A DNA stretch of 35,427 nucleotides from Bordetella parapertussis (GTDB taxonomy: Bacteria; Pseudomonadota; Gammaproteobacteria; Burkholderiales; Burkholderiaceae_E). This document shows, one piece after another, positions 1 to 35,427 of this stretch; position 1 is the first letter of the stretch; every line of letters begins with the position of its first letter. Below the pieces are notes generated by a model. It was given only the letters and a program-made list of their open reading frames with translations, did not search any database and was not told the DNA's origin. Position numbers and translations under genes: made by a program. The DNA lies in assembly GCA_945872335.1 (NCBI GenBank), contig CAMBZS010000010.1, forward strand, positions 1 to 35,427. Direction: 5' to 3'.

Positions 1-830
1 TTGGTGGTGTAGATGGACACGATCTCGGCCGCACGACGCTCGATGATCTGGATGACGTCGTGGGCGTTCCATGCACTTTCATCGGCCATCACTGGCGTGT
101 CGATCGCACGCGAGACTTCGGCGATCCGTTCGATGCCCATCACGGGTTGCTCGGCGTATTTGAGACCGAAGGGCTCCATGGCACGGATGGTTCGGATGGC
201 CTCGCCAGGTGTTGCGTAGCCCTCGTTGGCATCGACGCACAGATCGACGGTCGGTCCGACCGCTTCGCGAATGGCGCGAACGATCTCGATATCGCGCTTC
301 GGATCCTGCCCGACCTTGATCTTGATGGTGCGGATGCCCTCTGCCGCCACGCGTGCGCATTCGGCAACGGCCTCATCGATGGCCAGCAGCCCGATCGAAT
401 GAGTGACCGGCACCCGGCTGCGGGCGAGGCCGCCCAGCAGGGTGTAGGCGGGTACACCGAGCGCCTGCGCGGTGAGGTCGTAGTAGGCAAAATCAACTGC
501 CGATTTGGCGTAGGGGTAACCTTTGATTGCAGCGTCCATACGGCGGTGCAGTCCGGCGAAGTCGCCCAGCGGGTGGCCCTTGATGGCGGGCAGAAGATAG
601 CGTTCGATCACCAGCCGCGCGATGGCTGGTGACTCGCCGAAATATCGGCCGAACTCGCCGCCCCAGTCTTTGAGCGCGGGCGACTCACCCCAGCCGAAGC
701 GGCCTGAGCCGTCGCCGAGCTTGACGAGTACATAGCGGCCGATGGGTTCGGTCAGGCCGGTCCATTTGTGCACGCGTCGCGTGGGCAGGTGGACAAGCAG
801 CGTCTCGAGGGTGGCAATGGAGGCGAGCAT
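1..830 (-). CDS. Mandelate racemase/muconate lactonizing enzyme family protein (partial, C-terminus beyond window)
   Basis: Enolase-superfamily enzyme, which abstracts a proton alpha to a carboxylate and stabilises the enolate with Mg2+. The frame is open from an ATG at 830 to the left edge (276 codons). An N-terminal capping domain is followed by the barrel: KIK at about residues 170-172 (the catalytic KxK of the muconate lactonizing subgroup), metal ligands in DAN (D200), EQP (E227) and DES (D250). The C-terminal barrel strands, including the second base, lie outside the window, so cycloisomerase, racemase or dipeptide epimerase cannot be told apart. It lies 57 bases downstream of the SDR gene and probably shares its transcript. 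No strong ribosome site is visible before the ATG. Family call is firm; substrate unknown. Confidence 0.9.
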   Translation of the reverse strand, partial: MLASIATLETLLVHLPTRRVHKWTGLTEPIGRYVLVKLGDGSGRFGWGESPALKDWGGEFGRYFGESPAIARLVIERYLLPAIKGHPLGDFAGLHRRMDAAIKGYPYAKSAVDFAYYDLTAQALGVPAYTLLGGLARSRVPVTHSIGLLAIDEAVAECARVAAEGIRTIKIKVGQDPKRDIEIVRAIREAVGPTVDLCVDANEGYATPGEAIRTIRAMEPFGLKYAEQPVMGIERIAEVSRAIDTPVMADESAWNAHDVIQIIERRAAEIVSIYTT

Positions 831-887
831 GGTGGCAGCCGAGTCTGGGTAGGGGGAGGGAGGCGTCAGGCAATGAAAGGTTGATGA

Positions 888-1643
888 TCAGACCGCTGTG
901 TATCCGCCGTCCGCCAGCACATCCGACCCGGTGATGAACGACGCTCCGTCGCTCAGCAGAAACAGCGCGGTTTCGGCGATTTCTTCGGGGCGCCCGAGCC
1001 GGCCGGCCGGATGAAGCGGCGCGAGCGCGGCATTGACCGCCGCCTCATCGCCATAACGGTCGGTGAGACGGCTGGTCATGATGGCGCCGGGAGACAGGCT
1101 TACCGCGCGGATGTTGTCGCGTGCATAGTCGACCGCCAACGTGCGTGTGAGCGAGTGCAACGCCGCCTTGCTTGCGCTGTAGGCCGCACCCGAGCGCGCG
1201 GTGACGTGGCCGAGTTGTGAGGCGATGTTGAGGATCACGCCCCCGCCAGCAGCAATCAGATGGGGGATCGCCCACCGGGACATCAGGAATGAGCCGGTGA
1301 GGTTGACGCTGATGGCACGATCCCAGTCATCGAGCGGGATGTCGGCGACGCGATTGCGCGGCGTGGCGACCGCTGCGTTGTTGACGAGCGCATGGAGCGC
1401 ACCAAAATGCGCCACCACCTGTTCGACCGCGGCGAAACTGGCGTCGCGATTTGAGATGTCACATTCAAGCAGCAGCACATCGGCGTGGTCTGCGTACCGT
1501 TTCCTGAGGGCGTCGCCGGCGTGATCGAGCGCGGCCACCCGGGCGCCGGATGCGCGACAGCGCATCACGATTGCATGGCCCAGATCACCGGCTGCGCCGG
1601 TGATCAGCACAACGCGTGCGTCGAGGCGATGTGAAGCGTTCAT
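888..1643 (-). CDS. SDR family NAD(P)-dependent oxidoreductase
   Basis: Classical short-chain dehydrogenase/reductase of 251 residues, the usual length. The Rossmann glycine motif TGAAGDLG is at residues 15-22, an NNA motif at 88-90, catalytic N114, S142, Y155 and K159 (YSASK), and PG after strand 6 at 185-186. An acidic D40 at the end of beta-2 suggests a preference for NAD+. It probably oxidises a hydroxy compound or reduces a keto compound in the cytoplasm, acting with the enolase-superfamily enzyme downstream. There is no Shine-Dalgarno sequence before the ATG. A perfect TATAAT lies only seven bases upstream, so the mRNA may be leaderless. Confidence 0.93.
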   Translation of the reverse strand: MNASHRLDARVVLITGAAGDLGHAIVMRCRASGARVAALDHAGDALRKRYADHADVLLLECDISNRDASFAAVEQVVAHFGALHALVNNAAVATPRNRVADIPLDDWDRAISVNLTGSFLMSRWAIPHLIAAGGGVILNIASQLGHVTARSGAAYSASKAALHSLTRTLAVDYARDNIRAVSLSPGAIMTSRLTDRYGDEAAVNAALAPLHPAGRLGRPEEIAETALFLLSDGASFITGSDVLADGGYTAV

Positions 1644-1649
1644 CGAAGT

Positions 1650-1655
1650 ATTATA
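1650..1655 (-). promoter_or_regulatory. Candidate -10 element of the SDR gene (possible leaderless promoter)
   Basis: On the minus strand these bases read TATAAT, a perfect sigma-70 -10 hexamer. It ends seven bases before the SDR ATG (1643), so transcription would begin at or next to the start codon. The -35 region at 17-18 bp spacing (TTCTTT or TCTTTC) is poor. On the plus strand the overlapping TATTAT (1649-1654) could serve the divergent PhyH gene at 1685. Confidence 0.35.
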
Positions 1656-1684
1656 GGAGCGGGTCAGTATCGCGAAAGAATGTG

Positions 1685-2512
1685 ATGAAACAGCTTGCCG
1701 CCGAACAGGTCCGTTTTTACCGGGACGAGGGCTATCTGAGCCCGATTCGCGCCTTCGGCGCGGACGAGGCCGCCCGGTATCGCGCCCTGCTCGAAGCGGG
1801 CGAACGCGCGCACGGGCTCGCCCCGGATCAGCGGCGCAAGATGTATCTGTATCTCAAGTGGATGGACGACATCGTGCGCGACGCCCGCGTGCTTGACGCG
1901 GTGGAAGATCTGATCGGCCCCGATATTCTTGTGTATCACATGACGCTCTGGATCAAGGAGCCTCGCACCGATGCTTTCGTGAGCTGGCATCAGGACTCCA
2001 CCTATTTCGGCCTGAGCCCGGCTGAGCATGTCACGGCGTGGGTGGCGCTCTCTGCCTCCAGTCACGAGAGCGGCTGCGTGCAGGTGGTGCCAGGCAGTCA
2101 TCTGCGTGGCCAGGTGCCGCATGACCAGCTCACGCGTTCGGCGAACCTGTTTGCGACCGGGCAGACCATTGCCGTGGCGGAGCAGGAAACGCTGGACACG
2201 CTGCTCCTTGAGCCTGGTGAGTTTTCTCTTCATCACACCCACACCTTTCACAACTCGATGCCCAACGGCTCGAATGACCGGCGGATCGGTCTGGGGATCA
2301 GCTATATCCCCACGCGCTGCCGATGTTCGGCAAGCGCAAGGCTGTCGGCGACGCTGGTTCGGGGGGAAGATCGCTTCGGCCATTTCGATCTTGATCCCGC
2401 GCCGCAAGCCGATTTCGATTCGGCTGCGCTCGACGTGCACAGGCGAGCCATGGCGCGCTGGCATGCAGCGCGCGCCGAGCTGATCCCGGCTGCTCACGCG
2501 GGCAGAGCCTGA
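1685..2512 (+). CDS. Phytanoyl-CoA dioxygenase (PhyH) family Fe(II)/2-oxoglutarate oxygenase
   Basis: Non-haem iron oxygenase of 275 residues. Family members hydroxylate a substrate while decarboxylating 2-oxoglutarate. The iron facial triad is readable: WHQD gives H102 and D104, and the distal histidine is probably H189 in THTFHNS. R199 or R200 would bind the 2-oxoglutarate carboxylate. The ATG at 1685 is preferred because an AAAGA sequence precedes it and the protein then starts at the expected position. An upstream in-frame ATG at 1616 would overlap the divergent SDR gene. It stands alone, with a convergent Bug receptor gene downstream. The substrate is unknown; this family is broad and includes many secondary-metabolite and small-acid hydroxylases. 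Confidence 0.9.
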   Translation: MKQLAAEQVRFYRDEGYLSPIRAFGADEAARYRALLEAGERAHGLAPDQRRKMYLYLKWMDDIVRDARVLDAVEDLIGPDILVYHMTLWIKEPRTDAFVSWHQDSTYFGLSPAEHVTAWVALSASSHESGCVQVVPGSHLRGQVPHDQLTRSANLFATGQTIAVAEQETLDTLLLEPGEFSLHHTHTFHNSMPNGSNDRRIGLGISYIPTRCRCSASARLSATLVRGEDRFGHFDLDPAPQADFDSAALDVHRRAMARWHAARAELIPAAHAGRA

Positions 2513-2559
2513 GCCCCACGCCGCTCGCCATGGTGACGAAGCGGCTCAGCCTTGGAGCT

Positions 2560-2575
2560 GTCGGGCGCGCCCGAC
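2560..2575. terminator. Perfect 16-base palindrome between convergent genes
   Basis: GTCGGGCGCGCCCGAC is a perfect inverted repeat (6-bp stem with a CGCG loop, or a 16-bp palindrome). It lies in the 90-base gap between the ends of the PhyH and Bug genes. There is no T-tract, so it may be a weak bidirectional terminator or nothing functional. Confidence 0.3.
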
Positions 2576-2602
2576 TGTGAGCACGTTTGAAGACGGGCGC
2601 GG

Positions 2603-3571
2603 TCAATCCGCACTCAGATTGCGGTCCTTGATGATCTTGTCCCATTTGGTGAATTCGCTGCGCAGAAAGGCGCTTGCACTTGCACGGGGATTGGCGACCG
2701 CTTCGAGTCCATCGCGCTCGAGCACCTGTCGCATGGCATCGGTCTTCATGGCCTGCGCGGTGCCGTTGTTCAGCCGGTCAAGCACGGCAGCCGGGGTGCC
2801 GGCGGGGGCGGCGAGAATGAACCAGTTGAGTGCTTCAAAGCCTGGCAGGGTTTCGGCGACCGCCGGGACATCGGGCAGCGTGGACAGACGCTTCAAGCCA
2901 GTGGTGGCCAGCACCTTGAGCCGGCCACTGCGCACATGCACCATCGACGATCCCGGGTTGTCGAACATGAGATCCACACGACCTGCGATCAGGTCGGTGA
3001 ACGCCGCACCCGCGCCCTTGTAGGGAACCTTGTTGACGTTAATCTGCGCATTGGCAGTGAGCAGTTCGGTGGCCAGGCGCTGAATGCCACTGCTGCCGGG
3101 CAAGGCAAAGTTGATCGACGTGCCCGCGCGCGCCATCTGGAGCGCCTCGGCAAACGTGTTTGCCTTGAAGCCCACCGGTGCCACCAGCACCTGCGGGGTG
3201 GAGGCTACAACGGTGACCGGCTCGAAATCCTTGAAGATATCGTAGGGCAGTTTGGCGACGAACGAGGGCGTGATGCCAAAGGCCGCTGAACTGATGAGGA
3301 GCGTGGTGCCGTCAGGAGTTGATTTGGCCACCTCGGCCGCGCCGATCTGGCCGGTGGCGCTGGGGCGGTTTTCCACCGCGACCGATCGATTGACCGCTTT
3401 GCCGAGCTCAACGGCAAGCGCGCGGGCAAGAACATCGACCCCACCGCCAGCGGCAAAGGGCACCACCAGCCGGATCGGCCGGTCTGGCAGGTCCTGCGCG
3501 TGGGCGCTGGTGATCAACAAGCTGGCGCAAGTGGTGGCGGCGGCGAGAAGAAGTCGGCGGTGTCGAATCAT
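2603..3571 (-). CDS. Bug/TctC-family tripartite tricarboxylate transporter substrate-binding protein
   Basis: Periplasmic solute receptor of the Bordetella uptake gene family, 322 residues. A signal peptide with a basic start and a hydrophobic core ends at AHA just before Q26. The mature protein opens with the family signature RPIRLVVPFAAGGGVD, whose aspartate usually contacts the ligand carboxylate. VPYKGAGAA and PDVPAVAE, also typical, follow. The ATG at 3571 places the signal peptide at the N-terminus; upstream in-frame starts would add a charged, non-signal extension. No TctA or TctB membrane partner is encoded in this window. It converges with the PhyH gene and diverges from another Bug gene. 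Ligand unknown, probably a carboxylate. Confidence 0.93.
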   Translation of the reverse strand: MIRHRRLLLAAATTCASLLITSAHAQDLPDRPIRLVVPFAAGGGVDVLARALAVELGKAVNRSVAVENRPSATGQIGAAEVAKSTPDGTTLLISSAAFGITPSFVAKLPYDIFKDFEPVTVVASTPQVLVAPVGFKANTFAEALQMARAGTSINFALPGSSGIQRLATELLTANAQINVNKVPYKGAGAAFTDLIAGRVDLMFDNPGSSMVHVRSGRLKVLATTGLKRLSTLPDVPAVAETLPGFEALNWFILAAPAGTPAAVLDRLNNGTAQAMKTDAMRQVLERDGLEAVANPRASASAFLRSEFTKWDKIIKDRNLSAD

Positions 3572-3624
3572 GATGAGCAGGGTCCGTTGACGGGTGGCGA
3601 TCAGTCCGATGGCGGATCGAATTG

Positions 3625-3642
3625 CCCGGGCCTGCGCCCGGG
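3625..3642. other. GC-rich hairpin between divergent Bug genes
   Basis: CCCGGGC (3625-3631) and GCCCGGG (3636-3642) form a perfect 7-bp stem with a 4-base loop. It lies in the 198-base region between two divergent receptor genes, 54 bases before the start of the leftward one. It could be an operator, a leader hairpin or chance in GC-rich DNA. I see no convincing sigma-70 promoter in this gap. Confidence 0.3.
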
Positions 3643-3769
3643 TAGGTGTTCCTTCAAGGATGCGCGTTGCGGGCACAGGCCGTGGCTTGTGATTCCGAAA
3701 TCTGCGAGCGCGGCGCACCTGCTAACCGCTAGGATGCCAGGTCTGACCAGAACATAACGGAGGGGACCC

Positions 3770-4741
3770 GTGATCCGCATTCTTTTCATTGCACTCTTTG
3801 CAGCCCTGCTGCCCGGGCTGTCCGCAGCGCAGTCGTTTCCGAGCCGCCAGATCACCATCATCGTCGGGGTGGCCCCGGGCGGCACGCTAGATGCCCTCGC
3901 GCGGCAGATCGCGCAAGGCATTGCGCCCATCCTCAAGCAGCCCGTGGTGGTCGAGAATCTGGCGGGCGCGGGTGGGCTGGTGGGGTTTCAGCGCCTGAAG
4001 CGATCCGAGCCCGACGGCCACACGCTCAATTTCAGCAACATGGGGCTGCTGGTGATTCCGCACCTGCATCCGCAGGGGGGATTCGATGCGCTCAATGACC
4101 TTGCGCCAGTGGCCTCGGTGGCTACCGTGCCCATGGTGCTCGCCGTCAGCAACGCGAGCGGCTTCAACGATCTCAAGACCATGCTCGCCCATATGCGGCA
4201 GAACCCGGGGAAGGTGAACCTGGGTTCAGGCGGGCCGGGCACCACAGCGCATCTCGCGCAGGCGCTGTTTCTGAACCTCGCCAACGTGCAGGGCACCCTG
4301 GTGCAGTATCGTGGCACGGGGCCGGCACTGATCGATGTGATTGCCGGCACCATCGAAGGCATCATCGACCAGACGGTCACCCTCATGCCGCTCCACGCCG
4401 ACAAGCGTGCCCGGGCGATTGCCGTATCGGCGCCGCAGCGGCTCCCCCGACTGCCAGATGTACCGACCTTTGCTGAAGCGGGCCTGCCGCAGTTTGACCT
4501 GCGGATCTGGAACGGGCTGGTTGCGCCCAAAGGCACGCCGCGCGCGGCGCTCGACCGGCTGGCTGCGGCTGTGTCGCAGGTCATGGACAGCCCGGAGTAT
4601 GTCGAGCGGGTGGAAAAACAGTTCGCCTCCGAGATTCCCTCGGCGGCCGATCGCGGTCCGGATGGGTTCCGGCGCCTTCTGGAGCGCGACGCCACGCGGG
4701 TGGCCGATCTGGTCAAGTCAATCGGTATTCAGGGCAAGTAA
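3770..4741 (+). CDS. Bug/TctC-family substrate-binding protein
   Basis: Second Bug receptor, 323 residues, starting at a GTG preceded by a strong GGAGGGG ribosome site. The signal peptide runs to about residue 20 (LSAA before Q21). The ligand loop is variant: VGVAPGGTLDALAR replaces the usual VPFAPGGSTD, but the aspartate is kept. VVVENLAGAGG and LPDVPTFAEAG are family-typical. It is divergent from the Bug gene at 2603-3571 but clearly not a recent duplicate of it, since the loops and C-termini differ. No membrane components are adjacent. A TauD-type oxygenase gene converges on it downstream. Confidence 0.92.
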   Translation: MIRILFIALFAALLPGLSAAQSFPSRQITIIVGVAPGGTLDALARQIAQGIAPILKQPVVVENLAGAGGLVGFQRLKRSEPDGHTLNFSNMGLLVIPHLHPQGGFDALNDLAPVASVATVPMVLAVSNASGFNDLKTMLAHMRQNPGKVNLGSGGPGTTAHLAQALFLNLANVQGTLVQYRGTGPALIDVIAGTIEGIIDQTVTLMPLHADKRARAIAVSAPQRLPRLPDVPTFAEAGLPQFDLRIWNGLVAPKGTPRAALDRLAAAVSQVMDSPEYVERVEKQFASEIPSAADRGPDGFRRLLERDATRVADLVKSIGIQGK

Positions 4742-4796
4742 GGCGGGCCCTACGCTCGACGCTGGGTAAAGTTTCGACAGAATGCTGGTGCAGCGA

Positions 4797-4824
4797 TCCA
4801 TCACCGAGCGGGGGGTGGTGGAGC
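4797..4824. terminator. Weak hairpin in convergent gap
   Basis: CCATCACC and GGTGGTGG can form an 8-bp stem with one G-T pair around a G-rich loop in the 140-base gap between the convergent Bug (ends 4741) and TauD-type (ends 4882) genes. There is no T-tract. Nothing else is recognisable in this gap. Confidence 0.2.
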
Positions 4825-4881
4825 GCGCCTCGGACGGGCTCGCCGCGCCATCGGCCTGAGCGGCGCAGTCCCCCTGCCGAC

Positions 4882-5751
4882 TCAGCCCGCAATGGGCGGC
4901 GCAGTCCCCTCGATCTGCACCCGAAAACCCGAGCGCACATTGGGCCAGTAGTCCCACAGCGCTTTGTGCTGCGCACAGCGGTTGTCCCAGAAGGCGATGG
5001 AGTGCGGGCGCCAGCGAAACCGGCAGGCCCACTCGTCGCGACCGATGTGCCGGTAAAGGAATGACAGCACCGCCTCGCTTTCGCTTCGCGGCAGCTCGTT
5101 GATGTGGCTGGTGAAGTCCCAGTTGACGAAAATTCCCCGGCGCCCACTTTCCGGGTGCCGGATGATCACCGGATGCGAGGACTTCGGCGTGCCCGGCCCG
5201 AACACGCGCGCGCCGTCGTGGGTGGCGGTGAGCCCTGACAGATAGGCCTTCATCCGGTCCGAGAGCGCGTCATAGGCGGCATAGGTGCTTGCGAACATCG
5301 TGTCGCCGCCGCCGTCGGGCGGCACCGTGTGGTTGTAGAGCATGCTGCCCAGCGGCGGAAAGGGCGCGCACGACTGATCGCTGTGCCAGCTCTCGCCCGA
5401 GATGCGTTGCGAAGTCTCGTCATAGTGAAATTTCCGAACGAGCGGATGCTCGGTGGGCTTGCTGATGGTTTGTGCACCCACGTGCCGACCGAGCGTTCCG
5501 AACAGACTTGCGAAGCGGATGTGGTCGTCAAAACTGATTTTCTGATCCCGAAAAAAAAGCACCTGATAGCGCACGAACGCGTCTTTGACTTCGCTGATCT
5601 GCTGGGCGGTGAGTTCGCGCGTGAGATCGATGTCGGTGATCTCGGCGCCGATATGAGGCGACGCGGGCGTGACCGTGATGTGGCTGTAGCGCGTGGCCGG
5701 CTGGTCGGGGGTGCGGGCCGAGATGGGCGCGCCAATGGTGCTGGTGAACAT
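4882..5751 (-). CDS. TauD/TfdA-family Fe(II)/2-oxoglutarate dioxygenase
   Basis: Iron/2-oxoglutarate oxygenase of 289 residues, in the size range of taurine and 2,4-D dioxygenases. Early family features are a GAEITDIDL motif at about 36-43 and FFRDQ at 66-70. The iron triad is SWHSDQS (H123, D125) plus H262 in CAQHKALWDYWP, with R273 or R277 for 2-oxoglutarate. Start at 5751 is chosen because GGAGA lies ten bases upstream; a longer frame to 5832 begins with a polar stretch and no ribosome site. It would hydroxylate next to a sulfonate, ether or carboxylate group, releasing the product spontaneously. It is divergent from a flavin monooxygenase-receptor pair. Substrate unknown. Confidence 0.92.
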   Translation of the reverse strand: MFTSTIGAPISARTPDQPATRYSHITVTPASPHIGAEITDIDLTRELTAQQISEVKDAFVRYQVLFFRDQKISFDDHIRFASLFGTLGRHVGAQTISKPTEHPLVRKFHYDETSQRISGESWHSDQSCAPFPPLGSMLYNHTVPPDGGGDTMFASTYAAYDALSDRMKAYLSGLTATHDGARVFGPGTPKSSHPVIIRHPESGRRGIFVNWDFTSHINELPRSESEAVLSFLYRHIGRDEWACRFRWRPHSIAFWDNRCAQHKALWDYWPNVRSGFRVQIEGTAPPIAG

Positions 5752-5806
5752 GGCGGTCGTCTCCGTCAATGACCTGGGATCCTGGGTTTCTGTGTCGGGT
5801 TGTGCA

Positions 5807-5814
5807 ACTATACT
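5807..5814. promoter_or_regulatory. Candidate -10 element in divergent intergenic region
   Basis: TATACT on the plus strand (5809-5814) and TATAGT on the minus strand (5812-5807) overlap in the 163-base gap between the TauD-type and monooxygenase genes. Either could be a -10 hexamer with one mismatch. No good -35 is visible for either direction. Confidence 0.25.
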
Positions 5815-5914
5815 CAGATGATGATCTCGCATACCAGGAGCGCACCCGACCGGGGCGGGCGCTCGAGCCCACCCTGATGCAGATGGCCCACACGGTCAAT
5901 GTCGGAGCAGACAA

Positions 5915-7072
5915 ATGACCCCCCGTGTGCTCGTCGTGGGGGCCGGTATCGCCGGTTGTTGCGCGGCCATTGCGCTGGCGCGGATCGGCTGGGCCGTGAC
6001 GCTCATTGAAAAGCAGTCGGCCTGGCAGTTCCAGAGTTCGGGCATCTTTGTCTACAGCAATGGCCTCGCGCAGTTCCGCGCGCTCGGTGTCATGGACGAG
6101 ATGGTGGCTGCCGGGTTTCCCATTGCCGATGGACGCAACGTCTACCTCAACCCCGACGGCTCCCCGTTTCTGGAAACGTTTTATCCGTCGCGATTCGAAG
6201 GCAACCACCAGGTGCCCATTCTCGGCATTCGACGGGCTGACATGCACCGGGTGCTGTCGCGCCATCTGAGTGAACTCGGTGTCGAGGTGAGGCTGGGCTG
6301 TACGGTCGAGCAGCTCGACGCCCTGCCCGCGAGGGTGGATGCACAGCTCTCCGATGGCAGCCGCGTTGTCTGCGATCTGCTCCTTGGCGCAGACGGTATC
6401 CGGTCGCGGGTGCGGCAACTGCTCTGGCCCGATATCGAGCCGCGGTACAGCGGCTTTGGCGTCTGGCGAAGCGTGCATCAGCGCCCGGCTGATCTGGCCG
6501 ACAAGATCATGATGATGGCGCCGGGCCTGCGCCTGGGCATCATGCCCATCTCGCAGAGTCAGCTCTATCTGTTCGGCACCGTCCCCGAACCTGCGGGGGC
6601 GTGGTTTGCGCGCGAAGACTGGGCCGACCTGATGCGCTCGCGGTTTGCGGTCTTTCGCGGACCGGCCGCGCAGTTTCTCGATCAGCTCACTGCCCAGTCC
6701 GAGGTGCTTTACACGGCCGTTGAAGAGGTGGTGATGGCGGGCCCCTGGCACCATCATCGTGTGCTGCTCATTGGCGATGCAGCGCATGCCAGTACGCCAT
6801 TCATGGGGCAGGGTGGCGCGATGGCTGTACAGGATGCGGTGGTGCTCGGGCGCCTTCTTGCCTCGGGTCTGCCGCTGGACAGCGTGCTCGACCGGTTCAG
6901 CGAGGCGAGGCCGCCCATCTGCCGCTTCGTGCAGGAGGTGTCCAGACAGGTGGGGGTGAGCGGTGCTCAATCCGACGCTCTGGAACATGCCAGGATTCTT
7001 GACGCGATGCGATCGACCGCGCAGCAGCGGGTGGATGATTTTTATGCGCAGCTCGAGCGGCTTCACCGGTAA
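5915..7072 (+). CDS. FAD-dependent aromatic monooxygenase (salicylate hydroxylase/NicC-like)
   Basis: Class A flavoprotein hydroxylase, 385 residues. All three FAD/NAD(P)H fingerprints are present: GAGIAG at residues 9-14 (dinucleotide fold), the DG motif GADGIRSR (D160, G161), and the GD motif GDAAH followed by FMGQGGA at 287-301. These enzymes use NAD(P)H and O2 to hydroxylate aromatic acids in the cytoplasm; salicylate, 3-hydroxybenzoate and 6-hydroxynicotinate hydroxylases are the nearest named types. The ribosome site GGAGCA precedes the ATG. Twenty bases separate it from a Bug receptor gene, suggesting that this receptor delivers its substrate or a precursor. Confidence 0.92.
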   Translation: MTPRVLVVGAGIAGCCAAIALARIGWAVTLIEKQSAWQFQSSGIFVYSNGLAQFRALGVMDEMVAAGFPIADGRNVYLNPDGSPFLETFYPSRFEGNHQVPILGIRRADMHRVLSRHLSELGVEVRLGCTVEQLDALPARVDAQLSDGSRVVCDLLLGADGIRSRVRQLLWPDIEPRYSGFGVWRSVHQRPADLADKIMMMAPGLRLGIMPISQSQLYLFGTVPEPAGAWFAREDWADLMRSRFAVFRGPAAQFLDQLTAQSEVLYTAVEEVVMAGPWHHHRVLLIGDAAHASTPFMGQGGAMAVQDAVVLGRLLASGLPLDSVLDRFSEARPPICRFVQEVSRQVGVSGAQSDALEHARILDAMRSTAQQRVDDFYAQLERLHR

Positions 7073-7092
7073 ATCATCAAAGGGGACATGTC

Positions 7093-8070
7093 ATGACACG
7101 CAGACACTGGATCAGCGCGATCGCCGCGGGGGGCATCATGGCGGCGCTGCCGCTTTGCGCCTCCGCGCAGACCTACCCCAGTAAGCCCATCCGTATCATC
7201 GTGCCGTTTGCGGTCGGCGGGTCCTCCGACATCATGGCGCGTGGTCTGGGCAAACAGCTCGCCGAGCAGATGGGTGCGCAGGTGGTGGTGGAGAACCGAC
7301 CCGGGGGCGGAGGCGGGCCAGCGATGCAGGCCGTGGTGTCCTCGCCCGCTGACGGTCATACGCTCTTGTACGGCACCATTGGCACCAACAGCGTCGCACC
7401 GTTGCTCTTCAGGAATCTGCCGGTCGATCCCGTTCGCGATCTTCAACCCGTTTCCATCCTCGCGCTCAATCCAAGCGTGCTGATCGTGAACGCAGCCCTG
7501 CCGATTCAGTCACTCGAGGATCTCATCCGGTATGCGAAGGCCAACCCAGGCAAGCTCAGCTATGCCTCGGCGGGTAACGGTTCGATTTCGCATCTGGCCA
7601 CCGAACTCCTGAAAACCAGCGCGCAGATCGATATGCTTCATGTCCCCTACAAGGGCGGTGGCGCGGCCTCTGCCGATCTGCTCGCGGGCAACATTTCCCT
7701 CATGATTGAAACCATCACCAACGCGATGACGCTGGTGAAGACGGGCAAAGTGCGAGCCATTGCAAACTCGGGCAGCCGCCGCTGGCCGACCGCACCTGAT
7801 CTGCCCACGTTTTCGGAAGCCGGCGTACCCGGCTATCAGGTCGACAGCTGGACCGGACTGTTTGTTGCGGCGGGCACGCCCGCGCCGGTCGTCGACCGCA
7901 TCAACGCCGAGCTCGTCAAAGCCGCGCGCGATCCCGGGTATCGGACCGCGATGAGCAACATCGGGGTGGAGGCGGTCAGTTCATCGCCCCAGGAATTCGC
8001 GAGTTTTGTCAAAGCCGAGATGGACAAATGGGGGCGGGTGATTCAACTCACCGGTACCCGGGTCGACTGA
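7093..8070 (+). CDS. Bug/TctC-family substrate-binding protein
   Basis: Third Bug receptor, 325 residues, with ribosome site AAAGGGG. The signal peptide ends at ASA before Q26. The ligand loop RIIVPFAVGGSSD keeps the family aspartate, followed by a VVVENRPGGGGG segment, HVPYKGGGAAS and PDLPTFSEAG. It is co-transcribed with the flavin monooxygenase upstream (20-base gap), which makes an aromatic or heteroaromatic acid its likely ligand. That ligand is an inference from context only. No TctA/TctB genes are nearby. Confidence 0.93.
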   Translation: MTRRHWISAIAAGGIMAALPLCASAQTYPSKPIRIIVPFAVGGSSDIMARGLGKQLAEQMGAQVVVENRPGGGGGPAMQAVVSSPADGHTLLYGTIGTNSVAPLLFRNLPVDPVRDLQPVSILALNPSVLIVNAALPIQSLEDLIRYAKANPGKLSYASAGNGSISHLATELLKTSAQIDMLHVPYKGGGAASADLLAGNISLMIETITNAMTLVKTGKVRAIANSGSRRWPTAPDLPTFSEAGVPGYQVDSWTGLFVAAGTPAPVVDRINAELVKAARDPGYRTAMSNIGVEAVSSSPQEFASFVKAEMDKWGRVIQLTGTRVD

Positions 8071-8071
8071 C

Positions 8072-8110
8072 GATCGGACGGCGCCTCGGGCGCCTCGTGC
8101 CTTGCCGATC
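8072..8110. terminator. Nested hairpin between convergent genes
   Basis: GATCGG (8072-8077) and CCGATC (8105-8110) form an outer stem, and GGCGCC (8080-8085) with GGCGCC (8089-8094) forms an inner GC-rich stem with a TCG loop. It fills the 38-base gap between the Bug and oxygenase stops. Probable bidirectional terminator, though no T-tract is present. Confidence 0.35.
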
Positions 8111-9107
8111 AGGCGGCCGCCGCCGCATGGCTGGCTTCGATCTTTCGCCTGATGTGTTCGCCTGCGGTAATCGCCGGAAAGCGAGCCTGCTCTCCGGGCG
8201 GTACGCAAGTGGGCACGCAGGCGATGCTCTGGTCATAGTTCGGATGCACGAACATGCCGATCGAAAGCCGACGACTGCGGGCCACGCCCAGTGGCGGGTT
8301 GGCCACGCGATGCAGCGTGGAGGCCCAGCGGCCATTGGTCCAGTGGGCCATCATGTCGCCGAGGTTCACTACGAACTCGCCCGCGCGCGGCTGCACGCCA
8401 GCCCATCGTCCACCGGGCATCTGAACCTCCAGCCCCCCTGGCGCGTCGGAGGCAGCGAGCAGCGTCATGGCACCGTAGTCGGTATGCGCGCCGGTGCGCA
8501 GTTGACCCGGGACCGGCTCGGATTCGAGCATCGGATAGTGATGGCACGACAGAATGCTGAAGTGCCGATCGAGCACACCCTTGAACGCATCGGTTGGCAA
8601 CTGGAGCGCCGCGCCGAACAGCCGCATCATGCTTGCAGCCAGCGCTTCATAGGCCCGATACACCTCCACCAGCGTACGATCAAGTCCGGCAGGTTGATCG
8701 GGTAACAGGTTGGGCGCGTAGCTGGTCGCGGCTTCAGGCAGTCTGGCGAAATAGGCTCGATGATCGTCCACCGGGCCCAGAAAGAGTGACTCGCGCAGAT
8801 CGGGCGGAGCCTTTTTACCCAGCGTATTGGCGAGCCCGCGGGTAGCCATCCCGTGATAGCCGCGCTGCCTCGCGGGGCCGGTCGGATGCCAGCGGTTCTT
8901 GGTCTCGGTGGACAGATCGAAGAAGGCATAGAGTTCGCGCATCGCCCGATCCAGAAGCCCCTGCGGGAACCCGTGACCGGAGATGATCAGGAAACCGGTC
9001 TGCTCGCATGTGCGCGCCACGGCGCGGGCGATCCGATCGGACTCGTCTTGCTTGCCGGAAAGAAACGGTGCGATATCGATGGTCGGGACGTCGATTCGTT
9101 CAGTCAT
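8109..9107 (-). CDS. Isopenicillin N synthase family Fe(II)/2-oxoglutarate oxygenase
   Basis: Iron oxygenase of 332 residues with the plant-type 2OG-FeII domain organisation. An N-terminal DIOX_N-like segment (PTIDIAPFLSG, GFLIISGHGF) is followed by the catalytic core: H208 and D210 in AHTDYGAMTLL, the distal H266 in STLHRV, and R280/S282 in RRLSIG, which bind the 2-oxoglutarate carboxylate. Related bacterial proteins include ethylene-forming and small-acid hydroxylases, but nothing here selects one. The ATG overlaps the stop of the upstream NMT1-like gene by four bases (ATGA), indicating translational coupling. It is the last gene of the leftward TRAP block. Confidence 0.92.
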   Translation of the reverse strand: MTERIDVPTIDIAPFLSGKQDESDRIARAVARTCEQTGFLIISGHGFPQGLLDRAMRELYAFFDLSTETKNRWHPTGPARQRGYHGMATRGLANTLGKKAPPDLRESLFLGPVDDHRAYFARLPEAATSYAPNLLPDQPAGLDRTLVEVYRAYEALAASMMRLFGAALQLPTDAFKGVLDRHFSILSCHHYPMLESEPVPGQLRTGAHTDYGAMTLLAASDAPGGLEVQMPGGRWAGVQPRAGEFVVNLGDMMAHWTNGRWASTLHRVANPPLGVARSRRLSIGMFVHPNYDQSIACVPTCVPPGEQARFPAITAGEHIRRKIEASHAAAAA

Positions 9108-10039
9108 GTTGAAAGCTCCCTGTCGACCAGCGTCTCGTACGACGGATCGCGGCTGATCAGCCCTCCGGAAACGAGCGCAGCCTTCAACCGCAGCAGCGCG
9201 GCAGGCGGCAGATCAGGTGTCGTCGCCCACAGCCCGGCGTACCGATAGGCAGCAATGATCGATGCGAGCGCATCCTGATTGAGGTCGGGCAGAAACGGCT
9301 GGACCGCGCGGGCGACATCACTCGCAGTTGACCGATGCAAGGCTTTCAGCGCGCGCGCGATGCCTGCAACCAGGCGGTGACACGCATCGCGCCGCCGCTT
9401 CATGGTCTGCCGGGTGGCATAAAACGTGGTGTAGGCGATATCGCCGCGCTCGGAAAACCGGTGCCAGATCTCGCCCTGACCCGCGGCGACCAGTTGGTGC
9501 GCATACGGCTCGAACACCTGGATGACATCGACCTGCTGACGGATATAGGCGCGCAGATTCGTGGCCATGGGCCGAACGCGTCGTCCGGCGATTTTCGAAG
9601 GCGCGAGCCCGGCCCGTTGCAGATCATCCTGAAAGGTCATCCAGGGTGTCGGGACGTCGCCAGCCGGAGCCACCTTGAGGCCCACGAGGTCTGCGAATCG
9701 GAACTGCGGCCGGGGGCCACGACCGACCAGCACAAAGGGGTCGCGCGCCACCACCTGACCGAAGCAGGCGAGCGGACAGCGCGGGTCAGCGTCGTGATGC
9801 ATCATGACCCGCATCGGGCCACCCCAGGAGACATCGGCGCTGCCTTCGAGCAGCTTGAGTGGCGTGTTCGTGGTGGCAGGCGACACCACATGCTGGATCG
9901 CGAGCCCTTCGCTTTCCCAGAAGCCGCCGGCGAAGGCGAGATAAAACGGCACGTAGGGAACCGCGCGCATGTTCTCGCACAGCACCAGGGGGCGACGTGA
10001 AAGCGCGCGCCGCGCGTGCATCGGTGCCTTGGCTGTCAT
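9104..10039 (-). CDS. NMT1/SsuA-like ABC-type substrate-binding protein lacking a recognisable signal peptide
   Basis: 311-residue protein of the NMT1/THI5/SsuA binding-protein fold. Typical features are PFYLAFAGGFWESEGL near residues 32-47, a GSADVSWGGP segment and an IQVFEPYAHQL segment like the hinge of aliphatic sulfonate or pyrimidine-precursor receptors. The N-terminus is basic and lacks a hydrophobic core, signal cleavage site or lipobox, and no start further upstream would add one. The protein may therefore be cytoplasmic, or the export signal is unconventional. No ABC permease or ATPase is in the window. It lies 19 bases after the FAD dehydrogenase and overlaps the oxygenase gene by four bases, pointing to a metabolic rather than transport role. 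Confidence 0.75.
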   Translation of the reverse strand: MTAKAPMHARRALSRRPLVLCENMRAVPYVPFYLAFAGGFWESEGLAIQHVVSPATTNTPLKLLEGSADVSWGGPMRVMMHHDADPRCPLACFGQVVARDPFVLVGRGPRPQFRFADLVGLKVAPAGDVPTPWMTFQDDLQRAGLAPSKIAGRRVRPMATNLRAYIRQQVDVIQVFEPYAHQLVAAGQGEIWHRFSERGDIAYTTFYATRQTMKRRRDACHRLVAGIARALKALHRSTASDVARAVQPFLPDLNQDALASIIAAYRYAGLWATTPDLPPAALLRLKAALVSGGLISRDPSYETLVDRELST

Positions 10040-10058
10040 GGGTGCCTTGCGTGCGAGG

Positions 10059-11465
10059 CTAGCCGCGGCCGAGCACGAGACGCGCTGCCGCCTCGCCCGC
10101 CAACCTGCCGGTGCTGGTGGCCATCAGGAGGCCAGAGCCCGACATGTAGCCCCAATCGGCAGGCCCTGACAGCCCGCGCGCAGCGCCGCCGCCTGCGAAC
10201 AGATTCGGAAACGGTGTGCCGTCGGTTCGCAGCACCCGCATGCCGGTATCGATCTCGAGGCCGCCCTGCGTATGGGTGAGTGCACCGACGATCCGGCATA
10301 CGTAGTAGGGCGCGCTCAGCATGGGCTTCCTGGTGAAATCGCGTCCGAACGGATCTGCGCGGGTGCCCGCTGCGCAGGCTGCCACCTCGGCGAAGGTGGA
10401 CTCGAGCGAGGCCAGGTCGCAGCCGGTAACGCGGGCGATATCGGCGATGCTGTCACAGCGTTTCACGCAACCCGATTCCACCGCTTTCACATGGCTTTCC
10501 TGGCGATACGCGATGGTTTCGCCGCGCTGATCCCAGATCGCCCAGGCGAATTTCTCTGGCTGCCGATGCACATGAAGCGCCTGCTCCGAGTAGCCGGAAT
10601 TTTCGTTCGAGAAACGCTTTCCGCTGCGGTTCACATGGAAGCCGCCCTCGGTGACGGTGGGCCAGCTGAGGTGGGTGGCGGCCGGCCATGCGACCGCGCC
10701 ATGACCCTGGAACGAACCCATGTCGCGGACCGATGCGCCCATTGCCTCGCCCCAGCGCACCGCATCCCCCTGATTGCCGACATGACCCTCATAGAACAGA
10801 TCGGCGCCTTCGGGGATGTAGCGCGCAAGCATGTCGCGGTTGCCGCCATAGCCGTTGCAGGCAAGGATCAGCGCGTCGCAGCCGATTTCCTCGATCGAGC
10901 CATCGGGGCGTTTTACCCGTACGCCGCGGATCACACCCTGGTCATCAGCAAACAGATCGGTGACCTGCGCCGACGTGGCGATGGGTACGCCCTCGCGATC
11001 GATCGCTGCGAGCAGCGCGGTATGCAGTTCGTCGCCGAGCCGCCTGGGCGTGGCGTGCATATGCGGCCGGCTGTGACCAGGATATTGAAAGTCGAGTACC
11101 GGTGCGAGCGGGATCTGGTGCCGGTCAATCAGCCATGTCACCGTGTTGCCCGATTCGTCTGCCATGAGCCGCGCGATGGCATGGTCGCACTCGCCGTGCG
11201 CCTTGTTGACGATGTCCTGAAACAGGAGGTCGGGCGTGTCATCAAGCAGCCCCACCTCACGCTGAAAACGCGTGCCCGCAGCCGGAATCTGGCCGCCCGA
11301 CAGCGCAGTGCTTCCCGACGGCTTGGCATCGCGCTCGAGAATCAGCACTTCCGCGCCCCGCTCGGTGGCTGCCAGGCCGGCGATGGTGCCACAGGCACCC
11401 GCCCCGATGATGAGCACCTGAACGCGCGAGGCAAAGGTCTGTCCGCGAAAGACTTCAATCGACAT
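10059..11465 (-). CDS. FAD-dependent dehydrogenase, fumarate reductase/KstD flavoprotein family
   Basis: 468-residue flavoprotein of the succinate dehydrogenase/fumarate reductase/3-ketosteroid dehydrogenase type. GAGACG at 21-26 starts the FAD-binding fold, SGGQIPAAGT follows, and the C-terminal FAD segment NLFAGGGAARG..GYMSGSGL is intact. HTQGGLEIDT matches the conserved cap/active-site strand of the family. It should introduce or reduce a C=C bond next to a carbonyl or carboxylate. There is no Tat signal or haem domain, so it is probably cytoplasmic. AGGA precedes the ATG. It follows the TRAP permease gene by 61 bases and begins a tight enzyme set with the NMT1-like and oxygenase genes. 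Confidence 0.9.
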   Translation of the reverse strand: MSIEVFRGQTFASRVQVLIIGAGACGTIAGLAATERGAEVLILERDAKPSGSTALSGGQIPAAGTRFQREVGLLDDTPDLLFQDIVNKAHGECDHAIARLMADESGNTVTWLIDRHQIPLAPVLDFQYPGHSRPHMHATPRRLGDELHTALLAAIDREGVPIATSAQVTDLFADDQGVIRGVRVKRPDGSIEEIGCDALILACNGYGGNRDMLARYIPEGADLFYEGHVGNQGDAVRWGEAMGASVRDMGSFQGHGAVAWPAATHLSWPTVTEGGFHVNRSGKRFSNENSGYSEQALHVHRQPEKFAWAIWDQRGETIAYRQESHVKAVESGCVKRCDSIADIARVTGCDLASLESTFAEVAACAAGTRADPFGRDFTRKPMLSAPYYVCRIVGALTHTQGGLEIDTGMRVLRTDGTPFPNLFAGGGAARGLSGPADWGYMSGSGLLMATSTGRLAGEAAARLVLGRG

Positions 11466-11526
11466 GAAAAAAATCCTGTATCGAATTTCGGATCAAGAAA
11501 GCGTACACTCGCCTGGGGGCTGACCC

Positions 11527-12849
11527 TCAGTTGGGCGACATCAGATTGGGGAGCCAGGTGATCATCTCGGGGAAGATCACATAGAGCACCAGCGACAGGA
11601 AATCGAGCACGATGAAGGGCGTGACGCCCGCGAACACCTGGCCCAACGTGACCGGTATGGGCGACGAACTTCGCACCACGAATACATTGAGCCCGACCGG
11701 TGGCGTGAGCACCCCAATCTCGGCAAGCTTGACCGATACAACGCCCAGCCAGATGGGATCAAACCCGGATTCCTTCATCACCGGGAACATGATGGGGAGC
11801 GTCATCACCATGATCGCGATGGGTTCGATGAAGCAGCCGAGGATGAGGAACAGCACGATGAAGCCAAGCAGGTACATGTACTTGGTGCCGCCCAGCGAGA
11901 GAATGGTCTTGGAGATGGTGGTGACCAACCCTGAATAGGTGAGGAAGCGCGCAAAGAGAATGCCGCCGATCACGATGATGAAAATGACCGACGTGGTCAC
12001 CGCGGCCTCTTTCAGAACCTCGGACATGGCCTTGCCGGTAATACGACGCTTCGATAGAGCAATCAAGAATGCGCCGAACGCGCCGACCGCCCCGGCGTAG
12101 GTGGCCGGGAAGTAGCCGCCATAAATGCCACCCACGATCAGAATGAACAGAATCAGGATGCCCCATACACCCTTGAGCGCCTCGAAACGCTGGGTCCAGG
12201 TGAACTGCAGATTGGCGAGCGGTGCAAGATCGGGGCGCACACGCGCGAGGATGTAGATGCCGGTGCAATAGATGATCGCCGTCAGAATGCCAGGCACGAT
12301 GCCCGCGATCAGGAGCTTGCCGATGGATTGCTCGGTGATGACTGCGTACACCACCATCAGGATGCTGGGCGGAATGAGCGCGGCCAGCGTTCCTGCAGCC
12401 GCGATGCAGCCTGCGTTCAGGCGTACGTCATAACCAAAGCGCGCCATCTCTGGCATCGCCATGCGTGTGAACACTGCCGCATTCACGATGGTGGAGCCCG
12501 ACGCTGCACCGAAGGCGGCCGACGACATGACCGTGGCCATCGCAAGGCCGCCGCGGAGCGAGCCCAGCCACACATAGGCCATGCGGAACAATTCGGTGGT
12601 GATCCCCGAAACGGTTGCGAAGGACCCCATCAAAATGAAGAGCGGGATGACCGCGAGGGCAAACGAGTTGGTGGTGCCGAACGGAATCGCGGTGAGCTGG
12701 GCGAATGCGGCATCGGGCCCCACCGAGAGATAGATGCCGGCAAATCCTGCAAGCCCCAGCGCCACGCCGATGTGGGCGCCCATCATGAGCGCGAGCAGCA
12801 GACCGCTCACCACGATGTAGCCGGTGACTTCGGGGGAAAACGTGGCCAT
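11527..12849 (-). CDS. dctM: TRAP transporter large permease subunit (DctM type)
   Basis: 440-residue, very hydrophobic polytopic inner-membrane protein with about 12-13 membrane segments, the normal size for DctM. Family landmarks include the AAFGAASGSTIVNAAVF segment, an IPPSILMVVYAV segment and LTPPVGLNVFVV near the C-terminus. It catalyses Na+-coupled movement of the solute handed over by the DctP receptor. It lies 50 bases after dctQ, with AGGA before the ATG. The symbol denotes the subunit type only; the solute is not known to be a C4-dicarboxylate. Confidence 0.95.
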   Translation of the reverse strand: MATFSPEVTGYIVVSGLLLALMMGAHIGVALGLAGFAGIYLSVGPDAAFAQLTAIPFGTTNSFALAVIPLFILMGSFATVSGITTELFRMAYVWLGSLRGGLAMATVMSSAAFGAASGSTIVNAAVFTRMAMPEMARFGYDVRLNAGCIAAAGTLAALIPPSILMVVYAVITEQSIGKLLIAGIVPGILTAIIYCTGIYILARVRPDLAPLANLQFTWTQRFEALKGVWGILILFILIVGGIYGGYFPATYAGAVGAFGAFLIALSKRRITGKAMSEVLKEAAVTTSVIFIIVIGGILFARFLTYSGLVTTISKTILSLGGTKYMYLLGFIVLFLILGCFIEPIAIMVMTLPIMFPVMKESGFDPIWLGVVSVKLAEIGVLTPPVGLNVFVVRSSSPIPVTLGQVFAGVTPFIVLDFLSLVLYVIFPEMITWLPNLMSPN

Positions 12850-12899
12850 GAAAAGTCCTGAGGCAGGTTGGAGGGCGGTTCAAGCCGCGTTTGGCAGAG

Positions 12900-13436
12900 T
12901 TACTGGAACGCCTGTGATTCGGGCGAGGGCGCACTCGATCCCTCATCGCCCCGAACGGCACGGGCCAGATCGCCCGCAATATCGATGATCAGCTGAAGCA
13001 AAAGCAGTGCCGTGCCGATCGCAAGCAGGGCGCGCGCAGGGAAGAGCGGGAACCGGATGGTACCCATGGAGGCCTCCGAAATCTCCCAGCTGTAAATCGC
13101 TTCCTGAATGCCCAGCCAGCAGAGCAGTCCGAAATAGATGAGGGATGCCAGGTGCGTGAAGGCGTCCAGCAGGGCGCGGGTGCGCGGGCCGCCAAAGTTG
13201 TAGAGGATCTCGACCCGAATATGGCTTCGCTTCGATTGTGTGAAAGCCAGCGCGCCGAACACCACCAGGACCATGGTGCTCTCGGTGAATTCAAGGGTTC
13301 CCGGCACGGGGTAGTCGAGGAATTTGGTGCCGACCACGTCGGCAAAGCCCAGCACCATCGAGAGGATCAGTCCCACTGCGCCGAACAGCAGCAGAACCAG
13401 CGCCGATGTCTGCACCAGCTGCTTGAAACGTTTCAT
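12900..13436 (-). CDS. dctQ: TRAP transporter small permease subunit (DctQ type)
   Basis: 178-residue membrane protein with four predicted helices (about 12-34, 50-65, 90-112 and 134-156), the standard DctQ layout. The family motif region around YPVPGTLEFTESTMV follows helix 1, and RVEILYNF marks the amphipathic stretch after helix 2. It forms a heterodimer with DctM. GGAAG precedes the start. A hairpin followed by a T-rich tract separates it from the receptor gene, which would reduce permease expression relative to receptor. Confidence 0.93.
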   Translation of the reverse strand: MKRFKQLVQTSALVLLLFGAVGLILSMVLGFADVVGTKFLDYPVPGTLEFTESTMVLVVFGALAFTQSKRSHIRVEILYNFGGPRTRALLDAFTHLASLIYFGLLCWLGIQEAIYSWEISEASMGTIRFPLFPARALLAIGTALLLLQLIIDIAGDLARAVRGDEGSSAPSPESQAFQ

Positions 13437-13447
13437 CAGGGGCTTCC

Positions 13448-13483
13448 AAAGAAAACGACCACCGCCGTGTCGGGCGGTGGTCG
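13448..13483 (-). terminator. Intra-operon terminator/attenuator between dctP and dctQ
   Basis: CGACCACCGCC (13456-13466) and GGCGGTGGTCG (13473-13483) form a perfect 11-bp stem with a 6-base loop. On the minus strand the stem is followed at once by TTTTCTTT. It lies 18 bases after the dctP stop and before dctQ. It is the clearest intrinsic-terminator shape in the window. Partial read-through, or 3' end stabilisation of dctP mRNA, would give excess receptor over permease. Confidence 0.7.
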
Positions 13484-13500
13484 AGAGCTAGCGAGAGAGA

Positions 13501-14532
13501 TTACTTGCCGATCAGTTCGCGCCAGCGAGCAGCCACCTTGCGGGGCGTTTCCGCATCGCCCGTTGCCGCAGCGGTGGCCTTCTCCCATTCGGCGAGAAAG
13601 TCGGGCGCGGCCGCGCGCCACTTGGCGAGCTCGGGTGCAGAGATGGGCACCACATTTCCGCCCTGTGCGCGGAGATTGGCGACCGCCTTGGTTTCGAACT
13701 CGGTTACCCAATTCATGTAGGCCTGCTGAGTGGCCTTGCCTTCTTCGAGGAAGATTTTCTGGATGTCGGCCGGGAGCCTTGCCCAGGTGCGCTTGCTGAT
13801 CGTGATGTTGTGGCCTGAAATTGCCATCACCGGACCGCAGTGGTTTTTCGCCACCTCATTCAACTTGAGCGACTGAATGTTGCCCGGGTTGATGAACGAG
13901 TAATCGAGGTTGCCGGTTTTCAGCGCCTCATACACACCTACGGGCGGAACCGTCACCGGAACCGCGCCGATGGCGGTGAAGGCCTTGGGGATGTCGGCGC
14001 CAAAGCTTCGCGCCTTCTTGCCCTTGAGATCGGCAATCGCCGTGCACGCCGGCGATGCGCCGCTCAGGTAGTACTCGCCGAGCGGTTGCTGAAACAGCCA
14101 GACGACGCCGATCTTGTCCATTTCGCCGCGATAGACCGGAAATTCCTCGACCACCTTCTCCAGCACCTCGATCACCTGCTTGGTGTTGTTGAACACCAGA
14201 GGCGTCTGGAAGGCGCGCCAGTAGCGCAGCTGATCCGGGTTGTAGCCCGGAGCGGTCGCGGTCATGTCGATGCCGCCGCGCGCGGTCAGCATGAGAAGCT
14301 CGGTACCCTTGCCCAGACCTTCCGCAAAGGTGATGTCGATCTTCACCTGGCCATTCGTACGTTTTTCGATATTGGCCGCAAAGTCTTTTTCAAGCTGCAG
14401 GAACGGGCCGTCGGGCAGGTAGTGACCCCAGCGAAGCTGGAACTTTGGTTGGGCAGCGGCGGCGCCCGCGATCGACAGGCCGATCGCGCCGGCAGCAACA
14501 GACTTCAGCATCACGCGGAGGCTGCGTTTCAT
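13501..14532 (-). CDS. dctP: TRAP transporter substrate-binding protein (DctP type)
   Basis: 343-residue periplasmic receptor. The signal peptide has basic residues then a hydrophobic core, ending at AAAA before Q28. The mature protein begins FQLRWGHYLPDGPFLQLEKDF-like, typical of DctP. The conserved arginine that usually binds a ligand carboxylate is present as R175 in LKGKKARSFG, so a carboxylate ligand is likely. It is first in the P-Q-M order. AGGAG precedes the ATG, and a TTGACA -35 lies about 60 bases upstream. Confidence 0.94.
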   Translation of the reverse strand: MKRSLRVMLKSVAAGAIGLSIAGAAAAQPKFQLRWGHYLPDGPFLQLEKDFAANIEKRTNGQVKIDITFAEGLGKGTELLMLTARGGIDMTATAPGYNPDQLRYWRAFQTPLVFNNTKQVIEVLEKVVEEFPVYRGEMDKIGVVWLFQQPLGEYYLSGASPACTAIADLKGKKARSFGADIPKAFTAIGAVPVTVPPVGVYEALKTGNLDYSFINPGNIQSLKLNEVAKNHCGPVMAISGHNITISKRTWARLPADIQKIFLEEGKATQQAYMNWVTEFETKAVANLRAQGGNVVPISAPELAKWRAAAPDFLAEWEKATAAATGDAETPRKVAARWRELIGK

Positions 14533-14568
14533 GTATGACTCCTATGGGTGGCTAGCAAGACTGCCGGC

Positions 14569-14597
14569 AATCTCGCCGTGCCCGGTCAAAATGTCAA
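14569..14597 (-). promoter_or_regulatory. Candidate sigma-70 promoter of the leftward TRAP block
   Basis: On the minus strand a perfect TTGACA (14597-14592) is followed after 17 bases by GAGATT (14574-14569), matching three of six -10 positions. Predicted start near 14562 gives a leader of about 30 bases before the dctP ATG at 14532. Confidence 0.4.
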
Positions 14598-14719
14598 GGA
14601 CACCTTGGCGCTGCGGGGTTTCTCGACAGGGTTTCGTGGGCCGCGCGCTTCCACGTATCCTCGCAGATCGTTCATGGCCGCACCAGGCTGGCGCACGGCC
14701 AATCACCAACAGGATACGC

Positions 14720-15787
14720 ATGAAAGTCAGCTGGTTTCACGAGCACGGCAGCCCCGACGTGCTGGTCTGCGAAGAAACAGAGACCCCCGTCCCCGGGGCC
14801 GGCGAAGCGCTGGTGCGCGTACGCGCCACCGGGGTGAACCATGTCGATATCGATGTTCGGGCGGGCACCTCGCGGGTCCCGATCCGCTTTCCCCATATCC
14901 TGGGCCGCGAGTTCGCGGGCGAGATCGCAGCCCTGGGGCGGCCGCTTGAGGGAAGTGCGCGCGGCAGGTCGTCGCGCGAGCCAGGCACGCTTCGCGAGGG
15001 CGATCGCGTCTGGGTGTCCTGTCGCCTGCCTTGCGGCCGTTGTGAGTTCTGCATCAGTGGTCGCGACAATCTGTGCGAGCAGGGCGGCTACTTTGGCATG
15101 GACCTGCCGGGTGGTTATGCGCAGTACGTGACCGTCCCGGTCAGCACCCTCAATCCGCTTGCGGCCGCAGTGGGATTTGAGCAGGCCGCCGCCAGCCAGA
15201 TTGCGTTCGGTACCGCCTGGCATGTGTTGATCACCCGCGGGGCGCTGCGCGCGGGACAGACCGTGCTGATTCAGGCCGCCGGGTCGGGCATCGGCAGCGC
15301 AGCGGTACAGCTCGCGCGGCTCGCAGGGGCCACGGTGATCGCCACGGCCGGGAGTGCCGACAAGCTCGAACGGGCCCGCCAACTCGGTGCCCACCACCTG
15401 ATCAACTATCGCACCGAGCCGAGATTTTCGGAGCAGGTGATGGCGATCACCGCGGGCCGGGGCGTCGACCTGGTGATGGAGCATGTGGGCGGAAGCCTGT
15501 TCACCGAAAGCCTCGCATGTCTGTGCATCGATGGCACGATGGTCACGGTGGGCGGGCACGGTGGCGAGGTGGTGCCGTTTGACATCATCCCGTTCTTTCG
15601 GCGTCAGCTGAAGCTGGTGGGATCGAAAAATGCCTCGATCGCCGAGCTTCGGGAGGTGATGGGGCTCATTGCACAGGGTCGGCTTGCGCCGGTGATCGAC
15701 ACGGTGTTTCCGCTCGAAGAAGCCGCACGCGCGCACGCGCTGGTGGAGTCGCGCGCCTTTTTTGGCAAGGTCGTGCTCAGCTGCTGA
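14720..15787 (+). CDS. Zinc-type MDR alcohol dehydrogenase/quinone reductase-like protein
   Basis: 355-residue medium-chain dehydrogenase/reductase. The catalytic-domain start (GVNHVDIDVRAG) has asparagine and histidine where zinc alcohol dehydrogenases have the first catalytic cysteine, and ILGREFAG has arginine in place of the histidine of GHE. The four-cysteine structural zinc site is complete: C105, C108, C111 and C119. The Rossmann motif AAGSGIGSAAVQ follows at 186-197. It thus resembles NADPH quinone/enone reductases that keep structural zinc. An insertion rich in Ser/Arg/Glu is present at about residues 76-92. AGGATA precedes the ATG at 14720; a longer frame would begin next to the divergent dctP and is unlikely. 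It is monocistronic. Confidence 0.9.
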   Translation: MKVSWFHEHGSPDVLVCEETETPVPGAGEALVRVRATGVNHVDIDVRAGTSRVPIRFPHILGREFAGEIAALGRPLEGSARGRSSREPGTLREGDRVWVSCRLPCGRCEFCISGRDNLCEQGGYFGMDLPGGYAQYVTVPVSTLNPLAAAVGFEQAAASQIAFGTAWHVLITRGALRAGQTVLIQAAGSGIGSAAVQLARLAGATVIATAGSADKLERARQLGAHHLINYRTEPRFSEQVMAITAGRGVDLVMEHVGGSLFTESLACLCIDGTMVTVGGHGGEVVPFDIIPFFRRQLKLVGSKNASIAELREVMGLIAQGRLAPVIDTVFPLEEAARAHALVESRAFFGKVVLSC

Positions 15788-15823
15788 CGTGGCGAGGCTC
15801 CGCGCGTGCCCCGCATCATGCGC

Positions 15824-16663
15824 TCAGCGGTCGCCTGAAAAATCGTGCCCCAGCGGTCGCAGGCCTGCTGCGCCGCGAACATGCGCGATCATGTCGGCCG
15901 GCGGTTTGGTGTACATCTGAAGGCGGCTTGCGCCCGCGCCGGTGGAGCGGGCGACCCGGACCATGAACGCGGCGTGCTGAAACAGTACGCCCAGGCTGTC
16001 CATCACGGGCACGTTGCCGTGGGCCTTCAGCCGCCCGCGCCGCACCAGGAATTCGTTGAGCACCCCGTCCGCGGGAATGATGATGTCCGCGCCCTGCGCG
16101 ACCATCCTCGCGCAGGCTTCGTCAAACCGGTTTTCGATCGAGCGCGCGGTGTCCTCGTCGGCTTCAAGCGCGAATTCGTCAATGGCGGGCTCAAGTGCGA
16201 GTGCGCCCGCAAAGCGCCGCTCCAGCCCGTAGGCATGAATCATGTCGGAATAATCGGCTGATTGATCTGCGCAAAGCGTGATCATGCCGAAACGCCGGCC
16301 GAGGGAGCACGCAGCGAGCGCGCAGCTCTCGCCCAGCGACACCACCGGAATCTCGACCAGCGAACGTGCCTCGCGCAGGCCCGGGTCGAAGAAGCAGCCG
16401 ATCGCCATGGCGTGGAATCCCTCGCGCTCGGCCACCAGCGCAGCGTCTGCCACCTGCAGTTCCTGCACGGCGGCTACCCAGCGATGCCGGATTGCAGCGA
16501 TCGGCGCGCAGGCCTCGGCATAGGTGCCAGGCCGAAGACCGTGAACCCGAACTTCAGCCTCGGACCCCATCACGGCCTGCGCGTGCTCGCTGAGGGTCTT
16601 GCGGTAGATGGGCATGACCGTGAGGTCGGTGAAGCTTTGATGCCAGATCCGGATGGGAGCCAT
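15824..16663 (-). CDS. Asp/Glu/hydantoin racemase superfamily protein with altered second active site
   Basis: 279-residue member of the aspartate/glutamate/hydantoin racemase fold. The first catalytic cysteine motif is clear: AIGCFFDPGLREAR, C90. At the second half-site, where active racemases have GCAGM, this protein reads IIIPADGVLNEF (about 195-205), with Ala/Asp instead of cysteine. One-cysteine relatives include decarboxylases and isomerases, so racemisation is doubtful. AGGA precedes the ATG at 16663; an upstream in-frame ATG at 16714 would overlap the neighbouring gene. It is the second gene of a pair with an alpha/beta hydrolase-fold protein, 26 bases apart, and converges with the MDR gene. 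Confidence 0.85.
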   Translation of the reverse strand: MAPIRIWHQSFTDLTVMPIYRKTLSEHAQAVMGSEAEVRVHGLRPGTYAEACAPIAAIRHRWVAAVQELQVADAALVAEREGFHAMAIGCFFDPGLREARSLVEIPVVSLGESCALAACSLGRRFGMITLCADQSADYSDMIHAYGLERRFAGALALEPAIDEFALEADEDTARSIENRFDEACARMVAQGADIIIPADGVLNEFLVRRGRLKAHGNVPVMDSLGVLFQHAAFMVRVARSTGAGASRLQMYTKPPADMIAHVRGAAGLRPLGHDFSGDR

Positions 16664-16689
16664 GCGTGTGTCCTGTGGAGCAAGGAAGA

Positions 16690-17541
16690 CTAGCGGCTGA
16701 AAAAGCGCCGGCATGCACGCGCGATGGTGGCGGCATGCGCCTCGGTGGCATCAAACCCCGCGTGATCAAGGCTGAGCAGTTCTGCCGAGCGCATGAGGGC
16801 CACCATTTTCTCGCCCTGGCGGCCCAGGTGCAGTTCTTCAGGCACGCAGCATTCGATCACCAGTGTGGGGGTGCGAACGCGGCGAAGTGTGGCAGCGAGA
16901 TCGAAGTCAAAATTCATTGCGTAGATTTTTCGAATGGCCCGCCGGCACTGAATCGATTCAATCGCACGCTGCTCCTGACCCCCAAGCGCCTGATCATCGA
17001 TCTGGGCGGCCCCCAGCATCGCGGGCTTCCACCAGAGCGCGGCAAGCGCGCCGAAGTCTGACCCCCAGGTTCGAAGCAGATGACTGCCGTCCGCGCTGGG
17101 CTCGAAGCCACCAAAATGCCTGCGGACAATTTCCATGATGGCCGCATTGCGGGCGCGTCGGGAGACCACGAGGCTGTGGGTCATGCCGATCAGCACCGTC
17201 TTTGCGACGCGATCGGGGTGGTGGGCCGCCATTGCTGCGGCGATCTTGTTGCCGGTGTGAAAGCCGATCAGGTGCGCGCGTTCGATCTGCAGGCCATCCA
17301 GGACCTCCACCATCACGCGCGAGAGGCTCTCCATGGTGGCATCTTCGGGGAGCGGATCGGACATGCCGAACCCCGGATTGTCGGGCGCGATGGAGCGGTA
17401 TCGTGAACCGAGCGCCTGCATGAGCGGCGCGAAGCTGCGGGCCGAGCGCGGTGTTTCATGCAGCATGAGAACCGCTTCGCCCTGGCCGTGTTCGTAGAGA
17501 TGAATTTGGCCGATGCCGGTATTGAGGTAGGCGCGCTTCAT
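16690..17541 (-). CDS. Alpha/beta hydrolase-fold protein with His at the nucleophile position
   Basis: 283-residue alpha/beta hydrolase fold. The oxyanion-hole strand MLHETPRSARS, the PDNPGFGMSD loop (53-62) and a downstream HPDRVAKTVLIG strand are typical. The nucleophile elbow, normally GxSxG, reads G93-F-H-T-G97, placing histidine where serine should be. The C-terminal DHAGFDATEAHA segment could supply the other histidine. It may be a hydrolase with changed chemistry, a lyase, or an inactive fold. AAGGA lies upstream of the ATG at 17541; the longer frame to 17598 has no ribosome site. It is the first gene of the pair with the racemase-like protein and diverges from the PrpD genes. Confidence 0.85.
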   Translation of the reverse strand: MKRAYLNTGIGQIHLYEHGQGEAVLMLHETPRSARSFAPLMQALGSRYRSIAPDNPGFGMSDPLPEDATMESLSRVMVEVLDGLQIERAHLIGFHTGNKIAAAMAAHHPDRVAKTVLIGMTHSLVVSRRARNAAIMEIVRRHFGGFEPSADGSHLLRTWGSDFGALAALWWKPAMLGAAQIDDQALGGQEQRAIESIQCRRAIRKIYAMNFDFDLAATLRRVRTPTLVIECCVPEELHLGRQGEKMVALMRSAELLSLDHAGFDATEAHAATIARACRRFFSR

Positions 17542-17582
17542 CGTTGCGGGAGTCCTTGAGGCTGGGTCGAGGCGACTGTACC

Positions 17583-19010
17583 ATGGGGCCCCTTTCACAG
17601 ACCCTGGTGATCTTGATGAGCGCCGACCCGAAGGAAAGCCGAGAGCTCGCGGGGCGCGAGCTCAGGGCGCTGTTCGACTGGACCGCGGAGGCGGCCAGGC
17701 GCCCCTTGCCGCGCGCTGCGCAGCGCCGCGCTGCCACCATCCTTGCCGACGACATCGGTGCGATCATCGCCGGATCGCGTGAGCCGCAGGTTGAAAAGGC
17801 GCGCGCGGGGTTTCTTGCCACCGCAAGCGGTGCGCGCGAGGCCACTGTGTTCGCCCGCGCGGGCGCTGTCACCGATCGCGCCGCCGCTGCCTGCGCCAAT
17901 GGCATGGCAATCACCTGGTGTGAACTCGACGAAGGCTTTCGCCTCGCCTCCTGCCACGGCGGCGCCTACGCGATTCCTGCGTTGCTTGCAGAGGCCGAGG
18001 CGCGTGGCCTCACCGCCGAAGAGGTGGTCCGTGCGGTCGCGCTCGCTTATGAATTGACGACCCGGATCGCTCTCGCCTATCCGTTTCCAGGGTTCTACGT
18101 GCATCCCCACGCGGCATTTGCCACGATCGGCGCAGCGGTCGCGGTGTCGCTGGTGCGCGGACATTCCGCCGCCACCATGCAGGCGGCTGTCACCGGCGCT
18201 GCATCCATGACCTTCGCCGGTCCGTTTGATACAGCGGTAGAGGGGTCGCTGGTTCGCAACGGCTGGACGGCGGCGGGCGCCTGGATCGGCATGCAGGCGT
18301 GCAACTGGGCCGAGGCCGGTATCGGTGGGGGAATTCACACGATTCACGATGTCTTTGCCACCAGCTTTCGAACGCGGGTGCGCCTCGAGGCGCTCACTGT
18401 GGGGTTGGGGGAAGTGTGGTCAGTCGCAAGCGGCTATCACAAGATGTTTGCGTGCTGTAACTATGCGCATGCGGCGGTTGAAGCCTGCCTGCAGTTACGC
18501 CAGCGGCTGGACGGCCGAAGCGTGGACGACATCCGCGAGATCGTGGTGGAGGCCGGGCCGTCCGGGCTGGCACTGAGCGCGGTCGAACCCGAAACCGTGC
18601 TGTCGGCGAAGTTCTCGATGCCGCATGCCGTGGCGGCCACCACCCGGCTCGGAACCGGCGGGGCAGCTGCCTTCACATTTGACACGCTGGCCGACCCCGG
18701 TATCTCGCGTCTGCGCGAGCGTGTACGGCTCGTGCCTTGCGCCGAGGCCGGGCCGCCGCCGCATGACCGGCCAGGCCGAGTCACCTGGACGTTCAGCGAT
18801 GGCGCGTCGCTCACTGAGTTCGTTCTCAACCCGCGGGGCGGCGCCGATCAGCCGTTTGATGAACCCACCCTGATCGCGAAACTCGCCGATAACGCGGGCG
18901 CTGATTGTCCTCACGCAGCCGCCGAACTTGCAGCCCTGATCGAAGGGGAAGCGCCCGCGCTCGCCCGCAGCTGGCGCGAAACTGCGGCCCGCATCGTGGC
19001 GCAAGCATGA
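17583..19010 (+). CDS. MmgE/PrpD family protein (first of tandem pair)
   Basis: 475-residue member of the 2-methylcitrate dehydratase/cis-aconitate decarboxylase/iminodisuccinate epimerase family. The all-helical N-terminal domain includes ACANGMAITWCELDEGF and SCHGGAYAIPALLA, the segment with the conserved HPG/HGG-type loop. A HPHAAFATIGAA segment and the FACCNYAHAAVEA motif of the small domain follow. Start 17583 is favoured by GAGG ten bases upstream; ATG at 17616 (MSADPKES) is an alternative. The stop overlaps the next PrpD start by four bases. These enzymes add or remove water, or decarboxylate, polycarboxylic acids; the exact reaction cannot be read from sequence. Confidence 0.9.
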   Translation: MGPLSQTLVILMSADPKESRELAGRELRALFDWTAEAARRPLPRAAQRRAATILADDIGAIIAGSREPQVEKARAGFLATASGAREATVFARAGAVTDRAAAACANGMAITWCELDEGFRLASCHGGAYAIPALLAEAEARGLTAEEVVRAVALAYELTTRIALAYPFPGFYVHPHAAFATIGAAVAVSLVRGHSAATMQAAVTGAASMTFAGPFDTAVEGSLVRNGWTAAGAWIGMQACNWAEAGIGGGIHTIHDVFATSFRTRVRLEALTVGLGEVWSVASGYHKMFACCNYAHAAVEACLQLRQRLDGRSVDDIREIVVEAGPSGLALSAVEPETVLSAKFSMPHAVAATTRLGTGGAAAFTFDTLADPGISRLRERVRLVPCAEAGPPPHDRPGRVTWTFSDGASLTEFVLNPRGGADQPFDEPTLIAKLADNAGADCPHAAAELAALIEGEAPALARSWRETAARIVAQA

Positions 19011-20404
19011 CACTCGCGCGCGAGTGGGTGCAGGCGCTGCGCGGAACGGCCAATGAGTCGTTGCCGCCCGCGGTGGCGCGTGCGGCCGCGCTCCATTTCA
19101 CCGACGCGTTGGGGGTGGGGTTGGCGGCGTCGGCGTCGCGCTCGGGCGCGGGCTGGCGGCAGGCCGGCGGCACCCTGGCCCAGGGCGGGAACGCCACGGT
19201 TCTGGGGCAGAAAGCCGGGGCAAGTGCCGCCGATGCGGCGATGGTCAACGGCGGCCTCATTCACAGTCTCGAGTTCGACGATACGCATACCGGTTCCATC
19301 ATGCATGGCAGTGCGGTGGTGGCTGCGGCGGCGCTTGCCAAAGCCGAGTCGGTGGGCGCAAGCGGTGCGGCGATGCTGGCAGCCTATGCTCGCGGCTATG
19401 AAGCGCTGGTCCTCCTCGGGCTCGCCGCCCCTGGCCGGTTTCACGCAACCGGATTTCAGGCAACGTCGGTGGCCGGCACGATGGCTGCCGCGCTGGTGGC
19501 CGCTGAGCTCGACGGGCTGGATGAAACGCACACCGTCCATGCGCTCGGCATTGCGCTCAGTCAGTCTGCCGGTGTCATGGAATTTCTGAGTAACGGCTCG
19601 TCGGTGAAGTCGCTCAACCCCGGTTGGGCCGCACATGGCGGGCTGGTCGCGGCCGCGCTTGCGCAGGCGGGCATCACGGGCCCCGAGACCTCGCTTGAGG
19701 GGCGCTGGGGCCTGTTCGCGCAGTTCAGCGATCAGGCCGATGCCGCGGCGCGCCTGCGGGCCATGCTGCCCGAGCTCGGCACGCGGTGGCATATGGCTGA
19801 TGCTGCGTTCAAGTTTTTCCCGTGCTGCCACTACCTGCACGCGTTCATCGAAGCAGCGGGTCAGCTGGCCGATGCAGGAATCAAGGCCGAAGATATTGCC
19901 GGCATTCTTTGCGAGGTGCCGGCGGGGGCTGCGCCCGTGATCTGCGAGCCCTGGGAGCAGGTGCTGAACCCGGCCACCGGGCATGCGGCGCGCTGGAGTC
20001 TGCCCGTCACCGTGGCAACCCGTTTCGTCGAGGGCTCGGTGAGTCTCGCCACGTTCGAGCAGCCGGCGTCGGCCGAGGTTCGCGCGCTCGCGCAGCGTGT
20101 CCGCTGGATTCCTCTGGCGGATGCGCGATTTCCTGAGCGGTTCGAGGCGGTTGTGCGCTGTACGCTCACCGATGGCAGCGAGCGCTCGGTGCGGATCGAT
20201 GATGTCGATGGCAACCCGTCGCGTCCGGCCTCAACGACGCGGATTCTCGCCAAATTCCGCGACAACGCTTCACGCGTGCTCGACACCGACGCGGTGGATG
20301 CGCTCGAGCGCGTGCTTCCCCATCTGATGAACAGCCAGGAACCGGTGACGATGCTCAGTCGGTGGTTGCGCGCGTTGCGGTCCACTCAGGCCGTCATGGC
20401 GTAG
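19007..20404 (+). CDS. MmgE/PrpD family protein (second of tandem pair)
   Basis: 465-residue paralogue of the gene immediately before it. The ATG at 19007 sits inside the upstream stop (ATGA overlap), so the two are probably translated together. Family features: ALHFTDALGVGLAAS, NGGLIHSLEFDDTH (conserved DDTH active-site loop, better preserved here than in the first copy), GWAAHGGLVAAALA and FKFFPCCHYLHAFIEA. The two copies differ throughout, so duplication is old or they are separate family branches. Together they may act on stereoisomers of one polycarboxylate or form a heteromer. The last 19 bases overlap the 3' end of the convergent downstream gene. Confidence 0.92.
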   Translation: MTLAREWVQALRGTANESLPPAVARAAALHFTDALGVGLAASASRSGAGWRQAGGTLAQGGNATVLGQKAGASAADAAMVNGGLIHSLEFDDTHTGSIMHGSAVVAAAALAKAESVGASGAAMLAAYARGYEALVLLGLAAPGRFHATGFQATSVAGTMAAALVAAELDGLDETHTVHALGIALSQSAGVMEFLSNGSSVKSLNPGWAAHGGLVAAALAQAGITGPETSLEGRWGLFAQFSDQADAAARLRAMLPELGTRWHMADAAFKFFPCCHYLHAFIEAAGQLADAGIKAEDIAGILCEVPAGAAPVICEPWEQVLNPATGHAARWSLPVTVATRFVEGSVSLATFEQPASAEVRALAQRVRWIPLADARFPERFEAVVRCTLTDGSERSVRIDDVDGNPSRPASTTRILAKFRDNASRVLDTDAVDALERVLPHLMNSQEPVTMLSRWLRALRSTQAVMA

Positions 20405-21063
20405 AGCAGGCGATAACAACCCATCGAGGCCGCGTTAGCAGCGCGAGGCGAATGTGCGCGCAGATGTCCTGCCACGATCGCCTGGGCCTGCAACGCGTCG
20501 GTCTCGCGTGCCGCCTCGATGAAGAGCGCCCGCTGTGGCGATCGATCCTGGTGACCGGTGACACGCACCGCGTCCATGCGGGCGCGGATCTGGGCGTCGT
20601 GATCAGCGACCCAGGTCGAGCCCACCCCGGCCAGTGCAGCAATCGCCTGGACCGGCAGGCCGCCAGACGTATCGTGCGCGGTGTTGTCATTGCCTGTTGC
20701 CGACTCGAATGCCGAATCGAACCGGGTCACCGCCAGGACGCTCCCCATGCCCGCTCGTACCCGGGTTCGAACGCGCGCGGTCATGCGAACCGTGTTGGCA
20801 TACCAGCCTCTGCGTTTCCGGTCCTCGTCCGATACGGTTCCCAGAAGCTTCAGATAGTCGGGTGCGAGCAGGGCTTCCGGTGTGTGGGTTTCGAACAGCA
20901 CCATGTGACTGGCCGCGCCATCAATCGCCTCGAAACATCGGCCGGTGGTGAAGGTGGTCCCCACGCGGCTCGGCATGTGATCACGCAGGTACCAGTCCAG
21001 CCACTGGTCGACAATCGACGGACTGATGTCGAACCAGTAGATCAGGGCGCCGGTCTGGCTCAC
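20386..21063 (-). CDS. Hypothetical protein, EthD-like dimeric alpha/beta-barrel candidate
   Basis: 225 residues, no firm family assigned. The N-terminal half has a WLDWYLRDHMPSRV segment, then GRCFEAIDG and SHMVLFETHTPEALL, a pattern seen in EthD-like and related dimeric ferredoxin-fold proteins (W..WY...H.P, GR.F...DG, LFE). The second half contains another possible barrel strand set (GSVLAVTRF) and is Ala/Arg rich. No signal peptide or membrane helix. Its ATG overlaps the stop of the Bug gene by four bases (ATGA), so it is the last gene of the FAH/SMP-30/Bug block. The 3' end overlaps the convergent PrpD gene by 19 bases. It might degrade or isomerise a ring intermediate; that is a guess from context. 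Confidence 0.75.
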   Translation of the reverse strand: MSQTGALIYWFDISPSIVDQWLDWYLRDHMPSRVGTTFTTGRCFEAIDGAASHMVLFETHTPEALLAPDYLKLLGTVSDEDRKRRGWYANTVRMTARVRTRVRAGMGSVLAVTRFDSAFESATGNDNTAHDTSGGLPVQAIAALAGVGSTWVADHDAQIRARMDAVRVTGHQDRSPQRALFIEAARETDALQAQAIVAGHLRAHSPRAANAASMGCYRLLYAMTA

Positions 21064-22040
21064 TGGTCAGGCTTGATATCGGCCGCCTTCACCACCACCG
21101 CCCAGCGCGCCATGTCGGCCTTGATGAACGCGTCGAATTCCTCGGCCGTGCGCAGGGTGGGCTGCAGCCCCTGCCGCGACAGACTCGCAAGCGTGTCGGG
21201 CTGCTTCAGGATCTCGTTGACCGCAGCGTGAATTCGTCGGCGGGTATCGATCGGAGTGGCGGATGGCGCCATCAGACCGTACCAGTAATAGACCTCGTAG
21301 CCCGGCACCCCTGACTCGATAAAGGTTGGAATGTCGGGCACGATCGCCATGCGTTCCTTGCTCGATACCGCCACCACCCGCAACTGTCCCGAGCGCGCAA
21401 AAGAGGTTGACGACGGCAGCGTGGTGAAGATCATCATGTCCTTTTGTGTGCCGACAATCTCTGCCATGGCAGGTCCCACGCCCTTGTAGGGCACGTGTGA
21501 CAGCTTGGTGCCGGTGACATGGAAGAAGAGCTCAGCCGCAAGATGGGCGCCGCTTCCCACCCCCGCGGAAGCAAACAGCAGCTGCCCCGGGCTTGCTTTG
21601 GCGCGGGTGACGAGGTCCTGCGCAGTTTTGATGGGCGAGGCTGGGTTCACCACCAGAACCATGGGCGTATCGGCGAGCGCGGCTACCGGGGCGAAATCGC
21701 GTGCGACGTCATAGGGCAGCTTTGGATAGAGGCTGGGGTTCACGCCGATCTCGGAGGTGGAGCCGACCAGAAGCGTTCGTCCATCGGGCGCGGAGCGGGC
21801 CACATGCTGGGCCGCAATGGCGCCCGCCGCACCAGGCCGGTTTTCCACCACCACGCTGGTGCCCAGCTTTTCGGCGAGCTTGGGCGCCAGCATGCGCGAG
21901 AGAATGTCGGTGCCGCCGCCGGGACTGAACGGCACGATGAGCGAGATGGGTTTGTCGCCGCCGCTCTGGGCGGTCGCGTGATCAACCGGGGCGAAAGCGA
22001 GTGCGGTCAGCGCCGCAGCAGTGAAAAGAGAGAGCCTCAT
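21060..22040 (-). CDS. Bug/TctC-family substrate-binding protein
   Basis: Fourth Bug receptor, 326 residues, with a perfect AAGGAG eight bases before the ATG. The signal peptide ends at ATA before Q25. SLIVPFSPGGGTD carries the ligand aspartate, and VVVENRPGAAGAIAA, HVPYKGVGPAMAE and PDIPTFIESGVPGYE are classical Bug sequences. It is co-directional with the SMP-30 (51 bases upstream) and FAH genes, so it probably imports the compound those enzymes degrade, perhaps a lactone or sugar-acid-like carboxylate. There is no TctA/TctB partner here. Confidence 0.94.
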   Translation of the reverse strand: MRLSLFTAAALTALAFAPVDHATAQSGGDKPISLIVPFSPGGGTDILSRMLAPKLAEKLGTSVVVENRPGAAGAIAAQHVARSAPDGRTLLVGSTSEIGVNPSLYPKLPYDVARDFAPVAALADTPMVLVVNPASPIKTAQDLVTRAKASPGQLLFASAGVGSGAHLAAELFFHVTGTKLSHVPYKGVGPAMAEIVGTQKDMMIFTTLPSSTSFARSGQLRVVAVSSKERMAIVPDIPTFIESGVPGYEVYYWYGLMAPSATPIDTRRRIHAAVNEILKQPDTLASLSRQGLQPTLRTAEEFDAFIKADMARWAVVVKAADIKPDQ

Positions 22041-22091
22041 GAAAACTCCTTGTGAATTCGAACAGTTCGGGTGTTGTAGGCCTGGCGATGT

Positions 22092-23123
22092 TCAAGCCGC
22101 GCGCGGCCAGTGCACCATTGGGAGCCCCGCAACCGGCGACCTGAAAAACGGGATTCGGGTGCCGCGCAGGCTGCCGAGGTAGGCGGTACGCAGATCAGGG
22201 CCGCCAAACGTGACGCTGGCCATCCAGGGGGCGATGGTGCCAGCGGCCGCGAACATCATGTCGCTGTTTGCCTCGCCCGCATCAAAGGCGCGCACCAGGT
22301 CGTGGCCCGCCGGTGTGCTGTCATCGAGCAGCATGAGCCGGTCGCCCTGGGGCGTGATGGCAATGAGCTGGTCGATCATGACAAGCGTGCACCAGAGGTT
22401 GCCGAAGGAATCGAACGCGATGCCATCTGGCATGCCACCGAGATGGGCCGGGCCATAGATTTCCCGATCGCCGAGGCTCACGTCGCCGTTGGATGATTCA
22501 CGTACTCGCATTCGTGTGATGTGCGGGCCCGTTGTCTCGACGATATAGAGCCACTCTTCGCGGGCATCGAAGCGAATTTCGTTGGTGAAAGAAAAACCGT
22601 CGGCGACGATGCGGATGCCTCGCTGATCGGCGACAGCCACGAAGCCGTCGCGGACGCGGCTGGCCGCTGCCGTGGTCCAGGGATTGACGCGCGTGGAGAC
22701 CGTGATCCAGATGCGGTCGCGTGAATCGCGTAGCACGAAGTTGACCTTGCCGATCGGCTGCCCATCGAGTCGATCATGGAGCACGCGCGTTTGACCGGAG
22801 CGTGACATGAGCTCCAGCCGGTCGGTGCCGAAATTGGAGATGAGGATGTCGCCGTTGCGGGCGAATGCGAGTCCGTTGGGGAGTGTTCCTTGTGTAAAGC
22901 GGGACTCCGCATCGGCTGTGACACCAAACGCGGCGCTCGCGCTCTGGCCAATGAAGACCTGCGTGTCGTCCGCACGGATATGCATCAAGCCCCCGCGAGC
23001 GTCAGCCGACCACAGGTCGCCATTAGGCTCGGCGAGAATACATTCGGGCCGCTGCAGGTCGCGGCCCACATAGCCGATGGCCGAGCGGTCGACCGAGAAG
23101 CCGGATAAAGGGTTTAGGCTCAT
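22092..23123 (-). CDS. SMP-30/gluconolactonase/LRE family protein
   Basis: 343-residue six-bladed beta-propeller of the SMP-30/Gnl family, which hydrolyses lactones with a divalent metal. The first metal ligand is E27 in RPECILAEPNGDLWSADA. A LPNGLAF segment and MPDGIAFDSFGNLWCTL supply the conserved asparagine and aspartate ligands. No signal peptide, so it is cytoplasmic. It lies between FAH and Bug genes, suggesting hydrolysis of a lactone whose product goes on to the FAH-family enzyme, or the reverse. Ribosome site is weak (GGAAG about ten bases upstream). Confidence 0.92.
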   Translation of the reverse strand: MSLNPLSGFSVDRSAIGYVGRDLQRPECILAEPNGDLWSADARGGLMHIRADDTQVFIGQSASAAFGVTADAESRFTQGTLPNGLAFARNGDILISNFGTDRLELMSRSGQTRVLHDRLDGQPIGKVNFVLRDSRDRIWITVSTRVNPWTTAAASRVRDGFVAVADQRGIRIVADGFSFTNEIRFDAREEWLYIVETTGPHITRMRVRESSNGDVSLGDREIYGPAHLGGMPDGIAFDSFGNLWCTLVMIDQLIAITPQGDRLMLLDDSTPAGHDLVRAFDAGEANSDMMFAAAGTIAPWMASVTFGGPDLRTAYLGSLRGTRIPFFRSPVAGLPMVHWPRAA

Positions 23124-23156
23124 TCGAGATTCACTTCCGGGTAGGCACGTGGCATA

Positions 23157-24155
23157 TCAGGCCTCGCGCTTGACGAACCGATTGCGCAAAATTCCGATTC
23201 CTTCAACCTCAAGCTCGACCACGTCGCCAGGCTTGAGAAACCGCATCTGTTCGAGTCCGCAACCAGACCCCACGGTACCCGAGCCGAAAAATTCGCCCGA
23301 CACCAGCGTTTCCGAGCGCGAGACATGCGCGATGCAGTCTTCGAACTTCCAGTGCATTTCGCCGCTGTTGCCGCCCCCCCAACGCTCGCCATTGACCCGC
23401 ACCTCCATGGCGAGCCGATACGGGTCAGTGATTTCGTCGGCGGTGACCAGGCAGGGGCCGAGCACATTGCCGGTGTCGAAATCTTTCCCTTTTCCCGGGC
23501 CCAGCTGGCCGGGCATTTCCTTCATCTGCTCGTCACGCGCCGACACGTCGTTGAAGATGGTGTAGCCGAAGATGTGTTGGCGCGCATCGGCCCGGCTGAT
23601 GTCGCGGCCGGGCTTGCCGATGAAGCATCCGAACTCGAGCTCGAAATCGAGCATGGTTGAAAAGGACGGCCACTCGATATCGGTGTCGTGACCGACCACG
23701 TTCAGCCGGTTGGGGTGATAGAAAATGGGTCGTTCGTACCAGGCCTGCGGGATTGCAAGAATGCCCTTGGCTTCCATGTCACGGATGGCCGCAGCGGGGT
23801 CAAGCGTACCGGCTGCACGGACCTTGCGGGCGGTGGAAAACGCCTGCACCAGATGCTTTTCGAAGCAGAGGAAATCGCGCATCTGCGGGGGCTGCGGAAT
23901 GGGCGCCAGCAGCCGTACGTCCTTGCGGGCGACGAGCGCCGCCTTGTAGTGGGTGCGGCGGCCGATGAGGGACCGGGCGAGATCCAGCGCATCATCGCCC
24001 GATTGCGCCATGGCCAGTACGCTCGAAAGCCTGGCCGACGATCGGTCGTGCTGCAGACGATGCGCAGCCTGCAGGTCCAGGACCTTGCGGTCGCCGTCAA
24101 CGAGAACACCAGCGCGGGGCCTGTTTTTTCCGTGTTGGAAGGTCACCAGTTTCAT
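23157..24155 (-). CDS. Fumarylacetoacetate hydrolase family protein
   Basis: 332-residue FAH-superfamily protein, a group covering C-C hydrolases, decarboxylases, hydratases and dehydratases of 2-keto acids. The metal site is visible as E172 and E174 in DFELEFG and D203 in FNDVSARD. KGKDFDTGN (223-230) and SGTVGSGCGLEQM are conserved substrate/metal loops. Start 24155 follows a clear AGGGGA; an upstream in-frame start at 24272 lacks one and lies upstream of the predicted promoter. It is the first gene of the leftward block with SMP-30, Bug and an EthD-like protein. Likely substrate: an acylpyruvate or 2-keto-3-deoxy acid. Not assignable further. Confidence 0.93.
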   Translation of the reverse strand: MKLVTFQHGKNRPRAGVLVDGDRKVLDLQAAHRLQHDRSSARLSSVLAMAQSGDDALDLARSLIGRRTHYKAALVARKDVRLLAPIPQPPQMRDFLCFEKHLVQAFSTARKVRAAGTLDPAAAIRDMEAKGILAIPQAWYERPIFYHPNRLNVVGHDTDIEWPSFSTMLDFELEFGCFIGKPGRDISRADARQHIFGYTIFNDVSARDEQMKEMPGQLGPGKGKDFDTGNVLGPCLVTADEITDPYRLAMEVRVNGERWGGGNSGEMHWKFEDCIAHVSRSETLVSGEFFGSGTVGSGCGLEQMRFLKPGDVVELEVEGIGILRNRFVKREA

Positions 24156-24243
24156 GCGTTCCCCTGATTCTTGTTCTGGTCCGTCAGTTGGGTGCCGGCC
24201 AGGCGGTTTCATGATCTCGCACAACCCTGACGGCGTTCGTCCG

Positions 24244-24272
24244 ATTAAGAGCCGCAGACGTGCGACTGTCAA
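24244..24272 (-). promoter_or_regulatory. Candidate sigma-70 promoter of the FAH block
   Basis: On the minus strand a perfect TTGACA (24272-24267) is separated by exactly 17 bases from CTTAAT (24249-24244), four of six matches to the -10 consensus. Transcription would start near 24237, about 82 bases before the FAH ATG. This is the best sigma-70 match in the window. It also argues against a longer FAH start. The rest of the 237-base gap holds only the ribosome site of the next TRAP gene; no rightward promoter is obvious. Confidence 0.5.
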
Positions 24273-24392
24273 GCGTGGCGGCGTTCCGAAATCGCAGTGA
24301 AACCTGGCCGGTTGCAGCGAAAGCGCGGCGGGGTGATGATTCGATCCGCAGGGTCGTCGATTCCGCGGCCCGCATGCTCAGGAGAACATCGC

Positions 24393-25454
24393 ATGAGACC
24401 CAATTCAGCATCGCTGAGGTCGTTGGTTGCCGGAGTCGTCTGCGCGGCCGCGCTGGGGAGTGCCCAGGCTCAGGAGGTGATTCGCCTGCAGGTTGCCGCT
24501 GGCCACCCCCCCATCTTTCTCTGGGTGAAGCACATCAAGGAAAGCCTGATGGCCACGGTGGATGCCGAACTCAAAAAGACCGGCAAATACCGTATCGATT
24601 GGAACGAAAGCTACGGCGGCACGCTGGCCAAGATCGGCTCCGAGCTCGAGACCATGCAGCAGGGGCTTTCCGACATGGGCATCGTCGCTACGGTGTTCCA
24701 GTCGGCCAAGCTGCCGCTCAACAATGTCACGTACTTCGTGCCCTACGGCCCCCCCGACGCCAATATCGTTACGCAGGCCATTGACTATATTCAGGGTTTG
24801 CCCGAGCTCACGGCCGAGTGGACCAAGTACAACACGGTGTATCTGGCCGGGTTTGCCATTGACAACTACGGTGTCGCCAGCAACTTCCCGATCAACCGCC
24901 TGGAAGATCTGAAAGGTCGCAAGATCGGTGGAGCAGGTCCGAACCTCGCATGGTTCCGCGGCACCGGCGCGGTCGGGGTTCAGGGAAGCCTCAACACTTT
25001 CTACAACGACATCAAAACTGGCGTGTACGAGGGCGTGGTTGCGTTTGCCACCTCCGCCGTGCCGGCCAAGCTGTTTGAGGTGGCCCCGCATTACACGGTC
25101 ACCAACATGGGGGCCATGTACGCGGGTGCGGTTGCGATCAACAAAAATCGCTGGGACAAGCTGCCGGATGAGGTCAAGGCGGCCTTTCGGCGCGGCGCCA
25201 ATGCTTACAAAGCCAATTACATTCGTGAGCAGACCGAACGCATCGAGGCCTCGTATGCGGCCTGGCAGAAAGGTGGCGGCAAGGTGAGCCAGCTATCGCC
25301 CGAGGAGCAGATCCGGCTGGTCAAGGCCATGCCCAACCCCACCCGTGACTGGATCAAGCAAGCCGGGCCCAACGGGAAGAAAGTTCTGTCAGCCTACATG
25401 GACTCGGTTCGCGCCACGGGTTACAAGTTCACACGCGATTTCGACAAAGAATAG
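24393..25454 (+). CDS. dctP: TRAP transporter substrate-binding protein (DctP type), second system
   Basis: 353-residue periplasmic receptor. ATG at 24393 follows AGGAGA and gives a proper signal peptide ending at AQA before Q27; the longer frame from 24297 would bury it. The mature start VIRLQVAAGHPP and later MGIVATVFQSAKLPL, DYIQGLPELTAEW match C4-dicarboxylate-receptor-like TRAP proteins. At the position of the usual ligand arginine (LKGxKxR), this protein has LKGRKIGG, so glycine replaces it (G179), implying a different ligand contact from the first system. It heads the eight-gene rightward block. Confidence 0.94.
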   Translation: MRPNSASLRSLVAGVVCAAALGSAQAQEVIRLQVAAGHPPIFLWVKHIKESLMATVDAELKKTGKYRIDWNESYGGTLAKIGSELETMQQGLSDMGIVATVFQSAKLPLNNVTYFVPYGPPDANIVTQAIDYIQGLPELTAEWTKYNTVYLAGFAIDNYGVASNFPINRLEDLKGRKIGGAGPNLAWFRGTGAVGVQGSLNTFYNDIKTGVYEGVVAFATSAVPAKLFEVAPHYTVTNMGAMYAGAVAINKNRWDKLPDEVKAAFRRGANAYKANYIREQTERIEASYAAWQKGGGKVSQLSPEEQIRLVKAMPNPTRDWIKQAGPNGKKVLSAYMDSVRATGYKFTRDFDKE

Positions 25455-25469
25455 CGACCGGGGGGCGTG

Positions 25470-26036
25470 ATGGAATCCGGGCCCAGCCCATCGGCACCGG
25501 CTGAGCCGGCGCCGCTCCATGCAAAGGCGATCGCTTTGCTGTCTGCAATCGGTACCGGATGGATTTTTTTCCTGATGGTGCTGATTCTTATCGATGTGGT
25601 GGGCCGCGGCGCGTTCAATGCGCCGCTGCTCGGTGTGCCGGAAATGGTCCGGTTCTCGATCGTCGGCATCGTGTTCCTGCAACTGCCGCAGACGCTGCGT
25701 ACCGGTGGGCTCACCCGCTCTGACGTGCTGCTTGCGCGCTTGCTCGAGAAGCGGCCGGCGGCAGGCCATCTTCTGCAGGGACTCTTCCATCTGACCGGCA
25801 TGGGTCTGTTTGTGATCCTGTTCGGCACGCTTTGGCCGATCATGATCGAGGCCTTCAAAGCGGGTGATTTCTACGGCTCGGCAGGTCTCATTCAGATTCC
25901 GACCGGACCCCTCTACGTCATCATGCTGATCGGAAGCGGCGCCATGGCGCTTCAGTTTCTGCTCCTTGCCTGGCATGACGCGCAAGTCTCGCTGGGGCGT
26001 GCACAACCCATCACTGCCGGGAGCACCGGAGAATGA
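25470..26036 (+). CDS. dctQ: TRAP transporter small permease subunit (DctQ type), second system
   Basis: 188-residue membrane protein with four helices and a Pro/Ala-rich N-terminus. The first helix ends in ILIDVVGRGAF, then GVPEMVRFSIVGIVFLQ, the conserved DctQ region. It follows dctP by 15 bases. A GTG at 25467 directly before the ATG is an alternative start. The stop overlaps dctM by four bases (ATGA). It pairs with DctM in the inner membrane. Confidence 0.93.
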   Translation: MESGPSPSAPAEPAPLHAKAIALLSAIGTGWIFFLMVLILIDVVGRGAFNAPLLGVPEMVRFSIVGIVFLQLPQTLRTGGLTRSDVLLARLLEKRPAAGHLLQGLFHLTGMGLFVILFGTLWPIMIEAFKAGDFYGSAGLIQIPTGPLYVIMLIGSGAMALQFLLLAWHDAQVSLGRAQPITAGSTGE

Positions 26037-27355
26037 TCGAGCCCACGCTGATCGGACTCGTGTCGGTGGCCATCATGCTGGTGCTGATCTACGCCGGCAT
26101 GCATGTGGGGATCGCGCTGTCGCTCTTGTCATTTGTCGGGGTCTGGATGATTCGCGGTGATGCAACCGTGGCCGCCAACCTCCTTGCGCTTGCCGCATCG
26201 GATGCCATCTCCGACTATGTGTTCGGGGTGGTGCCGCTCTTCGTGCTCATGGGGTTGCTGGTGGCAGTTGCCGACATCGGCAAGGATTCCTTCGAGGTCG
26301 CCAACCAGATCTTCCGCCGGGTGCGGGGCGGCTTGGGCATCGCCACGGTGGCGGCCAATGCAGTGTTCGCAGCCATCACCGGCATCAGCATTGCCTCGGC
26401 AGCGGTCTTCACCAAGGTGGCTGTGCCCGAGATGCTGCGACACGGATACTCTGCCCGATTTGCTGTGGGGGTGGTGGCGGGTTCGTCGGTACTGGGCATG
26501 CTGATACCGCCCAGTCTGCTGCTCATTCTCTACGGCGTGCTCACCGAAAAATCGGTGGGTGACCTGTTCGTGGCCGGCATCATTCCGGGCATTGTGCTCG
26601 CCATCGCTTACTCCATTGGCATTTTGCTCATGGGGCGATTTACCCCGGGCTTTGTGGGCGGACGGATCGTCGCTGGCACCGAGCAGGCCTCGCCACTCAT
26701 GAGCGCGGGCGAGATGGCTGCGCGCATGATGCCGGTCGTCGCCCTGGTGATACTGGTGCTGGGCGGGCTTTACGCCGGGCTGTTCACGCCGACCGAGGCG
26801 GGCGCGGTGGGCGCGGCGGGTGCGCTGGTGCTGGCAATCATCAAGCGCAAGCTGAGCCGGGCGGCGCTCTGGCAGGTGCTGGTTGAAACCGGCCGGATCA
26901 CGGCCTCCATCTGCTTTCTCATCATTGCAGCGCAGCTCTACTCACGCATGCTCGCTGTTTCCGGCGTCACCGAACTGCTTCGCGCGCTCACTGTGAGCAC
27001 CGGGCTGGGCTTTCCGGGTCTGCTCACCATCTTCGTGCTGGTGGTGCTTCTGCTTGGCACGATTCTCGACTCCAGTTCGATCATGCTCATCACCATCCCG
27101 CTGGTGCTGCCCGCGCTGGTGTCATTCAATGTCGACCTCATCTGGTTCGGAATCGTGACGTTGCTGGCGGTTGAAATCGGGCTCCTCACCCCGCCGTTTG
27201 GCATCGCCGTGTTTGTCATCAAGGCAACGCTCGGCAATTCCAGTCCCATCACGCTGAACGACATCTTTGCCGGCGCACTGCCTTTCGCCGCGATCATGCT
27301 GGGGGTGCTGCTGCTGGTGATCGCGTTTCCCTGGCTGGCCACCGCGCTGCTTTGA
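26033..27355 (+). CDS. dctM: TRAP transporter large permease subunit (DctM type), second system
   Basis: 440-residue polytopic membrane protein, same length as the first system's DctM. AAITGISIASAAVFTKV, an IPPSLLLILYGVLTE segment and LTPPFGIAVFVIKA are the family landmarks. It completes a full P-Q-M TRAP system whose genes have 15-base and minus four-base spacing. Downstream, after 37 bases with an AGGAG ribosome site, come cupin and dehydrogenase genes that probably process the imported solute. Confidence 0.95.
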   Translation: MIEPTLIGLVSVAIMLVLIYAGMHVGIALSLLSFVGVWMIRGDATVAANLLALAASDAISDYVFGVVPLFVLMGLLVAVADIGKDSFEVANQIFRRVRGGLGIATVAANAVFAAITGISIASAAVFTKVAVPEMLRHGYSARFAVGVVAGSSVLGMLIPPSLLLILYGVLTEKSVGDLFVAGIIPGIVLAIAYSIGILLMGRFTPGFVGGRIVAGTEQASPLMSAGEMAARMMPVVALVILVLGGLYAGLFTPTEAGAVGAAGALVLAIIKRKLSRAALWQVLVETGRITASICFLIIAAQLYSRMLAVSGVTELLRALTVSTGLGFPGLLTIFVLVVLLLGTILDSSSIMLITIPLVLPALVSFNVDLIWFGIVTLLAVEIGLLTPPFGIAVFVIKATLGNSSPITLNDIFAGALPFAAIMLGVLLLVIAFPWLATALL

Positions 27356-27392
27356 GGGCCACGCTTCCCAACTTCAAATCAGGAGAAAAATC

Positions 27393-28139
27393 ATGGTCTG
27401 GCGAGTTCGCAGGGTTTACACCGGGCACAACAAGCAGGGGCGGGCGGTGATCGTCCAGGACGGTCTGGCGCCCAATGTCAAAGAGATGGCGTCGATGCCA
27501 GGACTCGCGCTGACCGATTTGTGGGAAACCACCGGGCCGCTCGCGAGTAACGAGGGCAATGCCGATGCTGCAGATCGCACCGTCAGGCTCGAACCCCCGC
27601 GAGGCGGCTCCATCCTCCGCATTGTCGAGTTCCCGCCCGACAAGGCCTGGCGTGACAGCGCGGATGCCAAGGCAGCGTTTGAATCGATTGGTGCCGGACA
27701 CGCCAAGGACAAGCAGTCGGCGGACCCGATGATGCACAAGACCAGCACGGTCGACTACATCATTGTGATTTCTGGCGAGATCTACGCGGTGGTGGAAGAG
27801 GGAGAGGTGCTGTTGAAGCCTGGCGATGTTTTCATCCAGCGCGGCACCAACCACTCATGGAGCGTTCGCGGCGATGTGCCCTGTGTGATTGCAGCGGTGC
27901 TGGTGAGTGCGGCGCCGCTCGGCAAACCGGCAGTCAGGAAGAAGCCGGCGGGCAAGCCGGTCGCGACGAAGGCCACGAAGGCGACGAAGGCCGCGAAAGC
28001 GAACAAGGCCACCAAGGTCACCAAGGCGCCGGCGAAACGCGCCACCAAGGCGGCCAAGGCGACCAAGGCGACGAAGGCTACGAAGGCTCCGGTGAAGCGC
28101 GCCGCCAAAGCGGCCAAAAAAGCTGGTCGGGGGCGATGA
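27393..28139 (+). CDS. Cupin protein with C-terminal histone H1-like Lys/Ala-rich tail
   Basis: 248 residues. Residues 1-176 are a complete small cupin: H115 in PMMHKT, D121 in VDYIIV and H154 in GTNHSW are candidate metal ligands, with LLKPGDVFIQRG as the second cupin motif. From residue 177 (base 27921) to the end runs a 72-residue tail of KAT/KAA/KAP repeats. It has 21 lysines, five arginines and no Asp or Glu, like the C-terminal domain of histone H1 and of bacterial H1-like proteins. The cupin domain resembles stand-alone cupins that lack such a tail. The tail might bind nucleic acid, acidic polymer or an acidic partner. AGGAG precedes the ATG. The next gene starts on the base after its stop codon. 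Confidence 0.88.
   Translation: MVWRVRRVYTGHNKQGRAVIVQDGLAPNVKEMASMPGLALTDLWETTGPLASNEGNADAADRTVRLEPPRGGSILRIVEFPPDKAWRDSADAKAAFESIGAGHAKDKQSADPMMHKTSTVDYIIVISGEIYAVVEEGEVLLKPGDVFIQRGTNHSWSVRGDVPCVIAAVLVSAAPLGKPAVRKKPAGKPVATKATKATKAAKANKATKVTKAPAKRATKAAKATKATKATKAPVKRAAKAAKKAGRGR
27966..28127 (+). repeat. Degenerate 9-base tandem repeats coding for Thr-Lys-Ala tail
   Basis: About 18 units of roughly nine bases, of type ACGAAGGCC with ACC/GCG/AAC and AAA variants, encode the basic tail. Codons are mixed, so the peptide pattern is better kept than the DNA pattern. Confidence 0.75.
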
Positions 28140-29030
28140 ATGGCCATGAAGCCGATCGGATTCGTGGGCCTGGGCAACATGGGCGGGCGGATGACGCGCC
28201 GGCTGGTGGCGGGTGGGCTGAGTGTGCTGGGTTTCGACGTGCGCGTCGGGCAGGCTGAGCAGTGCGGCGCGATGCCCGCGTCATCGATCGCGCAGATCGC
28301 AGAGACCTGTGACCTGATCCTGCTGTCGCTGCCTGACAGCCATGCGGTGGAGGCGGTGGTGGAGGGCGATGCCGGTCTGCTTTCGCATTGCCGGCCTGGG
28401 CAGACCATCGTCGATCTGTCCACGGCGGCGCCGCGCTCCACGCGCCGGCTTGCCGCGCTGTTTGCGGACCGCGGCGCAGTACTGGTCGACGCAGGAATTT
28501 CGGGCGGCGCGGCAGCCGCCGACAAGGGCACCCTCACGCTCATGATCGGCGGCCCCGCTGGTGTAGACAGCTTGCTTGATCCAGTATTCCGGCATTTCGC
28601 CGCCAAGGTGGTTCACATGGGCGAAACCGGTAATGGCCATGCCACCAAACTGCTCAATAATTTTCTGAACGCCGTCACGCTTGCAGCGACCGCCGAGGTC
28701 ATGGTCGCCGGCCGCAAGGCGGGGTTGGACCTTCAGCAACTTCTCGATGTGATCAACAGCAGCAGCGGGGTGAACTTTGCAAGTCTCAACCGCTTTCCCC
28801 ATATCATTCGGGGCAACTATCTGGAAGGCGGACTCACCGGCAAGCTTATGACCAAAGATATCGTGCTCTACGCTGAAATGGCGAGCGAGTTGGGCATCGC
28901 CTCGCTCAACGCAGCCGGTCCCCTGGCAAGCTTTGGTCTTGGAACGGCGCTGGGCTATGGGGACCAGATCAGTAATCGGGTGGTCGACGCGATCGGTGAC
29001 GCCAGTGGCGGTGTCCGGGTGAGCCGCTGA
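28140..29030 (+). CDS. NAD(P)-dependent beta-hydroxyacid dehydrogenase (3-hydroxyisobutyrate dehydrogenase family)
   Basis: 296 residues, the usual length. The N-terminal Rossmann motif is GLGNMG (10-15). The substrate-binding motif is DAGISGG (117-123), a variant of DxPVSGG. The catalytic lysine is K170 in GHATKLLNN, and K238 in LMTKDIVL matches the second conserved lysine. It oxidises a beta-hydroxyacid or reduces a semialdehyde such as tartronate semialdehyde. The ATG follows the cupin stop directly; a second in-frame ATG at 28146 is possible. A paralogue is encoded on the opposite strand at 30811-31704. Confidence 0.93.
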   Translation: MAMKPIGFVGLGNMGGRMTRRLVAGGLSVLGFDVRVGQAEQCGAMPASSIAQIAETCDLILLSLPDSHAVEAVVEGDAGLLSHCRPGQTIVDLSTAAPRSTRRLAALFADRGAVLVDAGISGGAAAADKGTLTLMIGGPAGVDSLLDPVFRHFAAKVVHMGETGNGHATKLLNNFLNAVTLAATAEVMVAGRKAGLDLQQLLDVINSSSGVNFASLNRFPHIIRGNYLEGGLTGKLMTKDIVLYAEMASELGIASLNAAGPLASFGLGTALGYGDQISNRVVDAIGDASGGVRVSR

Positions 29031-29061
29031 CCTTCGTTTTGATGTTTTTCAGGAGATCGCA

Positions 29062-29445
29062 ATGAAAGTGATGCATGCGCGCCAGGAAGGCGCCAGTTCG
29101 GAAATGCGGGACGCCACCTTTACGGGCGGCGTGTGGGGCGACCCGGTGATGCCCTTTACCCAGGGTGTCCAGATCAACAACGTGTTTTTCTCGCCAGGCG
29201 CCCGTACGCACTGGCATCAGCATGAAGTGGGACAGGTGCTGCATGTGGTGGGCGGAAGCGGCTGGGTCTGCGAAGACGGCCACGAACCCCAGCGCATCCG
29301 GACCGGCGATGTCGTCTGGATCGGACCGGGCGAGCGCCACTGGCATGGCGCAGATACGAACAGTTTCATGATGCACCTGGCCATTTCCATCGGCAAAACC
29401 GACTGGAAAGAGGCGGTCACCGACGCCCAGTATGTGAAGGGCTGA
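29062..29445 (+). CDS. Small single-domain cupin protein
   Basis: 127-residue cupin with both motifs intact. Motif 1 is ARTHWHQHEVGQVL, with H52, H54 and Q58 as likely metal ligands; motif 2 is PGERHWHGA, with H93. This arrangement (HxH, Gln, HWHGA) is seen in cupins encoded with carboxymuconolactone decarboxylase-like genes. It has no basic tail, unlike the two other cupins in the block. CAGGAGA precedes the ATG. Probable role: metal-dependent isomerase or oxygenase on a small acid; unproven. Confidence 0.9.
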   Translation: MKVMHARQEGASSEMRDATFTGGVWGDPVMPFTQGVQINNVFFSPGARTHWHQHEVGQVLHVVGGSGWVCEDGHEPQRIRTGDVVWIGPGERHWHGADTNSFMMHLAISIGKTDWKEAVTDAQYVKG

Positions 29446-29462
29446 ACCCGAAAGGAATGCCG

Positions 29463-30185
29463 ATGTCTGCCTCATCGCAGAAAAGAACCGTGCTGGTCTC
29501 AGGCGCCTCGGCGGGCATCGGCCGGGCCTGTGCGCTGATGCTCGCCCGTCGCGGCAACACCGTGATTGCGATGGGGCGGCGTCTGGATGCGCTGCAGTCG
29601 CTTGCCAGCGAGGCGCCCGCGGGGTCGATTGAAGTGCTCGCTGGCGATCTCAATGACAAGGCCTATCTCGATCAGGCCGATGGCCACTTTGCCCGCTGCG
29701 ACGTGTTCATCAACAACGCGGGCGTGTTGCGTTACGCGCCGCTCATGGATCTGTCCGACGATGATATTGCCTGGATGTTCCAGACCAACGTCATGGCGGC
29801 GGTGCAACTCACCCGCCGCGTGGCCCGGCATATGGTGGCCAGGCAGTCTGGCCATATTGTGTTCATGACCTCCATCGCTGCGCGCGAGGTGTACCGGCTG
29901 GCCTCGGGTTACTGCGCCACCAAGCACGCGCTCTCTGCATTTGCGCGCTCGTTCCGGCTCGAATTGCAAGGCTTTGGCATCAAGGTCACCGAAGTGGCAC
30001 CCGGTATGGTCGACACCAACATCCGCGAGGGGAGTGACCACCCTGCGGTGGTTGCCGCCATGCAGGCCCGCCGCTTTTCGCCGCTTACCTCGGATGAGGT
30101 GGCGAGCGCGGTGGCCTATGCGCTTGAATCCACGCCCAACCTCTGTCCCGACCTCATCGAACTGAGGCCGCTGGGCTCTGTCTGA
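29463..30185 (+). CDS. SDR family oxidoreductase
   Basis: 240-residue classical SDR. SGASAGIG (13-20), NNAG (84-87), S137, Y150 and K154 (YCATK) are all present, and GRR after beta-2 (38-40) suggests NADP(H). Start at 29463 is chosen over an ATG at 29457 because AAAGGA ends immediately before 29457 but lies seven bases from 29463. It follows the small cupin by 17 bases and precedes the tailed cupin by 21. It probably carries out a redox step on the TRAP-imported compound. Confidence 0.92.
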   Translation: MSASSQKRTVLVSGASAGIGRACALMLARRGNTVIAMGRRLDALQSLASEAPAGSIEVLAGDLNDKAYLDQADGHFARCDVFINNAGVLRYAPLMDLSDDDIAWMFQTNVMAAVQLTRRVARHMVARQSGHIVFMTSIAAREVYRLASGYCATKHALSAFARSFRLELQGFGIKVTEVAPGMVDTNIREGSDHPAVVAAMQARRFSPLTSDEVASAVAYALESTPNLCPDLIELRPLGSV

Positions 30186-30206
30186 CGTTTTCCCGGAGAT
30201 CCTCCC

Positions 30207-30797
30207 ATGGCCACTGCAGCCAAGGCCGCCCGCAAGGCGGCTGCGAAGAAACCCGCGGCGAAGAAAGCCGCTGCAAAAAAACCTGCGGTCACAAGTCGGG
30301 CGGCCAGCAAGCCCGCAGCAAAGCGCGGCGCTGCACCGAAGCCCGCCGCCAAGAAGCCCGCCGCCAAGAAGCCCGCCGCGCTACCCACCCTGAAGGTACC
30401 TGCGGTCACCCGCTGGAAGCCGCAGAAATTCATGGCGGCTCACGCGGGCGACAAAGGTCAGCAGTTCCGTAAAGGCCTTCGTTCCTATGCCTCGTACCGC
30501 GATTTGGGGATCAGCAAGGCAACCGGTGGCGTGGTTCAGGCGCATGTCATTCGACTGCACGGCCCATGCGATCCGGCGTTGGTGTCGATCCGTCATCTTC
30601 ATGGCGTCCAGTTCCAGTTCCTGTATATGCTCAAGGGCTGGATGGAAGGCGAATACAACGGCCGTCGCGAGCGCTTCGAGGCCGGCGCCTGCTGGATCCA
30701 GCCCAATTCGATCCCGCATACGGTGCTCGATTATTCCGACGACTGCGAGATGATCGAACTGATCCTGCCGGGCACCTTCGAGACCCGCGAGCTCTGA
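30207..30797 (+). CDS. Cupin protein with N-terminal histone H1-like Lys/Ala/Pro-rich tail
   Basis: 196 residues. Residues 1-59 form an AAKKPAAKK-type basic region with 15 lysines and three arginines and no acidic residue. From about residue 70 a complete cupin follows: H130 and H132 in IRHLHGVQFQF, H171 in IPHTVLDY. GGAG eight bases before the ATG makes translation of the basic region likely. An internal ATG at 30432 (residue 76), just before the cupin, could give a tail-free form. The cupin is not closely related to the other tailed one, and the tail sits at the opposite end, so the two tails were probably acquired separately. Last gene of the rightward block. Confidence 0.88.
   Translation: MATAAKAARKAAAKKPAAKKAAAKKPAVTSRAASKPAAKRGAAPKPAAKKPAAKKPAALPTLKVPAVTRWKPQKFMAAHAGDKGQQFRKGLRSYASYRDLGISKATGGVVQAHVIRLHGPCDPALVSIRHLHGVQFQFLYMLKGWMEGEYNGRRERFEAGACWIQPNSIPHTVLDYSDDCEMIELILPGTFETREL
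30339..30380 (+). repeat. 15-base tandem repeat in basic tail
   Basis: AAGCCCGCCGCCAAG occurs twice perfectly (30339-30353, 30354-30368) with a partial third copy to 30380. It encodes KPAAK units. Perfect identity suggests recent expansion by slippage. Confidence 0.8.
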
Positions 30798-30810
30798 TCC
30801 GCCCCCTTTA

Positions 30811-31704
30811 TCAATCCTTGGCTGGTTTGATCACCACGCCCATTCTGGCCTCCACAAACTGGGCGATTCGCGTGAAGTCGTGGGGGCCGCCATACACCTC
30901 ATTGGTTTGCCGCCAGATTTCATGCACGGCGTCTGCCACCGGCATGGTGGCGCCCAGACCCGCGGCCTCGCGCATGCACAGATCGACATCCTTGAACATC
31001 AGCGCGGTGGCAAAGCCGAAGTCGAAGGTTCGCGGCAGCACCGCCTTCGGAAATTTGTCGCGGCTCGCGGTATTCATGCCGCTCCCCGCGTTGATCACGT
31101 CGATCATGATTTTGGGGTCCAGCCCGGCTTTGACCCCCATCGCCACGGCCTCCGAGGTGATGGCCATCGACGCTGCCGAGACCAGATTGTTGGCAAGCTT
31201 CATGGTTTGCGCCATGCCTGGCTCGGCGCCAATGTAGAAGAGCTTGCCGATATGCCGCAGCACGTCGGACAGGCGGTCAAAGCTTGCCTGCGGCCCGGAG
31301 ACCATCACCGCGAGCGTGCCCTTGATCGCGCCGTTTCGCCCGCCTGAAACCGGCGAATCAATGAACTCGATCCCCCGAGCAGCGAGCGCAGCCTGAACCG
31401 ACCGCGCCATCGAGGTGCCGGTCGTGGAGAGGTCCACCACGGTTCGCACCGTCTTGCCGTGAATCAATCCCGTGGCCGAGGTGCACACGTCGTTGACGAT
31501 CTGCGGGGTGGGAAGCGAAAGGAGCACTGTGTCCACCTGGTCGCCCACCTCGCGCACGGATGCGGCGAGCTTCACGCCGCGGGCGGCCAAGGCCTGGGCG
31601 GCAGCAGGGTTGACATCAAACACCATCAAGGTGTGCCCGGCATCGAGCAGGCGCTCGGCCATGGGGACACCCATGGCTCCCAATCCGATGAAGCCCAGAT
31701 TCAT
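30811..31704 (-). CDS. NAD(P)-dependent beta-hydroxyacid dehydrogenase (3-hydroxyisobutyrate dehydrogenase family)
   Basis: 297-residue paralogue of the enzyme at 28140-29030. GLGAMG (7-12), DSPVSGG (116-122, the full consensus here), K169 in MKLANNL and a KD motif in LMFKDVDL are present. ATG at 31704 has GGAG upstream; the longer frame to 31767 has no ribosome site. It converges with the tailed cupin across only 13 bases, leaving no room for a separate terminator, and diverges from the CoA ligase gene. It would oxidise a beta-hydroxyacid or reduce a semialdehyde; whether it shares a substrate with the other copy is unknown. Confidence 0.94.
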
Positions 31705-31837
31705 TGCAATCTCCGAGATGTGTGGCTGACCCGGTCGGTCATCGCCGATCAGTCCGAAGGATCGCACCGGATCCGCCCCTTGAGAAGCCAGCGATCCGAA
31801 AGTGATTCCGTTATGGCCGCGCAGCGCCAGGTTTGCC

Positions 31838-31843
31838 TATACT
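31838..31843 (+). promoter_or_regulatory. Candidate -10 element of the CoA ligase block
   Basis: TATACT lies 37 bases before the ligase ATG at 31880. No good -35 is present at normal spacing. Transcription starting near 31850 would exclude the alternative GTG start at 31802. The rest of the 175-base divergent gap shows no other clear element. Confidence 0.3.
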
Positions 31844-31879
31844 TGCCGCGCCCCAGTTGGGGTGTCGCCCGACCCGATC

Positions 31880-33475
31880 ATGCAAAAGCCTGCCCCGCCC
31901 GAACTGGCTCCAAAGAGCCTGACCATCCCCGCGCTGGTTGCCGAGATGGCGAACCGCTATCCGGATCGCGAAGCGGTGGTGGGTGCCCATCACCGCTTCA
32001 CCTACCAGGGTATCGAGCGGGCGGTGAACCAGGCGGCGTCGTTTCTGTTGCAGGCGGGTATCCGCAAGGGCGACAAGGTAGCCGTTCTGATGGGCAACCT
32101 GCCCGAGTGGATCATTGCCGACTTTGCAATCACCTCGATTGGTGCGGTGATGGTGGCGGTCAACACCTGGGTGACCGCACGGGAACTCGCCTATGTGCTC
32201 GAGCATTCCGACACACGACTGCTCATCACCACCGGCCGGTTTTTGCGCCATGATTACCGCGCAATGATCGACGAACTGCGAGCCGAGTCCCGACTGCCTC
32301 AACTCGAGCGCGTGCTGGTGGTGGGCGACGATGTGCGCGATGGCGATCTGCGCTGGACCGATGCGATGCGCGAGCCCGATCCCGCCGCTGCGTCCCGGCT
32401 GAACGAAGCGCGGGCAGCCGTCAGGCCCGACGATCCGGCCTACATCCTCTACACCTCGGGCTCTACCGCGCTGCCCAAAGGCGTGGTGATTCAGCACCGG
32501 GGGCTGGTCGAAAACATGTGGAGAATCGGCCAGCGCCAGCACGTCACGCATCATGACCGCCTGTGGCTGGCCGTCTCGCTCTTCTGGGGGTTGGGTTGCG
32601 AAAACGCGCTCTTCAACCTCTATACCCATGGTGGCTGCATCGTGCTGCAGGAAAGCTTTGACGCCGAGGAGGCGCTGCAGTTGATCGAGCGTGAGCGCTG
32701 CACGATGTTCTATGGCACGCCCAATATGGCCGAGGCACTCCTCAGCACGCCCGGTTATCGGCGAGAGCGGCTTCGCACCATGCGGGGCGGGGCCACGATC
32801 GGCACGCCGGATCAGATCCGACGGCTGATCGATGCCGGCCTCACCGAGATCTGCAACATCTACGGGCTCACTGAAACCTATGGCAACTGCTCGGTCACTG
32901 ACGCGGCTGACGATCTGGCGCTGCGGCTTGAAAGCATCGGCCAGCCACTCGCGGGCTTCGATATCCGGGTGATCGACAGCAGCTCCGGACTGGAGTGCGC
33001 ACCCGGGGACATCGGAGAAATTCGCGTCAAGGGCCACGTGCTCAAGGAGTACTACAAGGACCCCGAGCGCACCCGCGAAGCCTTTGATGAGCGCGGCTAC
33101 TTCCGCACGGGCGATCTCGGGCTGTTCGGGCCCACCGGGCACCTTTATTTCCGGGGTCGGATCAAGGAAATGATCAAGACCGGTGGCATGAATGTGTCGC
33201 CTGTTGAGGTGGAGCAGGTGCTCACCGGGCACCCCGGCGTGATGGCCGCCTATTGTGTGCCGCTCCCTGATCCCGAGCTCGATGAAGTCTTTGGCGCGGT
33301 GGTGGTGCCCAAGCATGGGGCGATCATCGATCTCGAGGCGGTGCGGGCTTTGTGCGCCCGCGAATTGGCCCGCTACAAGCGACCGAAACAGTTTCTGGTG
33401 ATTGAAGAGCGTGACCTGCCGCTCACCATCACGGGCAAGGTGCGCAAAGACGATTTGATCCGTCGCTTCACGTAA
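31880..33475 (+). CDS. AMP-dependent synthetase/CoA ligase
   Basis: 531-residue ANL-superfamily acyl/aryl-CoA synthetase, activating a carboxylic acid through an acyl-adenylate. The P-loop YTSGSTALPKG is at 191-201, IYGLTET (327-333) is motif A5, YFRTGDLG is A7, GRIKEMIKTGGMNVSP is the hinge/A8 region, and the C-terminal TGKVRK gives the adenylation lysine. Start 31880 is used because it lies just downstream of a TATACT box and before the conserved N-terminus; no strong ribosome site is visible. It is the first gene of the block with MBL, SCP2-like and hydrolase genes. Substrate is unknown, probably a medium-chain or aromatic acid. Confidence 0.92.
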   Translation: MQKPAPPELAPKSLTIPALVAEMANRYPDREAVVGAHHRFTYQGIERAVNQAASFLLQAGIRKGDKVAVLMGNLPEWIIADFAITSIGAVMVAVNTWVTARELAYVLEHSDTRLLITTGRFLRHDYRAMIDELRAESRLPQLERVLVVGDDVRDGDLRWTDAMREPDPAAASRLNEARAAVRPDDPAYILYTSGSTALPKGVVIQHRGLVENMWRIGQRQHVTHHDRLWLAVSLFWGLGCENALFNLYTHGGCIVLQESFDAEEALQLIERERCTMFYGTPNMAEALLSTPGYRRERLRTMRGGATIGTPDQIRRLIDAGLTEICNIYGLTETYGNCSVTDAADDLALRLESIGQPLAGFDIRVIDSSSGLECAPGDIGEIRVKGHVLKEYYKDPERTREAFDERGYFRTGDLGLFGPTGHLYFRGRIKEMIKTGGMNVSPVEVEQVLTGHPGVMAAYCVPLPDPELDEVFGAVVVPKHGAIIDLEAVRALCARELARYKRPKQFLVIEERDLPLTITGKVRKDDLIRRFT

Positions 33476-33529
33476 TCTGCTGAATGCGGGCACACGGTTT
33501 ACATCGAACTCTCAACGGAGATCTGCCAG

Positions 33530-34330
33530 ATGACACTCCCCACCTACGAAATCTACGCGGTCAAGTACGCGCACCACGACCGCAGTTCGCGCGACAACTT
33601 TGTGGGCGGGGACAGTCATGACGTGCCCATGCCGCTCGATTATTTCGTCTGGGCGATCCGGGGGGGCGGCCGCACCTGGGTGCTGGACACCGGGTTTTCC
33701 GAAGAGGTCGCCAGGCAGCGCGGGCGCGATTTTCTCCGCTGCCCCGGACAGGGGTTGTCACTGCTCGGCATCGATCCTGAGTCGGTGAGCGACGTGATCA
33801 TCTCGCATATGCATTACGACCATGCAGGCAATGCTCAGCTCTTTCGGCGGGCGCGCTATCACCTGCAGGACCGCGAGATGCAGTTCGCAACTGGGCGCTG
33901 CATGTGTTTCAAGCCCATGCGGTTTCCGTTTGACGTGAATGACGTGAAAGCCATGGTGGACCGGGTGTTCGAGGACCGTGTGTGCTTTCACGATGGTGAC
34001 GATGAAATTGCACCGGGTATCACGCTCCACCGGGTGGGCGGGCACACGATGGGATTACAGGTGGTGCGCGTGCACACCCGCCGCGGCTGGGTGGTGCTTG
34101 CGAGCGATGCCTCGCATTTTTATGCCAACATCGAATCCGATCGGCCGTTTCCGCTCATCTACAACCAGGCCGACATGCATGAAGCCTATCGACGCGTGTA
34201 TTCGCTTGCCAGTTCGCCGGCGCATGTCATCCCTGGCCACGATCCGCTGGTCATGAAGCGCTATCCGGCGCCCAGCGATGCGCTGCGCGGTATTGCGGTG
34301 AGGCTGGATGCCGATCCGATCGCCGACTGA
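33530..34330 (+). CDS. Metallo-beta-lactamase-fold hydrolase (N-acyl homoserine lactonase-like)
   Basis: 266-residue MBL-fold enzyme. The binuclear metal site is complete: H93, H95, D97 and H98 in SHMHYDHAG, H172 in GGHTMG, D193 in ASDASHFY and H237 in IPGHDP. DTGFSEE and the arrangement of the last two motifs resemble AHL lactonases and related lactone or thioester hydrolases. In this catabolic block a lactonase or thioesterase for a pathway intermediate is more likely than quorum quenching. GGAGA precedes the ATG, 54 bases after the ligase stop. No signal peptide. Confidence 0.9.
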   Translation: MTLPTYEIYAVKYAHHDRSSRDNFVGGDSHDVPMPLDYFVWAIRGGGRTWVLDTGFSEEVARQRGRDFLRCPGQGLSLLGIDPESVSDVIISHMHYDHAGNAQLFRRARYHLQDREMQFATGRCMCFKPMRFPFDVNDVKAMVDRVFEDRVCFHDGDDEIAPGITLHRVGGHTMGLQVVRVHTRRGWVVLASDASHFYANIESDRPFPLIYNQADMHEAYRRVYSLASSPAHVIPGHDPLVMKRYPAPSDALRGIAVRLDADPIAD

Positions 34331-34368
34331 TTCGAGCTTTTCTTCCATCCTGTTTCAAGGACTCCACG

Positions 34369-34758
34369 ATGTCAGCCTTTCCTGATGAAGACTGGTTCAG
34401 GGCCTATCAGGCCCGCGTCAATGCCGATCGCGAACTCTCGGTGATCGGCAATTGGTTCAGCGCGCGTTTCTCGATCACTGTGGGCGATACCCGCCGCGTG
34501 CTCACGGTTGAGAAAGGGCGTATCAGCCAGATCAATTTCGCGCCGCGCTTTGATGCCCGTCCTGCCTTCGGATTCCGTGCGCCGATGGACACCTGGGCCA
34601 GGTTTGTGAGCGCCACGCCGCCGCCGCTCTATAACGACTTCTTTGCCATGCTGATGCGCGTACCGGAGTTTGTGCTGGAGGGCGACGGCCTGGTCGCCAT
34701 GCAAAACGGCCGTGCACTGCAGCGGATGATGAACCTGATGCGAAAGGAAGCCGCATGA
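34369..34758 (+). CDS. Small SCP2-like lipid-binding-domain protein
   Basis: 129 residues. The order of secondary structure and the segments TVGDTRRVLTVEKGRI, DTWARFVSA and a C-terminal amphipathic stretch ending in MQNGRALQRMMNLMR resemble SCP2 sterol-carrier-type domains, which bind hydrophobic or CoA-linked molecules. The match is by pattern, not certain. No signal peptide. It lies 38 bases after the MBL gene, and its stop overlaps the next start by four bases (ATGA), so it likely works with the hydrolase, perhaps holding its substrate. Confidence 0.7.
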   Translation: MSAFPDEDWFRAYQARVNADRELSVIGNWFSARFSITVGDTRRVLTVEKGRISQINFAPRFDARPAFGFRAPMDTWARFVSATPPPLYNDFFAMLMRVPEFVLEGDGLVAMQNGRALQRMMNLMRKEAA

Positions 34759-35427
34759 ACCGCCTCGAACCGATCAGCGGCCGCTATGTCACGGTCGATA
34801 TCCAGGGCGAAGCCCATCGTATTTTTTTCGAGGAAGCTGGCGAGGGCGTGCCGCTTATTTGCCTGCACACCGCAGGCGCCGACTCGCGCCAGTGGCGGCA
34901 TCTTCTGAACGACGCCGATGTCACGAGCAGGTTCAGGGTGCTTGCTTTCGATCTGCCCTATCACGGGCGATCAAACCCGCCCGACGAGTGGTGGCTGCGC
35001 AAATATCAGCTCACCTCGCAACTCTATGCCGACATGATCCGGGCCTTCTGGAAGGGGCTGGGTCTCGATCGTCCGGTCATCATGGGTTGCTCCATGGGCG
35101 GGGCAATCGTGCTCAAGATGGCGGTGGATTATCAGCGCGAGCTTCGTGGCATCGTCGGGCTGGAGGCGGCCGCGTACGCGCCAGGTCGCTATAACGACTT
35201 CCTGCACCACCCTGCCGTGCACGGTGGTGAACTTTGCGCAAGCTACACCATGGGTCTCTGTGCACCCACCACACCCGAAACCAATCGCCGGGAAAACTGG
35301 TGGTACTACGCGCAGGGTGGTCCTGGCGTCTACGCTGGCGACGTGCATTTCTACAGCTTCGACTGGGACGGTCGTGAGGCGATCAAAACGATCGATACCG
35401 GTCTTTGCAAGGTGTCGCTGCTCACGG
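34755..35427 (+). CDS. Alpha/beta hydrolase (partial, C-terminus beyond window)
   Basis: 224 codons are present and the frame is open at the right edge. An oxyanion-hole segment CLHTAGADSRQW (36-47), FDLPYHGRSNPP (65-76) and a standard nucleophile elbow GCSMGG (111-116, S113) show a serine alpha/beta hydrolase, in contrast to the histidine-bearing one at 16690-17541. The acid and histidine of the triad lie beyond the window. The start overlaps the SCP2-like gene, so they are translationally coupled. Likely C-C, ester or thioester hydrolysis in the ligase pathway. Confidence 0.92.
   Translation, partial: MNRLEPISGRYVTVDIQGEAHRIFFEEAGEGVPLICLHTAGADSRQWRHLLNDADVTSRFRVLAFDLPYHGRSNPPDEWWLRKYQLTSQLYADMIRAFWKGLGLDRPVIMGCSMGGAIVLKMAVDYQRELRGIVGLEAAAYAPGRYNDFLHHPAVHGGELCASYTMGLCAPTTPETNRRENWWYYAQGGPGVYAGDVHFYSFDWDGREAIKTIDTGLCKVSLLT

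Follow-up and report, generated by a model that had tools for sequence, protein, structure and literature searches.

Results and Discussion

Two small cupins encoded near each other in the window (the whole stretch of DNA analysed, 35,427 nucleotides) each carry a long polycationic terminus of the histone H1-like type, cupin A at its C-terminus and cupin B at its N-terminus. This type of tail is already known, and its place on small catabolic-type cupins is a variant feature. Because the tails arose separately and are not tied together, we regard them as two uses of a common tail type and not as one new system. In the explanation that we favor, and to which we give about an even chance, independently gained disordered tails that are maintained in composition may loosely tether each cupin to a polyanion.

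Gene context and domain architecture

The genes of the region, in window coordinates, are as follows.

23157..24155, minus strand: hydrolase of the FAH family (PF01557); its partnership with cupin A is conserved
24297..25454, plus strand: TRAP transporter DctP solute-binding protein (domain search)
25467..26036, plus strand: TRAP transporter DctQ (domain search)
26033..27355, plus strand: TRAP transporter DctM (domain search)
27393..27926, plus strand: folded domain of cupin A (178 aa), to which 3es1 and StrC 8x0u are the nearest solved structures
27927..28139, plus strand: polycationic C-terminus of cupin A (70 aa plus stop codon), with coding repeats of 9 and 18 bp and disorder predicted
28140..29030, plus strand: 3-hydroxyisobutyrate-dehydrogenase-like protein (PF03446, PF14833), which opens the second module
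29062..29445, plus strand: untailed middle cupin, (R)-mandelonitrile-lyase-like (NCBIfam 129.1 bits, below the cut-off of 140)
29457..30185, plus strand: short-chain dehydrogenase/reductase (SDR; domain search)
30207..30392, plus strand: polycationic N-terminus of cupin B (62 aa), with coding repeats of 15 bp
30393..30797, plus strand: folded domain of cupin B (134 aa), to which the hypothetical protein 2o8q is the nearest solved structure
30811..31707, minus strand: another 3-hydroxyisobutyrate-dehydrogenase-like protein, in synteny with the second module
31802..33475, plus strand: AMP-binding acyl-CoA ligase, second module
33530..34330, plus strand: metallo-beta-lactamase-fold (lactonase-like) protein, second module

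The operon comprises two modules, FAH-TRAP-cupin A and dehydrogenase-cupin-SDR-cupin B, and an FAH-family match is present at all 16 named cupin A loci. Cupin A (27393-28139) is 248 aa long with Pfam Cupin_2 (PF07883) at residues 109-168, scoring 30.9 bits against a cut-off of 27.2. Cupin B (30207-30797) is 196 aa long with its cupin domain at 126-175, for which the score is borderline (25.0 bits for the whole protein against the same cut-off; 27.3 with neighbours in the frame). Both starts are preceded by a Shine-Dalgarno-like GGAG. The AlphaFold2 model of cupin A is of moderate quality (mean pLDDT 68), and a fold search with it against a PDB library matched StrC over most of the domain (best chain E 8.6e-11, TM 0.67 by target, 22% identity). 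StrC (8x0u) and 3es1 are the closest solved relatives of the domain in both sequence and fold, at only 22-30% identity in the fold alignment. Residues H115, D121 and H154 are invariant in all 17 aligned clade sequences and are candidate metal ligands, a role that we presume they fill. Cupins A and B are small cupins of the metal type, each from one of two neighbouring catabolic modules, and are probably enzymes.

The cupin A tail follows residue 178 and comprises 70 aa (72 with the preceding GK) with a net charge of +25 and no aspartate or glutamate; it is modelled without structure, pLDDT falling below 50 nearly throughout residues 187-246. The N-terminal 62 aa of cupin B include 18 lysines and arginines and again no acidic residue. 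An acid-free tail behind a complete cupin A, another ahead of cupin B, an untailed cupin between them (29062-29445) and an H1-like composition had all been described in the first-pass annotation. We confirm each of these: the open reading frame of cupin A ends in a tail of 70-72 residues, that of cupin B measures 62, and both are long K/A/P(T)-rich, acid-poor repeat termini, with disorder predicted for cupin A. Since the second reading frame of the tail DNA is also acid-free for both A and B, the frame control is confined to the third frame, which encodes 15 acidic residues for A and 7 for B.

Ends of this type seldom occur in the portion of the window's genome that was sampled. Among open reading frames called greedily in the window and in 20 stretches, each 20 kb long and together 400 kb of the 3.88-Mb genome, a 30-residue end of tail-like composition occurs in 3 of 412, namely the two cupins and RpoD. 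Used as a protein query against the whole genome, the cupin A tail matched only itself at E<=10, and DNA patterns were therefore used to find tails elsewhere.

Conservation of the cupin A tail

Wider searches added few members to the cupin A clade; matches were found in 4/369 genomes at the class level (E<=1e-30) and in 9/399 and 2/398 at the order and phylum levels (E<=1e-55), the window's genome counted in each. The survey of relatives read loci for 30 of 51 places listed for cupin A and, in the case of cupin B, for 30 of those listed. The family analysed here has 18 distinct members, 57-96% identical to the window's cupin A, consisting of the window, 16 named loci and G572; the coding sequence in G609 (L170) equals that of L122 and was counted once. 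A C-terminal tail of 14-89 residues is present in 12 of the 18, comprising the window, 10 of the 16 named loci, all of these Betaproteobacteria, and G572 (72% identity, 89-residue tail). The six untailed members, four alphaproteobacterial and two betaproteobacterial, are 57-69% identical to the window's cupin A and some share its gene context; they include Polaromonas L126 (69% identity) and the alphaproteobacterial L127 and L128, which keep the FAH-TRAP genes. Judged by these sequences, the tail is dispensable within the family. Among the matches beyond G000, G075, G124, G572 and G609, loci were drawn for 12, of 38-49% identity, and none of these has a K-rich tail.

What is conserved in these tails, as far as the sequences tell, is composition and charge rather than sequence across a set of betaproteobacterial cupins. 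The repeat unit is KAT in the window's genus, AAKK/APAKK in L120, AVAKK in L123 and GKPAAKK in L125, while L121 and L129 have short K-rich tails, and length differs even among sister species (70, 59 and 39 aa). The 11 measured tails nevertheless sum to 472 residues with no D or E and a total net charge of +184. The folded domains of the same 11 proteins range from -5 to +2, neutral to acidic in most cases, and with the tail the full-length proteins reach a net charge of +10 to +23 (n=11); untailed cupin A lies between -3 and -13 (n=6).

These data bear on the possibility that the tails are near-neutral extensions, in which GC-rich repeats of 9 to 18 bp slip at the ends of genes and so lengthen open reading frames, a change that is tolerated without function. 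Both tails are indeed built on tandem repeats, their lengths vary between sister species, some relatives are tail-less and unrelated proteins bear similar stretches. Against this, acidic residues are absent from all 472 residues despite unlike repeat units, the tails of L121 and L129 are short and K-rich, the full-length charges of tailed and untailed proteins fall into two separate ranges, and few open reading frames in the sampled part of this genome end in this way. We consider this alternative unlikely, though a serious one.

The tree neither shows nor rejects a single origin of the cupin A tail. Across its 17 rows the tail state requires four changes, a number that 95 of 500 shuffles did not exceed, so clustering is not clear; a single tailed clade is not rejected (p-AU 0.197).

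The two tails are not coupled

The cupin B tail is present in 4/4 close homologs and was seen only in the window's genus, with lengths of 62, 82, 77 and 44 aa among sister species and with one acidic residue in G001 and two in G004. That homologs would usually lack tails, which the first-pass annotation had named as grounds for abandoning its proposal, is not what we see, as close relatives mostly keep the tail in both families (A 12/18, B 4/4). Capture of the N-terminal tail from the genome's own SWIB gene was also considered and rejected. The local DNA alignment scored 58, whereas 500 synonymous-codon shuffles averaged 69.3 (sd 11.7) and 421 of them reached the observed value, and there is therefore no sign of recent DNA transfer.

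The tails occupy different ends of different cupin families with differing phylogenetic spread and therefore look separately gained, as first proposed. The accompanying proposal of a shared purpose, in which the tails bring both cupins to the same site or condensate, fares worse. In G000 and G001 cupins A and B do belong to a single run of genes that all point the same way, and in G002, where the two sit on different contigs, cupin A is followed by what is left of the gene that opens the second module, so an older joint arrangement is possible. The modules are joined in G000 and G001 only, however: G004 carries cupin B with its tail but has no close cupin A (the best by E-value is 39% identical and none exceeds 48%), no cupin B was seen in the available DNA at eight other named tailed cupin A loci, and the cupin B tail was seen only in the genus whereas the cupin A tail spans families. 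Neighbours and synteny thus reveal no co-variation of the tails across genomes, and on synteny we reject their coupling within one operon. We consider an operon-level purpose very unlikely, and the undescribed joint system once suggested gives way to two uses of a tail type common in related bacteria.

A putative electrostatic tether

Under the tether explanation, each cupin would separately have acquired a disordered lysine/alanine-rich tail that acts as a low-specificity electrostatic link between an otherwise soluble, roughly neutral protein and an abundant intracellular polyanion. Ribosomes or RNA would be the most likely target, with DNA and polyphosphate next, and tethering may concentrate or slow the enzyme. 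Each tail would serve its own enzyme, with no joint device. In its favor are the composition and charge kept among the cupin A tails, the disorder predicted there, the invariant candidate ligands, and the behaviour of AlgP, MLDS and +25 GFP set out below. Against it count the six untailed close homologs, the acidic residues in the cupin B tails of G001 and G004, the capacity of triplet slippage alone to yield K/A-rich acid-free stretches, and the second reading frame, which is likewise nearly free of acidic residues.

Two other roles were weighed. A tail might act on its own protein, through solubility, oligomer contacts or an acidic protein partner, and not on nucleic acid. The mostly neutral to acidic cupin A domains make tail-domain contacts possible, but the cupin B domain is itself slightly basic (net +3), and we hold this to be rather improbable. 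Alternatively, the cupins might sense a ligand while held on DNA by their tails, and in this way regulate the operon. Ligand-sensing regulators with cupin folds exist. The H1-like tails of AlgP and MLDS bind DNA (PMC9239181; PMC5504291). The cupins have no further Pfam domain, and therefore no known sequence-specific DNA-binding domain, they retain the apparent metal ligands, and the untailed L127 and L128 retain the same gene context, making a sensor role extremely improbable.

If the tails do tether catabolic enzymes to ribosomes, nucleoid or polyphosphate, this would represent a simple charge-based organisation of bacterial metabolism, for which the cupin A family, with its graded tails and tail-less homologs, offers a natural series.

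Comparison with known systems

The tail type is not special to the cupin operon. In related bacteria similar tails occur on H1-like proteins, SWIB, RsfS, RpoD, topoisomerase, phasin and argininosuccinate synthase, and the DNA word coding KKPAAKKPA was found in 72 of 150 related genomes; of the 30 loci with this word that were read, 14 have the ending of a free-standing H1-like protein and 8 resemble SWIB proteins. A broader and more doubtful possibility is a general polycation address tag in the Burkholderiales, grafted repeatedly at either end onto soluble metabolic enzymes, selected for net charge and not sequence, and placing enzymes on ribosomes or another polyanion. The enzymes concerned would be two cupin families, argininosuccinate synthase and perhaps others, and metabolism would then be spatially organised by charge alone.

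A literature search for tailed cupins, covering few subscription journals, surfaced only analogues (AlgP, MLDS, +25 GFP, topoisomerase I and Dps). The start of cupin B (MATAAKAARKAAAKKPAAKK) resembles at the protein level the MATAKKAAKKPAAKK... of free-standing H1-like (HC2/BpH1 type) and SWIB proteins. Its tail, unlike theirs, is joined to a cupin fold. At E<=0.001 the full-length sequences of cupins A and B have Cupin_2 as their sole match, with none to HC2 (PF07382), while G004 has a free-standing H1-like protein that scores 55.5 bits against HC2. Dps is described as an oligomeric enzyme with flexible DNA-binding tails at either end; its fold and chemistry differ from those of cupins. Dps tails are also shorter than the cupin tails. 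MLDS has a lysine-rich C-terminus that attaches to DNA, and a Lys to Glu change abolishes this binding (PMC5504291); +25 GFP in E. coli is mainly ribosome-bound and does not co-localise with DNA (PMC5726854). Actinobacterial topoisomerase I (PMC7398561) likewise joins an enzyme to a lysine-rich C-terminal extension, but its substrate is DNA, whereas the cupins are without a known nucleic acid substrate. Proteins of the AlgP/PhaF/phasin type also carry a disordered K/A/P-rich repeat tail of variable repeat number on a folded domain, and the C-terminal KPAA region of AlgP is required for granule spacing, KPAA peptides binding DNA (PMC9239181). Those proteins organise granules or nucleoid, whereas the tails described here sit on small catabolic-type cupins.

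Gene Organization and Reality of the Tails

The genome G000 comprises 3.88 Mb in 323 contigs and is 91% complete, with the window on contig C10. A TRAP transporter (DctP-DctQ-DctM) opens a run of co-directional genes that continues with cupin A, a gene resembling 3-hydroxyisobutyrate dehydrogenase, a small cupin without a tail, an SDR and finally cupin B. An FAH-family hydrolase gene is oriented divergently from this run; downstream come a second dehydrogenase-like gene on the opposite strand and genes for an acyl-CoA ligase and a lactonase-like protein. Re-reading the sequence confirmed the coordinates of both cupins and the absence of acidic residues in their tails, as reported by the first-pass annotation:

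27393-28139 (+), cupin A, a 178-residue domain with a 70-residue C-terminal polycationic tail
30207-30797 (+), cupin B, a 62-residue N-terminal polycationic tail with a 134-residue domain

Both tails are a real feature, rare within the sampled part of G000. A normally spaced GGAG precedes both starts, and the K/A-rich frame is kept in relatives despite unlike repeats. In nine tails checked, the third frame of the tail DNA encodes 3 to 15 acidic residues and the second frame few (0 to 4), so that the frame control depends mainly on the third frame alone. Among 412 called ORFs (the window plus 20 stretches of 20 kb from G000), three have a K/R-rich, D/E-free terminal 30 residues: cupin A, cupin B and the sigma factor RpoD.

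Distribution of the Two Tails

A cupin A search of 150 related genomes gave 51 places at E<=1e-10, of which 30 were read; the tail was present in all six close homologues (70-100% identity) and in none of the 24 distant ones, all below 50% identity. A scan of named genomes yielded 16 close loci (57-96% identity), ten of them tailed and all ten labelled Betaproteobacteria, Burkholderiales or Burkholderiaceae; the six untailed loci belong to Polaromonas, another betaproteobacterium, Roseiarcaceae, Hyphomicrobiales, Emcibacter and Sphingosinicella. Five named loci and five of the genomes are identical records: L117 is G001, L118 is G002, L120 is G075, L123 is G066 and L125 is G124. With overlaps removed and the related genome G572 added (72% identity, 89-residue tail), 12 of the distinct members read have the tail and 6 do not, the window included. 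Twelve more loci from wider searches (38-49% identity) all lack the tail.

Full-length net charge lies between +10 and +23 for the 11 tailed members measured and between -3 and -13 for all 6 untailed ones, and charge appears to be what the tail is kept for in this group of betaproteobacterial cupins. The cupin A tree is poorly resolved, with four changes of tail state, and is compatible with a single tailed clade (p-AU 0.197). All 16 named loci have an FAH-family match and 7 have TRAP genes, including the untailed alphaproteobacterial L127 and L128; because untailed loci share this context, the module is more widely distributed than the tail. A further member of this cupin family (43-46% identity) directly adjoins the FAH gene at L118:1169-1669 (-), L127:4537-5064 (-) and L128:4566-5084 (-); the one in G002 (L038) is untailed.

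Besides the window, three members of its genus carry the cupin B tail (domain identity 94-99%); the four tails measure 62, 82, 77 and 44 residues and contain 0, 1, 2 and 0 acidic residues. In the remaining 26 homologues read, at 42-54% identity, the 40 in-frame residues upstream never include a K-rich, acid-poor run (0 of 26). Across 74 family genomes a close cupin B is confined to this genus, the best match elsewhere being 53-54% identical. One of the 26, a distant relative in G082 (L067), has a short basic C-terminal end, AKRARKRRR, possibly a separate gain at the opposite terminus.

The genus member G001 has the same arrangement as the window. In G002, FAH, TRAP and cupin A genes are followed on one contig by a broken dehydrogenase remnant, and the second module (dehydrogenase, cupin, SDR, cupin B and downstream genes) lies on a different contig. 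The remnant, L118:6583-7157 (+), is a truncated extra copy directly after cupin A; an intact copy is on another contig. In G004 (98% complete) the second module, with its tailed cupin B, is present without any close cupin A: the top cupin A relative by E-value is 39% identical, and none exceeds 48%. Eight further named loci with a tailed cupin A (L119-L125 and L129) show no cupin B within the 6 to 20 kb covered at each. The G572 locus (3.6 kb examined) has TRAP genes upstream of cupin A and no second-module gene within 1.5 kb downstream. G066 lacks a match to cupin B; in G124 the best one is untailed. The operon is two modules joined, each with its own history. The first-pass annotation had suggested a shared purpose for the two tails, to be checked by co-variation across genomes; the tails do not co-vary, as G004, L119-L125 and L129 show. 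The tails are independent and the H1-like tail type is known; the proposed undescribed system of two enzymes is not upheld.

Structure and Possible Targets

AlphaFold2 models the cupin A core as a cupin fold with a disordered tail (mean pLDDT 68; 37-49 per ten-residue block from residue 181 on). The nearest solved folds, 3es1 (unknown function) and StrC 8x0u, are also the nearest by sequence. The residues that we take to act as metal ligands are invariant, suggesting that cupin A is an enzyme.

Tail net charge is +25 in cupin A, +18 in cupin B and +9 to +25 across 11 cupin A tails. A disordered polycation on a near-neutral domain would be expected to bind polyanions weakly and non-specifically. 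In E. coli, +25 GFP diffuses more slowly, probably through ribosome binding, and does not co-localise with DNA (PMC5726854), whereas AlgP-type and MLDS-type tails bind DNA (PMC9239181 and PMC5504291). By analogy, we infer that the likeliest targets would be ribosomes or RNA, then DNA and polyphosphate.

Related Tails in the Lineage

DNA words for KA[A/T]KA[A/T]KA and KKPAAKKPA occur in 29 and 72 of the 150 related genomes, respectively, indicating that the tail type is common in the lineage. Several matches to the former fall in other frames or protein interiors; among the carriers examined are RecA, RpoD (at its N-terminus), RimP, phasin, a DUF1232 protein and two argininosuccinate synthases tailed at the C-terminus, and some stretches, such as that of RecA, also contain acidic residues. 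Of 30 KKPAAKKPA loci read, 14 have a WPFPTG or WPFPTS ending, as do free-standing H1-like proteins, and 8 look like SWIB proteins (2 Pfam-confirmed), the remainder being 4 other short K/A-rich ORFs, 2 RsfS, 1 DNA topoisomerase and cupin B itself. The SWIB protein of G000 is Pfam-confirmed. The WPFPTG word is absent from G000 (91% complete) and present in all 8 other genomes searched.

The argininosuccinate synthases with KAT/KAA-rich tails are L090:106-1722 (-) in G009, whose tail contains one Asp, and L106:1452-2825 (-) in G060. Long AAKKP-rich C-terminal tails occur on the ribosomal silencing factor RsfS at L179:1491-2141 (-) and L180:961-1626 (+). RpoD of G000 (L141:12246-15344 (+), contig C13) has an N-terminal extension of ~420 residues before region 1.1, K/A-rich over at least 251 residues (the stretch read); L093 is a second such RpoD by Pfam, and L095, L105 and L110 look similar.

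Going by family names, the carriers are mostly proteins associated with DNA, ribosomes or storage granules, and occasionally metabolic enzymes. The cupin tails are of the same type as the known H1-like tail but differ in their enzyme carrier; what is new is a variant of that tail on enzymes for which such an extension would not ordinarily be considered necessary.
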